A stretch of DNA of 64,000 nt from an uncultured Acidobacteriota bacterium (GTDB taxonomy: Bacteria; Acidobacteriota; Terriglobia; Terriglobales; Acidobacteriaceae), in contig CAILAC010000010.1 in assembly GCA_903832055.1 (NCBI GenBank), positions 248,001 to 312,000 on the forward strand. Direction: 5' to 3'. The number at the start of each line of letters is the position of its first letter. Position 1 is the first letter of the stretch. The translations under genes and the position numbers were made by a program. The notes beneath the pieces were generated by a model. That model was not told the origin of the DNA, ran no database searches, and was given only the letters and a program-made list of their open reading frames with translations. Positions 1-64,000 of this stretch are shown here, one piece after another.

Positions 1-103
1 CCTTTAGGACTGCGTTCGCACCATCCACGTCATCGAGACGCAAACAAAGCTTTGCCGCAGTTCCTGGAGGTTGGCGCTCTCTACTCACAACCAACTACCT
101 ACC

Positions 104-280
104 CTATGGCTTAGTACGGCCATCAACTATGATTCCGCCATCCATGCCGACCGGAGCAGTTCCGAGGTGAGTCGAGTGATTCGAACCAGAGCCATTGTTA
201 TGACCCTGAACTGGAGTGTTTACGCTGGGCGAGTTACCGTGAATCAGCAACACGAAAAGAGAGACGAGCGAACCGAGCAT
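104..280 (-). CDS. Small putative secreted/membrane peptide (58 aa)
   Basis: Encodes 58 residues starting MLGSLVSLFVLLIHG, one short hydrophobic segment, followed by a Gly/Asn/Ser/His-rich tail. The start was chosen because a perfect AGGAGG lies 7 bases upstream of this ATG, which is the main reason to believe the gene. No family is recognised. The hydrophobic N-terminus suggests export or a single membrane span with a flexible extracytoplasmic tail. It is separated from the next minus-strand gene by about 75 bp. It could be a chance frame behind a fortuitous ribosome-binding site. Confidence 0.4.
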   Translation of the reverse strand: MLGSLVSLFVLLIHGNSPSVNTPVQGHNNGSGSNHSTHLGTAPVGMDGGIIVDGRTKP

Positions 281-356
281 GAAGATTCCTCCTGACTCGC
301 CACTACACACATAGCACAAGTGAAAGTCGAGAGGAAATCCTAGCTATTAACTCTAG

Positions 357-1196
357 CTAGGGTCTTGTCTTGCCATTTGCAATCATTTTCGCAACCGACG
401 CAGTCCCCGTAGCGATGCACCCCATCTGAATGTCCACCATCGTCAGGTCGAAGATCGTCTTGTGCGGTACCCCGTCTTGAAAATCCGACTCGATCAACTG
501 CAGGTGTGCCAGCGTCACCACGCCAAAGTCGGGAATACGCACCACATGCCCGAACGAACGGCCCGGATGCCCACCCTCTACGTGATTGACCAGCGAACAT
601 TCCACCTTCTCCGCATCCCCAAGACCCGTTTGCTGTCGATTGTAACGCGCAGCCTCCTCAGCCGTGCTTGCCGGATCGGCTTGCAGCAGAACATGCTGCT
701 TTGAAAGCTTCGCCATAAATGCAGGATTCTGCATATGTGAAACCTCGCCCTGCGGCTTCTCACCAAACAATTCCAGGTCAAGATCCAGCTTCACAAGATG
801 CCCATTGATACGCAGATTTTCAAATCGGGTGCCCAGAAAAGTCACCTTGGGAATATGCCCCACCAGCGGATGCTCCGTGCTGATCTGTCCCACGACCCGG
901 TCAGCGGTAATCACGTCAAGCACGTTGAGCCCCTCAACTACTGAAGTCACAAGCGTGCTCCAGCCATGGCCCGGCTTGACCTCTCGATTACCCGCCACCT
1001 GCGTCTTTGCCGACTTGAATGAAAGCACATTCTCCAGCCGGTACGGCCCCGCCTGTTGTGCCAGATACCCGCCCGTCTCTGGCAATTTCGCAAATGCCTG
1101 CAACTGAATATCCTGCTTCACCGGCAACTGCAGAGCACCTGAAAGTACCGATGCTTCCGCGTGGAAATGATGTGTTCTCTCAACAACGTCAGCCAT
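357..1196 (-). CDS. Conserved-type hypothetical protein (279 aa)
   Basis: A 279-residue protein without signal peptide or membrane span, rich in predicted beta-strand stretches (for example GHIPKVTFLGTRFENLRING near the centre, followed by alternating hydrophobic/charged strands). I do not recognise a family. The ATG at 1196 is preferred over a GTG one codon earlier; GGAAAGTGAG lies upstream. A run of nine G (C on the coding strand) at 1222-1230 sits about 25-34 bases before the start, in the probable leader. It lies downstream of the sigma/anti-sigma cassette on the same strand, 163 bp away, so it may be a separate unit. Confidence 0.65.
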   Translation of the reverse strand: MADVVERTHHFHAEASVLSGALQLPVKQDIQLQAFAKLPETGGYLAQQAGPYRLENVLSFKSAKTQVAGNREVKPGHGWSTLVTSVVEGLNVLDVITADRVVGQISTEHPLVGHIPKVTFLGTRFENLRINGHLVKLDLDLELFGEKPQGEVSHMQNPAFMAKLSKQHVLLQADPASTAEEAARYNRQQTGLGDAEKVECSLVNHVEGGHPGRSFGHVVRIPDFGVVTLAHLQLIESDFQDGVPHKTIFDLTMVDIQMGCIATGTASVAKMIANGKTRP

Positions 1197-1362
1197 CACA
1201 ACTCACTTTCCAATTCGTGTGGGGGGGGGGAACTCTTGCGCCCGTGGACGATGCGAAGACTCTGCGCTGTCTCGCCAAAGACTCACGGCAATTGACCAAT
1301 CCTTGCCTGGCGACTGGATTTTTCTGCCAGCACCAATGCATCCAATCTAAATCCTTCAGCCC

Positions 1363-2079
1363 TTACTTCTTGAGCTGAATTTCAAACCCGTACTTCTCCA
1401 GAGGCGTCCGTTGGCCCTGCGCGTCAACCCCTGAGACGGCCAGCGTATATGCGCCCTCGCGCAAACCTTCCGCTGGAATCTGCAACATCAACTGCCCTGC
1501 GCCCAAAGCATCACTGGTTCCGCTATTCGCCTCGTCTCGCGCCGCCAGCACGCTGTGGCTCCAGGCCGCTTTGCCCGCGGGATCAAATAAATCGAACGCG
1601 AAAGAAGAGTAACCCGTCTGCTCAGGAAAATCCACAGCCAAAGCTGCCCCAGCCTTGGGATCCAGCGCAATCACCTGTGCCGCACCCCGCGCCCCGCCGT
1701 GCAGACCAACAAGAGGCATCATGCGAGGTTCACGCGCTTCGGTCTTCAACGCCGGAACCACCACAAGATTTTGATATCCCACCATAACCAGCAGCGCCGC
1801 AAACACCGGACCCATCACCATCGGCGTCGCAAACAGCGTCTTCCACCACGGCGCCTTGGCTACCTTCGCCGACCGTACCGGCGTTCTCAGTTCCGCCGCC
1901 ACCATCGCCGGCAACTGCACCCGCGCCTCATCGACAAACGCCGCCGCCGTTCGCAGGTCCATCGCGCACTCTGAGCAGTCAAATACGTGCTCCTCAAAAG
2001 TCTCGCGTTCATCGGGCGTCAGTTCGTCCAGCAAGTATCGCTCGACTGCCATCGCCTCTACTGCTTCACTGTGTTCCAT
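1363..2079 (-). CDS. Zinc-finger anti-sigma factor, membrane anchored
   Basis: Likely sequesters the ECF sigma factor encoded just upstream (60 bp gap). The N-terminal domain carries the anti-sigma zinc motif H31-x3-C35-x2-C38 (HVFDCSEC) after a helix typical of ZAS/zf-HC2 domains. One transmembrane segment spans about residues 86-107, and the remaining 130 residues form a periplasmic beta-rich domain that could sense an envelope signal. The ATG at 2079 was chosen over a GTG six codons earlier because GGAG sits 8 bases upstream. The genetic order sigma then anti-sigma is the usual one for such pairs. The identity of the signal is not visible from sequence. Confidence 0.85.
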   Translation of the reverse strand: MEHSEAVEAMAVERYLLDELTPDERETFEEHVFDCSECAMDLRTAAAFVDEARVQLPAMVAAELRTPVRSAKVAKAPWWKTLFATPMVMGPVFAALLVMVGYQNLVVVPALKTEAREPRMMPLVGLHGGARGAAQVIALDPKAGAALAVDFPEQTGYSSFAFDLFDPAGKAAWSHSVLAARDEANSGTSDALGAGQLMLQIPAEGLREGAYTLAVSGVDAQGQRTPLEKYGFEIQLKK

Positions 2080-2139
2080 CGCTTTCACTCCGCGCACTTA
2101 AGCGCTTTACCTGATAGTGCTCAACCGGCTCGAATCGTT

Positions 2140-2973
2140 TCAAACTTCCTGCCCCTTCATGCCAAACGGCCGCTGGTCGCCAAACCTTTTCAGGTACTCC
2201 GCTTTGAATTCAAGCTTCGCCCGCAGCAGCAGCGTGCGCAGATATACCCGGTTGACGCTTAGCTCAGCGCACAGTTCGTCCCTGTCCTGGTCTTCAAAGA
2301 AAACTCCGTGCAGCAGCTTTCGATCCCGCTCCGGCATCTGCCGCAGGATCTCTCCAACCTTGTCTTTCATCTCTTTTGAAGCCACCATGTGCAGGGCATC
2401 CGGCGCTTTCGAGGGCAACTCCGGCTGTCCTTCGTCATCCAGTGAATCGCCGCGCGCCGAAAACCTATAGTGCTCGTGGAGCACATGGTTGCAAACGGTG
2501 TTCACAAAAGCCCCAAACCGCTCCGGCTGACGTACTGCCCCTGGCTGGCGAACCGCCTTGATGACCCGGGCAAAAGTCTCCTGGCACACGTCTTCAATCG
2601 CTTGCGGCGAGCGCAGCTTTGACCGCAGCTTGAGCCGGATCAGCGCCGTGAAATAACGCACGAAATGATCCTGGGTGCCTGCGTGCCCGGCACTCAGCCG
2701 TTCAATATAACCAGCGTCAAATGAATGAAAGTCCAACCCTTGCTCCGAAGCCCTGCGTGAACGCACGTATAGTATCGCAGCATCTTTCGCTTCGGTCTTG
2801 GGTTCTCCGGTCCTGGGTTCGATTTTGGGTGCTGACTCCAGCTGGGTTTCTGACTGGCGGTCGAGCAGTGATTCAGATACTGTGGCGCGGTGCTCACAGG
2901 CAGCCGGCCTTACCCGCCTCAGCCCACCCGGACCTCGCTTGATTGGCATGGCCAAGCCTATGCTCGTACTCAT
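2140..2973 (-). CDS. ECF-type RNA polymerase sigma factor
   Basis: A 277-residue sigma-70 family protein. Region 2 spans about residues 103-170 (IEDVCQETFARVI, then FGAFVNTVCNHVLHEHYR). Region 4 spans about 205-258 (LRQMPERDRKLLHGVFFED, then the helix-turn-helix ELCAELSVNRVYLRTLLLRAK). Region 3 is missing, as expected for ECF sigmas. The N-terminal 70-100 residues are an unusual low-complexity, charged extension. The start overlaps the stop of the preceding small gene by ATGA (2970-2973), which supports this start and suggests translational coupling. The anti-sigma gene follows. Target promoters cannot be deduced here. Confidence 0.9.
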   Translation of the reverse strand: MSTSIGLAMPIKRGPGGLRRVRPAACEHRATVSESLLDRQSETQLESAPKIEPRTGEPKTEAKDAAILYVRSRRASEQGLDFHSFDAGYIERLSAGHAGTQDHFVRYFTALIRLKLRSKLRSPQAIEDVCQETFARVIKAVRQPGAVRQPERFGAFVNTVCNHVLHEHYRFSARGDSLDDEGQPELPSKAPDALHMVASKEMKDKVGEILRQMPERDRKLLHGVFFEDQDRDELCAELSVNRVYLRTLLLRAKLEFKAEYLKRFGDQRPFGMKGQEV

Positions 2974-3197
2974 CGGGCCTGCCTGAAGAGCCGCGTCCGC
3001 AGCATCGATGCAGCGTCGCGAGCATCCACTGCCTGCGTCATCTGTTCCCGAGAAAACTGATACAGCTGCCCGGTCACAGGCCCGCGAATGTGCACTGGCG
3101 CATGACCGTAATACAGCAGCTTCACCGCGCTGTTTACCACTTCGCCGTCTGCCTGCATATTCGTCGGCGAAGGCCTTTCTTTCTCACCGCAGCACAT
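2970..3197 (-). CDS. Small protein with GPVTG-x-Y-x-F motif, coupled to sigma factor
   Basis: A 75-residue protein starting MCCGEKERPSP. The ATG at 3197 is preceded by GGAAGGGG about 8 bases upstream, better than the GTG 40 codons earlier. The C-terminal half reads HIRGPVTGQLYQFSREQM followed by VDARDAASMLRTRLF. This resembles a short motif I associate with small phage- or mobilome-type proteins (GPVTG-x-Y-x-F, then D-A-x-x-LL-x-x-x-x-F), but no function is known to me. Its stop overlaps the sigma factor start by 4 bp, so it heads a three-gene operon with the sigma and anti-sigma genes. It may be a regulator of that pair, though this is only inferred from position. Confidence 0.6.
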   Translation of the reverse strand: MCCGEKERPSPTNMQADGEVVNSAVKLLYYGHAPVHIRGPVTGQLYQFSREQMTQAVDARDAASMLRTRLFRQAR

Positions 3198-3593
3198 CTT
3201 CAGTCCCCTTCCAAAATTTGAATCTCCATTTGCACTGTCGCCGCTCCCGTTGGCGTTGGCTCTCAAGCCAAATCCTCTCCAACGAAAATTCCAGACGGGA
3301 TTCGCCATGGCCGTCACCGGCTTCAGCGAATCCCATCCGCTCTGGGGGAGAGCGTCGCGATTCGTTTGGATACTTTGACTTCTTTCAGACCCTCAACAGT
3401 TGCAACATCCATCGATGTAGTGCACCGCCCTGCCACCCCGTTGCACCGTATTGCCGAATTATTTGCAAATGGATGCCAAAGCACTGCCGTGACGACCGTC
3501 ACAGTTCAAAAACTCTCTGCCGCCCTACCATCTGTTTAAGAAATTTCTCGCTAACCAGAACAAATTGCCCCTTGCTGAAGAGGAACCCTGCCG
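3198..3593. other. Divergent intergenic region (396 bp)
   Basis: Lies between the start of the minus-strand sigma operon and the start of the plus-strand respiratory operon, so it should hold both promoters. The only clear element is the CRP/FNR-type palindrome at 3488-3503. No convincing small gene or structured RNA was seen. A Shine-Dalgarno GAGGAA precedes the first respiratory gene. Confidence 0.6.
3488..3503. promoter_or_regulatory. CRP/FNR-family operator-like palindrome
   Basis: The sequence cGTGA-N6-TCACa matches the CRP-class consensus TGTGA-N6-TCACA at nine of ten core positions. It sits about 90 bp upstream of the first gene of the bc/CydA-like respiratory operon. The position suits an activator site near a promoter. 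It is a single-site visual match and could be coincidental. Confidence 0.4.
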
Positions 3594-4727
3594 ATGAATG
3601 GCTTTCCCGCCGTAGACCCAATCCCCTTGCCTGCCCCGATCTGGCTTTTCAAACTGCTGCATATTGTCACCCTTTCACTGCACTTCGTGGCCATGCAGAT
3701 GCTCATCGGCGGCTTGCTTATCGCAGTTCTGCTCAACCTACTGGGCCGCTCCCCGGCATCGAAAACCGCAGCCACCGCGGTCGCTCGAAGGCTCACCGTG
3801 GTCATGACCTATGTGATCAACCTCGGCGTGCCCCCGTTGCTTTTTGCCCAGGTACTCTACGGCCGCGCCATTTACACCAGCAGTGTGGTCATGGGCGCCT
3901 GGTGGATTGCGGTCGTTCCGGTGCTCATCGTTGTGTACTGGCTGCTGTACCGATTCGCAGCAGGGCTTGAGCAGGGCCGCAAAGTCTGGTGGATGGGCCT
4001 GGGCGCATGGATCGGCGTCGGCGGCATCGCTCACATCTATACGGCCAACATGACCCTCATGCTGCGCCCTGAGGTCTGGCAGCAAATGTATTCGGTCTCG
4101 CCGCTCGGTACGCACTTGCCTACAGGCGACCCAACGACCGCGCCGCGCTTTCTCTTCTTCCTCGCGGGAGGCTTCGTAGCCGCCGGCCTCTGGCTCATTT
4201 ACCTCGCCGGCCGCAAGACTTTCACCGCCATTGAAGGCAGGTTCCTCAGCGCCCTCGGCGGACGCATCGCCGCCATCGCTGCCGTCCTCCAGATCGTCAC
4301 TGCGATCACTGTCTACCGCGCTCAGCCCGCCATCGTCCAGGCCGGCCTCGGCAGCAATCTTCTGTACAAAATTGCCGGATTCGGCTGGCTTGGCCTCACC
4401 GCCGTCATCCTCATCTACGCAGGCTTTGCCGCCATCGCAAAGCCGAGCAGCACGCTCATCAGCTGGCTTGCGCCGGCGCTGGCCTTCCTTTCGATCGCCT
4501 GCATGACTCTCTACCGGGACGGCATTCGCGACCTGACCCTGCTGAGCAAGGGCTACGACGTCTGGGCCCGCAACGTCGTTACCAACTGGAGCGTCGTCAG
4601 CATCTTCCTTGTTCTCTTCGTCGTTGGACTCGGCGTCGTCGGCTGGCTAATCTCCGTCGTCGCCCGCGCCACCCCTATCGCCGAAACCCCGACCTCCGCA
4701 ATTGCCGCCCAAGGGAGCGCCCTTTAG
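3594..4727 (+). CDS. CydA-superfamily-like polytopic membrane protein
   Basis: A 377-residue protein with about nine hydrophobic segments. The first segment has a histidine pair (LLHIVTLSLHF, H23 and H30). Its layout matches the CydA fold read by eye: a helix-1 His, a GV-rich second helix (INLGVPPLLFAQVLYG) and an IYTANMTLMLRPE stretch comparable to the AN-x-W-M-x-NP region of cytochrome bd subunit I. The CydA heme b558 histidine region is replaced (RFLFFLAGGF). It heads an operon with a Rieske protein, cytochrome b and a CydA-like/cytochrome c fusion, starting the next gene 2 bp after its stop. It probably pairs with the last gene product. Heme content and activity are unknown. Confidence 0.6.
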   Translation: MNGFPAVDPIPLPAPIWLFKLLHIVTLSLHFVAMQMLIGGLLIAVLLNLLGRSPASKTAATAVARRLTVVMTYVINLGVPPLLFAQVLYGRAIYTSSVVMGAWWIAVVPVLIVVYWLLYRFAAGLEQGRKVWWMGLGAWIGVGGIAHIYTANMTLMLRPEVWQQMYSVSPLGTHLPTGDPTTAPRFLFFLAGGFVAAGLWLIYLAGRKTFTAIEGRFLSALGGRIAAIAAVLQIVTAITVYRAQPAIVQAGLGSNLLYKIAGFGWLGLTAVILIYAGFAAIAKPSSTLISWLAPALAFLSIACMTLYRDGIRDLTLLSKGYDVWARNVVTNWSVVSIFLVLFVVGLGVVGWLISVVARATPIAETPTSAIAAQGSAL

Positions 4728-4729
4728 CC

Positions 4730-5239
4730 ATGAGTGATACCCCGTTTCAGCCCAATCTCTCCCAGCACGAAGTTTTGCCCTCAACCGTCGCCGAAACCGA
4801 GAACACCCCGACCCGCCGCGCCTTTATGGGCGTCGCTGCGGCCGCCGGCCTCTGCTATATGGGAGCGATGGGCTACCCCATCTATCGCTACCTTGCCTCG
4901 CCGGCAGAGATGGCCGCCAACCAGACCGCCGTCAGCGAAGTCACACTCAAAGACGCGCACAAGCTGCCCCCCGCATCGGCCCTGATGTTCAAATTCGGCA
5001 GCTCGCCAGCCATGCTGATTCATGGCACGGACAACACCTGGGTTGCATTCAGCGCCGTCTGCACCCACCTCGGTTGCACAGTCCAGTTCGAGCCGCAGAT
5101 GAACCGCATCCACTGCGCCTGCCACGGCGGAGTCTACGACCCCCACACCGGCAAAAACGTCAGCGGTCCTCCTCCACAACCCCTGAGGGCCTTCAAAGTC
5201 AACGTCGCCGTCGACGGCGTCACCGTCTCCCGAGCCTGA
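4730..5239 (+). CDS. Rieske 2Fe-2S protein of a cytochrome bc-type complex
   Basis: A 169-residue Rieske subunit. It has an N-terminal twin-arginine signal-anchor (TRRAFMGVAAAAGL, residues 28-41) and a C-terminal Rieske domain. Box 1 is CTHLGC (C111 and H113 ligands, C116 disulfide) and box 2 is CACHGG (C129 and H132 ligands, C131 disulfide). It would carry electrons from quinol at the cytochrome b subunit, encoded 21 bp downstream, to a high-potential acceptor on the outer face. Here the acceptor is plausibly the cytochrome c domain of the last operon gene, since no cytochrome c1 or f is encoded. All cluster ligands are present. Confidence 0.95.
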   Translation: MSDTPFQPNLSQHEVLPSTVAETENTPTRRAFMGVAAAAGLCYMGAMGYPIYRYLASPAEMAANQTAVSEVTLKDAHKLPPASALMFKFGSSPAMLIHGTDNTWVAFSAVCTHLGCTVQFEPQMNRIHCACHGGVYDPHTGKNVSGPPPQPLRAFKVNVAVDGVTVSRA

Positions 5240-5260
5240 TTCACCAGAAAGGATTCTGTC

Positions 5261-6334
5261 ATGGTTGCATCCATCTACAACTGGCTCGACGAACGACTCG
5301 GCCTCGCTGAAATCATCGCCTTTGCCCAGCACAAGACCGTCCCCACTCACAAACACTCCTTCTGGTACTACTGGGGCGGCATCTCACTTTTTCTCTTCCT
5401 CATCCAGGTATTCACCGGCATTCTCCTCCTGGTCTACTACCGCCCCGGCGCAGAAGCCTTTGAAAGTGTCCGCCAGATCACCTACGTCATGCATTTCGGC
5501 TGGCTCATCCGCTCGGCGCACTCATGGTCGGCCAACCTGTTCATCTTTTCGATCATCGTGCACATGTTTTCCGTCTACTTCATGAAGGCCTACCGCAAGC
5601 CGCGCGAAATCGGCTGGTTCACAGGCATAGCCCTGCTCTTCCTCGGTGCCCTCTTCGGCTTCAGCGGCTACCTGCTTCCAATGGACGAGCTCAGCTACTT
5701 CGCTACCAAGGTAGGTCTGCAAATCCCCGCCTCACTCCCATTCCTCGGACCCTTCACCGCCACCATCCTCCGCGGCGGCCCTGACGTCAGCGAATTCACC
5801 GTGCAGCGCTTCTTTGCCCTCCACGTCGTCGTCCTACCGCTACTTTTCCTGCCCCTGCTCGGCCTGCACCTGTACCTGGTTCAAAAGCACGGCAACGCGC
5901 TGCCACCCAGCGAACTCGCCAAGCCAGCCTCCGCGCGCAAGAGCATCCCCTTCTTCCCAAACTTCTTCCAAAAAGATCTCGCCATGTGGCTCATCTCATT
6001 GAACGTGCTCGCGCTGCTGGCCTCCGTCTACCCGTGGGACCTCGGCAAGCAGGCCGACGCACTTTCACCCGCTCCGGCCGGCATCCATCCCGAGTGGTAC
6101 TTCATGGCGCCGTTTCACATGCTCAAGATTCTCGGCAACTGGCTGCCTGGAGCCACCGGCGAAGTCGTTGGCATCCTGCTGTTCACCGTCGGCCTGGCCC
6201 TCTGGGTTGTCATTCCTCTCTATGACGGTGAAAACAAGGCCGGCTCCCGTGGTCGCATCGCTCACTACTTCGGTCTGTTTGCCGTTACCGCCCTGCTCGT
6301 CACCACCGCCCTCGGCTACTGGGGCATCCGCTAA
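5261..6334 (+). CDS. Cytochrome b, full-length (b6/PEWY fused) subunit
   Basis: A 357-residue cytochrome b with about eight membrane helices. Heme ligands are H87/H101 (spacing of 14) and H188/H203 (spacing of 15, HX14H). The latter is the b6-type rather than mitochondrial-type spacing. The quinol-site PEWY motif is at residues 277-280, so the b6-like and subunit-IV-like parts are in one chain. AAAGGA is a good ribosome-binding site. It transfers electrons between quinol and the Rieske centre and across the membrane. It lies between the Rieske gene and the CydA-like/cytochrome c gene (15 bp away), so the four proteins very likely form one complex. Confidence 0.95.
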   Translation: MVASIYNWLDERLGLAEIIAFAQHKTVPTHKHSFWYYWGGISLFLFLIQVFTGILLLVYYRPGAEAFESVRQITYVMHFGWLIRSAHSWSANLFIFSIIVHMFSVYFMKAYRKPREIGWFTGIALLFLGALFGFSGYLLPMDELSYFATKVGLQIPASLPFLGPFTATILRGGPDVSEFTVQRFFALHVVVLPLLFLPLLGLHLYLVQKHGNALPPSELAKPASARKSIPFFPNFFQKDLAMWLISLNVLALLASVYPWDLGKQADALSPAPAGIHPEWYFMAPFHMLKILGNWLPGATGEVVGILLFTVGLALWVVIPLYDGENKAGSRGRIAHYFGLFAVTALLVTTALGYWGIR

Positions 6335-6349
6335 CTCTGGAGAATTGCA

Positions 6350-7747
6350 ATGAATTATCCCTTTTGGGAAGTACCCTTCCTCGGCAGTAGCTCAGTTATC
6401 GCGATCATTGCGATCTTTCACGTGATGATCTCGCAGTTTGCAGTCGGCGGCGGCCTGTGGCTCCCCATGGCCGAGCGCAAAGCCCTCAAGGAAGGCCGCA
6501 CCGATTGGATGGCCCAGCTCAAATCCCACTCCCGCTTCTTTCTGCTCATCACCGGAGTCTTCGGCACCGTCTCCGGCGTCGGCATCTGGTTTGCCATCGG
6601 CCTCACGCAACCAGAAGCCACCAGCACCCTCATCCACAACTTCGTCTTCGGCTGGGCCATGGAGTGGGTCTTCTTCCTCATCGAACTCACCACCATCGCC
6701 GTCTACTACTACACCTGGAATCGCATCCCGGCCAAGCTCCACCTCGCCATTGGCTGGCTCTACGCCGGCTCCTCTCTCTTTACCCTCATCATCATCAACG
6801 GCATCCTCACCTTCATGCTCACCCCCGGCGATACCTGGCTCGGCGTTGCGGGAACCGGCGCTGAGGCGAGCAAGTTTTGGAACGCCTTCTTCAACCCGAC
6901 TTACTGGCCCAGTCTGCTCATGCGCACCCTGGTCTGCATCTCACTTGCCGGAGTCTGGGCACTCGTCACCGGCAGCCGCATCGACAGTGACAAGCAGCCC
7001 GCTCTCAAAGCCAGCTACCTGCGCTGGACTACGCGCTGGCTGGTACCATCCTTCGTCCTCATGCCGCTGTCACTGCTCTGGTACCTGCTCATGGTGCCCG
7101 CATCGCAGCGTGCCCTGCTCACCCTCGGCATCTCCACCATCGGCTCCGGCACCTTTTCGCAGGTAACCCGCCTCGCCCTGGTCATGATCATCACCTCGGC
7201 CACCATCATCGTAGTCACTTACTACCTGGCCTACAAAAATCCAAAGGACTTTACCCTCGCCCACGCCTCGGCCATCGTCATCCTCGCGCTCATGGCCACC
7301 GGCACCGGCGAACAAGCCCGCGAAATGCTGCGAAAGCCTTACGTCATCGGCCGCCACATGTACTCAAATGGCCTACGCGTATCAGAGGTCGCTGGCCGCA
7401 ACCAGAACGGCTACCTCGAGCACTCCCTCTGGCTCAACCAAACCACGAGCGCCCACTGGGCCCAGGGCGAAGCCATGTACCGCGGCCAGTGCGGCGCATG
7501 TCACACGCTCACCGGCTACCGCGCGCTCAATAAGCTCCTCGCCAACCGCGACCGCCAGTCCGTCGGGAGTCTCCTCACGATGCTCCACGAATACAAAGCT
7601 GACCTCGCCTACCGCAAATTCATGCCGCCGCTCACCGGCACCAATGAAGAGATTGAAGCCCTCGGCGACTACCTCTACGCACAGGCCAGCCCCAACGCCC
7701 CAAAAGCGACTCCCGTTTCCGCACCTGTCCTCAAGGCCGAAAAATAG
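6350..7747 (+). CDS. CydA-superfamily membrane protein fused to cytochrome c domain
   Basis: A 465-residue protein. The first 340 residues form about nine helices aligning with cytochrome bd subunit I: H24 (helix-1 His, b595-type), E105 and E112 in AMEWVFFLIEL (matching the conserved E99/E107 pair) and GEQAREMLRKP (like the CydA GRQPW region). The b558 histidine position reads LMRTL, so R192 replaces it. The quinol loop is absent. Residues 370-450 are a cytochrome c domain with CGACH (381-385) and a probable axial Met in KFMPPLTG (M425). Cytochrome c-bearing members of the bd superfamily have been described as oxygen-reductase-like (OR-C) families; assignment here is inference. It is the last gene of the bc operon, preceded by GGAGA. 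Confidence 0.8.
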   Translation: MNYPFWEVPFLGSSSVIAIIAIFHVMISQFAVGGGLWLPMAERKALKEGRTDWMAQLKSHSRFFLLITGVFGTVSGVGIWFAIGLTQPEATSTLIHNFVFGWAMEWVFFLIELTTIAVYYYTWNRIPAKLHLAIGWLYAGSSLFTLIIINGILTFMLTPGDTWLGVAGTGAEASKFWNAFFNPTYWPSLLMRTLVCISLAGVWALVTGSRIDSDKQPALKASYLRWTTRWLVPSFVLMPLSLLWYLLMVPASQRALLTLGISTIGSGTFSQVTRLALVMIITSATIIVVTYYLAYKNPKDFTLAHASAIVILALMATGTGEQAREMLRKPYVIGRHMYSNGLRVSEVAGRNQNGYLEHSLWLNQTTSAHWAQGEAMYRGQCGACHTLTGYRALNKLLANRDRQSVGSLLTMLHEYKADLAYRKFMPPLTGTNEEIEALGDYLYAQASPNAPKATPVSAPVLKAEK

Positions 7748-7760
7748 CCCCCAAAAAACA

Positions 7761-7791
7761 GGCCAGCCCCAAGCATCGCTCAAGGCTGGCC
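7761..7791. terminator. Bidirectional hairpin terminator
   Basis: Inverted repeat GGCCAGCC / GGCTGGCC with a 15-base loop between the convergent respiratory operon and the beta-helix gene. On the minus strand it is followed by TGTTTTTTGG, so it best terminates the minus-strand transcript. Confidence 0.7.
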
Positions 7792-7832
7792 CGATACTCC
7801 ATTTCGTGGGCTAAGTGCCCACCGTTCCTTGC

Positions 7833-9602
7833 CTATTTTTGATAAGCTCCAGCGTTAATTGAATTCCCGTTCGTCCGCATATTCCCCGCAAAGTCCAGAG
7901 TCCCATAAACTACCGAACCTAGTCCGTAATTCCCCGCCCCCCGCGCTGGCGATCCTGCTGTCAGGTCAAAGTTATACGGCACCTTCACACTGATCAATCC
8001 GGGATTGATGAATTTTGAATGTTTCTCCAAACCAGAGACCGCTTGGTAAGAGGCGAACGTCGTATGCTCGACACCCTCATACCACCACTGCGGTGCCGAT
8101 GTCGTGAAGTAGATGTTATAGTCCGCCAGTACCGGCGCGGCCGTTGAGTTTGTCAGACCATTCAGCATCACACCCTGCGCCCCGGCAAATACGATGTTGT
8201 TCTCAAATACATTGCTTGTAGCATGAAACTGTATCTGAAAATCCCCTCCTTGGCTGGCCCGATTGTTATTCCACATCGTATTGTTCACGATCGTGATGTG
8301 ATCGCTGCCTCCGCGGTCGGCTGCATACCCACCAATCGAAATTCCCGCCAGATTTCCGCCATAAACCACATTATTTCGAATCGTCACATAACTCGCATCA
8401 TGCCCTCGCGTCTCGCTGGCAGCCTCAATATTCAGATCGCAATTAAACACCAGGTTCCGTTCAATCACCACATGCGCGCAGCCATCGCAATAAATCCCAT
8501 CCGCTCCATAGCTGTTGTACGCCGGATTCTTCAAACTCGTGATGTTATAGACCGTGTTGAGTGCGATCAGACCATTATGCGCCTGGTCCCGCCCGCTCGG
8601 CCCCACTTGGTAAAACCCTGTCGCGTCAATGGCTATGTTGTCGTTGTCGTGAATCACATTCCCCGTTACTGTAAATCCATTAACATTGCCGTCAAATACT
8701 ACCACTTCACTATTGCCCGTCTTCAACCCGTAGATCACATTCCCGCTTACATACAGGTTGCTCAAGGGCACCGTCGACGTTCCATAAAAACCAATTCCAT
8801 GCGCATTGCCCTGTGGTCCGGCGGTCTCCGTAATACCGTGCACAATGTTGTTCAAAAATCTCAGATAGCTCCCAGACCCCGTCACATAGATACCGGCAGG
8901 CTCGTTTGTAATATTCCTGCTCGTATAATTCTGGATCGCAAACCCCTCAAGAATCACGTAGCTGAAGTTCCCCTGCAGATTGAACAATCCTTGAATCGAA
9001 TCACCGCAGCAAGCTACCCCGGTTCCATCGACCACTGCCAACTCCTTCGGATAACTCTGAAACACAATCGATCCGGCAGTCGTCGAACCCGATCGCTTCA
9101 AGTTCACTGACTCGTGATAGGTCCCGCCGCGCACATAAATCGTGTCACCGGCAATCGCCATATCTGCCGCATGTTGGATAGTCCGCCAGGGCAGCGCGAG
9201 AGTCCCCGGATTCGTGTCCTTGCCCTTCGCAGAGACATAAAAAGATAGTCCGGCAGTCACCGCAACTGGCACATCCACAGGCTCGGCCCCGGGTGCTATC
9301 ACCCTCAGAGTTACAACGGTTCCTACCGGAACAGCAGCAGGCGCTCGATAGACTCCCGCCGAACTCACAGTCCCCACAGTGGCATTGCCGCCGGAAACTC
9401 CATTCACCTGCCAAACAAGGGCTGCGCTTGTGCTCCCAGAATAAGATGCAACAAAAGTCGTGCTCGCCCCCGTATGCACCGAAGCAAAACCGGGAGCTAC
9501 CGACAGCGGAATCTGCCCAACCGCTGTGACCACAAATAGGAATGGCGCCAGCATACCTACCGCCAGCGCCATCTGAGAGTAACTTAGCCAACCACTCCGC
9601 AC
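7833..9602 (-). CDS. Secreted right-handed parallel beta-helix protein
   Basis: A 589-residue exported protein. It has a hydrophobic signal around residues 11-29, an Ig-like N-terminal region (about 30-115) and then a beta-helix introduced by FYVSAKGKDTNPGT and PWRTIQHAADMAIAGDTIYVRGGTYHE. These motifs are typical of PL-type pectate lyase/chondroitinase-like and DUF1565 proteins. Many N-x-x-I/V-x-x-N rungs follow. The GTG start directly abuts the accC stop and has GGAGGGG six bases upstream inside accC, so it appears to be translated as the last gene of the accBC transcript. Polysaccharide binding or lysis is likely; no catalytic residues were assigned. Confidence 0.8.
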   Translation of the reverse strand: MRSGWLSYSQMALAVGMLAPFLFVVTAVGQIPLSVAPGFASVHTGASTTFVASYSGSTSAALVWQVNGVSGGNATVGTVSSAGVYRAPAAVPVGTVVTLRVIAPGAEPVDVPVAVTAGLSFYVSAKGKDTNPGTLALPWRTIQHAADMAIAGDTIYVRGGTYHESVNLKRSGSTTAGSIVFQSYPKELAVVDGTGVACCGDSIQGLFNLQGNFSYVILEGFAIQNYTSRNITNEPAGIYVTGSGSYLRFLNNIVHGITETAGPQGNAHGIGFYGTSTVPLSNLYVSGNVIYGLKTGNSEVVVFDGNVNGFTVTGNVIHDNDNIAIDATGFYQVGPSGRDQAHNGLIALNTVYNITSLKNPAYNSYGADGIYCDGCAHVVIERNLVFNCDLNIEAASETRGHDASYVTIRNNVVYGGNLAGISIGGYAADRGGSDHITIVNNTMWNNNRASQGGDFQIQFHATSNVFENNIVFAGAQGVMLNGLTNSTAAPVLADYNIYFTTSAPQWWYEGVEHTTFASYQAVSGLEKHSKFINPGLISVKVPYNFDLTAGSPARGAGNYGLGSVVYGTLDFAGNMRTNGNSINAGAYQK

Positions 9603-10952
9603 TTATCCCCTCCGTGCCAAAAACCTCTCCATGAACTTTGTATCAAAGTCCCCCACGCGAAATTCGGCATCCTTGAAGATGTCCTGGTGCAGCGGAATCG
9701 ATGTCTCGATTCCCTCAACAACAAACATGCCCAAAGCTCGCTCCATTCGCGCAATCGCTTCTTCGCGATCCTTGCCATGAACGATCAGTTTGGCAATCAG
9801 CGAGTCATAATAGGGAGGCACGACGCCCTCAGCATACTGCGCCGTATCCACCCTCACGCCATTTCCGCCCGGGACGTTAAACGCTGTTATCTTGCCCGCG
9901 CTCGGAGTGAACCTATGAGGATGCTCCGCATTGATGCGGCATTCAATCGCATGACCCCGTATCTGGATATCTTTGGGCAGTATCTCGTCCAACCGCTCCC
10001 CGGAAGCAATTCGCAACTGCGCCTTGACCAGGTCAACGCCCGTGATCGCTTCCGTAACCGGGTGCTCCACCTGAATGCGTGTATTCATCTCGATAAAGTA
10101 GATTGACCCATCCTCATCCATCAGAAACTCAATCGTTCCAGCGTTCTGGTAGCCAATCTCGGTCAGGCAGCGCTTCAAAGTAGCACTCAGATGTGCCCGA
10201 ATTTCAGGAGTAACCTGCAGACTTGGCGCTTCCTCAATCAGCTTCTGATGGCGGCGCTGAATCGAGCACTCACGCTCAAACAACACCTCAACATTTCCGT
10301 GTTCATCAGCCAAAATTTGAAACTCGATATGCCGCGGCCGCTCAATGAATTTCTCCATATACAGCTCGCCGTTACCGAATGCATTCGTCGCCTCGCTCGA
10401 AGCGGCATGATATAGATTTGGCAACTCTTCAGCCGTACGCACAATGCGCATGCCCCGCCCACCGCCGCCAGCCTTGGCCTTGAGAATGACCGGATACCCG
10501 ACCTGACCCGCCCATTTCAGCGCGTCTTCGGCGTCTGCGACCACTCCGTCTGAGCCAGGCAAAATCGGCACATTGGCCTTCTTCATCGCCTGCCGCGCCT
10601 TCTCCTTCTCACCCATCAGGCGAGTCACTTCCGGCGGCGGTCCTATGAACTTGATATTCGAGACGCGGCAAACCTCGGCAAAGTTCGCGTTTTCGCTGAG
10701 CAGCCCGTACCCAGGATGAATAGCATCCACATTGGTGATTTCGGCAGCAGAGATAACCGCCGGAACATTCAGATAACTATCCCCGGGACGCGGCGGACCA
10801 ATACAGACTGCCTCATCTGCAAACCGCACATGCAGGCTGTTCCGGTCCGCCTCGGAATACACGGCCACCGTCTGAATGCCCAGTTCCTTGCAGGCACTAA
10901 TCACTCGCAGCGCAATTTCGCCGCGATTTGCAATCAATACTTTCCGTAGCAT
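9603..10952 (-). CDS. accC: Acetyl-CoA carboxylase, biotin carboxylase subunit
   Basis: Carboxylates the biotin of AccB using ATP and bicarbonate in the first step of fatty-acid synthesis. The start [17 protein letters not shown] aligns with the family N-terminus. ATP-grasp features follow: the glycine-rich [11 protein letters not shown] loop, the [13 protein letters not shown] segment, [16 protein letters not shown] and [11 protein letters not shown]. At 449 residues it equals the usual length. The ATG at 10952 was preferred to a TTG two codons earlier. It follows accB after 6 bp in an operon. Confidence 0.97.
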
Positions 10953-10958
10953 CGCCAA

Positions 10959-11483
10959 TTAAGCAACCCGAATCGCAAATAATGGTTGGCCATATTCCAC
11001 AGCCTGGCCGTTGGTTACAAGCCGCTTCACGATCTCGCCCGACATATCGGCCTCAATCTCATTCATCAGCTTCATCGCTTCCACAATGCACACCACCTGC
11101 CCCTTGTCGATCCGGTCACCCGTCGACACAAAGGCAGAAGACCCCGGCGAGGGCGACTCATAAAAAGTGCCAACAATCGGCGACTTCAAAATATGCAGCA
11201 CTTCTTCAGCCGCCGCCGGAGGATCGCCAGCCGATGCACCAATCGCAGGCACCTGTGCGGCAACCGGCACAACCGCAGCAGCAGCCCCACCACCAGCACT
11301 CAACAGCCGGGCCAGCGCAACCATATCCATCCCGCTCGATACCGCCGGAGCAGCCTGCACCACTGCCGAAGCAAACTTCAGCCGAACCTTCAGATCGCCC
11401 CGATCCAGATCAAACTCGGCAATCTCGTTTTCTCTCAAAAAAGCAATCAGCTCTTTTAACTCGTCAATTCCATCTGGCTTCAT
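10959..11483 (-). CDS. accB: Biotin carboxyl carrier protein of acetyl-CoA carboxylase
   Basis: A 174-residue BCCP. It has an N-terminal helical dimerisation region, an Ala/Pro/Gly-rich linker (about 40-92) and a C-terminal biotinyl domain (about 94-174) with SPIVGTFYESPSPG and the biotinylation motif EAMKLMNE, Lys138 being the modified residue. It carries the carboxyl group between AccC and the carboxyltransferase AccAD, which is not in this window. It is immediately upstream of accC, and an M24 peptidase gene lies 108 bp further upstream on the same strand. Confidence 0.97.
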   Translation of the reverse strand: MKPDGIDELKELIAFLRENEIAEFDLDRGDLKVRLKFASAVVQAAPAVSSGMDMVALARLLSAGGGAAAAVVPVAAQVPAIGASAGDPPAAAEEVLHILKSPIVGTFYESPSPGSSAFVSTGDRIDKGQVVCIVEAMKLMNEIEADMSGEIVKRLVTNGQAVEYGQPLFAIRVA

Positions 11484-11591
11484 ATCTTGATCGCTTCTCC
11501 CAAACTATCTCAACCAATTTTTGATATCCGTGGCAGCTTATCATCCTCGACAAGCAAATGACCTGCGAAAGCCATTGATGCCTCCCGCCTG

Positions 11592-12719
11592 TCAAAGCTC
11601 AATCAGCGCCTTGGGCGAATCCGTCAACACATCCCGGCCCCCGCGCCTTACAACAACCATGTCCTCAATCCGCACGCCAAACTCACCGGCATAATACACC
11701 CCTGGCTCAATCGTAATCACCATGCCCGGCGCCAGCTTTTCCTTCTGCCCCGCCCCAATCCGCGGGCCCTCATGAATCTCAATCCCGACCCCATGCCCTG
11801 TCGAATGGCTAAAGGCCTCCGCCATCCCCACCTGGCGCAACACTGCCCGCGCCGCCTCATCCACCGCGCCCGTTTCGACGCCGGCAGCCACCGCAGCCAC
11901 ACCTGCCAACTGCGACTCAAGCACTGCTTCATAAACCTGCCGCTCACGCGCGGTGGGTTTGCCCAGGCAGACAGTCCTCGTCATGTCTGAGCAGTAACCC
12001 TTGAGAATAACACCGAAATCCAGCGTCACAAACCCCCGCTTTGGCAGCCGCACCCCGGTCGCCCGCCCATGCGGCAATGCCGACCGCACCCCCGCCGCCA
12101 CGATCGTCTCAAACGACATCCCCTCGGCACCTTTTAAGCGCGCCCGGTACTCAAGTTCTGCTGCCACGGCGGTCTCTGTCAGGCCCGGCTCGATAAAACC
12201 CAGCATGTGGTTGAAGAGATCGCAGCCCAGCCGCGCTGCCTCTGCCATCACCGCAATCTCGTCTTCATCCTTGATCCACCGCAACGGCTCCACAGGCCCG
12301 GCAACACCCACCAGCAGCTTGCGCCGCAGCTTCGCCGGCAGCGCCAGCTTCCACCGCTCCAGCTCGGCCACCGACGTATGCGCCGAATCAAAGGCGACGC
12401 TTCCCCCTTCGCCAGCCTGCACCGCAAGCCACTGCACGGCGGCCACAGCCGCGGCCGCAGGCACGATCTCCACCTTAGCGCCAGAGCCAGCCGCTGCCAC
12501 TTCCTCTGCTGCCTGCCCCGTATACCGGCCGTCGGTGAAGAGCCGCAAGCCGCGCCTGGTTACCGCCAATGCCCCGCTCGAACCCGTGAATCCACACAGG
12601 TACCGTACATCCGGCAGATGCGTCACCAAAAGGCCAGCCACCGCCTGACCGCCTGCCAAACCAGCGACAAGAGAACCCATCCGCCGCCGCAATCCCGCTA
12701 CTCGCTTCGAACAATTCAT
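11592..12719 (-). CDS. M24 family Xaa-Pro aminopeptidase
   Basis: A 375-residue metallopeptidase that removes N-terminal residues before proline. It has a creatinase-like N-terminal domain (about 1-140) and a pita-bread catalytic domain with the five dimetal ligands: D234 (LDFGV), D245 (CSDMTRT), H309 (TGHGVGIEIHE), E338 (TIEPG) and E352 (RIEDMV). It is cytoplasmic, with no signal peptide. The same-strand position upstream of accB-accC is a familiar arrangement in several bacterial groups. Substrate preference (PepP versus PepQ) cannot be fixed. Confidence 0.9.
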   Translation of the reverse strand: MNCSKRVAGLRRRMGSLVAGLAGGQAVAGLLVTHLPDVRYLCGFTGSSGALAVTRRGLRLFTDGRYTGQAAEEVAAAGSGAKVEIVPAAAAVAAVQWLAVQAGEGGSVAFDSAHTSVAELERWKLALPAKLRRKLLVGVAGPVEPLRWIKDEDEIAVMAEAARLGCDLFNHMLGFIEPGLTETAVAAELEYRARLKGAEGMSFETIVAAGVRSALPHGRATGVRLPKRGFVTLDFGVILKGYCSDMTRTVCLGKPTARERQVYEAVLESQLAGVAAVAAGVETGAVDEAARAVLRQVGMAEAFSHSTGHGVGIEIHEGPRIGAGQKEKLAPGMVITIEPGVYYAGEFGVRIEDMVVVRRGGRDVLTDSPKALIEL

Positions 12720-12938
12720 CCGGATAGGTATATCACGCTTGGGGTGGATTCTGAGGTGCAGCCATGATCCAATATGATCCAGACGAGTATGGGTGCGGGA
12801 ATGGACGGGACTGCCACTGCACTTGACGTATATTCAGACCGCAGAAAATAAATCACCAGATTTTACGAAAGCTATTAGCTCCTACGCACAGAGCTGCGCC
12901 TCAACAGAAGATATACGGGCAATATCAAAAGAGTACTT

Positions 12939-13253
12939 CTAATACTCCCCACGCACCGGCTTCTTCTTCCCACCGATCGCAGGCTCAGCCACAGCAGTCG
13001 CCGCATCCGACTGGCGATCCATCCACTCGTCCAGCCGCGAACGCTTGAAGCGCCAACGGTTCCCCAGCTTGAATGCAGGTACAAACGCTTCCGAAGCATA
13101 TTTATAAAGCGTATCCGGCGAAATCCCCAGGTAATCCGAAGCCTGCCGAATATCCATCACTTCGCGGATCTCGGGCACCAGCAAATTCGTCTTCGCAGCA
13201 GCGCGCATCAGTCTCTCTCCACAAACCTTCGCGGCCACTTTCCCAGCCGTCAA
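12939..13253 (-). CDS. Excisionase/MerR-type helix-turn-helix DNA-binding protein
   Basis: A 104-residue protein with a HTH_17-type domain at about residues 30-78: MDIRQASDYLGISPDTLYKYASEAFVPAFKLGNRWRFKRSRLDEWM. A basic tail (GGKKKPVRGEY) follows. The fold is shared by phage excisionases and many small chromosomal regulators. No integrase, att-like repeat or phage gene is nearby, so a housekeeping or orphan regulator is as likely as a mobile-element remnant. The exact start is uncertain; a second Met occurs at residue 16. Confidence 0.75.
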   Translation of the reverse strand: MTAGKVAAKVCGERLMRAAAKTNLLVPEIREVMDIRQASDYLGISPDTLYKYASEAFVPAFKLGNRWRFKRSRLDEWMDRQSDAATAVAEPAIGGKKKPVRGEY

Positions 13254-13462
13254 CCCCTGTATATCCCGAAATCACAGGGATTCGCAAGGCTTTTCCCGTC
13301 TTTCTTCGGGAATCCTCCGCGGCAATTCCAGCGTTATCCGGGCCGGCAAGTGTCACTACCGACCCAGACTCCATCCCATTGCGCTCTCGACTGGCGCGCA
13401 CCCTACCCCTTGTACCGTTACAGCACATGGTGCGCGCCATTTTTACCAGCCCCGCGGACTGC

Positions 13463-16312
13463 CTACTGGATTACGTAGGCCGCAGTTCCCACCGCACTCT
13501 GCGTGTAGCCGGGCGCGACGGCGATAGCGTTGATGGTTTCTGAAACGGAGACAGAAATCGACCCCGTGTAAGTTGCCGAAGACGTCGTTGGTACCGTGCC
13601 GTCTGTCGTGTAGTAGATGGTGGCTCCAACCGTCGAAGTGGAAATTGACACCGAATGGGCCCCGGTGTAAGTTCCCGCAACAGGGCTGAAGCTTGGCGTA
13701 GCCGTTCTGCCAAGATAGGTGACCTGCAGTGTCCCGTTCTTGGGCGTGAAGTTGTAGTTTTTGGCCAGAAGCGTGCCGATGCCTGAAGTAATCGCATAGG
13801 TTCCCGGCGCCGACCCTTTGACTGCTGTCGTTGACAGGGTAGGTGCGCCACTAACAACTGCCGCCGTATCGCCATTCACAAAGCCGGTCAAGACATAGGT
13901 CAACGTTGGAATGTCTTGGTTGTACGCGACCTTGAGGTTACTCGCGGTGACTGTCAGCGCTGTCTTGGTAACAGTCAGCGTCCCGCCCGTGAAGGAGAGC
14001 ACGTAGTTGGGTGAGACCAATGTGCCGATTGAAATTGTGATTGGGTAGGTGCCGACTGGGGATGCTGATGTCGCCGTCGTCGAGTAGGCCGGGGATCCGC
14101 TAAGCGCTGAGGAGATCGTGTCGCCATTAACAAGTCCGCGTACCGCGAAAACGAATGTAGGCAGTGGCGCTCCGTAGTACTTGGTCCGGCTACTCGCTGA
14201 CAGGTACAGCGGGGCCTTGGTTACGTTCATCGTTCCGCTCACGAACGAGAAGCTGTAATTGGCTGATGCCAGCGTGCCAACTGCCGACGTAATTGGATAA
14301 CCTGCCACGGGCGATGCTGCGGTTGCCGTTGTAGACAGTGCGGGTTGACCTTTAATCGCATTAACCAGGGTATCTCCATTCACCAGGCCAGAGATGGTAT
14401 AGCCAAGGCTGGGGAGAGCCGCTCCGTAGACTTTGTTGCGGCCCGCGGCAGTTACAGTCAGCACTGCCTTGTTCACAGTGAGAGTGCCCGCCGCAAACGT
14501 GAAGTAATAGTTCGAAGCAGCCAGCGTGCCCATTGTTGGTGTTATCGGGTAGGTTCCAAAAGGTGAGCTTGCGGTCGCGGTCGTCGTTACACTTGCCGCA
14601 CCCGTCACAACATGCACCTGCTGGTCTCCGTGGACAAAGCCTGTGATTGTCACAGGCAGACTGGGCAGGGACGCCCCATAGGTCTTGCTGCGGTCATTCG
14701 CAGTAACTGTAAGTTGCGCCAGATTCACCTTAAGTAACACATTCGTCGTGACCGGGTTGTAGAGAGTCGAGTTGGTAGGAGTAAATGTCGATGTCAGCGT
14801 CTGGATCCCAGCCTTGGGGTACGTTCCAATCGCTGGAGAATAGCTAAAGGTTCCAGCCACATTGGCTGTGGCACTCAGCTGTGTCGAACTCAGCGCTGTG
14901 CCATAGGTGATGGCCGATGGTGCGGCCCATGTAATCACAGGATTGGTTTTCGTAGAAGTTACGCTCTGCGCATATGGGTCGGAGTTTGCGGAGGAGTAGT
15001 TAGCATCACCTGAGTATTGCCCAATGATCGAGTCGGTCCCCTGCGGCAGCGAGGATGTCGTAAGGGTGGCCGCGCCAGTACCGTCCAACGTCACAGGTGA
15101 GCCAATCGGAGTACCGTTCACAGTGAATATAACGGAGCCCGTAGGAACGATGGCGGAACTCCCTGTGCTGACCGTGGCCGTGATGTTGACGCTTGCACCG
15201 AGCGTCGATGGGTTGAGCGATGAAGCCATCGATACCGTTGGGGTTGCCTTTTGTGTGGAGATGTACCAGGCTCCGCGACCGTGGGTTGCAACGGCCAATA
15301 TGTGCAGAGTCGAGTTCAGTTCAAGATCAACAGCTTGGACATGCGGTAGTCCGCTTCCCACAGGCTGCCATGAGATCGAAGCGCTGGGTGATGAATAGAC
15401 GCCAGTTTCATTGGATACATAAATCGTGTGAGCCGCGTCTTTGTCAATCTTCGCCGACCACGTTGGCACTTGTGGCAAGTTAGCACTGATGTTGCTCCAG
15501 TTTGCTCCGCCATTGGTCGTTTTCCAGACCTGACCGTTGGCTCCATTGAAGGTATTGAGGACTGCAATTACCGTCTGTCCAGTTGAATCATTGGGGTCAA
15601 TGTCCAGTTCGTTCACTCTTCCGCTGACGGGCAGGCTGTGATTTATCCATGAGCCGCCATCATTAGTTGAGACCCAGATGAAGCTTTGGCTTGCGAAGGT
15701 ACCGCCGGTTGAGATGTAGATCGTATTTTGTCCCGGAAGAACTGCAATCGTATCGATCGGATTACTCGCATCTGGACTAGCGTGAGTAGTCCAATTTGTG
15801 CCGGCGTTCGTGGATTCGTAAAGCGCGTCGCCACCCAGGAAAACGCGATTTCCATTGCTGGGGTCGGCAAAAATTGGCGCGTAGAAATTGAATAGGTTTT
15901 GATTGCTTATGACAGGCGTTTTCGATGTCCAGGTGTTACACCCGTCCAAAGATACTCTAAAAAAATAGGATGAACCAAAGCTACCAATGGGATGATTGCT
16001 GTAACATACGTTCCCATCGCTTTGGCTTATCTGTGAGAAGCCGCCATCACCCCCATCAACTACTGACCAGACCTGGTTGCCGGTCGTAAGCTCGGTACCG
16101 TTATCCTGGCTTCCGCCCACCACAGTCGAGATACTTGTCGGGTGCAAACCGATGCCCGTGAATTGAATCATGTTCAAATTGCCGTTGAGATTTGTCCAGC
16201 TCGGTACTGTCGGTGCATAACGATAGATGCCACCATCGCTGCCCAGGATCAAACGCCCCAACGAATCGAAAACAAGCGCATGGGAATCAGTGTGAGGTGT
16301 GAAATTGTTCAC
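13463..16312 (-). pseudogene. 3' part of BNR/Ig-like/MBG surface protein, separated by in-frame stop
   Basis: Continues in the same reading frame as the upstream fragment; the frame is open from 16432 down to 13463. The first start shown here, a GTG at 16312, has no ribosome-binding site, so independent translation is doubtful. The order is sortilin/BNR-type repeats (WxSTNDGGSW and similar) for about 350 residues, an Ig-like domain (LNPSTLGASVNITATVS), an Ig-like linker (ITYGTALSSTQLSATA), four MBG domains each starting like LTVTANDRSKTYGASLP, and a C-terminal chitobiase C-type domain (ATIYYTTDGTVPTTSS). It is presumably a surface or secreted protein. Confidence 0.75.
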
Positions 16313-16432
16313 CGTTGAAATATTAGTCCAGGTAGCACCGCTGTCTGTGGATTTGACGACAATATTGGGGACAACACCAGCACCGTAGATATTGGCCGAG
16401 TTAGCAGGGTCAACGGCAATGGCAATGTCATA

Positions 16433-17500
16433 CTAACCCTGTCCGCCGAGGAAATTAGGCGTCGTGGTCAGGTTGGTGAATGTCGGCACTGCCGCATCCG
16501 CATTATCTGAGCGAAGCATCTCATAGAGACCGCTGGTGGCTGGATTCGAAATCGCTATATAAAGGACATGGTGGCCTGCCGAGTTCGCTGAGGGAGCAAC
16601 TGTCAAAGCAAATCGACCGGTTGCCGCGCCTGACGGAGCGTTGGTGAGAAGATTCCACGTGACTCCGCTGTCGGTTGAGCGATATACGCCGTTGGCTGAG
16701 TAGCCAAAATAAGCGCCATATGCCGCATAGACAGTGGTTGGCGTGTTCGGGTCAACCACGACGTCAGACCATGGATAGAAAGAGTCTTTGCTATTGGCGG
16801 CAGTCACGTTGGTCCAGGTAGTCCCGCCATCGGTTGTCTTGTAAATACCGGTGTTGGAGCAGCAAGCGCCATTTTCGCCAAAATCGCCGATGGCCGCGTA
16901 AGCGATTAGTTCGTTGGTGGGGTTCACAGATATCTTGCTGACCGTCATCCGGTCAAGTACGCCACCCGGCCCATTGGAAAGCGTCCAGGTCGAACCGCCA
17001 TCTGTCGAGACCAGGATCCCCCTTCCAAAGTTGGAGTCGCCAGCATTGTTGGCCTCGCCCGTGCCGGCATAGATCCTCGATGGATTGGAGGGGGCCAGGG
17101 CAATCGCGCCCATTGCAAGAGTCGCCTGGTTATCGGTCAAGGGAGTATAAGTCGAACCGCCATCCGTAGTCTTCCAGACGCCGCCACCCGCACCCGCCAC
17201 ATAAATAATGTTGGAGTTGGTAGGGTCAACTGCAACACCGGCGAGGCGCCCCGACCATCCAGTATTCAGTGGCGAGGGTCCAAGCGGAGTCCACGTCGAA
17301 GCCGAAGGGCCGTTGAAATTCGCCGTATTGATCCGTCGCGCCGCGTCCTGAGGAGAGATGGAACTCTTGATGCCAGGGGCATGGGCCGGAGGATTGCGTT
17401 GCCACGGTCGAGGCGTAACCGTTTGTGCCTGAATGATGCCGGTCAATGTGAAAGCGACCAATACGACGAATACTTTCAACGAGGAGATGCTGGTCTTCAA
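16433..17500 (-). pseudogene. 5' part of BNR-repeat secreted protein, truncated by amber codon
   Basis: A 355-residue fragment with signal peptide MKTSISSLKVFVVLVAFTLTGIIQAQ and sortilin/BNR-like beta-propeller repeats (GGVWKTTDGGSTYTPL, GILVSTDGGSTWTL, GIYKTTDGGTTWTN, GVYRSTDSGVTWNL). The start is TTG with AAGGAG about 8 bases upstream. It ends GGQG and then TAG at 16433-16435, after which the same frame continues YDIAIAVDPANSANIYGAG. The TAG may be a mutated TGG, since related repeats often read QGWYD. The whole gene would span 13463-17500 (about 1345 codons). The options are pseudogene, base-call error or readthrough. Confidence 0.75.
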
Positions 17501-18110
17501 GGGACGACTCCTTTTTGATGGTCGTGAAATCTACTGAACTCTGGGGAAATGGGAAAGGGTTGCAAAGCGGAAAACCGAGCGGGCGCTGATATGGTTCGAT
17601 ACATTGAAATTGGTTCGCTGAAAGCTCAGCCGATGGATTCACTTTCAGGCAAAAATCTCTTTGCTTCAGAGACTTCAGCCTCAATTTGAATACACGCTTA
17701 TGTGCTGGTTTCAGCAGGCTTCAGACCCCGCGTCTGACTCGCGAATCATACCATAGCGGTGCAATCATCAGGCACACTCCGACCGGGTCATCTGCGTCCA
17801 CCCATCACGAAGCGAAAATTCGCAATCGCATATCCTCACTCTTTTCCAACTGGCTTTGCCGTGGGCTCTGCCAGCGGACGAATCCAGTATTTTCTCTTCG
17901 CCAGCAGCCAAGCGTCATAAGAATCTTGAAGTTCAGAACCTGGAGCAGATACGCGCCTTGCTTGAACACATCGAGAAAACGTCCCTTCTGCTTGAGTCAC
18001 CAGTTCCTTGCGAATCAGTGCTCGTGTGAGAGACTGTTCACCGAACAGCAAAATGGCGAAAGGCAAGGAGCATACGCCTGAACAGGTTGTAGTGCACCGG
18101 GCCAGATCGG
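17501..18110. other. Divergent intergenic region (610 bp)
   Basis: Separates the TTG start of the BNR protein from the start of the sugar isomerase-like gene. It has lower GC than its neighbours and must contain both promoters. Open frames in it have no ribosome-binding site or recognisable similarity. I see no RNA structure or repeat. Confidence 0.5.
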
Positions 18111-19142
18111 ATGACAAACATGGAAATCGAAAAGTCAGTTTGGAACCGGCGAGATTTTTTGAAGGCAGGCGGCACATCCGCTGCAGCTCTTGGAGTAGCA
18201 GGAGCTGCACCTTCCTCGACTCAGGCAGCACAGACGCCTGCAGCGCAAACAGGTACACCAGATACGCCCTATCCCAAGCTCTCGATCATCACGCCTTACT
18301 CGCCGCAAAAGCTTGCCTTTGCCGCGCAGGCCGGTTACGAAGGCGTCGTGATCACGCCTGGTCCTGATTTCAACCCAAAGCTGAGCGACAGCGCGATCGA
18401 TCAGATTCTGTCCACGGCGCGCAGCGCAGGCATTCGCATTATCAGCTTTGAGTACTTCGAGCCGAACCATACCCATCCCGATGCAGGCAAGCGGGCGGCG
18501 GCGCAGGCCGACTTTATTCGCGCACTGGAACTTTGCCATCGGCTCGGCTGCAAGTTTGTGGGCACCTTCAGCGGCGGACGGCCGAACGCCAAGATGGAAG
18601 ATCAGGCCGCGGCCTTCGCCGATGTCTTCAACGAAAAGTACCTGCCCGTTTGCGAGAGGCTCAATGTCTCGATGGGATGGGAGAACTATCCTACTGAAGT
18701 CAATTTCGCGACCACTCCAGCTGCAATGCAGGCAGTATTTGACCGCGTCCCGAGCAAAAGGCTGGGGTTGGAATTCGACCCCTCACACTTCGTTCGGCAA
18801 TATATTGACCCGGTTGCTGCGGCGTGGCAGTTCAAAGACCGCATCCTCGCGGTGCATGCCAAAGATACCGAAATCACCCAGCATGTGCTGCAGCAAGTGG
18901 GCATTGCCGGGGAGGGATGGTGGCGTTACCGGATCCCCGGACAAGGGATTGTGAATTGGGCCGCTTTCCTCACCGTCCTGCTCCAGGCTCGCTTCAACGG
19001 CGGCATCGCGGTTGAACACGAAGACGAATTCTGGGATGCGCCGGACACCGAGCATCTTGCAGGTTTTCCCCAGCAGCGCAAAGACGGATTCATCCTGGCG
19101 CGGCGTTTTCTTGAACAATATCTGCCCGGACGCCAGGCATAA
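18111..19142 (+). CDS. Tat-exported sugar isomerase/epimerase-like TIM-barrel protein
   Basis: A 343-residue protein with a twin-arginine signal (NRRDFLKAGGTSAAALGVAG) and a xylose isomerase-like/AP endonuclease 2 TIM barrel. Visible motifs include ISFEYFEPNH, MGWENYPTEV, LGLEFDPSHF, ILAVHAKDTE and AVEHEDEFW, with the Glu/Asp/His residues expected to bind a divalent metal. Such exported proteins usually act on sugars or sugar derivatives in the periplasm; the substrate is unknown. The start could be the ATG three codons later. It stands alone, ending in front of a strong hairpin terminator. Confidence 0.85.
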   Translation: MTNMEIEKSVWNRRDFLKAGGTSAAALGVAGAAPSSTQAAQTPAAQTGTPDTPYPKLSIITPYSPQKLAFAAQAGYEGVVITPGPDFNPKLSDSAIDQILSTARSAGIRIISFEYFEPNHTHPDAGKRAAAQADFIRALELCHRLGCKFVGTFSGGRPNAKMEDQAAAFADVFNEKYLPVCERLNVSMGWENYPTEVNFATTPAAMQAVFDRVPSKRLGLEFDPSHFVRQYIDPVAAAWQFKDRILAVHAKDTEITQHVLQQVGIAGEGWWRYRIPGQGIVNWAAFLTVLLQARFNGGIAVEHEDEFWDAPDTEHLAGFPQQRKDGFILARRFLEQYLPGRQA

Positions 19143-19218
19143 CCGCAGTGCGCTTGCAGCCAAAAAACTGCACGGACAACTCTCTCATTTTCTGCTCAAT
19201 GCATTCACGCTCAAACAC

Positions 19219-19250
19219 AAAGAGCGGCTTCCCCAAGGAAGCCGCTCTTT
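19219..19250. terminator. Bidirectional Rho-independent terminator
   Basis: A 14-bp perfect stem (AAAGAGCGGCTTCC / GGAAGCCGCTCTTT) with a CCAA loop. It sits between the convergent isomerase-like gene and the giant repeat protein gene. The A/T ends of the stem serve both directions. Confidence 0.85.
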
Positions 19251-19268
19251 GTACTGGTGAGTAGGTGG

Positions 19269-22200
19269 TCATTGAACCGTGACCATGACGGTGCGAACCG
19301 AGGATTGGGCATAGTTTGGTGCCACGGCGATGAATTTCAGCGTCGTGCTCACGGTGAACATGATGGGGCCGGTGTACACGGTGGAGGCGGTGGTTGGCGT
19401 CGTGCCATTGGTGGTGTAGTAGACGGTTGCACCTGTGGTGGCTTCGGAGATGGCAACCGTCATGGTGGGAAGCGGGGTGGCCGCAGGTGGAGAGGTGATG
19501 GTGTAGGTTGCTGTCGCGACCGCCGACTGCGGGTAGCCGGGAGCGATCGCGATGGCTTTGAGCACAGTTCCAGTCGTGGTAACCGAGATGGGTGCGCTAT
19601 AGACCTTGGAGGCAGTCGTGGGCGTAGTGCCGTCGGTGGTGTAGTAGATGGCTGCGCCTCGGGTGCCGTCGGCAATGGTCACGGTTTGCGTGGATGTGTA
19701 GCTGCCGCCGGGCGGAGTGAAGGTGGGAGTCGCCGTAGCGGTGGTTGAATCCACGGTGAGCGTTACGGGGACCACCATGCCCTGGTCGCCTCCGGTTGAG
19801 GTGAAGATCACTTCGGCCACGTAGAAGCCCGGTGCCAGAGTCGTAGCCGGATTGACTGAGACGGTCACGGTGGTAGGCGTGGAGATTCCGTAACCGTAGG
19901 CACTGGGAGAAATCGTGAGCCAGTTGCCTCCGTTCGCGCTGGCGCCCAGACCGAGGACAGTGAAATTGGCGCTGGTGCTGGCCAGGCTAAGGGTCTGCGA
20001 GGCAGGATTGGAGCCGCTGTAGGCCTTGGCAAAGCTGAGAGGTGCGAGCGGGGTGAAGACGCTGGCGCCGACGACAACCTGCACTGGGACTGTTTCGCGG
20101 CCGGTGCCAGCGAGCAGGACGACCTGGCCGTTGTAGATGCCGGCAACGAGACCTTTGCCCGGCATGTTGGCAGAATTGAGTGTGACGGTGAGGCTGGAAG
20201 GCGCGGTTCCGCTCGCTGCCGAGAGGGTGAGCCATGCTCCACCGTCCGAAGTGGAGGCCTTGGCTGTCCAATCCAGCGTACCCAAGCCGGCGTTGCGGAT
20301 GGGGATGATTTGCGGAGCCGGATTGGCAGTCCCGGTGGCCTGGAAAAAGCTGACGCTGCCAGGCATGTCGTCAAAGTAGTTCGCGGTGGCGGGGTTCACG
20401 GTAAGCGTAACCGGGATTACCATCGATGGGCTGCCGGCAGCGGCGGTGGCGATGATCTGTGCGGTGTAGGTTCCGGCAGCCAGAGTCGCGGCGGGGTTAA
20501 CGCTTACGATGAGCTGCTGTGGCGTGGACAGGCCATAGCCGTAGGCGCTGGGGCTGATATTCAGCCAGTTGCCGCCGGTGGAGTTGGCCACTGATGCGAT
20601 GAACGTAAAGGCCGTCCCCGTGCTTGTGATGTTGACGACCTGGGGCAGTGGATGTGCTCCGCTGTAGGTCATGTTGAAGTCGAGCGGGTTGACCTGGCGA
20701 AAGACTGAGGCTCCGACCACCATGCTGACAGGGATGGTGACGCGGTCGCCGGTGCTACCGGTCAGGATGATCTGGCCCGTGAAGGTGCCGGCTACGAGGC
20801 CGCCGCCGGGAAGGCTGGTGGGGACAACGCTAACGAGCGGGGCGGAGGGCGCTGTGCCGCTGGCTGAGCTGATCGTCAGCCATGCGCCGCCGTCAGAGGT
20901 GCTGCGCGTGGCGGTCCAGGCGAGCGAGCCTGTGCCGGCATTGCGTATTTCTATCGGTATCGCCGGTGGCTTGGTTCCGCTCGTAACCATCGAAAAGCTA
21001 AGCTGTCCAGGCAACGCATCGAAGAAGGGCGCGGTCCTGGCCAGGACATTCAGCGTCACAGGGACGGTCATGGATTGAGTACCGTCGGCGGATTTGATGA
21101 CAATTTCAGAGGAGTACGTTCCGGCAGCAAGAGTGGCCGCAGGAGTTGCGGTGACTACAACTGCTTCAGGTGTACTGATGCCGTAGCCGTAGGCGCTTGG
21201 CGTGACGGAGAGCCAGGTGCCGCCGGTGGAGCTAACCGCCGAGGCGAGGAAGGTAAGGTTGGTTCCAGTGCTTGCGACGGTTATCACCTGCGGCAGCGGA
21301 TTGGCTCCGCCGGCAACCATGGTGAATATAAGCGGGTTTACCTGACGGAAGACGTTGGCGCCGACCGTCATGGTGACCGGAACGGTGATGGGGTTGCCGT
21401 TCTCAACCAGGATGACCTGGCCTGTGAAGGTGCCGGCAACAAGGCCGCTACCGGGAAGGTTCGCGGGAACAACGCTCACGGTCGGATAGGAGGGCGCTGT
21501 GCCGCTGGCAGTTGAAATGTCCAGCCAAGCCCCGCCGTCCGCGGTATTGGTAGTGGCGCTCCAGGCGAGCGAACCAGCTCCAGCGTTGCGAATGGGCAGT
21601 ACCTGCGCAGGAGGCGGATTGCCCTTGGTGAGCATTGAAAAGGACAGCCCTCCGGGCAAGTTATCGAAGTAGGTCGCCGTGGGAGCTTCAATAGACAAGG
21701 TGACTGGCACAGTCATGACCTCTGCGCCGGTTTCCGAGGTGATCACGATCTCGCTTGAATAGGTGCCGGCGGCCAAAGTGACGTCGGGATTGACACTGAC
21801 GGTGATGGCCTGCGGGGTCGAGATGCCATAGCCATAGGCGCTGGGTGAGATGCTAAGCCAGCTACCGCCGGTGGAGTTGACCGTGACGGCGTTGAAGGTG
21901 AAGTTGGCGCCGGTACTGGCAACGGTGATGACTTGAGGCAACGGGTTGGGCCCGCCATAGGTCTTCACAAAACTGAGGGGATTGAGTTGGGCAAAAGCGG
22001 CGGCGCCAACGGTAAAGCTGACCGGGACGGTGACGTTGCCCGTGGCGCTCTGAAGAACGACCTGGCCGACGAAGGTGCCCGCGACAAGTCCGGCTCCGGG
22101 GAGATTCGCAGGATTGACGCTGACCGAGAGAGAATCAGGGGCAGTGCCGCCGGCGGCGGAAAGCGTGAGCCATGCACCGCCGTCGGCAGTGCTGCTGGTG

Positions 22201-23444
22201 GTGGTCCATGCGAGAGTACCCGTTCCAGCGTTGCGGATGAGCAACTCCTGGGCGGGCGGCGCTCCACCGGCCGTAAGCATGGAGTAATCGAGTGCACCGG
22301 AGATGGCGTCGAAGTAGTCTGTGGTGGTCGGCTCGACGGTGAGGGTAACGGGAATGCTGAAGCCCTTTGTGTGATCAACCGAGTTCACAATGACTTCGGA
22401 CATGTAAGTGCCAGCGGCGAGTGTGATTGCCGGGTTCACGCCAATCGTGATGGTCTGCGGCGTGGATAGGCCGTACCCATAGGCGCTCGGGGTGATGGTA
22501 AGCCAGCTGCCGCCGGTCGAGGCCTGCGTGGAGGCAGTGAAGGTAAACTGCGTGCCCGTGCTCGCCATCGTGATGACCTGGGAAAGCGGGTTGGCTCCGG
22601 CGTAGGTCTTGGTGAAGTTGAGGGGGTTTATCTGGCGGAAAACGTTGGGCCCGACGATCATGGTGATGGGGATGGTTTCAGTGTCACCGGTGGTTTTAAG
22701 CACAATCTGTCCGGTGAAGGTGCCGGAGATAAGTCCTGCGCCAGGAAGATTAGCTGAGACGACACTAACCTTGAGAACCGAGGGCGCGGTGCCGCTGGCC
22801 GCAGAGAGAGTGAGCCATGCGCCGCCGTCGGCGGTACTCGTGGTGGCAGTCCAGGCGAGGTTGCCGACGCCAGCATTGCGAATTTGCAAGGCCTGGCCAG
22901 GCGGGTTGAGGCCGCCAGTCAGTTCAGTAAAGGTGAGGCCGCCAGCAACCTGGTCAAAGTAGGTGTCGCTCACGGCGTGGACCACCAGCGTAACGGGAAT
23001 GGTCATGGCTGGAATGGTGTTGGTGACGGGTGTGACCACAATCTGCCCCGTATAAGTTCCGGCAGCGAGCGTTACGGCAGGCTTGGCATTCACGGTGATG
23101 GCATAGGGTGTGGAGACGCCGTATCCGTAAGCACTGGGGGTGATAGTAAGCCATGCACCGCCAGTCGTGGTGGAGGCCGCCGCAGTGAAGGTGAAGCTGG
23201 CTGCGGTGCTGCTCACAGTAATAAGTTGCGACAGGGGAAGATCCTGGCCGAAGGTTGTGCTGAAGCTGAGAGCGGGAATCGGTTCCAACTTCTGCGCCCA
23301 GGCCCCGGACGGCACGGCAAGCGCCAACAACGCAAGGCAGAGCAGGAGCCATGGACCGGAGAGCCTGCGCAGGGTTGAAAAAGATGAGCGGGTTCTGGGG
23401 GTATGGCGCTGCTGGCTGTGGCCTAGTGCAAAAGTCAATGACAT
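19269..23444 (-). CDS. Giant secreted protein of alternating repeat modules
   Basis: A 1391-residue protein with signal peptide (LLLCLALLALAVPSGAWAQ, about residues 33-51). It has eleven modules of about 90-110 residues in strict alternation. A modules end in W-L-x-I-x-P-S-A-Y-G-Y-G (six copies); B modules start F-x-x-x-P-G and contain I-R-N-A-G and D-G-G-A-W-L (five copies). The order is A-B five times and then A. Both resemble BACON-type Ig-like domains. The C-terminus has two chitobiase C-type domains (IYYTTDGTTPTTAS, VYYTTNGTTPTTAS). AGGA precedes the ATG. It is probably a cell-surface or secreted carbohydrate-binding or adhesive protein; no enzyme domain is seen. Confidence 0.85.
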   Translation of the reverse strand: MSLTFALGHSQQRHTPRTRSSFSTLRRLSGPWLLLCLALLALAVPSGAWAQKLEPIPALSFSTTFGQDLPLSQLITVSSTAASFTFTAAASTTTGGAWLTITPSAYGYGVSTPYAITVNAKPAVTLAAGTYTGQIVVTPVTNTIPAMTIPVTLVVHAVSDTYFDQVAGGLTFTELTGGLNPPGQALQIRNAGVGNLAWTATTSTADGGAWLTLSAASGTAPSVLKVSVVSANLPGAGLISGTFTGQIVLKTTGDTETIPITMIVGPNVFRQINPLNFTKTYAGANPLSQVITMASTGTQFTFTASTQASTGGSWLTITPSAYGYGLSTPQTITIGVNPAITLAAGTYMSEVIVNSVDHTKGFSIPVTLTVEPTTTDYFDAISGALDYSMLTAGGAPPAQELLIRNAGTGTLAWTTTSSTADGGAWLTLSAAGGTAPDSLSVSVNPANLPGAGLVAGTFVGQVVLQSATGNVTVPVSFTVGAAAFAQLNPLSFVKTYGGPNPLPQVITVASTGANFTFNAVTVNSTGGSWLSISPSAYGYGISTPQAITVSVNPDVTLAAGTYSSEIVITSETGAEVMTVPVTLSIEAPTATYFDNLPGGLSFSMLTKGNPPPAQVLPIRNAGAGSLAWSATTNTADGGAWLDISTASGTAPSYPTVSVVPANLPGSGLVAGTFTGQVILVENGNPITVPVTMTVGANVFRQVNPLIFTMVAGGANPLPQVITVASTGTNLTFLASAVSSTGGTWLSVTPSAYGYGISTPEAVVVTATPAATLAAGTYSSEIVIKSADGTQSMTVPVTLNVLARTAPFFDALPGQLSFSMVTSGTKPPAIPIEIRNAGTGSLAWTATRSTSDGGAWLTISSASGTAPSAPLVSVVPTSLPGGGLVAGTFTGQIILTGSTGDRVTIPVSMVVGASVFRQVNPLDFNMTYSGAHPLPQVVNITSTGTAFTFIASVANSTGGNWLNISPSAYGYGLSTPQQLIVSVNPAATLAAGTYTAQIIATAAAGSPSMVIPVTLTVNPATANYFDDMPGSVSFFQATGTANPAPQIIPIRNAGLGTLDWTAKASTSDGGAWLTLSAASGTAPSSLTVTLNSANMPGKGLVAGIYNGQVVLLAGTGRETVPVQVVVGASVFTPLAPLSFAKAYSGSNPASQTLSLASTSANFTVLGLGASANGGNWLTISPSAYGYGISTPTTVTVSVNPATTLAPGFYVAEVIFTSTGGDQGMVVPVTLTVDSTTATATPTFTPPGGSYTSTQTVTIADGTRGAAIYYTTDGTTPTTASKVYSAPISVTTTGTVLKAIAIAPGYPQSAVATATYTITSPPAATPLPTMTVAISEATTGATVYYTTNGTTPTTASTVYTGPIMFTVSTTLKFIAVAPNYAQSSVRTVMVTVQ

Positions 23445-23758
23445 ATTGGTGATCCTCTCTACGAAAGTGTCTTGAGGTGAGCGATGAGACGACTACCGGC
23501 TCATTCATGAAAAGCGTCGGGGAATGAACAATCTGCTTCGCGACTTGACCTTGTTCTTCCCAGTGAGTTGGGAAGGGGATACTGTTTTACACTCCAGGTT
23601 CAAGAAGCAGAATTTGTCGAATGAGCCAGCGACAGATTCCTTCGCACACCTCGAAACTACCTGCAGGAAGAACCCGTCACTTTGTCATTGCGCAGGGAGT
23701 TCGTAAAAACTGTCACGACAAACAGGAATATTCTCTTGATTGTGAGCGGAGGACAGAG
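23445..23758. other. Divergent intergenic region (314 bp)
   Basis: Between the giant repeat protein (minus) and the ECF sigma factor (plus). It holds both promoters. An upstream extension of the sigma reading frame to 23621 lies here but looks non-coding. No terminator, repeat or RNA was recognised. Confidence 0.5.
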
Positions 23759-24334
23759 ATGATTTCGGCAGAGGGCCGGGATTCCTTCGATGAACAGTTC
23801 AGCCTGGTGTATGAGGAGTTGCGACGGCTGGCGGCCAGTGTACTGCGTAGCGAGCAGAATGGACGAGTCACGCCGACGACTCTGGTGCATGAGGCGTGGC
23901 TGAAGCTGGCGCATTCGCCGAAGGTGGCGGAAACGTCGCCTCTGCATTTTCGCCGAATTGCAGCGCGAGCGATGAGGCAGGTGCTGGTCGAAGCGGCTCG
24001 CAGACGCAATGCTGTGCGGCGGGGAAGCGGCGAAGCGCTGGTGACCTTTGACGAGTGTGTTCCGGGGATGAAGGCGTTCTCCGATCCGAAAGACATTCTC
24101 GCGCTGGACGGTGCGCTGGACCGCCTGAGCCGAATTTCAGCGAGGCAGGCGAAGCTGGTCGAAGGACGCTTCTTTGGCGGTCTTGAGGTGAGCGAACTCG
24201 CGGTGCTGCTCGATGTGTCAGAGGCCACAGTGGCGAGAGAGTGGAGGTCGGCGAGAGCGTGGCTGGCGGTGGAGATTCGCCGGGTGTTACATGAAGAGCC
24301 GAGCGACAATCAGGTTGACGTTCAAGCGAGATAA
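23759..24334 (+). CDS. ECF-like RNA polymerase sigma factor
   Basis: A 191-residue sigma factor. Region 2 covers about residues 10-75 (FDEQFSLVYEELRRLAASVLRSE, then PTTLVHEAWLKLA, then FRRIAARAMRQVLVEAARRR). Region 4 is at about 118-170 (LDRLSRISARQAKLVEGRFFGGLEVSELAVLLDVSEATVAREWRSARAWL). The VHEAWLKL box is typical of the ECF group found beside kinase-TPR genes in Acidobacteriota and Planctomycetes. The ATG at 23759 has GGAGG seven bases upstream, better than the upstream ATG at 23621. The kinase gene follows after 11 bp, so the kinase likely controls it in place of an anti-sigma factor (inference). Confidence 0.92.
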   Translation: MISAEGRDSFDEQFSLVYEELRRLAASVLRSEQNGRVTPTTLVHEAWLKLAHSPKVAETSPLHFRRIAARAMRQVLVEAARRRNAVRRGSGEALVTFDECVPGMKAFSDPKDILALDGALDRLSRISARQAKLVEGRFFGGLEVSELAVLLDVSEATVAREWRSARAWLAVEIRRVLHEEPSDNQVDVQAR

Positions 24335-24345
24335 GGCAGGCCGGC

Positions 24346-26964
24346 ATGGATGAAGTGCGATGGCAGGCGGTGCAGGAAGTCTTTTCAAAGGCAGCCGATT
24401 TGCCGGTGAAGGAGCACCGCGCCGTGGTCGTTGCGCTCTGCCAGGGCGATGAAGCCATGGTCGCGGAAGTGATGGATCTGCTCGAAGAAGATGGCCGGGG
24501 GCAACCTCTGCTCGACGCAAGCATTGACCAGGCGGCGCGGGCAGTGCTCGAATTTGGGCCGCTGCCTTCTCTCATTGAAAAACAGATTGGGCCGTATAAG
24601 CTGTTGCGCCTGCTGGGCGAGGGTGGCATGGGTGTGGTCTATCTTGCCGAGCGCACCGACATTGGCGGCAAGGTAGCGATTAAGTTGTTACGGGATGCCT
24701 GGCTTTCGCCCATGAGGCGGCAGTTGTTTCGCGTCGAACAAATGACGCTGGCCCAACTGAGTCACCCGTCAATTGCGCGAATCTATGACTCGAACACTCT
24801 GGAGGATGGCACGCCTTGGTTCGTGATGGAGTACGCCGAAGGGCAACCTCTCACGGAACACTGGCAGCATCGGGGCGGCTCGGTGCGGGAGTGCTTGCAG
24901 TTGTTCCGTCGGGTGTGTGTGGCGGTGCAGTATGCGCACAGCCATGCCGTCATTCATCGTGATCTGAAACCGTCAAACATTCTTGCCAATGAAAACGGGG
25001 ACGTGAAGCTGTTGGACTTTGGCATCGCCAAGCATTTGGACACAGGGAACGCGCAGTCACATCAGACAATCACCGGGCTGCGAATGATGACCCTCGCATA
25101 CGCTGCACCAGAGCAAATGGCGGGCGGCGCGGTAGGCATTTATACGGATGTGTATGCGCTGGGCGTGCTGCTATATGAGCTGCTTACGGGGCGATTGCCT
25201 TATGGTTCAAGCGGACTCGCGACGCAGGATAGGGCGGCGGAGAAGCCGTCGGCAGTCGTTCGCCGGGAGAAGCCGCAGTGGAGCGCGCAGTTGAGCCGGG
25301 CGGAGTGGGCAGATCTGGATGTCCTGGTAATGAAGGCGGTGGAGCCGGCGGTGAATCATCGCTATGGCGCGGCGGATGCGCTGGTGCGGGACGTGGATGC
25401 ACTCCTTGAAGGAAGGCCGCTGGAGGCGAGGCCGGCAGACTGGACATATACAGCGAGCAAGTTTCTGGAGCGCAACAGGAGGAGTCTGTCGGCGCTGGCG
25501 GCGGCAGTGCTGGTGATAGTGGGGACCGTGGCCTTTTACACCTTGCGGGTGGCAGAGGCGCGCAATGCTGCGCTGCGCGAGTCGGCGCGAACGCGGCGAA
25601 TTCAGCAGTTCACTGAGAGCCTTTTCGATGGCGGTGACAAGGAAGCTGGGCCTGCCTTGGATCTGAAGGCGGTTGACTTGCTCAACCGCGGACGTCATGA
25701 AGCGGAGGGTTTGCGCAGCGACCCGGAAATGCAATCTGATTTGCAGGCCACGCTGGGTGAAATTTATCAGAAGCTGGGCAAACTGGAGCTGGCTGATCCT
25801 TTGCTGACTGCATCGCTCGAGGAGCGCAGGCAGGCGTTTGGTGAGAACGATCCCAGGGTTGCAGACAGCCTGGTGGCAATGGGTATGTTGCGGCGCGAAC
25901 AAGGCAAGTTGGAGGATGCGGAGAAACTGATGCGCGAAGGCCAGCGCCTGCTGCAGAGTAATGGGAAGGCTTCGCCTGTTGAGCACGCCCGCGCAATGCT
26001 GGGCCTGGGTGCGGTGCTGGAAACAGCCGGAAAGTACGACGAGGCGCGGGGGGTTCTCGAGAAGGCGCTCGCGTTGCAGCCCCAAGACGCCAGGGCAACA
26101 ACTGACACAGCGGAGAATCTGGCCGAGCTGGGCAACGTGACTTTCTACAAGGGGAGTTATGACGCCTCTGAGAGTTACAACCGGAAAGCTCTGCAGATTT
26201 ACATCCGAATGTACGGGGAAGAACATCCGGCAGTTGCGCAAATCCTGAATAATTTGGGTGCCATTGAGAACAGCCGCGGGAACTACGCTGCGTCTGAGGG
26301 CTACTACCGGCACGCGCTCATGATCACCGAAGCTTGGTACGGCGCCGATCATCCTGAGACAGCTGCCAATCTTACGGCTATTGCCCAGCAGTTGAGTTAT
26401 GAGAAGCGCGACACTGAAGCCAAGGCCTTGCTGGAGCGAGCCTTGACGATTCAAAAGCGCGGCGACGATGGCATGGGCGGGACGGTCGCTTCAACGCTGA
26501 ACCAGTTGGGGCTGCTGGCTTATGATGCGAAGCAATACGACGCGGCGCGTGGTTACTTTACTGAGGCCATGGAGCGGTGGCGCAAGACGCTGAGTGAACA
26601 ACATCCCTTCATTGCGATTGCGTATTCCAACCTGGGCAGCGTTTGCCTGGACCAGAAAGACTATCGGTGCGCGGAAAGAAATTATGGCGAGGCAGTTCTG
26701 CGACTTGATGCTTCGTCGAAAGATAGTTTGAATGCTGTGATCGCGCATCTGAAACTTGGACGTGTGCTGCTGCGAGAGCGTCGCTTCAAGGATGCAGAGA
26801 GTCAGACCCTGCCTGCTTATCAGTACCTGGTGAAACATGTACCGGCAGACAACGGCTTTCTGCGTGCGTCGCGCAAGGATCTGGCTGCGATTTATATAGG
26901 GTTGCGAAACTCCGCGAAGGCCACACAGTTTCAGGCAGAGCTGGAGTTGACCGGCAAGCCTTGA
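24346..26964 (+). CDS. Membrane Ser/Thr protein kinase with TPR repeats
   Basis: An 872-residue PknB-type kinase. Catalytic domain about residues 82-355: glycine loop GEGGMG (91-96), VAIK (K113), HRDLKPSN (D206), DFG (224-226) and the APE motif. All key residues are present. One transmembrane segment lies at about 378-400 (LSALAAAVLVIVGTVAFYTL). About 450 residues of tetratricopeptide repeats follow (for example YGEEHPAVAQILNNLGAIENSRGNYAASEGYYRHAL). The repeats probably bind a ligand or partner on the other side of the membrane or scaffold signalling. It is cotranscribed with the ECF sigma factor. Confidence 0.95.
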   Translation: MDEVRWQAVQEVFSKAADLPVKEHRAVVVALCQGDEAMVAEVMDLLEEDGRGQPLLDASIDQAARAVLEFGPLPSLIEKQIGPYKLLRLLGEGGMGVVYLAERTDIGGKVAIKLLRDAWLSPMRRQLFRVEQMTLAQLSHPSIARIYDSNTLEDGTPWFVMEYAEGQPLTEHWQHRGGSVRECLQLFRRVCVAVQYAHSHAVIHRDLKPSNILANENGDVKLLDFGIAKHLDTGNAQSHQTITGLRMMTLAYAAPEQMAGGAVGIYTDVYALGVLLYELLTGRLPYGSSGLATQDRAAEKPSAVVRREKPQWSAQLSRAEWADLDVLVMKAVEPAVNHRYGAADALVRDVDALLEGRPLEARPADWTYTASKFLERNRRSLSALAAAVLVIVGTVAFYTLRVAEARNAALRESARTRRIQQFTESLFDGGDKEAGPALDLKAVDLLNRGRHEAEGLRSDPEMQSDLQATLGEIYQKLGKLELADPLLTASLEERRQAFGENDPRVADSLVAMGMLRREQGKLEDAEKLMREGQRLLQSNGKASPVEHARAMLGLGAVLETAGKYDEARGVLEKALALQPQDARATTDTAENLAELGNVTFYKGSYDASESYNRKALQIYIRMYGEEHPAVAQILNNLGAIENSRGNYAASEGYYRHALMITEAWYGADHPETAANLTAIAQQLSYEKRDTEAKALLERALTIQKRGDDGMGGTVASTLNQLGLLAYDAKQYDAARGYFTEAMERWRKTLSEQHPFIAIAYSNLGSVCLDQKDYRCAERNYGEAVLRLDASSKDSLNAVIAHLKLGRVLLRERRFKDAESQTLPAYQYLVKHVPADNGFLRASRKDLAAIYIGLRNSAKATQFQAELELTGKP

Positions 26965-27004
26965 TTGTGGCCAGCAATCGCTGACAGATTTTCTGAGCAA
27001 ACAA

Positions 27005-27029
27005 AAAGCCCGTTGATTGAACGGGCTTT
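27005..27029. terminator. Rho-independent terminator, bidirectional
   Basis: A 10-bp stem AAAGCCCGTT / AACGGGCTTT with a five-base loop. It lies between the kinase gene end and the 3' end of the oppositely oriented tRNA-Glu. The minus-strand side runs into TTTTT, so it fits the tRNA transcript best and serves the kinase gene too. Confidence 0.85.
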
Positions 27030-27042
27030 AGCGGATTTTAAC

Positions 27043-27117
27043 TGGTAGCGCTAACGGGAATCGAACCCGTGTTTTAAGATTGAGAATCTCACGTCCTAAC
27101 CCCTAGACGATAGCGCC
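27043..27117 (-). tRNA. tRNA-Glu (anticodon CTC)
   Basis: The minus strand folds into a full cloverleaf. Acceptor GGCGCTA pairs with TAGCGCT (first pair G-U), D-stem GTCT/GGAC, and anticodon stem TGAGA/TCTTA closes the loop TTCTCAA with anticodon CTC. The T-stem is ACGGG/CCCGT with loop TTCGATT. Discriminator A and CCA are encoded. The GTCTAGGGGTTAGGAC D-arm is typical of bacterial tRNA-Glu. No duplicated 3' end suggesting an integration site was noticed. Confidence 0.95.
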
Positions 27118-27237
27118 ACACTTGCCACATTCAATTGATTCAGCCTCATCCGGGTGAAACTCCACCCCGTTCCGGCTACTCCTTTAATCTACCAAAATTC
27201 AGCCCGGGTGCCAAAGACAGCCGCTTCAAGCCAGCAC

Positions 27238-27513
27238 TTAAATCCCCAGCCGCCGCACTTCATCGTTGTAGTACTTGCGGTACAGAATGTCCCACTCCGG
27301 CGTGCCTTCCTGGATAATCTTCCGCTGCGAACTGATCTTCAGGCGTGCCGCCTGATCGATCTTCGTCTCCTCAGCAAATAACTGCTCCAGAGCCTTCCGT
27401 GCCTCCTGGCGAATCGTGTTGCGATCCTCCAGAAAGTCCACTTCATCCACTTCCGCAAGAGTATCGGCCACCGTGTGGGCCAACTTGTTCAGCTTGTCGC
27501 GCGAGATTCTCAT
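27238..27513 (-). CDS. DUF507 family protein (second of tandem pair)
   Basis: A 91-residue protein (MRISRDKLNKLAHTVADTLAEVDEVDFLEDRNTIRQEARKALEQLF) of the DUF507 family, helical and charged, with no signal or membrane segment. It ends WDILYRKYYNDEVRRLGI, the usual C-terminal signature. The start overlaps the stop of the paralogous gene upstream by ATGA (27510-27513). Function is unknown. The pair suggests a heterodimer or a duplicated subunit. Confidence 0.88.
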   Translation of the reverse strand: MRISRDKLNKLAHTVADTLAEVDEVDFLEDRNTIRQEARKALEQLFAEETKIDQAARLKISSQRKIIQEGTPEWDILYRKYYNDEVRRLGI

Positions 27514-27788
27514 AGCACCGCCTTATACTTGCGCGCCAACTCGCCCTTGACCTTCTTGAACATCTCAGCGTACTGCGCGCCAGACTTCAACATCTCCTGC
27601 TGATAAGCCTCCAGGATGATGCGAACCTCGTCATTGATCCGGTCTTCGAGAGATAGCTCTTCGATCATGCCTTCCGTCACGCGCGCTTCGACGAGTGCCG
27701 TTTGGTCGGTATGAATCAGTTTGGCGTCCACCAGGTGCTTGACCGTGCGACGCGCTAGATATCCGATGTATTCGCGGGAGAAAATCAT
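27510..27788 (-). CDS. DUF507 family protein (first of tandem pair)
   Basis: A 92-residue DUF507 protein (MIFSREYIGYLARRTVKHLVDAKLI, then EDRINDEVRIILEAYQQEM, ending VKGELARKYKAVL). It is clearly paralogous to the protein encoded by the overlapping downstream gene. Both share a short N-terminal motif, a central acidic helix with E-D-R-N/I and a basic C-terminus. The gene pair is translationally coupled. The biochemical role is unknown. Confidence 0.88.
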   Translation of the reverse strand: MIFSREYIGYLARRTVKHLVDAKLIHTDQTALVEARVTEGMIEELSLEDRINDEVRIILEAYQQEMLKSGAQYAEMFKKVKGELARKYKAVL

Positions 27789-28115
27789 GAACTGCTCTTA
27801 ACGATAGCGCACTCACCCTCTGCCTGTACACCCTGCGACTTCAACGCCTCATCAACGCGAGTTGATCCCTCCCGCATCGCGCAGCTCAACTCCACGCCAA
27901 ACCCTCCGCCATCGACTGGTGAGTGTCACTCTTCAGACGTATCAGGTTCTTAACCCCACCGGCGCCGATGCCGCAAACAACTGAGGTGGCACCAAATCTT
28001 GTCTTTCATAAACAAATAAGACGCTAAAAATCAATCACTTGCAAAGAGTCTTCGTAACTTGCATGCTGTCTCGGAAAAATGGCCCATTTTCATCTGCGAC
28101 AATTGTGGTTGACCT
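27789..28115. other. Divergent intergenic region (327 bp)
   Basis: Lies between the DUF507 pair (minus) and the acidic protein-recJ operon (plus). AT content rises in 28000-28110, where the recJ-operon promoter is expected. I looked for SAM, TPP and cobalamin riboswitch signatures and saw none. Confidence 0.5.
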
Positions 28116-28604
28116 ATGGAAACCGATAACCTCGTATCGCTCAAAGACGACATGGTGGCCTTCATTGAAGGGCACGGCATGCGCCGCCTGCCCGGATATG
28201 TCACCGAAGAGATCCCCGCAATCCTCTGGGAAAGCCCGGAAAACCCCGAAGAGAACCCTGACTCATGGAAAGACTTTGTCGAAATGGCAAAGTACGCCGG
28301 TGCCCTCTTCGTCACTATGAGCGAAGTCAAGCTGGAGCAGGAAGAACTCGATGCCCTCATGGAAGAGGCCAGCGAACTCAACTTCCCCGACGAAGAGCCC
28401 GCCGAGTTGGTCGAAGCCCAATATCTGCAGAAATACGCCGGCAAAGTCGGCTACCTGCAGCTTGGATTCGTCCACCAGGGCATCGTCTTCCTCCACGAAA
28501 CCACCACCGAGTGGTATGAGCGCTATCAGGAGTTGCTCGAAGGCATCGAAAGCTTCGGCGACATCATGCTCGACGATGCCGATGGAGAAGACGAAGAACT
28601 GTGA
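28116..28604 (+). CDS. Acidic hypothetical protein coupled to recJ
   Basis: A 162-residue, strongly acidic cytoplasmic protein (tail DIMLDDADGEDEEL) without recognised domain. The central part (YLQKYAGKVGYLQLGFVHQGIVFLHETTTEWYERYQELLEG) looks like a compact alpha/beta fold. Its TGA overlaps the GTG start of recJ by 4 bp (28601-28604), so the two are translationally coupled and the protein may act with or regulate RecJ. That link is inferred only from gene order. Confidence 0.75.
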   Translation: METDNLVSLKDDMVAFIEGHGMRRLPGYVTEEIPAILWESPENPEENPDSWKDFVEMAKYAGALFVTMSEVKLEQEELDALMEEASELNFPDEEPAELVEAQYLQKYAGKVGYLQLGFVHQGIVFLHETTTEWYERYQELLEGIESFGDIMLDDADGEDEEL

Positions 28605-30445
28605 GAACCGGGCCAGCGGGTCCTGAGCCAGTAGCGTCCGGGGCAGCAGCAGCACCTGCTGCTCTTGCCCCTCCGCCCCAGCGATGGCAACTGACCCCGC
28701 CCAATCCAACTGAGGCAGCCGCCTTGGCAGCCGCTGCGCACCTGCCAATAGCCGTCGCAGAATTGTTACTCGCCCGCGACATCCTCACCGCTGAAACCGC
28801 CTTCCGCTTCCTCAATCCTGAAATCAGCCAGCTCACTGACCCCTTTCAGATGCTCGGCATGACTGCCGCAGCCGATCGCCTCGAAGCAGCTATCGCCCGT
28901 CGCGAAACCATCCTCCTCTACGGCGACTACGACGTAGACGGCACCACCGCCGTTGTCCTGCTCAAAACTGCGATAGAAATCCTCGCCGGACCCAACGGCT
29001 CCGAGGTCCGTTTCCACGTCCCCCATCGCCTCCGCGAGGGCTACGGCATCCAGTCTTCCGTCCTTGAGACCGCCGCAGCCGAAGGCGTCCGCCTCGTCAT
29101 CAGCGTCGATACCGGCATGCGCGCCTTCGCCGAAGCACGCCGCGCCCGCGAGCTTGGCCTCGACCTCATCATCACCGACCATCACCTGCCCGACGCTGCC
29201 GACGAAGTCCCCATCGCGCTCGCCATCCTAAACCCCAACCAGCCCGGCTGCCCCTACCCTGAAAAATCCCTCTGCGGCGCTGCCATCGCCTTCAAGCTCG
29301 CCCAGGCCGTTCTCGAACGCAAAGACCCCATCCGCGCCCGCGAAAAAATCCTGCCCTCCTTTCTCAAAATGGTAGCCATCGCCACCGTCGCCGACGCCGT
29401 CCCTCTCAAGGGAGAAAACCGCGTCCTCGCCGCTGTCGGTCTCAAGGAACTCCACCACCCCGCCGGTGCCGGCCTTCGCGCGCTCTTTCAGGTCGCCTCG
29501 CTCGACCCCACCACCAAGCCACTCACCAGCTTTGACCTCGGCTTCCGCCTCGCCCCCCGCATCAACGCCGCAGGCCGCATGGACATCGCCGCCGAGGTCG
29601 TCGAACTCTTCACCACCCGCGACCACGCACGCGCCCTCGTCCTCGCGCAAAAACTCGAGCGCCTCAACACCGAGCGCCGCGAAACCGAAGCCGATGTTCT
29701 CCGTAAAGTCGAGGCCCGCCTCGCCACCGACACCAACCTGGCCGCCGAAAAAATGGTCGTCATGGCTGGCGAAGGATGGCACCGCGGCATTATCGGCATC
29801 CTCGCCTCGCGCATCGTCGATCGCACCGCCAAGCCCGCCATCGTCGTCAGCATTGAAGAAGGCATAGCCTATGGCTCCGGCCGCTCCATCGACGGCTTCC
29901 CCCTCCTCGAAGCCATCGAAACCTGCGCCGATCTCTACACCCGCTTCGGGGGCCACGCCTTCGCCGTCGGCTTCGCCCTTCCCGCCGACCGCCTGCCAGA
30001 GATGGAGCGCCGCCTTTACGCCTTCGCCCAGGAAAAACTCGCAGGCCGCGCCGCCGAACAAATCCTCCGCATCCACGCCGAACTGCCCCTTGACCAGATA
30101 ACCCCGGTCCTCGTCGGGTGGCTCAAAAAGCTTGAGCCCTGGGGTCACGGCAATCCTGAACCAGTCTTCGTTGCCCGCAATCTACGCCTCACCGCCCCCG
30201 TCCGCCTGATGAAGGAGCGCCACATCCGCCTCGAATTAGCAACCCAGGCACCGCCATCCAATCCCGCTGTCCGGGTCAACTCCACCAACGCTGTCGGCTG
30301 GAACCTCGCCGCCCGAGCTGCCCAACTCGGCCTCAAGCCCGGCAGCCAGGTCAACCTCGCCTACCGCATCCGCGAAAACGACCATCCCCAATACGGCGGC
30401 CTCCAAATCGAAATCGCCGGCCTCGAACTCGCAGATTCTCTCTAA
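28601..30445 (+). CDS. recJ: Single-stranded-DNA-specific exonuclease RecJ
   Basis: A 614-residue DHH/DHHA1 phosphoesterase that degrades single-stranded DNA 5' to 3' in recombination and repair. Motifs: DYDVDGTTA (motif I, about 107-115), SVDTGM (motif II region), TDHHLPD (motif III, DHH), then the DHHA1 part with GEGWHRGIIGILASRIVDR and GSGRSIDGFPLLEAI / FGGHAFAVGF. A C-terminal OB-like domain follows. The GTG start overlaps the previous gene; the first 60 residues are an Ala/Pro-rich extension, so a slightly later start is possible. Confidence 0.95.
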   Translation: MRTGPAGPEPVASGAAAAPAALAPPPQRWQLTPPNPTEAAALAAAAHLPIAVAELLLARDILTAETAFRFLNPEISQLTDPFQMLGMTAAADRLEAAIARRETILLYGDYDVDGTTAVVLLKTAIEILAGPNGSEVRFHVPHRLREGYGIQSSVLETAAAEGVRLVISVDTGMRAFAEARRARELGLDLIITDHHLPDAADEVPIALAILNPNQPGCPYPEKSLCGAAIAFKLAQAVLERKDPIRAREKILPSFLKMVAIATVADAVPLKGENRVLAAVGLKELHHPAGAGLRALFQVASLDPTTKPLTSFDLGFRLAPRINAAGRMDIAAEVVELFTTRDHARALVLAQKLERLNTERRETEADVLRKVEARLATDTNLAAEKMVVMAGEGWHRGIIGILASRIVDRTAKPAIVVSIEEGIAYGSGRSIDGFPLLEAIETCADLYTRFGGHAFAVGFALPADRLPEMERRLYAFAQEKLAGRAAEQILRIHAELPLDQITPVLVGWLKKLEPWGHGNPEPVFVARNLRLTAPVRLMKERHIRLELATQAPPSNPAVRVNSTNAVGWNLAARAAQLGLKPGSQVNLAYRIRENDHPQYGGLQIEIAGLELADSL

Positions 30446-30451
30446 AAAACA

Positions 30452-30480
30452 GCGGTCTTCAGGATTTCCCTGAAGACCGC
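30452..30480. terminator. Hairpin terminator between convergent genes
   Basis: A 12-bp perfect stem GCGGTCTTCAGG / CCTGAAGACCGC with a five-base loop. On the minus strand it is followed by TGTTTTTTAG, so it terminates the small secreted-protein gene. It probably also stops recJ transcription. Confidence 0.8.
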
Positions 30481-30506
30481 CGCCAGCTCCTGGCTCTGCA
30501 TTCGCT

Positions 30507-30872
30507 TCACCGCCAGTTATAGTAGTGCTCTACCCCAACCCGGTACCCACGCTCAAATCCCGCCCGATAAGCCTGCCTGTACCGGCGGGGCATATCCGGG
30601 TTGCGGTACTCATCCCGGTTGAATACATCTGGCCGTCGATGATTCCCAAAATCCTTCCGCGCCCCCTCAATTCCATCGTGAAATCCCTGCCGCGCCACCT
30701 CATCCAGCTCCTGCGGCGCCGCATCCCAATACCGATCGTCCCGGTCATAGTCCCGGTCATAGGAGCCAGCCACAAAACCAGCACCGGATGCGCTCAACAC
30801 AGCCGCTCCAGCCGGGACCAGTGCCGCTCCCGACAACACCAACGCAATCGCAATCCCCTTTAATCTGCTCAT
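30507..30872 (-). CDS. Small secreted hypothetical protein
   Basis: A 121-residue exported protein with signal peptide MSRLKGIAIALVLSGAALVPAGAA and a mature part rich in Asp, Arg and Tyr (YDRDYDRDDRYWD, RRYRQAYRAGFERGYRVGVEHYYNW). The repeated G-x-x-x-G-x-x-x/D pattern (GFHDGIEGARKDFG, YRAGFERGYRVG) suggests amphipathic helices. AGGAGG lies 5-6 bases before the ATG. No function is recognised. A terminator hairpin upstream (30909-30937) separates it from the YXWGXW-type protein gene. Confidence 0.75.
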   Translation of the reverse strand: MSRLKGIAIALVLSGAALVPAGAAVLSASGAGFVAGSYDRDYDRDDRYWDAAPQELDEVARQGFHDGIEGARKDFGNHRRPDVFNRDEYRNPDMPRRYRQAYRAGFERGYRVGVEHYYNWR

Positions 30873-30908
30873 TTGTCCTCCTCACCCCTCGATTTTTGGC
30901 TCAAAAAA

Positions 30909-30937
30909 AGCAGCCCACAATCTTGCCGTGGGCTGCT
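30909..30937 (-). terminator. Rho-independent terminator
   Basis: Minus-strand hairpin AGCAGCCCAC / GTGGGCTGCT (10-bp stem) followed by a run of seven T. It lies 31 bp after the stop of the Pro-rich YXWGXW-type gene and ends that transcript. Confidence 0.88.
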
Positions 30938-30967
30938 GTCGTATTGTTGGTGAAGTCTGCCTGCCAA

Positions 30968-32149
30968 TTACCGCCCATGTCCCTGCGGATGCTGCGGCTT
31001 TTCGTTATTCGGATGCGGCTCAGGGCGCGGCTGGGGCGCTGGGCGCTCCGCCGGAGCGGGCCGTGGTTCAGGCCGTGACTGAGGCATCGGCCTCGGTTCA
31101 GGCCTTGACTCTGGCCGCGGCATCGGCCTCGGTTCAGGTCGAGCCTGGGGCTCTGGGCGCTGTTGCGGCATCGGCCTCGGTTCAGGACGCGACTGAGGCT
31201 GAGGCATCGGCCTGGGCTCAGGACGTGCCTGTGGCTCTGGGCGCTGCTGCTGCATCGGCCTCGGTTCAGGCCGTGCACTCGGCTGATTCGGCATCGGTCG
31301 ATTCTCAGGCCGTGCACTGGGCTGATTCGGCATCGGTCGATTTTCTGGCCGTGCTCCCGGCTGATTCACCTGGCCAGGCCGGTTTTCATGCATCGGCACC
31401 TGCCCACCCTGTGCTTCTGGGCGTCCATTTTGCATCTGTTGCCCATGCTGCGGAACCGTAATCGGCCGTGGCGTTGCAACCAGTGCCGGTTTTCCATGGT
31501 TCACGTTGAAGTGCTGTTGAGGGTCCTTCGCTGCAGCCTCAAAATGCTGCCTCTGCACCGGCGTCGGAGCAATATGATGTTCCGTCATGCCCCGCCGTTC
31601 CTCTGACGTAGGCTGGTGACGAATACCGTTCGGCCCACCCGCATACGCTACATGGTTGTTGTTGATGATCGTCGTGTTATTCACGATCGTCTTGTTGATG
31701 TACGTGTTATGGATAACCGTCGTGTTCACATTGACCACTGCGGTGTTATACGCAAAACGATCTCCGCGCCATTCGCCGCCCGAGAAACCAATGCCCATAT
31801 AGCCGTAGCCATAGTTCACGCCACCGTAGTAGCCAACGTGAGGGCCCCAGTAGCCATCAAAGAAGCGGTATTGCCCACCTTCCCAGCCCCAATAGGCAGG
31901 AGTCCACAAATATCCGGGCTGCGGTGCCGGCACCCACGCGCCAGGAACCCAGTAATACCCATCATCCCCATAGGCCCAGTAACCCGGAACCCACATCAAC
32001 CCTTCTTCAGGGCAAGGTGGCTGCTCATAATACGGCAGCGGCGGAGGCGCAAAGTTCACACTGATAAACACGCCTGCAAAAGATGACGCCGGAATCACAG
32101 ACATCAGAAACGCGAGCAGGAGCAACCGAGCTGAGCGAAATACTTTCAT
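30968..32149 (-). CDS. Secreted YXWGXW-repeat protein with RPEPRPMP tail
   Basis: A 393-residue exported protein with signal peptide MKVFRSARLLLLAFLMSVIPASSFA. Next come tandem W-x-P-G-Y-W / W-x-P-x-x-W units (MWVPGYWAYGDDGYYWVPGAWVPAPQPGYLWTPAYW) of the YXWGXW type. An Asn-rich strand region follows (NTTVIHNTYINKTIVNNTTIINNN), then a long Pro/Arg/Glu tail of RPEPRPMPQ repeats. The ATG at 32149 has GGAGG seven bases upstream; the longer frame lacks one. It is probably a cell-envelope structural protein. The repeat tail is internally redundant and liable to length variation. Confidence 0.8.
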   Translation of the reverse strand: MKVFRSARLLLLAFLMSVIPASSFAGVFISVNFAPPPLPYYEQPPCPEEGLMWVPGYWAYGDDGYYWVPGAWVPAPQPGYLWTPAYWGWEGGQYRFFDGYWGPHVGYYGGVNYGYGYMGIGFSGGEWRGDRFAYNTAVVNVNTTVIHNTYINKTIVNNTTIINNNHVAYAGGPNGIRHQPTSEERRGMTEHHIAPTPVQRQHFEAAAKDPQQHFNVNHGKPALVATPRPITVPQHGQQMQNGRPEAQGGQVPMHENRPGQVNQPGARPENRPMPNQPSARPENRPMPNQPSARPEPRPMQQQRPEPQARPEPRPMPQPQSRPEPRPMPQQRPEPQARPEPRPMPRPESRPEPRPMPQSRPEPRPAPAERPAPQPRPEPHPNNEKPQHPQGHGR

Positions 32150-32379
32150 GACAATCCTCCAGAACTTCTGTAGTACTACGACCGCCCTCAGGCTGGTCAG
32201 CTTACGTATGCAGAAACCCACAGCTAAACAGAAAGTTGCTTCAGCCGATGCAATTCTCCAAAGCCTCAACCGTTATAACCTCTCTTGCCCCAATCTGTCT
32301 GCCCACAAAAGCACAGGCCAGCATACGGATAAACCGCAGCCAGCCTGCCCGTAAACCACTCGTTCCCATTCCCTCGCCC

Positions 32380-33486
32380 TCAAGCCTTGAATCGGAAATG
32401 GAAGATATCCCCATCCTGCGTCAAATACTCTGAACCCTCCAGCCGCATCCGGCCCGCATCCTTGACCGCCGCCTCCGAGCCATACGTCACAAAGTCCTCA
32501 TACGCAATCGTCTCAGCCCGGATGAATCCCTTCTCAAAATCCGAGTGAATCACTCCCGCAGCCTGCGGAGCCTTCGCTCCCTTCTCCACCGTCCACGCAT
32601 GCGCTTCCTTCGGCCCAATCGTAAAGAACGTCAGCAGCCCCAGCAGCTCATAGCCCGCGCGAATCACCCGCGTCAGCCCGGTCTCCGCAAGGCCCAGCGA
32701 CTCCAGAAATTCCTTCTTCTCCGCCGCATCCCCAAGCTGCGAAACCTCCGCCTCGATCGCCGCAGAAATCACCACCGCAACCGTCCCCTGCGACTTGGCA
32801 AACTCCGCCACCTTCGCTGAAAACGCATTGCCCGTCCCCGCAGCCGTCTCCTCCACATTGCACACATACAGCACCGGCTTTGAAGTGATCAAGCCCAGCC
32901 CATGCAAAATCTTGTGCTGTTCATGCGTCAGCTCCGGCGCAATCGTCCGCGCACTCTTGCCCGCCCGCAATGCCTCAAGCGCCATCTCCATCACTGGCAA
33001 CTGCGCCTTCAGCTCCGCGTCGCCGCTCTTCACCTTTTTCTGGCCGGCAAGCACTCGCCGTTCGAGACTATCCAGATCGGCAAGCATCAGTTCCGTCTCC
33101 ACCGTCTCCGCATCGCGCACCGGGTCAATCGTTGCCTCCACGTGCGTCACATTCCCGTCTTCAAAGCACCGCAGCACATGCGCAATCGCATCCACCTCGC
33201 GAATGTGCGCCAGAAACTTGTTTCCCAGCCCCTCACCTCGCGAAGCCCCACGCACCAGCCCGGCAATATCCACAAACTCCAGTTGCGTCGGAATGATCTT
33301 TGCCGACCCAGCCAGCTTCGCCAGCACCTCCAGCCGCGCATCCGGCACCGCAACCCGGCCCACATTCGGCTCAATCGTGCAAAACGGATAATTCGCAGCC
33401 TCAGCCGCAGCCGTCTCAGTCAACGCATTAAACAACGTGGACTTGCCCACATTCGGCAACCCAACAATCCCACACTTAAATCCCAT
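32380..33486 (-). CDS. ychF: Redox-regulated ATPase YchF (OBG-family P-loop protein)
   Basis: A 368-residue universally conserved ribosome-associated ATPase. Walker A is GLPNVGKST (residues 9-17), switch II is DIAGLVRGASRGEGLGN and the NxxE-type specificity motif is YVCNVEE. The usual coiled-coil insertion is in the middle. The C-terminal TGS domain holds the ending TYGSEAAVKDAGRMRLEGSEYLTQDGDIFHFRF. Length and start (MGFKCGIVG) match the family. It stands alone. Confidence 0.97.
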   Translation of the reverse strand: MGFKCGIVGLPNVGKSTLFNALTETAAAEAANYPFCTIEPNVGRVAVPDARLEVLAKLAGSAKIIPTQLEFVDIAGLVRGASRGEGLGNKFLAHIREVDAIAHVLRCFEDGNVTHVEATIDPVRDAETVETELMLADLDSLERRVLAGQKKVKSGDAELKAQLPVMEMALEALRAGKSARTIAPELTHEQHKILHGLGLITSKPVLYVCNVEETAAGTGNAFSAKVAEFAKSQGTVAVVISAAIEAEVSQLGDAAEKKEFLESLGLAETGLTRVIRAGYELLGLLTFFTIGPKEAHAWTVEKGAKAPQAAGVIHSDFEKGFIRAETIAYEDFVTYGSEAAVKDAGRMRLEGSEYLTQDGDIFHFRFKA

Positions 33487-33724
33487 CAGTCGTCCTTACC
33501 ATCCAGCAAAATGCCCGCGCCCTGCGCAGGATAAGCAGCAATTCCAAAAAATCCGCCTCTTCCATCATAAGGGTCCGCCAAGCATTGCCAATTCGACAAG
33601 CCGCCCCCTCTTCATCATTCCTGCCCGGTTCCGGCCCACCGCACAATTCCGTTGACAACCATCTGGTACCCGACAGTACCTTTCTTGAGCGCGCACTTCA
33701 TCCCCACGTCACCAGCCAGGGCAA

Positions 33725-34189
33725 ATGCAAACCTCAAAACTCCGCTACATCCTTACCGAAACCGCCATCAGCGTCGCCATCAACGTCCTCCTCAGCGAGG
33801 CCTTTGCATGGCTCATCTTCCACGCTGTCAATCCAGTCCCAGCTCCGGCCATTCTCCGCGACGCCATTCCACAAACCGTCATGGTCGCCTTCATGGGCTC
33901 TCTGGTACCGGGGCTCATCACCCGCGCCAGGCTCCGAACCGGCCAAATCCCCCGATTCCCTTCAGCCATCTTCTTCATCCGAAACCCCTTCTTCCGTGCC
34001 CTTACCCTGGCCTTGGTCGCGGTGCTAGTCGGCGTCCCTTCCTGCGCGTTTCTTATCCCTTCTCTCTGGCCGCAGGGCTTGATCTTCTCAAGCCTCCTCT
34101 GGATGAAAGGGATGTACGGCGCACTCGTCGCCGCCCTTATCACCCCAGTCGCGGTCTCCTCTGCCCTCAGCGAAGATGTGAACAGCTAG
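33725..34189 (+). CDS. Hypothetical membrane protein (154 aa)
   Basis: A 154-residue protein with about four hydrophobic segments (ISVAINVLLSEAFAWLIF, TVMVAFMGSLVPGLIT, FFRALTLALVAVLVGVPSCAFLIPSLW, MYGALVAALITPVAVSSAL). I do not recognise a family. It is 109 bp upstream of tmk on the same strand but probably not in the same unit. The start is uncertain because no clear ribosome-binding site is present. Confidence 0.6.
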   Translation: MQTSKLRYILTETAISVAINVLLSEAFAWLIFHAVNPVPAPAILRDAIPQTVMVAFMGSLVPGLITRARLRTGQIPRFPSAIFFIRNPFFRALTLALVAVLVGVPSCAFLIPSLWPQGLIFSSLLWMKGMYGALVAALITPVAVSSALSEDVNS

Positions 34190-34298
34190 CTGCACCCCTT
34201 AAATCCGGTAGATCCACCCAGAAGTCCATGTTCTTCAGTACCCTTTTCCAAGCAAAAGTGTCCCATAATTGCACACTTACCGGTGCTAGACTCCTTCT

Positions 34299-35000
34299 AT
34301 GGCCCTCCCCCTGGCATCGAGAGAGCATCCCGGTTTCTTCCTCACCTTCGAGGGTCTCGACGGCTCTGGAAAAACCACCCAGCTCCTCCGTCTCGTCACC
34401 TGGCTCCACGCCCAGGGCCTCGAACCCGTCCAAACCCGCCAACCCGGCGGCACCCTCACCGGCGACAAGATCCGCGCCCTTCTGCTCGATTCAAAATCTG
34501 CCAACCTCTCGCCGCTCACAGAGCTCGCCATGATGTTCGCCGACCGTGCCCAATCCATCCAGGAAGTCATCGCCCCTGCACTCGACAGCGGCAAAATCGT
34601 CGTCTGCGACCGCTTCACTGACTCCACCGAGGCTTACCAGGGCGGTGGCCGCCAACTCGGCTCGGAAATCGTCCTCGACCTCCACCGGTTGATCTGCGGC
34701 AACCTCCAGCCAGACCTCACCATCCTGCTCCTGCCCAATCTCCAGGCATCCCTCGCCCGCGCCCGCCGCCGCAATCACAAGCACACCGCTTCAACCGGTA
34801 ACGACGAGAACCGATTCGAGGCTGAAACCGATCCATTCTTCCAGCGCGTCTACGACCAGTACCGCGCCATCGCCGCCCGCGAACCCCTCCGCGTCGTGGC
34901 CATCGAGGGCGACCACTCCATCGAAGTCGTCGAGGCCAGAATCATCCAGGCCGTTGCATCCCGTCTGGTACAAGCCAATCTCATCAAATCGAATTCCTGA
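34299..35000 (+). CDS. tmk: Thymidylate kinase
   Basis: A 233-residue dTMP kinase that makes dTDP for DNA synthesis. P-loop FEGLDGSGKTTQ (about residues 20-31); the DR(F/Y) motif is VVCDRFTDSTEAYQGGGR; the LID region contains RARRRNHKHTASTG, with several basic residues. It is slightly longer than the usual 205-215 residues owing to an N-terminal extension and a LID insertion. The P450 gene follows 41 bp downstream on the same strand. Confidence 0.95.
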   Translation: MALPLASREHPGFFLTFEGLDGSGKTTQLLRLVTWLHAQGLEPVQTRQPGGTLTGDKIRALLLDSKSANLSPLTELAMMFADRAQSIQEVIAPALDSGKIVVCDRFTDSTEAYQGGGRQLGSEIVLDLHRLICGNLQPDLTILLLPNLQASLARARRRNHKHTASTGNDENRFEAETDPFFQRVYDQYRAIAAREPLRVVAIEGDHSIEVVEARIIQAVASRLVQANLIKSNS

Positions 35001-35041
35001 CCCCACTCCCTCGGCCACCAGCGAAACTGCGACAATACAGC

Positions 35042-36541
35042 ATGGCCAGCCTCGCCCCGCAACCAGTTCAGGACCTCGCAACACCTCAGGCCGTGACCCC
35101 TCCCGCGCCCATCCTGCACCGCGGCAAATTCCGCTTCCCCCCCGGCCTCAAGCTCAATCTCCCCTTCTACTCTTTCTCCAAATTCTTTGATCCCCGCAAT
35201 CCCATTCTCCTCTTCGAATACCTCGCCAAATTTGGCCGCGCCGCCCACTACCGCCTCCTCTGGCACCACATCGTCCTTCTCACCGACCCCGCTGACATTC
35301 GCGAAGTCCTCGTCGACAAAGCCCATCTCTTCATCAAAGAGCGCACCCAAAAGCGCATGCGCATCCTCCTCGGCGAGGGCCTCATCACCGCCGACGGCGA
35401 AACCCACAAGCGCCACCGCCGCATCGCCGCGCCCGCCTTCCATCGCCAGCGAATCCAGGCCTACGCCTCCACCATCGTCGAATATGCCGCAGCCCAGCGT
35501 GACCAGTGGCAACCCGGCCGCCAGATCGATGTAGCCGCAGAAATGATGCGCCTCGCCCTCCAGATCACCGCCCGCACCCTCTTCGACACCGCCGTCACCC
35601 CAGAGATTCACGCCATCAACGACGAATCCAACGCCGTCATGGACATGTACAACTCCCTCGTCTCCCTGCCCCGCGCCGAAGACCTCCTCCGCTGGCACAT
35701 CCCCGTCCCCGTCCTCATCCGTTTTCGCCGTTCAAAAAAGCACCTCGACCAGGTTGTCGACCAGATGATCGCTGCCAAACAGGCCGAGATCGCGCAGGCA
35801 CTCCGCGAAGGCCGCCCCATCGGCGGCGATCTGCTCTCCATGCTCATCGCCGCCCGTGACGAAAACCGCGACAGTCCCTCAAGCAGCAAAGACTCCGCCG
35901 CAGTGCGCTTGTCCAGTAAGGAACTGCGCGACGAAGTCCTCACCATCTTCCTCGCCGGTTACGAAACAGTCGCCAACGCCCTCTCCTGGACCTGGCTACT
36001 CCTCGGCCAGAACCCCCACGCCGAAGCCCGCCTCCACGCTGAACTGGATTCAGTGCTGCTGGATCAGTCCGGAAACCCTCGCCTCCCCACCCTCGAAGAT
36101 CTGCCCCAACTGCCCTACACCGAGATGGTCATCGCCGAAGCCATGCGCCTTTACCCGCCCGCCTGGGCCATGGGCCGCCAGGCCACTGAAGACGTCGAGA
36201 TCGGCCCCTATCGCCTGCCCAAAAACAGCTTCGTCTTCTTCAGCCAGTACATCGTCCACCGCGACCCCCGCTTCTTCCCCGACCCTGAAGCCTTCCGCCC
36301 CGAGCGCTTCACCCCCGAGGCTAAGGCATCGCGCCCAAAATTCGCCTACTTCCCCTTCGGCGGCGGCGGACGCCAATGCATCGGCGAATCCTTCGCCTGG
36401 ATGGAAGCAATCCTCACCCTCGCCACCCTCGCCCAGCGCTGGCGCCTCACATTAGTCGAGAACCAAACCATCGCTCTTCAACCAAAAATCACCCTCCGCC
36501 CAAAATTCGGCATCCAGGTCACCCCCGAACCCCGCCTTTAG
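35042..36541 (+). CDS. Cytochrome P450
   Basis: A 499-residue soluble-type P450. The I-helix motif is FLAGYETVANALSW (A/G-G-x-E/D-T). The K-helix ExxR is in IAEAMRLYPP, with the PERF element in AFRPERFTP. The heme loop is FPFGGGGRQCIGESFAWMEA with C446 as thiolate ligand. Overall it resembles CYP102/CYP4-clade single-domain P450s that hydroxylate fatty acids or alkanes, but the substrate is unknown. No redox partner gene is adjacent. It may share a transcript with tmk. Confidence 0.95.
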   Translation: MASLAPQPVQDLATPQAVTPPAPILHRGKFRFPPGLKLNLPFYSFSKFFDPRNPILLFEYLAKFGRAAHYRLLWHHIVLLTDPADIREVLVDKAHLFIKERTQKRMRILLGEGLITADGETHKRHRRIAAPAFHRQRIQAYASTIVEYAAAQRDQWQPGRQIDVAAEMMRLALQITARTLFDTAVTPEIHAINDESNAVMDMYNSLVSLPRAEDLLRWHIPVPVLIRFRRSKKHLDQVVDQMIAAKQAEIAQALREGRPIGGDLLSMLIAARDENRDSPSSSKDSAAVRLSSKELRDEVLTIFLAGYETVANALSWTWLLLGQNPHAEARLHAELDSVLLDQSGNPRLPTLEDLPQLPYTEMVIAEAMRLYPPAWAMGRQATEDVEIGPYRLPKNSFVFFSQYIVHRDPRFFPDPEAFRPERFTPEAKASRPKFAYFPFGGGGRQCIGESFAWMEAILTLATLAQRWRLTLVENQTIALQPKITLRPKFGIQVTPEPRL

Positions 36542-36567
36542 AAATACAAGGCGTTACCATATCCCCC

Positions 36568-36993
36568 ATGCCCCCAGTCACAATTCGCAGCTACCGCGAC
36601 TTATCAGAGGCCATCGTAGCCCGCAGCCTGCTCCAGTCTGCCGGCATCGAAGCCTTTCTCTGCGACGAAAACCTCATCCGCCTCGACTGGCAGATCTCCA
36701 ACTCCATCGGAGGCCTCCGCCTCCAGGTCGAGGAAGAAGACGCCACCGACGCCATCGAAATCCTCGACGCACCCATTCCCGAAACCTTCGATTATGGCGC
36801 TGGCAACGCGCCCTTCACGCAGCCCCACTGCCCCCGCTGCCACTCCCCCAACATCACCTTCGACGGTGCCTCGCGCAAAGCCGCTCTGACATCCCTCTAT
36901 CTCTTCGCCCTCCCGCTCCCCCTCGGCCAGGCGACCTGGATCTGCCAGGACTGCGGCAGCCGCTGGATCGACGACGAAGAACCAGCCCAATAA
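36568..36993 (+). CDS. DUF2007-like protein with C-terminal zinc ribbon
   Basis: A 141-residue protein. The N-terminal 75 residues (TIRSYRDLSEAIVARSLLQSAGIEAFLCDEN, then GGLRLQVEEEDATDAIEIL) match the DUF2007 putative signal-transducing domain. The C-terminus has CPRC and CQDC pairs forming a likely zinc ribbon around a hydrophobic stretch (LYLFALPLPLGQATWIC). The ATG at 36568 was chosen because the upstream part of the frame reads as P450 shadow. It follows the P450 gene after 26 bp. Function is unknown. Confidence 0.8.
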   Translation: MPPVTIRSYRDLSEAIVARSLLQSAGIEAFLCDENLIRLDWQISNSIGGLRLQVEEEDATDAIEILDAPIPETFDYGAGNAPFTQPHCPRCHSPNITFDGASRKAALTSLYLFALPLPLGQATWICQDCGSRWIDDEEPAQ

Positions 36994-37200
36994 AGTTCCC
37001 AACCAAAACTCGGCACTCATGTCTCGACTGAACTGAGATTCTGATATCAATCATCCCCAAGTCATCCAGTCATTGGCGATAGAAGCCGCGGTGAATCCTG
37101 TTTCTTCTTTCGGATACGTTGGCAATTAAATCCGAAATCTATACACTGACGTGGAATCGAAAATGAGATTCTGAGTCAATCAAGAAAGAGGAATTCCTGC

Positions 37201-37905
37201 ATGAAAAATCCTTCGAAATGCCTCTGTGAAGGATTGTTCGTAAGTGCTGGGCTTCTTCTGGCTTTTTTTCTTTCCGCATCGTTGCATGCGCAAGATGACG
37301 CACTCAGGGCTAAGATCATGGCTTCAAGAGAATTCGTGATCAAGCAAGCGGCCGCGACCGAATTTCGCGACTCAATTCGAAAGAGCATAATTGAATATGA
37401 AAAAGGTCTTAGCACTCATTGCAAGACTATAGATGTAGAGTTTGACTCCGCTGCGGTGCGGATTCGAATCCAGGTCCCCATCGAAATGGACCAAAAGGGC
37501 ATTCCGATTTCCGGTCGCTGGAAAGAGTCGGTACCGGGCGCTGCCTGCAATGAAAAGAGGATGTACAACGTACAGGTCGATGTCTCAAAGAAGGGATTGC
37601 ATTTCACTCCAACCTATCCAGGTAGTGCACAGGGGGACCCGGAATTGCAGCGAGACACTTTGAGAAATATTGAATTGGACCTGACGATGATGCCAGGTGT
37701 TAAAAGGTCATGTCATGCTGAAGTACTCGACACTCGGCTTGTCGGTTCGGAGGCAAAGGTTTTGGACAATGGTTTCCTCTCTTCATGGAACGAATCATGG
37801 GATGTACGCACCTGCGATAAGACCTTTACTGTGCCGGTGAAATATATTCCGGACGCGAAGGGAACTGCTATCTCTGTTGCCTTTAACGGAATTGAAGCGC
37901 ACTAG
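37201..37905 (+). CDS. Secreted hypothetical protein, lower-GC gene
   Basis: A 234-residue protein with signal peptide (LFVSAGLLLAFFLSASLHAQ) and four to five cysteines in the mature part (HCKTID, ACNEK, SCHAE, TCDKTF) that may form disulfides. No family is recognised. AGAGGAA precedes the ATG. Codon usage is visibly less GC-rich than in the flanking P450 and oxidase genes, with many A/T third positions, which suggests recent acquisition or an orphan gene. It has its own intergenic regions of about 200 bp on both sides. Confidence 0.7.
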   Translation: MKNPSKCLCEGLFVSAGLLLAFFLSASLHAQDDALRAKIMASREFVIKQAAATEFRDSIRKSIIEYEKGLSTHCKTIDVEFDSAAVRIRIQVPIEMDQKGIPISGRWKESVPGAACNEKRMYNVQVDVSKKGLHFTPTYPGSAQGDPELQRDTLRNIELDLTMMPGVKRSCHAEVLDTRLVGSEAKVLDNGFLSSWNESWDVRTCDKTFTVPVKYIPDAKGTAISVAFNGIEAH

Positions 37906-38106
37906 CGATTGTTTCCTTTGGATTTCAGTTTTGAGCTCTCGTATATCCCTTTATTGAAGTTGGCGAGCTTAGAAAGCTCCTGACAAACATTCCGCCTCTT
38001 GCCCCAGCCACCCCAAAATCAATACACTCATCCAGCACTCCACCAGAGCAACCCGCGCGTATCGGGCAAAGTGCGACCATTCCATTCCCCAGGGGCCAAC
38101 AAATTT

Positions 38107-39483
38107 ATGTCTAAAATATCCAAAATGTCCAAGCGCCAATTCCTCAAAACGTCCAGCGCCCTTGTCGCCGGAACCATTACTGGAGCCCTCTTGCCCAACC
38201 TCGCCCCATCCGCCTCCGCCGAAGAAGCCCCCCTCACCAACTGGGCCGGCAACCTCACCTACCACGCCAAGCATCGCGAAACCCCCGCCTCCATCGAAGA
38301 GGTCCAGCAAGCCGTCAAGCGCCTCCCCACCCTCCGCGCCCTCGGCTCCCGCCACAGCTTCAACACCATCGCAGACTCCCTCACCAACCAGCTCTCCCTC
38401 GCCAAGCTCGACTCCATGGAGTTCAACGAGGCCGAAAAAACCGTCACCGTCGGCGCGGGAGTTCGCTACGGCACCCTCGCCCCCTGGCTCGACGCCAAGG
38501 GCTACGCAGTCCACAACCTCGCCTCCCTGCCCCACATCACCGTCGTCGGCGCGGTCAACACCGCCACCCACGGCTCAGGAGTCAAAAACGGCAACCTCGC
38601 TACCGCCGTCTCCGCCCTTGAAATCGTCACCGCCTCCGGCGAAATCCTTCACCTCACCCGCAAAGACCCTCACTTCCACGCCGCCGTCGTCGGCCTCGGA
38701 GCACTCGGCGTCGTCACCCGCATCACCCTCGACGTGCAGCCCCGCTTCGAAATGATCCAGAACGTCTACCGCAACATGCCCATGGCCGAGCTCGAACACA
38801 ATCTCGAATCCATCATGGCCTCCGGCTACTCCACCAGCCTCTTCACCACCTGGCAAAACCAGAACATCAACCAGGTCTGGATCAAGAGCCGTATCTTCCG
38901 CGGCGAACGCCTCAAACACGACCCCGAATTCCACGGTGCCAAAGCCGCCACCGAAAACATGCACCCCATCGACGGCATCTCCGCCATCAACTGCACCGAC
39001 CAGCTCGGCGTCCCCGGCCCCTGGTACGAGCGCATGCCCCACTTCAAGATGAACTTCACCCCCTCCAGCGGCGCCGAGCTCCAGACCGAGTACTTCGTCC
39101 CCCTCAGCCGTGGCTATGAGGCCATCCGCGCCGTCGAGAGCCTCCGCGACCAGATCACCCCACACCTGCTCATCACCGAGCTCCGCTCCATCGCCGCCGA
39201 CGACCTCTGGCTCTCAATGGCCTACAAGCAGGATTCGCTCGCCATCCACTTCACCTGGAAGCCTGAAACCCCTGAAGTCATGGCCCTCCTGCCCAAAATC
39301 GAAGCCAAGCTCGCCCCCTTCGGCGCGCGCCCCCACTGGGCCAAGCTCTTCACCATCCCCCCAGCCACCCTCAAAGCCCGCTACCCCAAATTCGCAGAGT
39401 TCCAAGCCCTGCTCCGTCAGCAAGACCCCAAAGGTAAATTCCGCAACCAGTTCATCCACCACAACATCTTCAACCAGGCCTGA
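38107..39483 (+). CDS. FAD-linked sugar/alditol oxidase, exported
   Basis: A 458-residue member of the vanillyl-alcohol-oxidase/PCMH family, closest by motifs to alditol (xylitol) oxidase and D-arabinono-1,4-lactone oxidase. The N-terminal signal is KRQFLKTSSALVAGTITGALLP, a Tat-like motif with KR instead of RR. FAD domain: LRALGSRHSFN (His is the probable covalent FAD site), VGAGVRYGTLAPWLDAKGYAVHNLASLPHITVVGAVNTATHGSG. The C-terminal substrate domain ends FRNQFIHHNIF. It oxidises a polyol or sugar lactone with O2, forming H2O2 (family knowledge). The start is the ATG at 38107. Confidence 0.88.
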   Translation: MSKISKMSKRQFLKTSSALVAGTITGALLPNLAPSASAEEAPLTNWAGNLTYHAKHRETPASIEEVQQAVKRLPTLRALGSRHSFNTIADSLTNQLSLAKLDSMEFNEAEKTVTVGAGVRYGTLAPWLDAKGYAVHNLASLPHITVVGAVNTATHGSGVKNGNLATAVSALEIVTASGEILHLTRKDPHFHAAVVGLGALGVVTRITLDVQPRFEMIQNVYRNMPMAELEHNLESIMASGYSTSLFTTWQNQNINQVWIKSRIFRGERLKHDPEFHGAKAATENMHPIDGISAINCTDQLGVPGPWYERMPHFKMNFTPSSGAELQTEYFVPLSRGYEAIRAVESLRDQITPHLLITELRSIAADDLWLSMAYKQDSLAIHFTWKPETPEVMALLPKIEAKLAPFGARPHWAKLFTIPPATLKARYPKFAEFQALLRQQDPKGKFRNQFIHHNIFNQA

Positions 39484-39600
39484 ACACTGATCGATCGCGC
39501 CACACTAAAACGGTTGTCTTCCGGAGCAAAACACAGGAGCAAAATGAAGGATCTGTTGCAGCGTTTTGCAATCCAAATCATCAACCCAGCCCAAAAAGTG

Positions 39601-39623
39601 TAAGCCGGGGCGTCAACCCCGGC
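39601..39623. repeat. Solitary REP-like palindrome
   Basis: TAAGCCGGGG, a six-base loop, then CCCCGGC. The same head (TAAGCCGGGG followed by CCCGGC) occurs in the two elements flanking the RAYT gene at 63139 and 63755. It lies between the convergent oxidase and GH92 genes, a typical REP location. Confidence 0.65.
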
Positions 39624-39683
39624 CTATACGCACCGCAATCTTCAGGAAAGCATTCCTTGCAAAATGCTTTCCTCCGTCATCGA

Positions 39684-42038
39684 TTACTTTCCCCCAACAC
39701 CATCCGAAGCCGAAGGCGGCCGGTCCCCCACCGCCGTACCCCACGAACTCCCCGTCGCCTCGCTCATCGCAAAATCAATCACCCCATCCCGCCCCAGCAA
39801 CTCACCCACCGGCACCCACGAACTCGCATGCGGCTTCCCATTCAAGGTCACTGACTGCACGTAGTTCCCCGTCCCATGCCGCCGGATCATCAGCGTGTGC
39901 CCATCCCCCAACCGCACCACCGCCCGCTCATACCTGGGAGTGCCAAGCACCACTCCACCGACGCCCGGAATCGCCGGATACATCCCCAGCGCATTCCACA
40001 GATACACCCCCGAAGTCGCACCCAGGTCGTCATTCCCCGGAATCCCGCCCGGTGTCGTGTTGAACGTCTCATTCTCCACCCGCGTCATCACCGCCGCCGT
40101 CTTCCACGGCTTGCCCAGAAACGTGTACGCGTAAGGAGTCACAAAATCCGGCTCATTCGCCATGTTGAAGCAGGGCTCGCCCCAGCAAACCAGCTTCTCA
40201 AAGAACTTATCCAGCCGCTTCTCCACCACCGCATCGCTGCCAATCGCGTCAAACAGTCCGCGGTAATCAAACGGCAGCATGAATGTGTACTGGTACGTGT
40301 TCCCCTCTTCAAACCCATGCTGGTCCGTCGACACCGGCGCATCCGGCCGCTTCGGCAGCGACTTCTCCGCATCAAATCGCGGCAGCCAGCTTCCATCCGC
40401 CAGCCTCGGCCGTATCCATCGCGTCTCCGGGTCCAGCAGATTACGCCAGTTTCCCGCATGTTTCAGCATCAGTTCGCGATTGGCGTTGTCTCCCAACGCC
40501 CCCGCCAGTTGCGCAATCGCAAAATCTGCATTGGCAATCTCCAGCGTCTCTGAGGCTGAGATCGTGTTCGAAGCCGGAATATACCCCAGTTTCAGATACT
40601 CAGCCAGGTTGTCCCGCTCCGTCTTTCCATGCTGCCCCAGCCCCGGCGTCGTCGCCGCTTTCACCGCATAACTGAGCGCGGTTTTGGCATCAAAGTTCCT
40701 CGCCCCAAAGCCATAAATTGAGGCCAGAATGATCGGCGGCGAATCCCCTCCCATTACAAACGTTCCGTCATTCGCGCTCACCCAGCGCGGATACGACCCC
40801 AGTTGCTCCGCATCATTGACCAGCGACTGCGCCAGATCGCTCGCCTCCTGCGGAAACAGCAGCGCCTGCAACTGCACCGTATTGCGATAGATATCCCAGT
40901 CAGAAATATTCGTGTACTGCCCCTTCTGCCCCGCATGCAGACGGTGCGGCTTCTCATCAAAGCCCATATACTCTCCGTCCACATCGCTGAAAAGCGTCTG
41001 CCCAATCAGCTCGTGGTATAGCCCGGTATAGAAAATCTTCCGGTCCCCTTCATTCGCGGCCTCAATGCTGACCGAGCCCAGCGCCTTCTCCCACCGCGCC
41101 TGCGCCCTGTGCCGCAGCCCATCAAAATCCCACCCCGGCAGCTCACTCGCCAGGTTCGCCCGGGCCTTTGCCTCGCTCACGTACGACAGGCCCACCTTCA
41201 CGATTTGCGTCGAATTTTCACCCAGATCCAGCCAAGCCGCAGCCCGCTTGCCGGCTACTTTCTGGGCGCCATCCTGCAAAGCACCGTTCTGCCAGAGCGC
41301 TCGCGCCACCGGCTTGCTTTGAAACGCAAACGCCACATGCAGCGTGTAGCGCGTCGGCGAACCGCAAAACCCACCCGAGGTTACCGTTCCTGTCAGCACT
41401 CCATCCGGCCCAAAACTCAGGCTCTCGCCATCTTTCTCACGTGCCACCGGCGGCAAATAGTCGATATGCACATCCGTCGAAGCGCTTCCCGCCCCATTCA
41501 CCAGCAGCCCCGCGCGCTGCCCCTGCGGAAACGTCAGCCGCGCCATCCCGCTGCGATCCCACGTCGTCAGCTCCACGCGCACCCCGTCTGCAAGCACCAC
41601 GGAGTAATAGCCCGCCTCCGCAGTTTCCCTTGAATGATCAAACGCCGCTGTTGCCGGATGCCCCAGGTCTAACTTTTGTCCGGGCCGCGCGCTCATCGGC
41701 AAGATTGGCATATCCCCAAATACCGTGCAGCCGGCGCCGCTCAGGTGCGTCACGCTGAATCCGCGAATCGTCTTGTCGCCGTAATAATAGAAATTCTCCT
41801 GCGTATCCGGGCTCCACTGGATCATCCCAAACGGCACCGTCGCCCCCGGATAGGTATTCCCGTCATTTGCCGTTCCAATCATCGCGTCCACCGAAGCAAC
41901 CGCTCGAACCTGGCCATCCATCGACAATTCAGACAAATGCCCAAAAGCGAGCACACCGAGAGCAAACAAAACAGCAGACCTGACCACAGAAATTCGCATA
42001 GCAGAAAACTTAACAGACAAAAGTGGTAACGTCACCAT
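39684..42038 (-). CDS. GH92 family alpha-mannosidase, secreted
   Basis: A 784-residue exported glycosidase. Signal peptide around residues 14-34 (MRISVVRSAVLFALGVLAFG). GH92 signatures: VDAMIGTANDGNTYPGATVPFGMIQWSPDT near the N-terminus, GFSVTHLSGAGC, GLYHELIGQTLFSDVDGEYMGFDEK, YSNISDWDIYR-like TNISDWDIYRN, and YTFMLPFDYRGLFDAIG. The late GGIPGNDDLGATSGVYLWNALGMYP carries the catalytic acidic residues. GH92 enzymes are Ca-dependent exo-acting alpha-mannosidases. The first ATG (42038) has GGGGA upstream; the ATG at 41999 is an alternative. Confidence 0.93.
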   Translation of the reverse strand: MVTLPLLSVKFSAMRISVVRSAVLFALGVLAFGHLSELSMDGQVRAVASVDAMIGTANDGNTYPGATVPFGMIQWSPDTQENFYYYGDKTIRGFSVTHLSGAGCTVFGDMPILPMSARPGQKLDLGHPATAAFDHSRETAEAGYYSVVLADGVRVELTTWDRSGMARLTFPQGQRAGLLVNGAGSASTDVHIDYLPPVAREKDGESLSFGPDGVLTGTVTSGGFCGSPTRYTLHVAFAFQSKPVARALWQNGALQDGAQKVAGKRAAAWLDLGENSTQIVKVGLSYVSEAKARANLASELPGWDFDGLRHRAQARWEKALGSVSIEAANEGDRKIFYTGLYHELIGQTLFSDVDGEYMGFDEKPHRLHAGQKGQYTNISDWDIYRNTVQLQALLFPQEASDLAQSLVNDAEQLGSYPRWVSANDGTFVMGGDSPPIILASIYGFGARNFDAKTALSYAVKAATTPGLGQHGKTERDNLAEYLKLGYIPASNTISASETLEIANADFAIAQLAGALGDNANRELMLKHAGNWRNLLDPETRWIRPRLADGSWLPRFDAEKSLPKRPDAPVSTDQHGFEEGNTYQYTFMLPFDYRGLFDAIGSDAVVEKRLDKFFEKLVCWGEPCFNMANEPDFVTPYAYTFLGKPWKTAAVMTRVENETFNTTPGGIPGNDDLGATSGVYLWNALGMYPAIPGVGGVVLGTPRYERAVVRLGDGHTLMIRRHGTGNYVQSVTLNGKPHASSWVPVGELLGRDGVIDFAMSEATGSSWGTAVGDRPPSASDGVGGK

Positions 42039-42116
42039 TCATCCCCGACCTCCCACATTCCACCGCCCTGTTGATCTGCCCCATTTCTGCTAGCCTGTTC
42101 ACTGAGAACAGCAAAC

Positions 42117-43211
42117 ATGGGCTTTCAGGAATTCCTCGGCAACGCAGAAACCGTCCAGCGCCTCCGCGAAAGCGTCCTGCATCAGCGCATCCCGCAGGCG
42201 CTGATCCTCGCCGGCCCCAAAGGCGCAGGCAAATACACCCTCGCGCTCATGTTCGCCCGCCTCGTCAACTGCCATAGCCCCACCGAATCGAATGGCCTGC
42301 CCGACTTCTGCGGCGTCTGCCGCAACTGCACCCGCATCGCCGAGGCCACCGACCTCGATGCCCGCGTCGCCGAAGCTGTCGCCTCCCGCGATGACCTGCG
42401 CGAAACCGACAAAAAAGAGACGCGCATCCTCCTCCAGCCCCACCCCGACATCCTCATCATCCCGCCCGACCCGCCGCAAAATCTGGTCAAGATCGGCCAG
42501 GTCCGCCAGGTCATCCACAACGCCTACTACCGCCCTCCCATCGAGGGCCGCCGCAGCTTTTTCATCTTCACTTCATCCGCCTTCATGAAAGAGGCCGCCA
42601 ACAGCCTCCTCAAAGTCCTCGAAGAGCCGCCGCCCAACTGCACCCTCATCCTGCTCAGCGAAAACCCCGCAGAGATGCTGCCAACTATCCGCTCCCGCGC
42701 CATGCTCCACCGCCTCGGAGCCGTCCCCGTTGAGACCCTTGAGGCCCTGCTCGCCACCCGCCGCCCCGAACTCAAAGGCCCGCGTCGGTCCCTCGTTGCC
42801 CGCATGTCCCACGGAGCCGTCGGCCGCGCCCTCGGCTTCGACGTTGAGGCCTATCTAGCCAGCCGCCAGGACGCTCTCCTCATCCTCAAAACAGCTCTCC
42901 GCGACCCAGACTTTTCATCGCTCTTTCGCACCACCGAAACCTACAAAGGCGGCGCAGACGGCCAGCAAAAGACCCTCAACCTCATCCGCGCCACCAATGC
43001 CCTCATTGAAGACATGCTCATGCTCGTCGCCGGCACGCCCCAGCTCGTCCGCAACCAGGACATCGCGGCAGAACTCACCCAACTCGGCTCAGGCGTCAAC
43101 CTTGACTGGATCGACCGCGCCGCCAGCGCCCTCGCTGAAGTGGAAAAAGGCATGCGCCGCAACCTCCTGCGCAACGTATCCATTGACGCCATGGCCCTCT
43201 CGCTCAGCTAA
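42117..43211 (+). CDS. holB: DNA polymerase III delta-prime subunit
   Basis: A 364-residue clamp-loader AAA+ subunit. Opening FLGNAETVQRLRESVLHQRIPQALILAGPKGAGKYT with a Walker A-like P-loop (residues 33-41). The zinc-module cysteines are NCHSPTESNGLPDFCGVCRNC. Next come QVRQVIHNAYYRPPIEGRRSFFIFTSSAFMKEAANSLLKVLEEPPPNC (delta-prime signature) and the sensor region TIRSRAML. A 60-residue acidic insertion between the zinc module and Walker B region (ATDLDARVAEAV to QPHPDILIIPPDP) makes it a little longer than usual. It is divergent from the GH92 gene. Confidence 0.92.
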   Translation: MGFQEFLGNAETVQRLRESVLHQRIPQALILAGPKGAGKYTLALMFARLVNCHSPTESNGLPDFCGVCRNCTRIAEATDLDARVAEAVASRDDLRETDKKETRILLQPHPDILIIPPDPPQNLVKIGQVRQVIHNAYYRPPIEGRRSFFIFTSSAFMKEAANSLLKVLEEPPPNCTLILLSENPAEMLPTIRSRAMLHRLGAVPVETLEALLATRRPELKGPRRSLVARMSHGAVGRALGFDVEAYLASRQDALLILKTALRDPDFSSLFRTTETYKGGADGQQKTLNLIRATNALIEDMLMLVAGTPQLVRNQDIAAELTQLGSGVNLDWIDRAASALAEVEKGMRRNLLRNVSIDAMALSLS

Positions 43212-43454
43212 CGCTCCCGCATGTCTCAACTCATTCCGCCGATGAGATGCAACCCTTCGCTCATCGTCAGCATCTCTAATGTCAAGTCATTCACTTTTTC
43301 TTGCCGAGTATCAGTAATTCGCTGGGCCCCAGTACGTCGCCTTCGGTCGTTCTCCCAAGTTGAGCCTGTCTCATCGTTCGTCGAGTGAAAGACAGACAAT
43401 TCCGAACGCTAGCCTAAAACACTCGTCTTGCATTCGTACCCGGAGCCTTTTGAA

Positions 43455-43907
43455 ATGAACAACCTATCCTCCCGTTCTCTTAATGCGAGTCAACAATCAG
43501 CCTCCGCCAATCCAATCTCAAACTCCTCTGCGGCGACAGCCATCTTTGAAGTCCCAGTGGCCGATAACGGTAACCACCACGTCAACCACGTTGCCCCGTC
43601 AGCCCGCAAACGGCGCCCCGTGTCGGTGCCGCTGCAGGCAAGGCAACTCTTCACCGCCGAGCATGATGATCATCTCGCCAACCGCCAGGCCGAACTCTTC
43701 TATCTGCAAAAGCAGATTCAGCAGCAGACCCCGATGGTCTTCGTCCTTGAAGACGGCCAACATGTAAACGGCGTCATCGAGTGGTACGACCGCCACTCCA
43801 TCAAGGTACGCGGAAAGGGCAAAGTACTCATATACAAATCCGCGATCAAATACCTGTACAAGGCGGGTGAAACCGGTTCCGCGTCAGACTCGCCAAAAGC
43901 GCTTTAG
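43455..43907 (+). CDS. hfq: Hfq-like RNA-binding protein with N-terminal extension
   Basis: A 150-residue protein whose residues 75-135 form an Hfq/Sm-like domain: ELFYLQKQIQQQTPMVFVLEDGQHVNGVIEWYDRHSIKVRGKGKVLIYKSAIKYLYK. Sm1-like residues and the Sm2 YKSAI box (YKHAI in Hfq) are visible. About 70 residues of Ser/Asn/Ala-rich and basic sequence precede it (RKRRPVSVPLQARQLF), an extension not present in classical 70-100-residue Hfq. The ATG at 43455 with GGAG nine bases upstream was preferred to a TTG. Its stop overlaps the convergent Sua5 gene by 4 bp. It is probably a small-RNA chaperone, though it is divergent. Confidence 0.7.
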   Translation: MNNLSSRSLNASQQSASANPISNSSAATAIFEVPVADNGNHHVNHVAPSARKRRPVSVPLQARQLFTAEHDDHLANRQAELFYLQKQIQQQTPMVFVLEDGQHVNGVIEWYDRHSIKVRGKGKVLIYKSAIKYLYKAGETGSASDSPKAL

Positions 43908-44977
43908 TGTTGCTGGTCGTCTCCGGACCAGGCCGCCTTGCGTAGCCGGTCACGAATCGCAGCGCCAATCCCCTCGCCCGGCGGCACCGGGCACAGAATT
44001 ACCGCACAACCCCGCGCATCCAGCCAGCGCAGCCCTCCAAACAGGCGCTGCGCCAGCTCTTCCGGCTCTTCCCCCGCCCTCGGCCAGCGGCCCCAGTCAT
44101 AAACTTCATACCCCGCGCCTGATAGCCCGGCCCAACCAGTCGGCAGCATCAAGCCAACGCGTTCTCCCAAATAATCCAGCGCCAGGTCACCCAGCCGCCC
44201 ACTCCCAACCCCATCCTCCACCAGAATGAGCCGTGCCTTGGGCGCATAATGCCTGAGCCCAACGCCCGGCGAAGGCATCGCATCGCGCGGCTCCCGCGCC
44301 AGTTCCGCCCGCTCGGCATACACCTCAGCTGCACCGGCAACGGCCCGAATCTGCTCCACGGTCACCGCTCCGGGCCGGTAAATCATCATTGGCACAGTCG
44401 TGGCATCCACAACCGTCGATTCCACCCCAAACGACGTCGGCCCTGCGTCGACTACCGCATCGATCCGCCCATCCAGGTCGTCCAGCACGTGCTCCGCGGT
44501 TGTAGGGCTCGTATGCCCAAAGCGGTTCGCGCTCGGCGCTGCAACCGGTACTCCGGCCCTCCGGATCACCTCAAGCGCCACCGCATGTGCCGGCATCCGC
44601 ACCCCTACCAGCCGCCGCCCCGCCGTCACTACATCCGGAACAGCACCCGACCGCGGCAGCAGCAGCGTCAATGGCCCCGGCCAGAATGCCCTCATCAACT
44701 TCCGCGCCCGCTCTGGAATCTCGCTCACCACCTGCGCCAGCATCGCCTCATCGGCCACATGCACAATCAGCGGATCCCAGCCCGGCCGCTCCTTGGCCGC
44801 AAAAATCCCCGCCACTGCAACCGCATCCAACGCATTTGCCCCAAGTCCGTAGACGGTCTCCGTCGGCAGCGCCACCAGCCCTCCGCGTCGCAGCACCGAG
44901 GCCGCCGTATCGAGTCCGCGCTCGGATTCCGGCTCTCCCAACTTGTCAATATCCACCCGCAGGCGCAGCGTTTTCAT
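43904..44977 (-). CDS. L-threonylcarbamoyladenylate synthase, Sua5 type
   Basis: A 357-residue enzyme making threonylcarbamoyl-AMP for the t6A37 tRNA modification. The YrdC domain (about 10-205) has LRRGGLVALPTETVYGLGANA, KERPGWDPLIVHV, FWPGPLTLLL, VGVRMPAH, PVAAPSANRFGHTSPTTAEHV and the phosphate-binding STVVD. A linker (MPSPGVGLRHYAPKA) leads to a C-terminal Sua5 domain. The presence of that domain distinguishes it from short TsaC. The ATG at 44977 fits the family start. Confidence 0.93.
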   Translation of the reverse strand: MKTLRLRVDIDKLGEPESERGLDTAASVLRRGGLVALPTETVYGLGANALDAVAVAGIFAAKERPGWDPLIVHVADEAMLAQVVSEIPERARKLMRAFWPGPLTLLLPRSGAVPDVVTAGRRLVGVRMPAHAVALEVIRRAGVPVAAPSANRFGHTSPTTAEHVLDDLDGRIDAVVDAGPTSFGVESTVVDATTVPMMIYRPGAVTVEQIRAVAGAAEVYAERAELAREPRDAMPSPGVGLRHYAPKARLILVEDGVGSGRLGDLALDYLGERVGLMLPTGWAGLSGAGYEVYDWGRWPRAGEEPEELAQRLFGGLRWLDARGCAVILCPVPPGEGIGAAIRDRLRKAAWSGDDQQH

Positions 44978-45068
44978 CTCTCCATTATCAACCTGCCCCT
45001 CAATCCATGGGAAAACCCGCCCGGTGTCGTATACTCCGGGCAAAGGAAAACATCTCTCCGGGCAACCA

Positions 45069-45671
45069 ATGGCCATCGAAACCGAAATCAAATTCCGCGT
45101 TGCCGACCAGGCTCAGTTGGAATCCCAGCTCGTAGCCATTGGCTTCCGCCTCGTCACACCGCGCAGCTTCGAGAGCAATACCCTTTACGACACCGCCGAT
45201 CGCTCCCTGCGCCTCAAACGCGAAATCCTCCGCATCCGCAACTACAACGAAAAGTGGCTCCTCACCCACAAGCGCATCCCCGATTCTGGCATCGGTGAGG
45301 ACCGCCACAAGCATCGCGTTGAAACTGAAACCGAGCTCTCCGACGGCCCAGCTCTCGCCGAAGTCTTCAAGTCGATAGGCCTCATCCCCGTCTTCGAGTA
45401 CGAAAAATGGCGCACCGAGTGGACAAATGATCAAGGTCACCTCCACGGCCATTGCGTTGTCGACGAAACCCCCATCGGTACCTTCGCCGAGCTCGAAGGC
45501 TCCCCCGAATGGATCGACCGCATCGCCAGTCTTCTCGGCATCGCCCCCGCTGACCAGCTCACCGCAAGCTATGGCCGCCTCTTTGATCAGTGGCGCACAA
45601 GCACCGGCACCAACGCCCAGAACCTCACATTCAAGGCCATCGCTGCCGCCATCGCCGAACTCAATCGTTGA
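45069..45671 (+). CDS. CYTH-domain protein (class IV adenylate cyclase-like)
   Basis: A 200-residue CYTH/triphosphate tunnel protein. The N-terminal ETEIK is the ExExK signature. Alternating charged beta strands follow: SNTLYDTADRSLRLKREILRIR, WLLTHKRI, KHRVETETEL, VFEYEKWRTEW, HCVVDETPIGTFAELEGS. These line the metal- and triphosphate-binding tunnel. Members act as class IV adenylate cyclases or inorganic tri/polyphosphatases; which applies here cannot be told. It is divergent from the Sua5 gene, with a 91-bp gap. Confidence 0.9.
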   Translation: MAIETEIKFRVADQAQLESQLVAIGFRLVTPRSFESNTLYDTADRSLRLKREILRIRNYNEKWLLTHKRIPDSGIGEDRHKHRVETETELSDGPALAEVFKSIGLIPVFEYEKWRTEWTNDQGHLHGHCVVDETPIGTFAELEGSPEWIDRIASLLGIAPADQLTASYGRLFDQWRTSTGTNAQNLTFKAIAAAIAELNR

Positions 45672-45797
45672 AGAATCATCAGCTGTACCTCGCCAGTGGG
45701 ATTGACAACTTCTAAGACATCAAGAAAAAAGATTTGTTTTCGCTTAATGGTTTCCAACCGTATGCCGATATCGAAGGCAGGCGACACTTCGCCGCGG

Positions 45798-46181
45798 ATG
45801 GAAACCATGATTCAGATGTCCAGGCGCACCACTCAGCTTTCCAAATCAGGGCCCCGGCGCATTGCCGCCGCACTGCTGCCGGTTGCAGCTCTGGCTCTTG
45901 CCTTCATCACCACCCCACTCCTGCATGCATCCGACGAGCGCCCTATCAAGCAGCGCTTCAGCCCTACATACCCTGAACTCGCCAAGCGCATGCGGGTCAG
46001 CGGCGTCGTCCGCGTCTCCGCCACCGTCGCTCCCGATGGCTCCGTTTCCTCCACCAAGACCGTCAGCGGTAATCACATGCTCTCCGGCGCCGCCGAAGAG
46101 GCCGTCCACCGATGGAAATTTGTACCCGCATCCGCAGAGTCCACCGTCGAAGTTGACGTCAGCTTTGCTCTCGCCCAGTAA
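45798..46181 (+). CDS. TonB C-terminal-domain protein, membrane anchored
   Basis: A 127-residue protein with an N-terminal hydrophobic anchor (RIAAALLPVAALALAFITTPLL) and a TonB/TolA C-terminal domain: YPELAKRMRVSGVVRVSATVAPDGSVSSTKTVSGNHMLSGAAEEAVHRWKFVPA. It is short, lacking the Pro-rich spacer of classical TonB, so it may not span the periplasm. Such mini-TonB proteins are common in Acidobacteriota. The start is uncertain; ATGs at 45798, 45807 and 45816 are close together and an upstream ATG-rich stretch also exists. Confidence 0.7.
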   Translation: METMIQMSRRTTQLSKSGPRRIAAALLPVAALALAFITTPLLHASDERPIKQRFSPTYPELAKRMRVSGVVRVSATVAPDGSVSSTKTVSGNHMLSGAAEEAVHRWKFVPASAESTVEVDVSFALAQ

Positions 46182-46237
46182 TCCCAATCGTCTCTTCGAT
46201 GTGCAGTGTCGCTTCATCCCCCAAAGCGCGCTGCAAA

Positions 46238-46267
46238 AAAGGGGTGGGAATCAACCCCCACCCCTTT
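46238..46267. terminator. Rho-independent terminator between tonB-like gene and secA
   Basis: An 11-bp stem AAAGGGGTGGG / CCCACCCCTTT with an eight-base loop. On the minus strand the run TTTTTT follows, so it ends secA transcription. It also lies downstream of the convergent TonB-domain gene. Confidence 0.85.
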
Positions 46268-46297
46268 CTACTTCTTCTTTTCAGTGAATCCGGAGCC

Positions 46298-49267
46298 CTA
46301 AGCCTCGGCCCCGTGGCACTTCTTGAACTTCTTGCCTGACCCGCACGGGCAGGGGTCGTTCCGCCCCACCTTACTGCCCGCATGCCGCTGCGTCGGCTCC
46401 GTCGTACCAGACGCGCCCGCGAATCGTGCTGCCTCCAGCTCCCGCTGCTTCTTCCGCTCAAATTCCTTCTCCAGAGCATCAATCGTCGTCGTCGGAGTCC
46501 GAGTCGGCACCGCAATTTCCATCGGTCGCGATGGCATACTGGGCGCCGGCAAAGCAGCGCTATCAACAGGCGGAGCCGCCGGCACTTCCCGGTTCAGCTC
46601 TGGTGCCTCGACAAATGGCTGCCCATCCGGCCCAACAATCTGCATCCGGAACAGGAACCGCGCCGTATCTTCCTGGAACCGCAGCATCATCGCCTCAAAC
46701 AAGTCAAAGCTCTCACGCTTGTACGCCACCAGCGGATCCTGCTGCGCATACCCGCGCATGCCAATGCCTTCTTTCAGATGGTCCATCGAGAGCAGGTGGT
46801 CTTTCCACAGACCATCCAGCACCGACAGCATCACCATCCGCTCGTGGTAGCGCATTGCCTCCGCACCCAGAATCGCTTCCTTGGCCGCGTAACCAGCCTT
46901 GAGCTTGTCAAAAATGGCCTCGCCCAGCTCATGACGCGTAATTTCAAGCGGCCTGATGCCCTCCTCATCCATGTCAAAGCCAAACTGGCCAATCAGGTTT
47001 TCCTTCAGACCTTTCACATCCCACTGCTCAACGTGAACTGCCTCCGGAGCAAACTTCTCCAGCAGCATGCTCAGAATGTTCGACACATAATCCTCGAGAA
47101 TCAGCTCCCGCTGCTCAACCTCCAGCAGAAGTTGCCGACGCAGACCATACACCGCCTCGCGCTGCTTGTTCATCACGTCGTCATACTCAAGCACGTGCTT
47201 GCGGCTTTCAAAATTCTGGCTCTCGACCGCCTTCTGCGCGCCCTCGATGCGCTTGGAAATCATCTTCGACTCAATCGGCACGCCCTCTTCCATACCCAGG
47301 CGTTCCAGCAGCGTCGAAACCCAGGCCTTGGCAAAGATGCGCATCAGATCGTCTTCCAGCGAAAGATAAAACCGCGAAGCCCCAGGATCGCCCTGACGCC
47401 CTGCGCGCCCACGTAGCTGGTTGTCAATACGCCGCGACTCATGCCGCTCTGTACCCAGAATGAACAAGCCGCCGGCCTCGATCACCTGCTCATGCTCTGC
47501 CGCCACCGCCGCCGAATGAACCGCGTTTACTTCCATCCACTGCGGCTCGGGAACTTCAAACTCCTGCCCCTGGTAGTAGAACCGCAAAAATCCCGCCGGT
47601 GCCATCGGATTGATCGCGCCCTCTGCCACGCTGATCGCGCGAGCAAGGCCCTTTTTCACCAGCTCCTGACGCGTCATGAAATCAGGATTGCCGCCCAGCG
47701 TAATATCCGTGCCGCGCCCCGCCATGTTGGTGGCAATCGTCACCATCCCGAGCCGACCGGCCTGCGCCACAATCTCCGCCTCGCGCTCGTGGAACTTCGC
47801 ATTCAGCACCACATGCTTCACGCCTTTGCGCTGCAAGGTCTGCGAGAGCAGCTCGCTCTTTTCAATCGAGGTCGTTCCCACCAGGATCGGCTGCTTCGTC
47901 TCATGCACCATCGCAATGTCGTCCGCGACAGCCTTGTACTTCTCCTTGATCGTCCTGTACACCACGTCCGAATTATCCGCACGCAGCATCGGCTTGTTGG
48001 TCGGAATCACCACAATTTCCAGCTTGTAAATCTTGTCGAACTCGGCCGCTTCCGTCTCAGCCGTACCCGTCATCCCCGATAGCTTGTCATACAGCCTGAA
48101 ATAGTTCTGGAACGTAATCGTCGCCAGCGTCTGGTCTTCCTTGCGAATGTTCACGCCTTCCTTGGCCTCGACCGACTGGTGCAGCCCGTCAGACCAGCGG
48201 CGGCCCGGCATCAGGCGGCCCGTGAAGGTATCCACGATGATCACTTCGCCATCCTTCACCACGTAGTCCACGTCCCGCTTGTACAGCGAATGGGCCTTGA
48301 TGCCCACTTCGACATAGTGCTTAAGGTCCCAGTTCTCTGGCTCTGCGATGTTATCGATGCCCAGCAGTCCTTCAATCTTGGTCCAGCCCTCGTCGGTCAC
48401 ACCAATCGTCCGGTGCTTTTCATCCACCACGTAGTCGCCAGTCAGAGTCTTGGTCTCGTTCTCCTCAATCTCTTCTCCAAGCTCCAGTTGAGGAATAATC
48501 TTCCGCACCCGCGCATACTTGTCCGTCGTCTGGTCCGTCGGGCCAGAAATAATCAGCGGCGTACGCGCCTCATCAATCAAAATCGAGTCAACTTCGTCCA
48601 CAATCGCGTAATAGTGGCCGCGCTGCACGCAATCCTTCAGCTCAAACTTCATATTGTCGCGCAGGTAGTCAAAGCCAAATTCGTTGTTGGTCCCGTATGT
48701 AATGTCGGCCGCGTATGCCTCTCGGCGCTGAGCATCGCTCAGGTCGTGCACGATCACGCCCACCGTCAGACCCAGGAACTCGTAAATCTTTCCCATCCAC
48801 TCGGCATCGCGCTTGGCCAGGTAATCATTGACCGTGACCACATGCACCCCATGGCCGGCCAACGCATTCAGATAGCATGAAAGCGTCGCGACAAGCGTCT
48901 TGCCTTCACCCGTGCGCATTTCAGAGATCTTGCCCTGGTGCAGCACCATGCCGCCAATCATCTGCACGTCAAAGTGGCGCATCTTCACGGCGCGCTTGCC
49001 CGCCTCACGCACCACAGCAAAGGCTTCTGGCAAAATCTCATCCAGCGCAAGCTTTTCTGCCGCCTTGCGCGCATCCGCATCCGTGATGCCCTCAAGCCTG
49101 GCAGCAATCCGACCGCGAAACTCCACCGTCTTCGCCCGCAACTGCTCATCCGTCAAAGGCGCAATCCCGGCCTCAAACGCGTTGATCTGGTCCACTACAG
49201 GCAACAGGCGCTTTACTACGCGCTCGTTATTCGTTCCAAAAATCTTTGTCAGCACCTTACCAAACAC
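46298..49267 (-). CDS. secA: Preprotein translocase ATPase SecA
   Basis: A 989-residue motor of Sec-dependent export. Starts [21 protein letters not shown] from a GTG codon with GGAG about 8 bases upstream; the frame extends further upstream but without family similarity. Motifs: MRTGEGKTL (Walker A), [20 protein letters not shown] (Walker B), [14 protein letters not shown] and [13 protein letters not shown] (helicase motifs), the scaffold/helical-wing region with [22 protein letters not shown], and the C-terminal zinc motif [14 protein letters not shown] for SecB/lipid contact. The length is normal to slightly long for the family. Confidence 0.97.
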
Positions 49268-49426
49268 GGCGAACTCTCCATTTGTCAGTCTAAATACCGC
49301 ACATGTGCGCAGCATGAATCCAGGGCCTTCAAGCGCATTGCATCCGCTCGCGTCAGCCATCCACAGTGAAACTGCAGGATAGGGCAGCAGAATAAGCGCT
49401 CACGTCCGAGCTGTATGTTCAGACGA

Positions 49427-49861
49427 TTAAGGAGCCGGACGCCCCGAATGCTCAAAGATTCCAGAGGAGACAGAAGCCGGATAAGCTGGCGGGCCAGTCG
49501 AAACGCCCAACTCCGCACTCGGAGCAGCGGCCGAAGCGGCCAACGCAACCAGGTCAGAAGCACTCGACCCGTTCGACAGCACGCGCGCCCAACCAGAGAT
49601 GCGCGCTGCGTAGCTTCTGAACTTCGCCATCGAAGGCAGCGCAGCTTTCGCCCCTGACCTCGCCCCGGCTTTCGTCCGGCGAGGCAGCAAGGCAGCTTCC
49701 CCTGCCGGGCTAACCCGCAACTGGCTCGCAGCGCTCAACATCGCGCTGTCGCTCACGTCGCCGCCTACCGGCATGCAAGCATGCGCCCGAGCAACGTCCG
49801 CCAGCAGAGCCAGCAGGAAGAATGCATACATCACTCGGTCAATTCGCTTCATTACACTCAT
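49427..49861 (-). CDS. Putative secreted hypothetical protein
   Basis: A 144-residue product with a signal-like N-terminus (MKRIDRVMYAFFLLALLADVARAHAC) and an Ala/Ser-rich mature part (AALPSMAKFRSYAARISGWARVL, ALAASAAAPSAEL). No family is recognised. The start is uncertain (ATG at 49861 or 49852). It lies between secA and the divergent rsmA. Low-complexity content means it might be a chance frame, though the signal peptide argues for it. Confidence 0.5.
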   Translation of the reverse strand: MSVMKRIDRVMYAFFLLALLADVARAHACMPVGGDVSDSAMLSAASQLRVSPAGEAALLPRRTKAGARSGAKAALPSMAKFRSYAARISGWARVLSNGSSASDLVALAASAAAPSAELGVSTGPPAYPASVSSGIFEHSGRPAP

Positions 49862-50020
49862 TCTAGCGAGATTCCGGCGACCCGTCTCCTGGTTGGCATC
49901 CCTGCCATGCAATTTGCCAGAGAATCTGCAAATAGTTAGTTGTAAAAGCCGTAGAACCCCTCCCCAAACCACCAAATACAATAGCCAAAGGCTCACCCGC
50001 CAAAATCACAAAGGACCGCC

Positions 50021-50818
50021 ATGGCCGCAAAACCCAAACTCGGGCAAAACTTCCTCCGCGACCCCGCTGCCGTCCAGCGCATCGTCGCCGCCCTGGGAGA
50101 CATCTCCGCCCGCACCGTCGTCGAAATCGGCCCCGGCAAAGGCATCATCACCGAGCGCATCGCCCCCAAGGCCCAGCGCCTCGTCGCCATCGAACTCGAC
50201 CGCGAACTCGCCTGGGGCATCCAGGAGCGATTCCTCCCCGAAAAAGGCTTCCCCGCAGTCTCCGTCGCTCGTCAGGACGTGCTCCAATACGACTTCGCTG
50301 CCCTCGCGCAACAGGTTGGCGAGCCGCTGGTCGTCGTCGGCAACCTGCCTTACTACATCACTTCGCCCATCCTGCTGCGCCTCGCCGCGTGCGCTCCATC
50401 CCTCTCGCATGCCGTCCTCATGGTCCAGCGCGAAGTAGCCGACCGTGTCACCGCCCGCCCTGGCACACGCGAGTACGGCCTCCTCACCGTCACCCTCCAG
50501 CTCTACGGCACCACCGAATCCCTCTTTACGCTGCCCCCTGAAGCCTTCAACCCGCCGCCCGAGGTCCACTCCACCGTCTTCCGCTGGCACTTCGCCCCCC
50601 GCTTTGCTGCGCTCGGCGTCGAAGAGGCACCCTTCATCACCTTCCTCAAGCACTGTTTCGCCCAGAAGCGCAAGACCCTCTCCAACAATCTCCGCGCCGC
50701 CGGCCTCACCAGCGACCGAATCAGCCAGGCACTCGAAACCGCCAGCATTCCGTCCCAGGCCCGCGCCGAAACCCTCCCCATCGAGCAGTTTGCCGCCCTT
50801 CATCGCGCACTCCTCTAA
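50021..50818 (+). CDS. rsmA: 16S rRNA (adenine1518/1519-N6)-dimethyltransferase
   Basis: A 265-residue KsgA/RsmA enzyme that dimethylates two adenosines in the 3' hairpin of 16S rRNA using SAM. Opening KPKLGQNFLRDPAAVQRI, SAM motif I VVEIGPGKGIITERI, acidic VAIELDRE, motif IV VVGNLPYYITSPIL, and C-terminal FLKHCFAQKRKTLSNNL are all canonical. AAAGGA precedes the ATG. Length matches the family. Convergent with the FecR-domain gene. Confidence 0.97.
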   Translation: MAAKPKLGQNFLRDPAAVQRIVAALGDISARTVVEIGPGKGIITERIAPKAQRLVAIELDRELAWGIQERFLPEKGFPAVSVARQDVLQYDFAALAQQVGEPLVVVGNLPYYITSPILLRLAACAPSLSHAVLMVQREVADRVTARPGTREYGLLTVTLQLYGTTESLFTLPPEAFNPPPEVHSTVFRWHFAPRFAALGVEEAPFITFLKHCFAQKRKTLSNNLRAAGLTSDRISQALETASIPSQARAETLPIEQFAALHRALL

Positions 50819-50826
50819 ACGCAAAA

Positions 50827-50856
50827 ATGCTGGCCCCGGGTATCCGAAGCCAGCAT
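50827..50856. terminator. Hairpin terminator between rsmA and FecR-domain gene
   Basis: Stem ATGCTGGC / GCCAGCAT with a 14-base loop. The minus-strand copy ends in TTTTTGC, so it serves the FecR-domain gene (stop at 50878) and possibly rsmA as well. Confidence 0.65.
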
Positions 50857-50877
50857 CTCTGGACAGCTCAACATCAG

Positions 50878-52542
50878 CTACTTGTGCGGACTGCTACCGC
50901 CACCGGACGGATGACTGCCACCACCGCCCATGCCTCCGCCGCCACCCATCCCACCACCCGATGGATGGCTGCCGCCGCCGCTGTTACCGCCACCGAATCC
51001 ACCACCAAATCCACCACCACCGCCAAACGAAGGACGCGGTTGCGGTGCCGGCTGAGGTCGGCCACCGGGCGAACCCGAAGGCTGCTGCGGACGATATACC
51101 GGCGGCGTTGAACCCTGTGGCTGACGAACCGGCCCACCAGTCGCTCCCGGATAGCCGGGATTGGGATACCCAGTGCCTGGGTTCGGTCGCAACCCTGTCG
51201 AATTGCCACCACCGACCGCTCCCGACCCGCGATTGACCCATGTCGTCGGAGATTGGTTATAAGCCTGCCGCGGAACCACCGGGCGCAACGGTTGCACCAC
51301 ATGGCCCGCGATGACGATAGGTTCGTTTGAATGAGAATGGCTGATCACTACTGGTGCCTTCACACCGCCCCCGCCCAAAGGTCGTCGGTCTACAGGAATC
51401 GTCGCTACAATCACCCCGGAGTGAGGCCCCGTGGGAAGCTTCGGGCCACCATGAGGATGAATACCCCCAATGCTGGGCCTGCGCGGTGGTTGATAGCCAC
51501 CCGGATACGAGCCAATGTTATAGCCCCAGCCGCCCCCGTACCACGGATTGCAGCCGCCCCCAGGAGCCCACCCCCATCCAATTGAACTGTAGAAGTTCCA
51601 CATTCCGCATTGGTAAGGAGCATAACCCCAGTTGTAGCCAGAAACCCAAACATACCCGAAACGCGGGTAATAGACCCACTGTCCATACCCGTAAGGATCC
51701 CAGCCTGCCCCCTGGAACTGCGCCTCAAACGGGGTCCACACATATCCCTGTCCAGGAACGTTGTACCAGTTTCCGTTTGCATCCAGATCGCTCATCCCGG
51801 CCGGCCCCTGGCTGTTCACAAAATTGTCGCTCGCTGCCGTCCTTTGGCTCGAAATCTGACTCATCGCCTGATCCCGATCCGCATTCCAGCTATCCCAGGA
51901 ATCCGTTGCAATCGTCTCACCCAGGTTGTAACGATTCGCATCCGCCGCATCCAGGCTCAGGCTCTCCCCACCGTGAATGTCCAACTGCAGCGCATTGCCG
52001 CGCTCCAGATGAATATCCCCCGAAAATACCGCCAGGCTCCCCGGAGCTGAATCCAGGTTCACGCGCACCACTGAAAAGCTGCTCGCCGTGAACGAAGCCG
52101 GCCCATAACTCACGCGAACGCTGTGATCTGCCGAACTCGGCTGCAACTCAAAGTATGCAAGCCCTGCATTCAGCACCATCTCCGTACGCGTCGCCGTTCC
52201 CGACCGTTGCAGCACCGTAAATGTCAGCGTCGAATTTGGTGAGAGCCGGGCCACTCCACCGTCTTCCAGTTGGACCTCCGCCCGTCCATCGTTGCCCGTC
52301 ACAATCTGTGAACCTTCAAAAATCGGCAGATTGTTGGTCGCAGAATCGGCAATGACCTGCCCATCCTGCACCACCTGCACCTGGCCCTCGGCATTGCTCA
52401 GTCGCAGGGCGCGCGCGTTTTCATCACTCGCTTCCTCAGCAGACCAGGCCGCAGAGGTAGAAAGGATGCACATTGCACCAAGGAACAAAGCCGTACAGGC
52501 TCTCACGGGAAACTTCGCGGAATTCTTCGCTGAGGCTCTCAT
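50878..52542 (-). CDS. Secreted FecR-domain/DUF6600-like protein with Gly-rich tail
   Basis: A 554-residue exported protein. Signal peptide about 1-35 (ACTALFLGAMCILSTSAAWSAEE). A FecR-like domain is at about 45-185 (GQVQVVQDGQVIADSATNNLPIFEGSQIVTGNDGRAEVQLEDGGVARLSPNSTLTF). A Trp/Tyr/Gly-rich DUF6600-type region follows (WYNVPGQGYVWTPFEAQFQGAGWDPYGYGQWVYYPRFGYVWVSGYNWGYAP). The tail is Pro/Gly low complexity, ending GGGGFGGGFGGGNSGGG. Such proteins are frequent in Acidobacteriota and are presumed envelope proteins; here the FecR domain is not next to a TonB receptor or sigma gene. Confidence 0.82.
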   Translation of the reverse strand: MRASAKNSAKFPVRACTALFLGAMCILSTSAAWSAEEASDENARALRLSNAEGQVQVVQDGQVIADSATNNLPIFEGSQIVTGNDGRAEVQLEDGGVARLSPNSTLTFTVLQRSGTATRTEMVLNAGLAYFELQPSSADHSVRVSYGPASFTASSFSVVRVNLDSAPGSLAVFSGDIHLERGNALQLDIHGGESLSLDAADANRYNLGETIATDSWDSWNADRDQAMSQISSQRTAASDNFVNSQGPAGMSDLDANGNWYNVPGQGYVWTPFEAQFQGAGWDPYGYGQWVYYPRFGYVWVSGYNWGYAPYQCGMWNFYSSIGWGWAPGGGCNPWYGGGWGYNIGSYPGGYQPPRRPSIGGIHPHGGPKLPTGPHSGVIVATIPVDRRPLGGGGVKAPVVISHSHSNEPIVIAGHVVQPLRPVVPRQAYNQSPTTWVNRGSGAVGGGNSTGLRPNPGTGYPNPGYPGATGGPVRQPQGSTPPVYRPQQPSGSPGGRPQPAPQPRPSFGGGGGFGGGFGGGNSGGGSHPSGGGMGGGGGMGGGGSHPSGGGSSPHK

Positions 52543-52711
52543 ACTTACACTCCCAACACCGAGCCTGCCGCTTCATCGCAACTCAAAACGATGCGCGAAC
52601 AGTCATCCTTAGAGTAGACCCGGCCAACACACAAAAGTCGTTGCTGCTTTGCATTTATTTCGTTGCCGTGGGACTAACAGCAACAAAACTGGACCCGACT
52701 GAAAATTACGC

Positions 52712-53407
52712 CTAATCCCGGCTCCAACCAGCCTGCTTCGTGTCAGCCAATCCAAGCAAACCTCGTGCCTTGCGGCGCGCCCGCTCCATCACCTGCGGAT
52801 CATCTGCCACTCGAGCGAGCACCTCGCGAATTGTACCCAACTCCAGCGCTTCTCCCTCGTGTGCTGCGGTCGCCAGGTCTTCCAACTCCTTGTCCAGCCC
52901 CAGCCGGTCGTGCTGCAACAGCTTCTCCAACCGCGCCCCGTGGAGCAGCGTCGCTTCCAAATCAAGCAATGCGGTTCCCAGCATCTGAATCTCTTTGTCC
53001 TTGGAATAGTTGTACTCGCAGCTTCCATTCCCCTCGGGCCCCGCATAGCTCAGCCTCTTGGTCCCCTGAAAAGCCACCTTCATGTGGCTCTCGCAACCAA
53101 TCGCAAACAGCTTATGCCGCCGCGCCGTCAAAAACACCCGCGACGCAAATTCCGCACTTACCTGGATCGGCCGGTGCACTGTCGCCACCACAATCTGCCC
53201 CTTGTCCTGCTCCTGGGGCGTGCCGCCTTCCGCATCAAACTGCCCGCTTCCATCCGGATTCAGCTTGATCACCCAGTGCGCCGGCACCAATTGAGCATTG
53301 GTATATTCGACCTGAAACTCCGGCGTCTGCTGCGCAAGCAGACTGCCTCCGCCCGCCAGCGCCAATATCCCCAGCAATGTATAAACGACTGTCGAACTCC
53401 GGCTCAT
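52712..53407 (-). CDS. Secreted hypothetical protein coupled to ruvC
   Basis: A 231-residue protein with signal peptide MSRSSTVVYTLLGILALAGGGSLLAQ. The mature half is beta-rich with cysteines in IGCESHMKV and GSCEYNYSKD, followed by a helical C-terminus (ALLDLEATLLHGARLEKLLQHDRLGLDKELEDLATAAHEGEALELG). No family is recognised. The ATG at 53407 overlaps the ruvC stop (ATGA) and has GGGGGAG six bases upstream, so it is translated after ruvC on one message. Export of this product contrasts with the cytoplasmic role of RuvC, so the coupling is probably only transcriptional economy. Confidence 0.78.
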   Translation of the reverse strand: MSRSSTVVYTLLGILALAGGGSLLAQQTPEFQVEYTNAQLVPAHWVIKLNPDGSGQFDAEGGTPQEQDKGQIVVATVHRPIQVSAEFASRVFLTARRHKLFAIGCESHMKVAFQGTKRLSYAGPEGNGSCEYNYSKDKEIQMLGTALLDLEATLLHGARLEKLLQHDRLGLDKELEDLATAAHEGEALELGTIREVLARVADDPQVMERARRKARGLLGLADTKQAGWSRD

Positions 53408-53913
53408 CGCCGCTCCCCCTGCATTGCCAACGTCTGCGCCGTATGAATATGACAAATCGCAACCGCCAGCGCATCCGCCGCATCAGGCGGTTCCGGCGGC
53501 TCAGCCAACTCCAGCAGCCGCGCCACCATAAACTGCACCTGCTCCTTGCCCGCCATCCCATACCCCACCACTGAAGATTTAATCTTCAGCGGAGCATACT
53601 CAGCCAGCGGCTTACCCTGCATCGCCGCCGCCAGCAGAGCCACTCCGCGCACCTGCCCCAGCTTCAACGCCGACTTTGCATTCACCGAGTAGAAAACCTC
53701 TTCAACTGCCACCACTTCAGGCTTCCACTCCTCCATCGCCGCGCTCAACTCGTCGTACACCTGCTTCAGCCTCTGCGCCATCGTCTTCTGCTTCGACAAT
53801 CGAATGCCTCCAAACGCCCGGCAAATCAGCCGCGGATTCCGGCTAACTTCGTCGGTCTCCACCACTCCGTACCCCGTAATTTCCGTCCCGCAGTCGATCC
53901 CAAATACCCGCAT
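53404..53913 (-). CDS. ruvC: Crossover junction endodeoxyribonuclease RuvC
   Basis: A 169-residue Holliday-junction resolvase. Opens MRVFGIDCGTEITGYGVVE with the first catalytic Asp (D7). VVAVEEVFYSVNAKSALKLGQVRGV carries the catalytic Glu and the junction-binding loop. YAPLKIKSSVVGYGMAGKEQVQFMV follows, and PDAADALAVAICH supplies the last catalytic aspartates. Start chosen at 53913 because the family begins here; the frame continues upstream without similarity. ruvA and ruvB are not in the window. Confidence 0.95.
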   Translation of the reverse strand: MRVFGIDCGTEITGYGVVETDEVSRNPRLICRAFGGIRLSKQKTMAQRLKQVYDELSAAMEEWKPEVVAVEEVFYSVNAKSALKLGQVRGVALLAAAMQGKPLAEYAPLKIKSSVVGYGMAGKEQVQFMVARLLELAEPPEPPDAADALAVAICHIHTAQTLAMQGERR

Positions 53914-54105
53914 CCGCCGCCCCGCAATCAGACTGAGTGTAACCCACAAGCCGCAAAAACTTCCTGCCATCCAACTTCCACTGGACATCCATTTCTCAGC
54001 ACCCCCGCTCACCTTCCCATCTCACCCCATCACCACCTATACTCGCTACGAATCCCGCGCAAACCCGACGCGCCCCTGACAAATCGATTCACCGGAGCCG
54101 AAACC

Positions 54106-55242
54106 ATGAGCATTTCCCGTCGCGAATTCAACCGCAACATCACCCGCCTTGGTGCCCTCGGCCTCGCGGCAGAACTACTTCCCTCCCTGACCAGCCCGCT
54201 TCTCGCTCAGCCCTCAAGCCGCAAAATTGGCTACGCCGTCATCGGCCTGGGACGGATCGCCGACCTGCACATGCAGGGCATTCACCTCTCGCCAAACGCG
54301 AAAATCACCGCCCTCGTCAGCGGCCACAGAGACAAGGCTGAAAAATACGCAGCCCAATACGGCGTCCCCACCTCTTCCATCTACTCCTACGAAAACATGG
54401 ACGCACTGCGCAACAACCCCGCCGTCGACGCCGTCTACATCTGCCTGCCCAACTCCATGCACGCCGAATACACCATTCGCGCCGCCAAACTCGGCAAACA
54501 CGTCTTCTGCGAAAAGCCCATGGCCACCACCGTCGCCGATGCCCAGGCAATGATCGACGCCTGCAAAGCTGCCAATGTCAAGCTCATGATCGGCTACCGC
54601 TGCCACTACGAATCCACCAACCTCGCCGCCATCAAGCTCATACGCGAAGGAGCCATCGGTCAGATTCAGTCCATCCAGAGCGCATTCGGCTTCAGTTGCG
54701 GAGCCGACGAGTGGCGCCTCACCAAGGCCCTCGGTGGCCACGGACCCCTCTTCGACGTCGGTATCTACTGCCTCAATGCCACCCGTTACCTCACCGGAGA
54801 AGAGCCCGCCAGCTTCTCCGCCTATGCCTACTCCAACCCCAACGATCCCCGCTTCCGCGACGTCGAAGAAAATCTCGTCTGGATTACTAAATTCCCCTCG
54901 GGCGTCGTAGCCAGTTGCAGCACCAGTTACGGCTCCAATATGGACGGCTACTACCGCGTCTACGGGTCCAAAGGGTGGCTCCAGGTCGATACCGCCTTCA
55001 GTTACGAGGGCCTCAGCCTCAAGGCCTTCTACAACCGCGACGGAGTCACAGAATCAGAACGCACCGTCGTGCTCAACCAGCCCAATACCGAAAAAATCCC
55101 GCAACAGTTCGTCAACGAGGCTAACCACTTCACCCAGTGCATCCTCGAAAACAAGACGCCCACAGCCCCCGGCGAAGAGGGCCTCAAAGACATGACCTAC
55201 ATGCGTGAAATCTACCGCTCCGCCGGCATCACCATGGCATAG
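54106..55242 (+). CDS. Gfo/Idh/MocA family oxidoreductase, Tat-exported
   Basis: A 378-residue NAD(P)-dependent sugar oxidoreductase similar to periplasmic glucose-fructose oxidoreductase. Tat signal SRREFNRNITRLGALGLAAELLPSL. Rossmann motif IGYAVIGLGRIADLH, then YICLPNSMHAEYTIRAAKLGKHVFCEKPMATTVADAQAMIDAC with the EKP signature. The C-terminal domain has LFDVGIYCLNATRYLTGEEP. The active-site Lys is in EKPMA. Exported members often keep tightly bound NADP. The gene is followed, convergently, by a cupin gene 19 bp away. Its substrate is unknown. Confidence 0.93.
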   Translation: MSISRREFNRNITRLGALGLAAELLPSLTSPLLAQPSSRKIGYAVIGLGRIADLHMQGIHLSPNAKITALVSGHRDKAEKYAAQYGVPTSSIYSYENMDALRNNPAVDAVYICLPNSMHAEYTIRAAKLGKHVFCEKPMATTVADAQAMIDACKAANVKLMIGYRCHYESTNLAAIKLIREGAIGQIQSIQSAFGFSCGADEWRLTKALGGHGPLFDVGIYCLNATRYLTGEEPASFSAYAYSNPNDPRFRDVEENLVWITKFPSGVVASCSTSYGSNMDGYYRVYGSKGWLQVDTAFSYEGLSLKAFYNRDGVTESERTVVLNQPNTEKIPQQFVNEANHFTQCILENKTPTAPGEEGLKDMTYMREIYRSAGITMA

Positions 55243-55261
55243 CGAGGAAAAGACATCTCGT

Positions 55262-55660
55262 TCAATAAATCGTCCGGATAAACGAGTCCACCGTCCCCGA
55301 CCCAGCGTCCACAAATGTCACATCGCTCGGGTCGCGTCGCGGGGTATCCACCGAAAACACCACCAGCGGCTCCTCCAGAATCTCTGGAAAGCTGTGAACT
55401 ACGCCCCGCTTGAAAAACAGCAGCTCCCCCGGTCCAAGTACCGCCTCCGGCAGGCCCTCGACCTTCACCCGCGCCCTACCCGAAATCACCAATAAATATT
55501 CGTCACAGGTCGTGTGAAAGTGAGGCGGAATCACCTTGTATATTCTGAAAACTCGCGCGCTTGCTGCCGCCTCATCCGTCAGCCGCCGGTCCAGCAGCAT
55601 CCTCTCCGCTTCAGCTGGAAATCCCGCCGCCAGCGCCCGCAGATCAAAGATCGCGCTCAT
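55262..55660 (-). CDS. Cupin-domain protein
   Basis: A 132-residue single-domain cupin. Motif 1 is PPHFHTTCDEYLLVISGRARV (H-x-H-type ligands HFH and E); motif 2 is LGPGELLFFKRGVVHSFPE with the final His. It could bind a metal and a small acidic or sugar ligand. The ATG at 55660 overlaps the stop of the upstream Wzi-like gene (TGATG), indicating coupling with that envelope protein. The codon before it is a TTG and was not chosen. Confidence 0.85.
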   Translation of the reverse strand: MSAIFDLRALAAGFPAEAERMLLDRRLTDEAAASARVFRIYKVIPPHFHTTCDEYLLVISGRARVKVEGLPEAVLGPGELLFFKRGVVHSFPEILEEPLVVFSVDTPRRDPSDVTFVDAGSGTVDSFIRTIY

Positions 55661-57480
55661 CAAAAACTAACCTTCCGCGTCGGAAACCAAGTCAGCTGAA
55701 TGCTCGTCGTAGTCACCGACTGCTTCCCACTCAGATAAATCGGCGCAAGATAACTCTCATAACTGAACTGACCATTCAGCTCCAGGTCATGCCCAAACCG
55801 CTTCACCACCTGCGCGCTCACATCGTTCAGGGTCGTACCGCCCACAATGAAGTCCTTCGCCGCCTTCTGTCCCCGCCAGCTCGCCCGCACAAACTCATTC
55901 CCGCTCAGGTGCCATGTAATCCACGCCTGACCGCCCTTGGCCTCACGCCCCATCCAGTCGCCAAAGATCTGCCCCGCATTCGTATACCCCTGCGGCTGCT
56001 CGCCCTCGTAGTACGTAAACTTACCCTGATTGCTTCGCGAAGTAGACTGGTCCGTCATCGCCCCTTCCACCCGCACATCCAGCTTCGGCAGCCCCGGCAC
56101 ATGCGATAGATACAGCCCCGGCCGCCACGCCGCCCGACGCGGTGCCGAAATCGGCGAAACATCGTCATGCGCCTCAGAATCCGTATAGAACGTCAGCCAG
56201 TTCCGCAAAAACGGCAGCCGGTAGCTCATATCAAACGCGCCAAATCGCGCCCCAGGATCGTTTCGCGACGTCTTCACCGCATTCGTTACATTCTGAAAAC
56301 TGAAAAAGCTCTTCAAAAACGAATGAATCGTAATCGGCACATGCCCATGCCCACCCCAGATCACCGTCCGCTCAAAACCAAATTCCAGATTCTTGGTCGG
56401 CTTGAAACTGATCTTCTCCGCATGCACCCACGGGTCGTTATAAAACGTGTGCCCCTTCAGCGATCCCACAATGAAGTCGTAACGAAATGGCCCCGTTACC
56501 CGGCTCAGCAACGGCACCCGCAGCCCCTCCACCCGATTGATGCGGAACGAATAGATATTCTCCGCATTATTCGAATAGGCAAACCCGCCACCCTTCGCTG
56601 TCCCCATCCACTCATCCTGCTTGCCAAACGAAAGCTCATGACCCAGCACATGCGCGGAAAGATAAGCCTCCATCACGCGTCCATTCGTCGCCGCCCCAAT
56701 CGGTCCCAGCGGAATCGTCGCCTGCTTCGGATTCGTCTTCAACGGAATATTGTCCAACTGCGAGAGCTCAGCAAACAGCGTCTGCGAATACCCCGCCGTC
56801 GAAGGCGCGTACTGAAACTCCGTCCTCGCATAGAGCGTAAAAATCCCTGCCGTAGCGTACCCGCTCACACCCGAATAGCTGTCAAATCCGCCCGCATAAG
56901 GTCGCCCATAATCGTTCGTCACCGTCTCGCCAAGATGAAAGCTGTCACGAAGCGGCGTCCCCGTCATCCCGCGCGCCACTGAATACGCCGACTCCAGATT
57001 GAATCCGCCGCGATGCCCCATGCATGGCCCCTCTGCGTCCCGGTTCAGCTCCTTCTGCAAGGCTTCATACAGATCCTGCGCTTCATCCGTCGCCGGTCCC
57101 TCCGGCGCGTCTTCCAACTGCGCGGCCGTATCCTCCAGCATCCGAATCACGCTTGACCGCGTCCACGGCCGCAACCCAAGAAACGCCCGGTCCAGATACC
57201 CCAGCGAATAGAGCCGCGTCAGCGACTCGTACATCCAGCTGTCCAGGGGAATGTAGGGGGAGCCCAGTTCCGCCCGCTCACAAGGCGCCACCGGCCCCTT
57301 GTCCCGCCCCGCGCCCATTGCCCCAAGCGCCACACCAGCCACTGAACTGGCACCAGCCGCCGCAGGCTCACCCGGATTCTCTGCCCACATCGGCTCCGCG
57401 CTCAGGCTTAAAGCCAAACCCGCCAGCAACAAACCACTGCGGAATAGAAAGATCGGCGAACGACCCGGGAATATACTCAT
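55660..57480 (-). CDS. Wzi-like capsule-assembly outer-membrane protein
   Basis: A 606-residue exported protein with signal peptide (FLFRSGLLLAGLALSLSAEPMWAE). The N-terminal helical region has SPYIPLDSWMYESLTRLYSLGYLDRAFLGLRPWTR, typical of the Wzi family. The remainder is aromatic-rich amphipathic strands of an 18-strand-type barrel, including SFGKQDEWMG, FRINRVEG, FERTVIWGGHGHVPITIHSFLKSFF and a C-terminal QLTWFPTRKVSF ending in Phe, as outer-membrane proteins do. It may anchor exopolysaccharide. No capsule operon is nearby. It is coupled to the cupin gene. Confidence 0.85.
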   Translation of the reverse strand: MSIFPGRSPIFLFRSGLLLAGLALSLSAEPMWAENPGEPAAAGASSVAGVALGAMGAGRDKGPVAPCERAELGSPYIPLDSWMYESLTRLYSLGYLDRAFLGLRPWTRSSVIRMLEDTAAQLEDAPEGPATDEAQDLYEALQKELNRDAEGPCMGHRGGFNLESAYSVARGMTGTPLRDSFHLGETVTNDYGRPYAGGFDSYSGVSGYATAGIFTLYARTEFQYAPSTAGYSQTLFAELSQLDNIPLKTNPKQATIPLGPIGAATNGRVMEAYLSAHVLGHELSFGKQDEWMGTAKGGGFAYSNNAENIYSFRINRVEGLRVPLLSRVTGPFRYDFIVGSLKGHTFYNDPWVHAEKISFKPTKNLEFGFERTVIWGGHGHVPITIHSFLKSFFSFQNVTNAVKTSRNDPGARFGAFDMSYRLPFLRNWLTFYTDSEAHDDVSPISAPRRAAWRPGLYLSHVPGLPKLDVRVEGAMTDQSTSRSNQGKFTYYEGEQPQGYTNAGQIFGDWMGREAKGGQAWITWHLSGNEFVRASWRGQKAAKDFIVGGTTLNDVSAQVVKRFGHDLELNGQFSYESYLAPIYLSGKQSVTTTSIQLTWFPTRKVSF

Positions 57481-57647
57481 ACGCTAACTCTACTGAACCC
57501 CAACCAGCAGGGTCAACGAAACCACCGCCGGCCTCACTCGCCACAGCCGTTCAAATCATCGATTCGAAACAGCGTTGCCACCTTTTCACCGCATTTCCGC
57601 GCTCATTTCCGCAGCTCATCTGCTGGCAGGGTCCTTGTATGAAAATC

Positions 57648-58478
57648 TCAACAACCCGGCCCGCAGCCCAAATGAAATCCCGCCAGCATCTCCCGCTTCC
57701 ACGCCAGCGAAAATAGCCCCTTGGCCGTCAGATAACTCTCCATCTTCAGGATCGGGTCGCGCTCCTTCCACTGCCTCTCCGCCTCAACTCCCCCATGAGC
57801 ATTCAAGCAGTACGTCTTGCAGTCAATCACCGTCGCGCCCTGTCCGCGCCGCGCACGCCCGATCGCCTCCTGAGCCACCCGGTAAACCGCCACCACATCA
57901 TTGCCATCCACGGTAATCGCAGGAACTCCACTCGCCTGCGCAATTGCGCAGATCCCAGTCGCGTCTCCCAACCCCTCGCACTGGCCCGAGTCATCCATGA
58001 CAACAAACACCATTGGAATCTCGTTCACCCCCGCAAAAGCCACCGCCTCAGCGCATACATCCTGCGAACCCACGCCCCTGCAAAAAGTCACCACCACAGA
58101 ATTGCTCTTCGCCAACCTGCTGGCCATCGCCACGCCTGCGCCAATCAACTGCGTCGCCGTCGTCGATGCAGGCGCAATCAAGACCGGCCCTTTCTCCGCG
58201 TGCCCAATCTCGGGAGCGCCTCCGGTTGCATCCTCCGCCCGCAAGTCCATCCCCATTCCGGCCGCAACCGCCTCCTGCCCCATCGCAAAAGAACTGTCCT
58301 TCGCATGGCCCTTCGAAAGAGTCACCCTGCACTTCAACATCAAGGCGTAAAGCTGTCGCAGCTTCTCGTTGCTGATCACTCCGCTCACCGCTGGGCCACC
58401 AGAAGCGGCGCTCTTCTTCTTTGCCGCACTCTTCATCCCAACCTGCTCGACCGTCTTTTCTTTCGCCTTCGCGCCCAT
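57648..58478 (-). CDS. Degenerate TPP-enzyme E1-alpha homologue (probable pseudoenzyme)
   Basis: A 276-residue homologue of the E1 alpha subunit of 2-oxo-acid dehydrogenases (GQEAVAAGMG, IGAGVAMASRLAKSNSVVVTF, GVPAITVDGNDVVAVYRVAQEAIGRARRGQGATVIDCKTYCL are clearly family). The thiamine-diphosphate motif GDG...NN is replaced by GVG (in CRGVGSQDVCAEAV) and DD (FVVMDDSG), and the usual R-D-H-G-H / G-G-S-M-H block is missing. The N-terminus is Lys/Ala-rich. No E1-beta or E2 gene is adjacent. I infer a non-catalytic relative. The start could be the TTG at 58532. Confidence 0.75.
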   Translation of the reverse strand: MGAKAKEKTVEQVGMKSAAKKKSAASGGPAVSGVISNEKLRQLYALMLKCRVTLSKGHAKDSSFAMGQEAVAAGMGMDLRAEDATGGAPEIGHAEKGPVLIAPASTTATQLIGAGVAMASRLAKSNSVVVTFCRGVGSQDVCAEAVAFAGVNEIPMVFVVMDDSGQCEGLGDATGICAIAQASGVPAITVDGNDVVAVYRVAQEAIGRARRGQGATVIDCKTYCLNAHGGVEAERQWKERDPILKMESYLTAKGLFSLAWKREMLAGFHLGCGPGC

Positions 58479-58551
58479 TGGCTTCTTGTCTCCAATCACC
58501 GCGATTGTAGAGGACCAACCTAACTCACTCAACTGTCCCCCCCCACCGGCT

Positions 58552-58605
58552 ATTCCCTATTCCCTGACCCCTGACCCTTAAACCCTGACCCCTGACCCCT
58601 AATTC
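58552..58605. repeat. Tandem short repeat (CCCTGAC / GGGGTCA units)
   Basis: Two ATTCCCT-like units followed by CCCTGACCCCTGACCCTTAA and a second run of the same heptads. It overlaps the stop codon of the FliB-like gene. On the minus strand it gives six G-tracts of three or four, a potential quadruplex. Confidence 0.6.
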
Positions 58606-59852
58606 CTCACCAGCATCGTCAGCCCCCGCATATTGTCGAGCCCGCTTGCCAACAGCAGCGCGTGTGTCTCCCCCAGGAACCTGGGATGATGCTCAAAGTG
58701 CTTTGAAGTTGCCTGCACCGCCCACACCACATGCTCCTCGGCAAACGCCTCCCCGTAGTACCCAGCGACCCCAATCAGCAGCCCCTTGATCAGCGCAAAC
58801 TGCGTTGCCAGCAGCGCAAACTCCCGCGCCATCTCCGGGGCCGTCTCCGTCTCCCCCGGCCGATGCGCAAAGGGAAACAGCGTGCGAAACACCGTATTCA
58901 ACAGCAGGTTCTCCAGAATATGCGGCCGCTTCGCAAAAAAAGGCTCGTAATAACGCTCATACGCCTCCCGGTAGCGCACGATCAGCGTCTCCATCGTCGC
59001 CCCCGGGCCGTTCCCGATGCCCTTCGTAAACACCTCCAACAGTTCAATGAATCGCGGAATCACCTGCGTCCTCGGCAGCCGCAACCCCGCAAGACGCATC
59101 ACCAGGTCCAGTTGCAGCCCAAGATCCGCCGGCATCGCCTCCATGCTCTCCCGCAGCAGCCCTGAATCCACGGCCTGCGTAAACTCCCGCATCAGCACAG
59201 AAAAGCCACTGCCCAATTCGCCCCGCGCCAGCGCCTCAAGCCGCCGCGTAAATACACCCAACAGGAATACCCGCTGCCACAGCGCATACGCCCGGTCGCT
59301 CAGCAACGCCAGCACAAACGCCCGAATCGGCCAGAAGTAGCCAATCAGCTGCACCGAACCCGTCGCGCCAGGCTCCAAATCTTCCCACTGAAACGTGTAC
59401 TTTCGCTCCGCTCCCAGCGACAGCAGCTCTGGCGTCAACAGCACCAGCCGCGCTGCCTCCGGGCACGACAGCGACAGCGCCTGCTCCGCCAATCCATCGA
59501 TCCTGTGCGCTATCCGCGGATAAGTCGCACACGTCACCGATAAATAGTCCGCCCCCAACTCCCCCTGGATCGCGCACAGCTTCTCCGCACTCAGAAAGGG
59601 GCAAAATCCGTCCCCTTCCATCCGCAACTTCGCAAACTGCTTCCCCGCGCGCCCGTCCGCCTCCAGCGGCTCCGCCACCACCTTGATTTGAATCAGCGCT
59701 TTCAGCGGACCCTCTTCCAGCCCCTCATACTTCCGGCAGGTCGCCTCATCAAAATACACATTCCAGTGCGCGCAGCAAGTGTCTTCGCAGGCAGAGCCAA
59801 TGCACTGAAACTGCCCTGCATAATCCGGTTGAATCATCGCTGTCGTTGGCAT
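58599..59852 (-). CDS. FliB-family (flagellin lysine-N-methylase-like) protein
   Basis: A 417-residue protein with the cysteine pattern of the FliB family: FQCIGSACEDTCCAHWNVYFDEATCRKYE near the N-terminus, then GFCPFLSAEKLCAIQGELGADYLSVTCATYPR. These Cys clusters may bind a metal or Fe-S centre, and classical FliB methylates flagellin lysines. No flagellar gene lies in the window, so this copy may act on another protein. The start is uncertain; ATG at 59852 and 59837 are both possible, neither with a strong ribosome-binding site. Confidence 0.8.
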   Translation of the reverse strand: MPTTAMIQPDYAGQFQCIGSACEDTCCAHWNVYFDEATCRKYEGLEEGPLKALIQIKVVAEPLEADGRAGKQFAKLRMEGDGFCPFLSAEKLCAIQGELGADYLSVTCATYPRIAHRIDGLAEQALSLSCPEAARLVLLTPELLSLGAERKYTFQWEDLEPGATGSVQLIGYFWPIRAFVLALLSDRAYALWQRVFLLGVFTRRLEALARGELGSGFSVLMREFTQAVDSGLLRESMEAMPADLGLQLDLVMRLAGLRLPRTQVIPRFIELLEVFTKGIGNGPGATMETLIVRYREAYERYYEPFFAKRPHILENLLLNTVFRTLFPFAHRPGETETAPEMAREFALLATQFALIKGLLIGVAGYYGEAFAEEHVVWAVQATSKHFEHHPRFLGETHALLLASGLDNMRGLTMLVRN

Positions 59853-60152
59853 GGTCGTTGCCAGACTCAGGAGCAATAGACGGTCCGAAAACGGATTCCA
59901 AGGATTGGAAGAATTCAATATACGCAGATCCTCACCACGTACTTTCCCCCGAAAAGCCTCTCAATAATGTACTTTTTACACTCTCTCGTATTCCGCTCTC
60001 GGTACTAATTGCCCATATTTACTGCAACTTAAGCTTTGGCCTAAAGAATGCCTCATCTCTATCCGAGATACCCATTACCGGGTTGGAAAATATTCATCGC
60101 TTGCTTATCCTCTGACGTCCTCTTAGCTCCTCCAACCTGCAAGGAGAATCAC
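59853..60152. other. Divergent intergenic region (300 bp), AT-rich
   Basis: Between the FliB-like gene (minus) and the VanZ-like gene (plus). It is noticeably AT-richer than the coding neighbours, as expected for two promoters. AAGGAG at its right end is the ribosome-binding site of the VanZ-like gene. No other element was seen. Confidence 0.5.
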
Positions 60153-60734
60153 ATGACCTCTTCAGCACCCGGCTTCCTTCCCAACTCCGCTCAGCCATCC
60201 ACCAGCCGCAGCCACACCCTCCTCCGCGCCTGGCTTCCCGTCTTGCTTTGCGCCGCTATCTTCGCCCTTGAATCCACCGCCGCCTTCGGCGCGGACCGCA
60301 CCTCCGCTCCCCTCCACAGCCTCTGCCAATCCCTTTTCGGCACCGCCCTCGACCAGAATTGGAGCGACCTCCACCACTTCCTCCGCAAAACCGGGCACTT
60401 TCTCGGCTACGGAGCATTCTCCCTTGTCAGCTTCCGCGCCTTCTGGTTCACCTTCCGCAACCAGTTCGCAGAATTCAAGGGCAGCCTCCAATTCTCGCTC
60501 GCCTGCCACACCTTCGCCGTCACCGCCGCCGCACTCGTCGCAAGCGCCGATGAATTTCACCAGACATTCCTCCCCAACCGCACCGGCACCCTCACCGACG
60601 TCCTCCTCGACACCACCGGCGCATTTACCCTCCAGCTCGCCCTCTTCCTCCTGCTCCGCCTCCACGCCACGAGGCAAAGCTCCGCCCTGGCCAGCAAAAA
60701 CCAGCCCACCAGCCACCTCTCCCTCGCCGCCTGA
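60153..60734 (+). CDS. VanZ-like family membrane protein
   Basis: A 193-residue protein with three to four hydrophobic segments and the VanZ-family signature: KTGHFLGYGAFSLVSFRAF, then ASADEFHQTFLPNRTGTLTDVLLDTTGAF. The D-E-x-H-Q-x-F-x-P-x-R block and the following D-x-x-x-D-T-x-G are typical. Function of the family outside vancomycin/teicoplanin resistance operons is unclear. AAGGAG stands 7 bases before the ATG at 60153, fixing the start. It is convergent with argJ. Confidence 0.88.
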   Translation: MTSSAPGFLPNSAQPSTSRSHTLLRAWLPVLLCAAIFALESTAAFGADRTSAPLHSLCQSLFGTALDQNWSDLHHFLRKTGHFLGYGAFSLVSFRAFWFTFRNQFAEFKGSLQFSLACHTFAVTAAALVASADEFHQTFLPNRTGTLTDVLLDTTGAFTLQLALFLLLRLHATRQSSALASKNQPTSHLSLAA

Positions 60735-60752
60735 ATCACGGTCTGAGGCTTT

Positions 60753-61985
60753 TTATGTTGAATAATCCGCGTTGATGCTCACATATTCGGCCGTCAGATC
60801 CGTCGTCCAGAAAACGCAACTGCCCGCGCCCTGGTTCAACTCAATCCGAATCGAGTACTCCGGCTGCTGCAGATAAGCATGCGCGGCAGTCACGGCCTCG
60901 CCCGCAAACTCCGCCGCCCGCCCGCCATCGCGGCAAATCCGCTGCTCCCCAAACCAGATGTCGATGCGCTCCGGGTCAATCGCCGCACCCGAATTCCCGA
61001 TCGCCGCCATCAACCGCCCCCAATTGGGATCGCAACCAGCCCAGGCCGTCTTTACCAGCGGTGAATGAGCAATCGCCTTCGCAACTCGTACCGCCTCCGC
61101 ATCCGAAACCGCGCCGTTGATCTGCAACTCCACCACATGCTGCGCGCCTTCGCCATCGGCCACCACCTGCCGCGCCAGCGAAGTGGCAACCTGCCCAAGC
61201 GCCGCCTCAAATTCCTGGTTCCCCGCCTCCACTACCGCCCCGCTCACCCCACTCGCCAGCAGCAGCACCGTGTCATTCGTCGAAGTGTCCCCATCCACCG
61301 AGATCCGGTTAAAGCTCACCTCCACCGCTCGGCCCAGCATCCCCTGCAACACAGCAGGCTCCACCCGTGCGTCGGTCATGATGTACACCAGCATCGTCGC
61401 GTGCAGTGCCGCGGGCGCTACAAGCCGCGGGTGAATCATCCCCGAGCCTTTCCCCACTCCCGCAATCCGCACCTCCCGGCCATCAATCACGACCCGCGCA
61501 AACGCCGTCTTCTCGACCAAATCGGTCGTCAGAATCGCCTCCGCCACCTGCTGAAAGTGGTCACTCTCCGCGCCCAGCTCCGCCGCCAGCCCCGGCATCG
61601 CCGCCGCCAGCTTCTCCCACGGCAGCGGCACACCGATGATCCCCGTCGAAGAAGGAAAAACCTCCTCTACCGCACACCCAAAGACCGCCGCCGCCGCCCG
61701 GCAGGTCGCATACGCAGCATCCAGCCCCGCCTGCCCCGCCGCGCAGTTCGCGTTTCCGGCGTTGATCGCCACCACCCGCACCCGCCCGCCCGTCGCCGCC
61801 AGGTGCTCCTTATCGACTTGAAGAGGCGCAGCAGAAACCCGGTTCGCCGTAAACATCGCCGCCGCGCTCGCAGCTTCATCCGCCACAATCACCGCAAAAT
61901 CCGGCCGCCCGCTCGCCTTCAACCCAGCCCTGACCGCCCCATACCGAAACCCCGACGGCAGAAAAAACCCACTCACATCACTCAT
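60753..61985 (-). CDS. argJ: Glutamate N-acetyltransferase / amino-acid acetyltransferase
   Basis: A 410-residue ornithine acetyltransferase of arginine synthesis. It moves acetyl from N-acetylornithine to glutamate. It has a Ntn-hydrolase-like self-cleaving site at HATMLVYIMTDA (Thr nucleophile in ATML), preceded by GVGKGSGMIHP. Other motifs: GFRYGAVRAGLK near the start, AINAGNANCAAGQ, SSTGIIGVPLPW, SVDGDTSTNDTVLLLASG, VKTAWAGCDPNWGRLMAAIG, and ending YVSINADYST. Length is normal. No other arg gene is adjacent. Confidence 0.97.
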   Translation of the reverse strand: MSDVSGFFLPSGFRYGAVRAGLKASGRPDFAVIVADEAASAAAMFTANRVSAAPLQVDKEHLAATGGRVRVVAINAGNANCAAGQAGLDAAYATCRAAAAVFGCAVEEVFPSSTGIIGVPLPWEKLAAAMPGLAAELGAESDHFQQVAEAILTTDLVEKTAFARVVIDGREVRIAGVGKGSGMIHPRLVAPAALHATMLVYIMTDARVEPAVLQGMLGRAVEVSFNRISVDGDTSTNDTVLLLASGVSGAVVEAGNQEFEAALGQVATSLARQVVADGEGAQHVVELQINGAVSDAEAVRVAKAIAHSPLVKTAWAGCDPNWGRLMAAIGNSGAAIDPERIDIWFGEQRICRDGGRAAEFAGEAVTAAHAYLQQPEYSIRIELNQGAGSCVFWTTDLTAEYVSINADYST

Positions 61986-62026
61986 CGCGCCAAGCCTTTG
62001 CTGTTGCCCTTGTCTTTTTGGTTGTC

Positions 62027-62041
62027 ATTCCCGAAGGGAAT
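62027..62041. repeat. Short intergenic palindrome ATTCCC-GAA-GGGAAT
   Basis: Perfect 6-bp inverted repeat preceded by GTTGTC and followed by CTACTGCTG. I recognise this as a type of short dispersed intergenic repeat in Acidobacteriota genomes (memory, not searched). It lies in the divergent argJ/ABC region. Confidence 0.5.
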
Positions 62042-62056
62042 CTACTGCTGCCCTTG

Positions 62057-62178
62057 CACTTCACACTTCACACTTCACACTCACACTCGCACTTCACACT
62101 CACACTTCGCACTTCACACTCACACTTCACACTTCACACTCACACTTCACACTTCACACTCACACTTCACACTCACAC
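62057..62178. repeat. Low-complexity tandem repeat (CACTTCACACT units)
   Basis: About 120 bp of CACTTCA, CACTCA and CACTTCG units in tandem with imperfect higher-order periodicity, only C, A, T and rare G on this strand. It lies between argJ and the ABC ATPase gene, ending 34 bp before the ATPase start. It does not look like CRISPR because there are no unique spacers. Confidence 0.85.
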
Positions 62179-62212
62179 AGCCCCCACCACCCCGTTTACT
62201 CTAACAAATGAC

Positions 62213-63049
62213 ATGACCACCCACCCCAGCACCGCCGAGCACTTCCTCAGAATGCGCAACGTCAACGTCGCCCTCGGCGACCGCGTCGTCCTCCATGACA
62301 TCAACCTCACCATCCACGCCGGCGAACACCTCACCATCCTCGGCCCCAACGGCTGCGGCAAATCCACCCTCATCCGCACTATGAACTGCGAAGTCTACCC
62401 CCTCGTCCTCCCCGGAATGGAAGTCAACATCTTCGGCCGCCCCCGCTGGGACCTCACCCAGCTCCGCCAGCACTTTGGCGTCGTCTCTGACAACCTCCCT
62501 GGCCTCCAGTCCCTCGCCAACCGCGCACTCGACTCCGCCGGCAGCACCGCCGGCCGCACCACTGGCACCGACGCCGTCCTCGCCGGATTCTTCTCCGCCT
62601 CCACCCTCTGGCCCAACCTCGTCGTCACCGCCGAGATGCGCCACCGCGCCGCTGAAGCACTTGACCGTATTGGCGCCTCCCACCTCGCCCATCAACCCAT
62701 CGGAGAAATGTCCGCCGGAGAAAAACGCCGCATCCTCATCGCCCGCGCCTTGGTCCACCGCCCCAAACAGCTCCTCCTCGACGAACCCTCCAACGCCCTC
62801 GACCTCGCCGCCCAGCGCTCCCTCCGCGAGACCATGCGTACCCTCATCCAGCAAGGCACCGGCCTCATCCTCGTAACGCACCACCTCTCCGACATCCCCC
62901 CAGAAATGGAACGAGTCATCCTCATGCAAGACGGCCGCATCACCCACGACGGCCCCCGAGAAACTCTGCTAACCGAACCAGTCCTCTCAAAACTCTTCAG
63001 CACAGAAGTAAGAATCGGCCACCACCAAAACTGGCTCCACACCTGGTAA
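62213..63049 (+). CDS. ABC transporter ATP-binding protein
   Basis: A 278-residue ABC ATPase. Walker A is GPNGCGKSTL (about residues 43-52), then a Q-loop region with LRQHFGVVSD, signature motif SAGEKRRILIARAL, Walker B LLLDEPSNALD and switch H in THHLSDIP. The signature reads MSAGEKRR rather than LSGGQ, as in ModF/YbbA-like or free-standing ATPases. No permease gene is adjacent, so it may be an orphan or work with a distant partner. The ATG at 62213 was chosen because upstream of it the frame is tandem repeat. Confidence 0.9.
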   Translation: MTTHPSTAEHFLRMRNVNVALGDRVVLHDINLTIHAGEHLTILGPNGCGKSTLIRTMNCEVYPLVLPGMEVNIFGRPRWDLTQLRQHFGVVSDNLPGLQSLANRALDSAGSTAGRTTGTDAVLAGFFSASTLWPNLVVTAEMRHRAAEALDRIGASHLAHQPIGEMSAGEKRRILIARALVHRPKQLLLDEPSNALDLAAQRSLRETMRTLIQQGTGLILVTHHLSDIPPEMERVILMQDGRITHDGPRETLLTEPVLSKLFSTEVRIGHHQNWLHTW

Positions 63050-63089
63050 CTCCGCCAGACCCACCTTTCGTTCCTGAGGTTGCCAGGAG

Positions 63090-63135
63090 CTTGTCATCCT
63101 GAACGAAGTGAAGGACCTGCTTTTCGTCCCAAACC
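63090..63135. repeat. Dispersed repeat of the CHPERSEGPAF-encoding type
   Basis: Contains GTCATCCTGAACGAAGTGAA followed by GGACCTGCTTTTCGTC. Translated in one frame it gives CHPERSEGPAF, a peptide often seen in mis-called proteins, which I recognise as a widespread intergenic repeat. It precedes the REP-like unit upstream of the RAYT gene. Confidence 0.6.
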
Positions 63136-63138
63136 GGG

Positions 63139-63212
63139 TAAGCCGGGGATTCATCCCCGGCAGTCACGAGGCGGCATTAGACGGGGATTTATCCCCTGCG
63201 GTATGCTGTTGC
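63139..63212. repeat. REP-like unit upstream of RAYT
   Basis: Two palindromes: GCCGGGGA-TTCA-TCCCCGGC (63142-63161) and GGGGA-TTTA-TCCCC (63183-63196), the latter followed by TGCGGTATGCTGTT. The same two-part architecture recurs at 63755-63830 in direct orientation on the other side of the RAYT gene. Confidence 0.8.
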
Positions 63213-63220
63213 AATTCTTC

Positions 63221-63670
63221 ATGCAACCAAGCATTTTCACCTACGCCATAACTCTGCTTGCGCACCAGCGCAAACCTCTATTCGTGCGCAAAGCGAACGC
63301 CGAACTCTTTCTGCAAACCCTCTTCCACTACCAGACACAGTCCCGCTACCAACTACACGGCTTCGCCATCATGCCCGAACACATACACGTCCTCATAACA
63401 CCCATGGAAGGCCAAACCATCGAGCGTTGCATCCAATGCATCAAAGGCGGCTACTCCCACGCACTCCATATGCAGTTTCAAGGAGAAGTCTGGCACTCCG
63501 GCTATCACGAACACAGAATCCGCGACACCGCCGACTTCCAGAATCAACTCGCCTACATAGCCAACAACCCAACCCGACGCCACCTGCAAGACCACCCATA
63601 CGTCCACACAAACTTCCCAGAAAAACTCGCCCCCAAGCCTGGATATCTGCAAACCGATCAAAATCGCTAA
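63221..63670 (+). CDS. RAYT (REP-associated tyrosine transposase, Y1/IS200-like)
   Basis: A 149-residue Y1-transposase family protein. The HUH motif is MPEHIHVLITP (HIH). The conserved C-terminal stretch is HEHRIRDTADFQNQLAYIANNPTRRHL, with the Tyr in YIANNP being a candidate nucleophile. Short single-domain size and flanking REP units on both sides fit the RAYT class rather than IS200. RAYTs are thought to mobilise REP/BIME sequences. The start was set at the ATG at 63221 because the ATG at 63203 lies inside the REP unit and the downstream REP copy has a different codon there. Confidence 0.85.
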   Translation: MQPSIFTYAITLLAHQRKPLFVRKANAELFLQTLFHYQTQSRYQLHGFAIMPEHIHVLITPMEGQTIERCIQCIKGGYSHALHMQFQGEVWHSGYHEHRIRDTADFQNQLAYIANNPTRRHLQDHPYVHTNFPEKLAPKPGYLQTDQNR

Positions 63671-63754
63671 CCAGAGCACAATCGAAGCGAGCCGAATATC
63701 AGAGCGCATCTCCCAGACCGCATCTCAAAAACGGAACGGATCTCTGAAACCGTA

Positions 63755-63830
63755 TAAGCCGGGGTTTCAATCCCGGCAATCACCAAGTCAGATATATACG
63801 AGGGATTTATCCCCTGCGGTACGCTCTTCC
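63755..63830. repeat. REP-like unit downstream of RAYT
   Basis: GCCGGG-N8-CCCGGC (63758-63777) followed by GGGATTTATCCC (63802-63813) and CTGCGGTACGCTCTT. It is a direct, diverged copy of the unit at 63139-63212, so the two bracket the RAYT gene. Confidence 0.8.
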
Positions 63831-63925
63831 CTTTTACAGTCACGTTGAAAATAACTAAGGAACGTCTGATCAACCCCGAAGTTTTCGTTGTGATGTTTGA
63901 TTGAGAAGCGGTTTCGGCCGGGTGC

Positions 63926-63951
63926 CCGACATCCCGTCCCTGAGATGTCGG
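63926..63951. repeat. Inverted repeat CCGACATC / GATGTCGG
   Basis: An 8-bp perfect stem with a 10-base loop (CCGTCCCTGA). No T-run follows. It may be a further dispersed palindrome or a transcription terminator without U-tract. Confidence 0.4.
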
Positions 63952-64000
63952 CCAACTTCGCACAAAGCACGAACCCGCACCCATCAAAACTAACCCTGCG

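Follow-up and report, generated by a model that had tools for sequence, protein, structure and literature searches.

A four-gene operon with Rieske and cytochrome b genes between two CydA-like proteins, one of which carries a cytochrome c domain

Layout of the operon and its complex III-like genes

We identified a tight four-gene unit at positions 3594–7747 of the window, the 64,000-nucleotide stretch of DNA analysed here, whose host is related to soil Acidobacteria. The four open reading frames, all on the + strand and at the coordinates that the initial annotation had given, encode a membrane protein (A1), a Rieske protein, a fused cytochrome b and a second CydA-related protein (A2). In that order they are separated by 2, 21 and 15 nucleotides. 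The locus contains the following features.

3594–4727, + strand: A1, membrane protein with a predicted CydA fold (CydA'-like partner), 377 amino acids, about nine transmembrane helices, helix-1 His30 kept, no invariant TM3 Glu
4730–5239, + strand: Rieske [2Fe-2S] protein, 169 amino acids, N-terminal anchor with an RR motif (PF00355, E 2.6e-13)
5060–5077, + strand: Rieske cluster box 1, CTHLGC, residues 111–116
5114–5131, + strand: Rieske cluster box 2, CACHGG, residues 129–134
5261–6334, + strand: cytochrome b, N- and C-domains fused, 357 amino acids, no Cys (PF13631, E 1.5e-43; PF00033; PF00032)
6089–6100, + strand: Qo-site PEWY, cytochrome b residues 277–280
6350–7747, + strand: A2, CydA family (eight transmembrane helices) with a C-terminal cytochrome c domain, 465 amino acids (PF01654, E 4.7e-18)
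6419–6421, + strand: A2 His24 codon, aligned to heme ligand H21 of Geobacillus (E. coli H19)
6923–6925, + strand: A2 Arg192 codon, in place of b558 ligand His186 (from alignments)
7322–7324, + strand: A2 Glu325 codon, aligned to heme ligand E378 of Geobacillus (E. coli E445)
7490–7504, + strand: A2 heme-c motif CGACH, residues 381–385, with distal Met425
7759–7793, − strand: terminator-like hairpin (pattern match only) between A2 and the − strand ORF 7833–9602

The hairpin lies on the strand of the convergent ORF and sets the 3' boundary of the operon; a promoter scan found none. As annotated, the operon lacks cydB and any gene for cytochrome c1 or a heme-copper protein, including a COX1-type oxidase of the kind present in the bcc-aa3 supercomplex. 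Outside the operon, the genome has another Rieske/cytochrome b locus and a single COX1 gene; this sole COX1 match, on contig C16, belongs to a separate COX1 operon.

The two middle genes carry the Rieske and cytochrome b motifs of complex III. Both Rieske cluster motifs are in place (at residues 111 and 129), and cytochrome b has the two b-heme His pairs that had been read from it, 87/101 (HX13H) and 188/203 (HX14H), together with PEWY at residue 277. The RR motif of the Rieske protein gave a weak Tat match (E 0.023), below the cut-off. PEWY is kept in all 44 sets in which the four genes were called, the window included, and the strict Rieske pattern in 39 of them; the other five, from a Chlorobi group, have CTH[LM]AC, and one of these also has CACHDG.

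No separate cytochrome c1/f subunit is encoded in the operon, and no credible one lies within 3 kb of 45 such operons. CxxCH occurs in only three of the 253 ORFs in these flanks, and the starts of those three displayed no other cytochrome signs. We also considered an additional cytochrome c gene between the operon genes and rejected it, as gaps longer than 250 nucleotides contain a 23S_rRNA_IVP-like or short-chain dehydrogenase gene (identified by a Pfam run on one copy of each).

Two members of the CydA superfamily

A2 clearly belongs to the CydA superfamily, as the initial annotation had proposed for both flanking proteins. PF01654 matches across residues 17–202, and each of 42 aligned A2 members (hand-picked from 78 entries, with most fragments, close duplicates and one masked row omitted) matches the Cyt_bd_oxida_I profile. 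Comparison with canonical CydA by hhalign gave E 3.5e-18, and in a comparison that included control profiles CydA scored E 3.7e-17 whereas the best control, cytochrome b, reached E 0.0068. The predicted model of A2, which has eight helices and a mean pLDDT of 87 and contains no hemes, retrieved CydA chains at Foldseek ranks 1–10; the chains in this and the following search are those we take to be CydA or CydB from their names and lengths.

The helix-1 His and Glu105/Glu112 pair noted earlier are borne out by alignment to Geobacillus CydA (5doq_A) and by hhalign against canonical CydA, for which global and local alignments were made and the local one was used. The profile alignment with 5doq_A pairs H21 with H24, E101 with E105, E108 with E112, H186 with R192 and E378 with E325. 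The last of these, Glu325, is a second active-site ligand beyond those first described. In both alignments H24, E105, E112, E325 and R328 map to the diheme site, and the full set of its ligands (helix-1 His, the helix-3 Glu pair and a Glu before an RxP/GRQPW motif) is found in A2 only. The helix-3 Glu spacing is seven, as in Geobacillus; the Leu101 insertion is absent.

In contrast to canonical CydA, A2 appears from these alignments to be without both b558 ligands. Arg192 stands at the b558 His position in each alignment, as was first reported. The Met393 equivalent is not a Met: it is T273 in the 5doq_A alignment or L275 in that with canonical CydA, which differ by two residues here, and across the 42 aligned members this position holds no invariant Met. 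The Q loop region aligns to a gap, in agreement with the quinol loop having been described as missing. All 42 relatives share H24, E105, E112, R192, E325 and the heme-c ligands without exception. Passages of PMC8585947, from which we take the names of the E. coli CydA heme ligands, discuss Trp441 as important in internal electron transfer. Its position is occupied by an invariant Glu321 in the A2 alignment, and the internal electron path in A2 must therefore differ from that of E. coli.

The C-terminal CGACH motif is present at residue 381 as annotated, and Met425 is invariant. The domain matches PF13442 with E 3.1e-4 and 21.4 bits, below the curated cut-off of 27 bits. The eight predicted helices and the loop charges, with helix borders set by hand, place it outside, on the periplasmic side. 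With a fused heme-c motif and no quinol site, A2 has two features of the OR-C class and is a candidate member of it.

The claim that the first gene of the operon encodes a second CydA-like protein held for A1 in its predicted fold and in a remote profile comparison, but not in a Cyt_bd_oxida_I match, which neither the window protein nor any member of an alignment of 44 gave. Searching Pfam and PDB with A1, as a single sequence or as a profile, was likewise unproductive, and no Pfam family matches A1 itself. Comparison of the A1 and A2 profiles gave E of about 1e-11 to 3e-11, and that with canonical CydA was weak (E 1.7e-4, prob 49). In the Foldseek search with the A1 model CydA chains occupy ranks 1–10 and CydB appears from rank 11. 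We considered A1 as a CydB and rejected it, given E 0.17 against CydB versus 3e-11 against A2 and the preference of the predicted fold for CydA. Against the other controls A1 scored E 0.22 for cytochrome b and 0.15 for an ActC-like profile. The profiles for CydB (built from four close sequences), CydA (eight, six of them used) and ActC-like proteins (three) were thin. A1 keeps only one diheme-site ligand, the invariant helix-1 His (H30). We thus place A1 only remotely within the CydA superfamily, by predicted fold and remote profile.

Conservation of the four-gene order

The linkage recurs in other genomes. Neither of the two outcomes named beforehand as refuting the initial annotation, flanking proteins outside the CydA superfamily or a lack of conserved linkage, was obtained. 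The order A1, Rieske, cytochrome b, A2 is present in 43 of 45 cytochrome-b-bearing loci, and the other two are cut by contig ends. Confinement of the linkage to a single clade was rejected, since the ordered loci come, by record title, from Acidobacteria, Verrucomicrobia, Chlorobi and Armatimonadota. Two CydA paralogues are thus encoded together, as in CydAA' systems, in 43 of the 45. Among 27 more distant loci the examined flanks contain neither Rieske nor cytochrome b, and A1 adjoins A2 in 22 of them. In every locus missing A1, one side of A2 is cut by a contig end; one such locus (L082) has more than 4 kb on the uncut side of A2 and still no A1 call. Iterated profiles drifted and A1 and A2 cross-matched, so that family was called by best score.

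A1 and Rieske overlap by 1–8 nucleotides in 22 of the 43 ordered loci, with start codons chosen by script. As assembled, A1 has a broken frame in L023 and L029 and cytochrome b in L030; L058 has a short A2.

Distance matrices of the four proteins, from 42 gene sets, correlate at 0.87–0.92, compared with at most 0.43 in 500 permutations. When 297 genomes from the phylum of the window were searched with A2 and with cytochrome b, the top ten matches to one protein lay next to the top ten matches to the other, in ten pairs that include the one in the window. Beyond these, non-adjacency was checked in those 22 further A2-bearing genomes, of 56, whose cytochrome b positions were among the matches listed. 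The spread is patchy: A2 at 66% identity or more occurs in 5 of 61 near relatives, including the window's genome.

Proposed electron path and relation to known systems

We consider it probable that the product of the operon is a self-contained quinol:O2 oxidoreductase, in which the heme c on A2 feeds a predicted bd-type diheme site. Its front half would take electrons from the quinol pool as in complex III, and its back half, a bd relative with its own cytochrome c, would probably pass them to oxygen. Quinol would be oxidised at the Qo site (PEWY) of cytochrome b, one electron moving to the Rieske cluster and then to the heme c at the A2 C-terminus, and the second being recycled via the two b hemes in a Q cycle. 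The heme c would take the place of both cytochrome c1 and heme b558, now lost, and would reduce the diheme site within the membrane bundle of A2, with one heme on His24 near Glu105 and one on Glu325, where O2 would be reduced. A1 would act as a pseudo-symmetric partner in place of CydB. The path from quinol through cytochrome b, Rieske and cytochrome c to a CydA-like site had been suggested at the outset. It is supported by active-site ligands that are intact, by the loss of the b558 site, by the predicted location of the heme-c domain on the periplasmic side and by the absence of any other CxxCH gene in the operon. A fuller claim, that the bc core hands electrons directly to heme c within a bd-superfamily oxygen reductase as a supercomplex, that this heme replaces both c1 and b558, and that the whole has spread as one unit through at least four phyla and is so far undescribed, has in our judgement about even chances.

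The genes could instead encode two separate enzymes, with a diffusible cytochrome c linking an A1A2 oxidase to a Rieske/cytochrome b complex, a possibility whose odds overlap with those of the self-contained oxidoreductase because the two differ in the assembly step only. The 22 distant A1A2 pairs free of Rieske and cytochrome b are in its favour, and A1A2 can therefore work with other donors. However, the 3-kb flanks of the 45 four-gene-type loci contain no credible cytochrome c gene and all four proteins co-diverge, which makes two enzymes unlikely.

It is also quite unlikely that A2 is just the cytochrome c subunit of complex III on a CydA-derived anchor, with a bundle that no longer reduces O2 and electrons leaving to a soluble cytochrome c or a COX1-type oxidase. 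The loss of b558 and the separate COX1 operon are consistent with such an arrangement, as is a COX1-family match in 28 of 30 carrier genomes tested, chosen from 48 close loci. However, the catalytic-site ligands are invariant across phyla and in the distant relatives whose examined flanks are free of Rieske and cytochrome b, which disfavours a mere anchor because an anchor would not need them; A1 was moreover called beside A2 in most of those distant loci (22/27).

The COX1 family also includes NO reductases. Since 28 of the 30 carriers have such a match, the operon is rarely the sole candidate oxidase. One carrier (G076) has no COX1 match and no CydB match (a test run on eight of the 30), and A2 is its sole match in a CydA-family search of the 30 carriers; the absence is weak because the assembly is fragmented.

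Some Rrf2 proteins are NO sensors, and an Rrf2-family gene lies divergent and upstream of A1 in seven Acidobacteria loci and four Desulfobulbaceae-type loci. One copy was tested with PF02082, and each of the four copies read has three clustered Cys. Reduction or detoxification of a non-O2 substrate such as NO or peroxide under stress, with electrons from the bc core, is nevertheless improbable, as Rrf2 proteins respond to iron, redox or Fe-S status as well, no Rrf2 gene adjoins the window's operon, and neighbour clustering, judged from the starts of representatives, gave no NO-related family common to four or more loci.

The self-contained oxidoreductase has several relatives. Classes of the cytochrome bd superfamily, including OR-C and OR-N, were reportedly defined by Murali, Gennis and Hemp in 2021. 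Like these, the operon has a CydA-family core without a quinol site and pairs two CydA paralogues (CydAA'). Here, however, cytochrome c forms part of A2, and Rieske and cytochrome b genes lie between the paralogues. The actinobacterial bcc-aa3 supercomplex joins complex III and a terminal oxidase as one unit. Passages of PMC8407424 describe bc1-caa3 and ACIII-caa3 superoperons in Acidobacteria, in which the two are likewise encoded together. In contrast to all three, the oxidase here is of bd type rather than heme-copper, and one fused heme c replaces c1 or cc. We suggest that the operon is a third complex III-oxidase pairing in Acidobacteria, alongside bc1-caa3 and ACIII-caa3. Relative to canonical CydAB, A2 shares the predicted fold and diheme-site ligands; however, CydB is missing and electrons would enter via heme c.

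Genes for bd-like oxidases with complex III-like or ACIII genes have already been reported in Nitrospirota, and the operon is a further variant on these and on the published bd-superfamily classes. Excerpts describe OR-N5 CydAA' downstream of ACIII in Nitrospirales (PMC12342949) and bd-like oxidase genes with complex III-like or ACIII-like genes in Ca. Manganitrophus (TO_3/TO_4; PMC9040806); these belong to another lineage and resemble the operon in that pairing of genes. A search of titles and opening abstract lines, with most subscription papers outside its coverage, found no paper describing this operon.

The operon suggests a bd-type site wired behind a Q cycle. On bioenergetic grounds the charge yield per electron would exceed that of canonical cytochrome bd, because the Q cycle would precede the bd-type site. 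Energy conservation by canonical bd oxidases, which bypass complex III, is lower, as passages of PMC8407424 state for Acidobacteria. For OR-N, cytochrome c is proposed as electron donor in an excerpt of PMC10839748. The donor question of non-quinol bd families becomes directly testable here, because donor, carrier heme and oxidase share one four-gene cassette that recurs in several distant bacterial phyla. Among the carriers of the cassette, Bryocella elongata DSM 22489 (L035) is a named strain.

CydA-type proteins on either side of a bc-type core

We identified a four-gene unit in which a CydA-fold protein (A1), a Rieske protein (RSK), a fused cytochrome b (CYTB) and a CydA-family protein with a C-terminal cytochrome c (A2) follow one another with gaps of 2, 21 and 15 nucleotides. 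The host genome assembly comprises 4.6 Mb and is 98.8% complete. The open reading frames (ORFs) are as follows.

2140-2973, minus strand: flanking long ORF, upstream of the unit
3594-4727, plus strand: A1, first of the four
4730-5239, plus strand: RSK, Rieske protein with the usual motifs
5261-6334, plus strand: CYTB, fused cytochrome b, standard motifs present
6350-7747, plus strand: A2, CydA family with CGACH
7833-9602, minus strand: flanking long ORF, downstream of the unit

The first 200 residues of A2 match the CydA family, and CGACH lies near its C-terminus. A profile of 42 A2 members (alignment A3) recovers Geobacillus thermodenitrificans CydA with an E-value of 7.5e-12, and by residue number pairs A2 H24 with H21, E105 with E101, E112 with E108, R192 with H186 and E325 with E378. 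Alignment with hhalign to canonical CydA sequences from the loci examined gives equivalent ligand pairs, and places the invariant A2 E321 at the position of E. coli Trp441. In published structures (PMC8585947, PMC8951039) His186 and Met393 bind heme b558, while Glu445 and His19 each serve as a ligand to one of the two remaining hemes; the same reports describe a Leu101 insertion in helix 3 that is missing from the Geobacillus enzyme. The A2 glutamates are spaced seven apart, as in Geobacillus CydA. The position of E. coli Met393 falls on T273 in the Geobacillus profile alignment and on L275 in hhalign, a disagreement of two residues; neither alignment has a methionine there, and none is invariant there among the 42 members. 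Together, the ligand alignments and the Geobacillus-type spacing indicate a diheme site that is intact by its predicted ligands, and the loss of b558 and the quinol loop.

The predicted A2 model (mean pLDDT 87) has eight membrane helices, and its ten best Foldseek matches are all CydA chains. With helix borders placed by hand, successive loops from the N-terminus carry 0, 5, 0, 2, 1, 5, 1 and 2 Lys plus Arg residues, a pattern predicting that the N-terminus lies outside, as does the heme-c domain at the C-terminus.

None of the 44 aligned A1 members matches the Pfam CydA family. Comparison of the A1 and A2 profiles gives an E-value of about 1e-11 (probability 97), versus 0.15-0.22 for CydB, cytochrome b and ActC-like controls, whose profiles are thin. 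The A1 model has a pLDDT of 91, and structure search returns CydA chains at ranks 1-10 with CydB next. Invariant residues include H30, Q86, W104, Y119 and R185. A1 looks like a degenerate CydA paralogue in a CydB-like role.

Distribution of the operon

A scan of 84,980 species, one genome per species, with six short peptide patterns yielded 75 loci, which are not independent events (several derive from related MAG series, and L038 and L061 from one isolate). CYTB is present in 45 of the 75, and 43 of these have the order A1-RSK-CYTB-A2, with frames broken as assembled in L023, L029, L030 and L058; in the remaining two, L040 and L064, the locus begins at the end of a contig. Three further close loci, L028, L057 and L061, open at a contig end that falls within A2 or immediately upstream of it. 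No RSK or CYTB was called within the available flanks of the other 27 loci (30-46% identity), where A1 adjoins A2 in 22. The five A1 misses are each contig-cut on one side, although L082 is still without an A1 call across more than 4 kb downstream. Some of the 27 have two or eight heme-c motifs.

By record title, four-gene carriers belong to Acidobacteria, Verrucomicrobia, Chlorobi (Thermochlorobacter and kin) and Armatimonadota. The distance matrices of the four proteins correlate at 0.87-0.92 (42 gene sets). The closest named match of A2 is L050, from an Acidobacteria bacterium (96%).

In a draw of 297 genomes from the window's phylum, including the host's own, 66 have A2-like genes at an E-value of 1e-20 or better. 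For each of the best ten A2 matches (48-100% identity), a CYTB match lies immediately upstream, at 2-558 nucleotides, the longest gap being the size of known inserts, and their partners are the ten best CYTB matches overall. For the 22 further A2-bearing genomes with listed CYTB positions, A2 and CYTB are found on separate contigs or more than 100 kb apart. A2 at 66% identity or more occurs in 5 of 61 near relatives, own genome included; the operon is therefore patchy, not universal, among them.

Proposed electron path and other respiratory genes

The Rieske/cytochrome b core needs a c-type acceptor, and the only one in the operon is the heme c on A2. By its ligands, A2 has lost the quinol-side heme site, gained this heme c and kept the O2-type site. 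Because of the single acceptor, the apparent b558 loss and the retained diheme ligands, the simplest reading would be a quinol:O2 oxidoreductase passing electrons from the bc core through this heme c to the O2-type site.

The bd superfamily has been divided into qOR, OR-C and OR-N classes (PMC13189123), with OR-N CydAA' proposed to oxidise cytochrome c (PMC10839748); among Nitrospirales genomes with alternative complex III (ACIII), nearly all encode an OR-N5 enzyme immediately downstream of it (PMC12342949). In Ca. Manganitrophus, bd-like oxidase genes (TO_3/TO_4) likewise accompany complex III-like or ACIII-like genes (PMC9040806). A survey of five acidobacterial strains reports bc1-caa3 and ACIII-caa3 superoperons, cbb3 and cydAB, and the part of it consulted makes no mention of a four-gene operon of this kind (PMC8407424). 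The pairing of a bd-like oxidase with a complex III is thus already in print. Neither the cassette nor its fused heme c nor its distribution was met in the literature searched, although Murali 2021 may already describe the context.

The host genome has no CydA match besides A2. Its one COX1 gene lies downstream of NrfD- and Fe-S-bearing genes, which we read as an ACIII operon. The host also has a second locus of Rieske/cytochrome b type on contig C12 (L095:4687-8734); it includes an eight-heme cytochrome of 688 aa and may encode another unusual quinol oxidoreductase.

COX1-family matches occur in 28 of 30 carrier genomes tested. Of the two without, G074 has CydA and CydB matches; in G076 the sole CydA-family match is A2, and CydB was not found. 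The one COX1-family match of G071 has a 795 aa frame, which may point to an NO reductase. The Verrucomicrobia-type carriers G069-G072 each have a second, more divergent CydA-family protein (504-514 aa open frame). A2 homologues in L073-L076 and L078 are about 850 aa long with eight CxxCH motifs, and the A1A2 pair of L073-L076 has as neighbours a CydB-like gene and one for a canonical CydA (PF01654, L076 copy tested).

Genes inserted in or beside the operon

A gene for a 23S_rRNA_IVP four-helix protein lies inside the operon at L036:5927-6316 (PF05635, L036 copy tested), and similar ORFs occupy gaps in L016, L020, L021, L029, L032, L038 and L058. In all eight loci the CYTB-A2 gap is occupied, and in L036 also the RSK-CYTB gap; this gene type has arrived repeatedly in operon gaps. 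In Verrucomicrobia L041 the operon has an NrfD/ActD gene downstream. An A2-A2-A1 cluster in Ignavibacteria L065 comes after a gene that resembles this one in BLAST but has no Pfam match of its own. Between RSK and CYTB, five Acidobacteria loci (L025, L017, L021, L038, L070) carry same-strand ORFs of short-chain dehydrogenase type (L025:2321-3082; PF13561, L025 copy tested).

No Rrf2-family gene lies beside the window's operon. Such a gene is found at L018:4280-4795 on the minus strand (PF02082, tested on L018), with similar genes in ten other loci; it is divergent and upstream of A1 in seven Acidobacteria loci and four Desulfobulbaceae-type loci (L073, L074 and L085, so titled, and L076, titled Proteobacteria).
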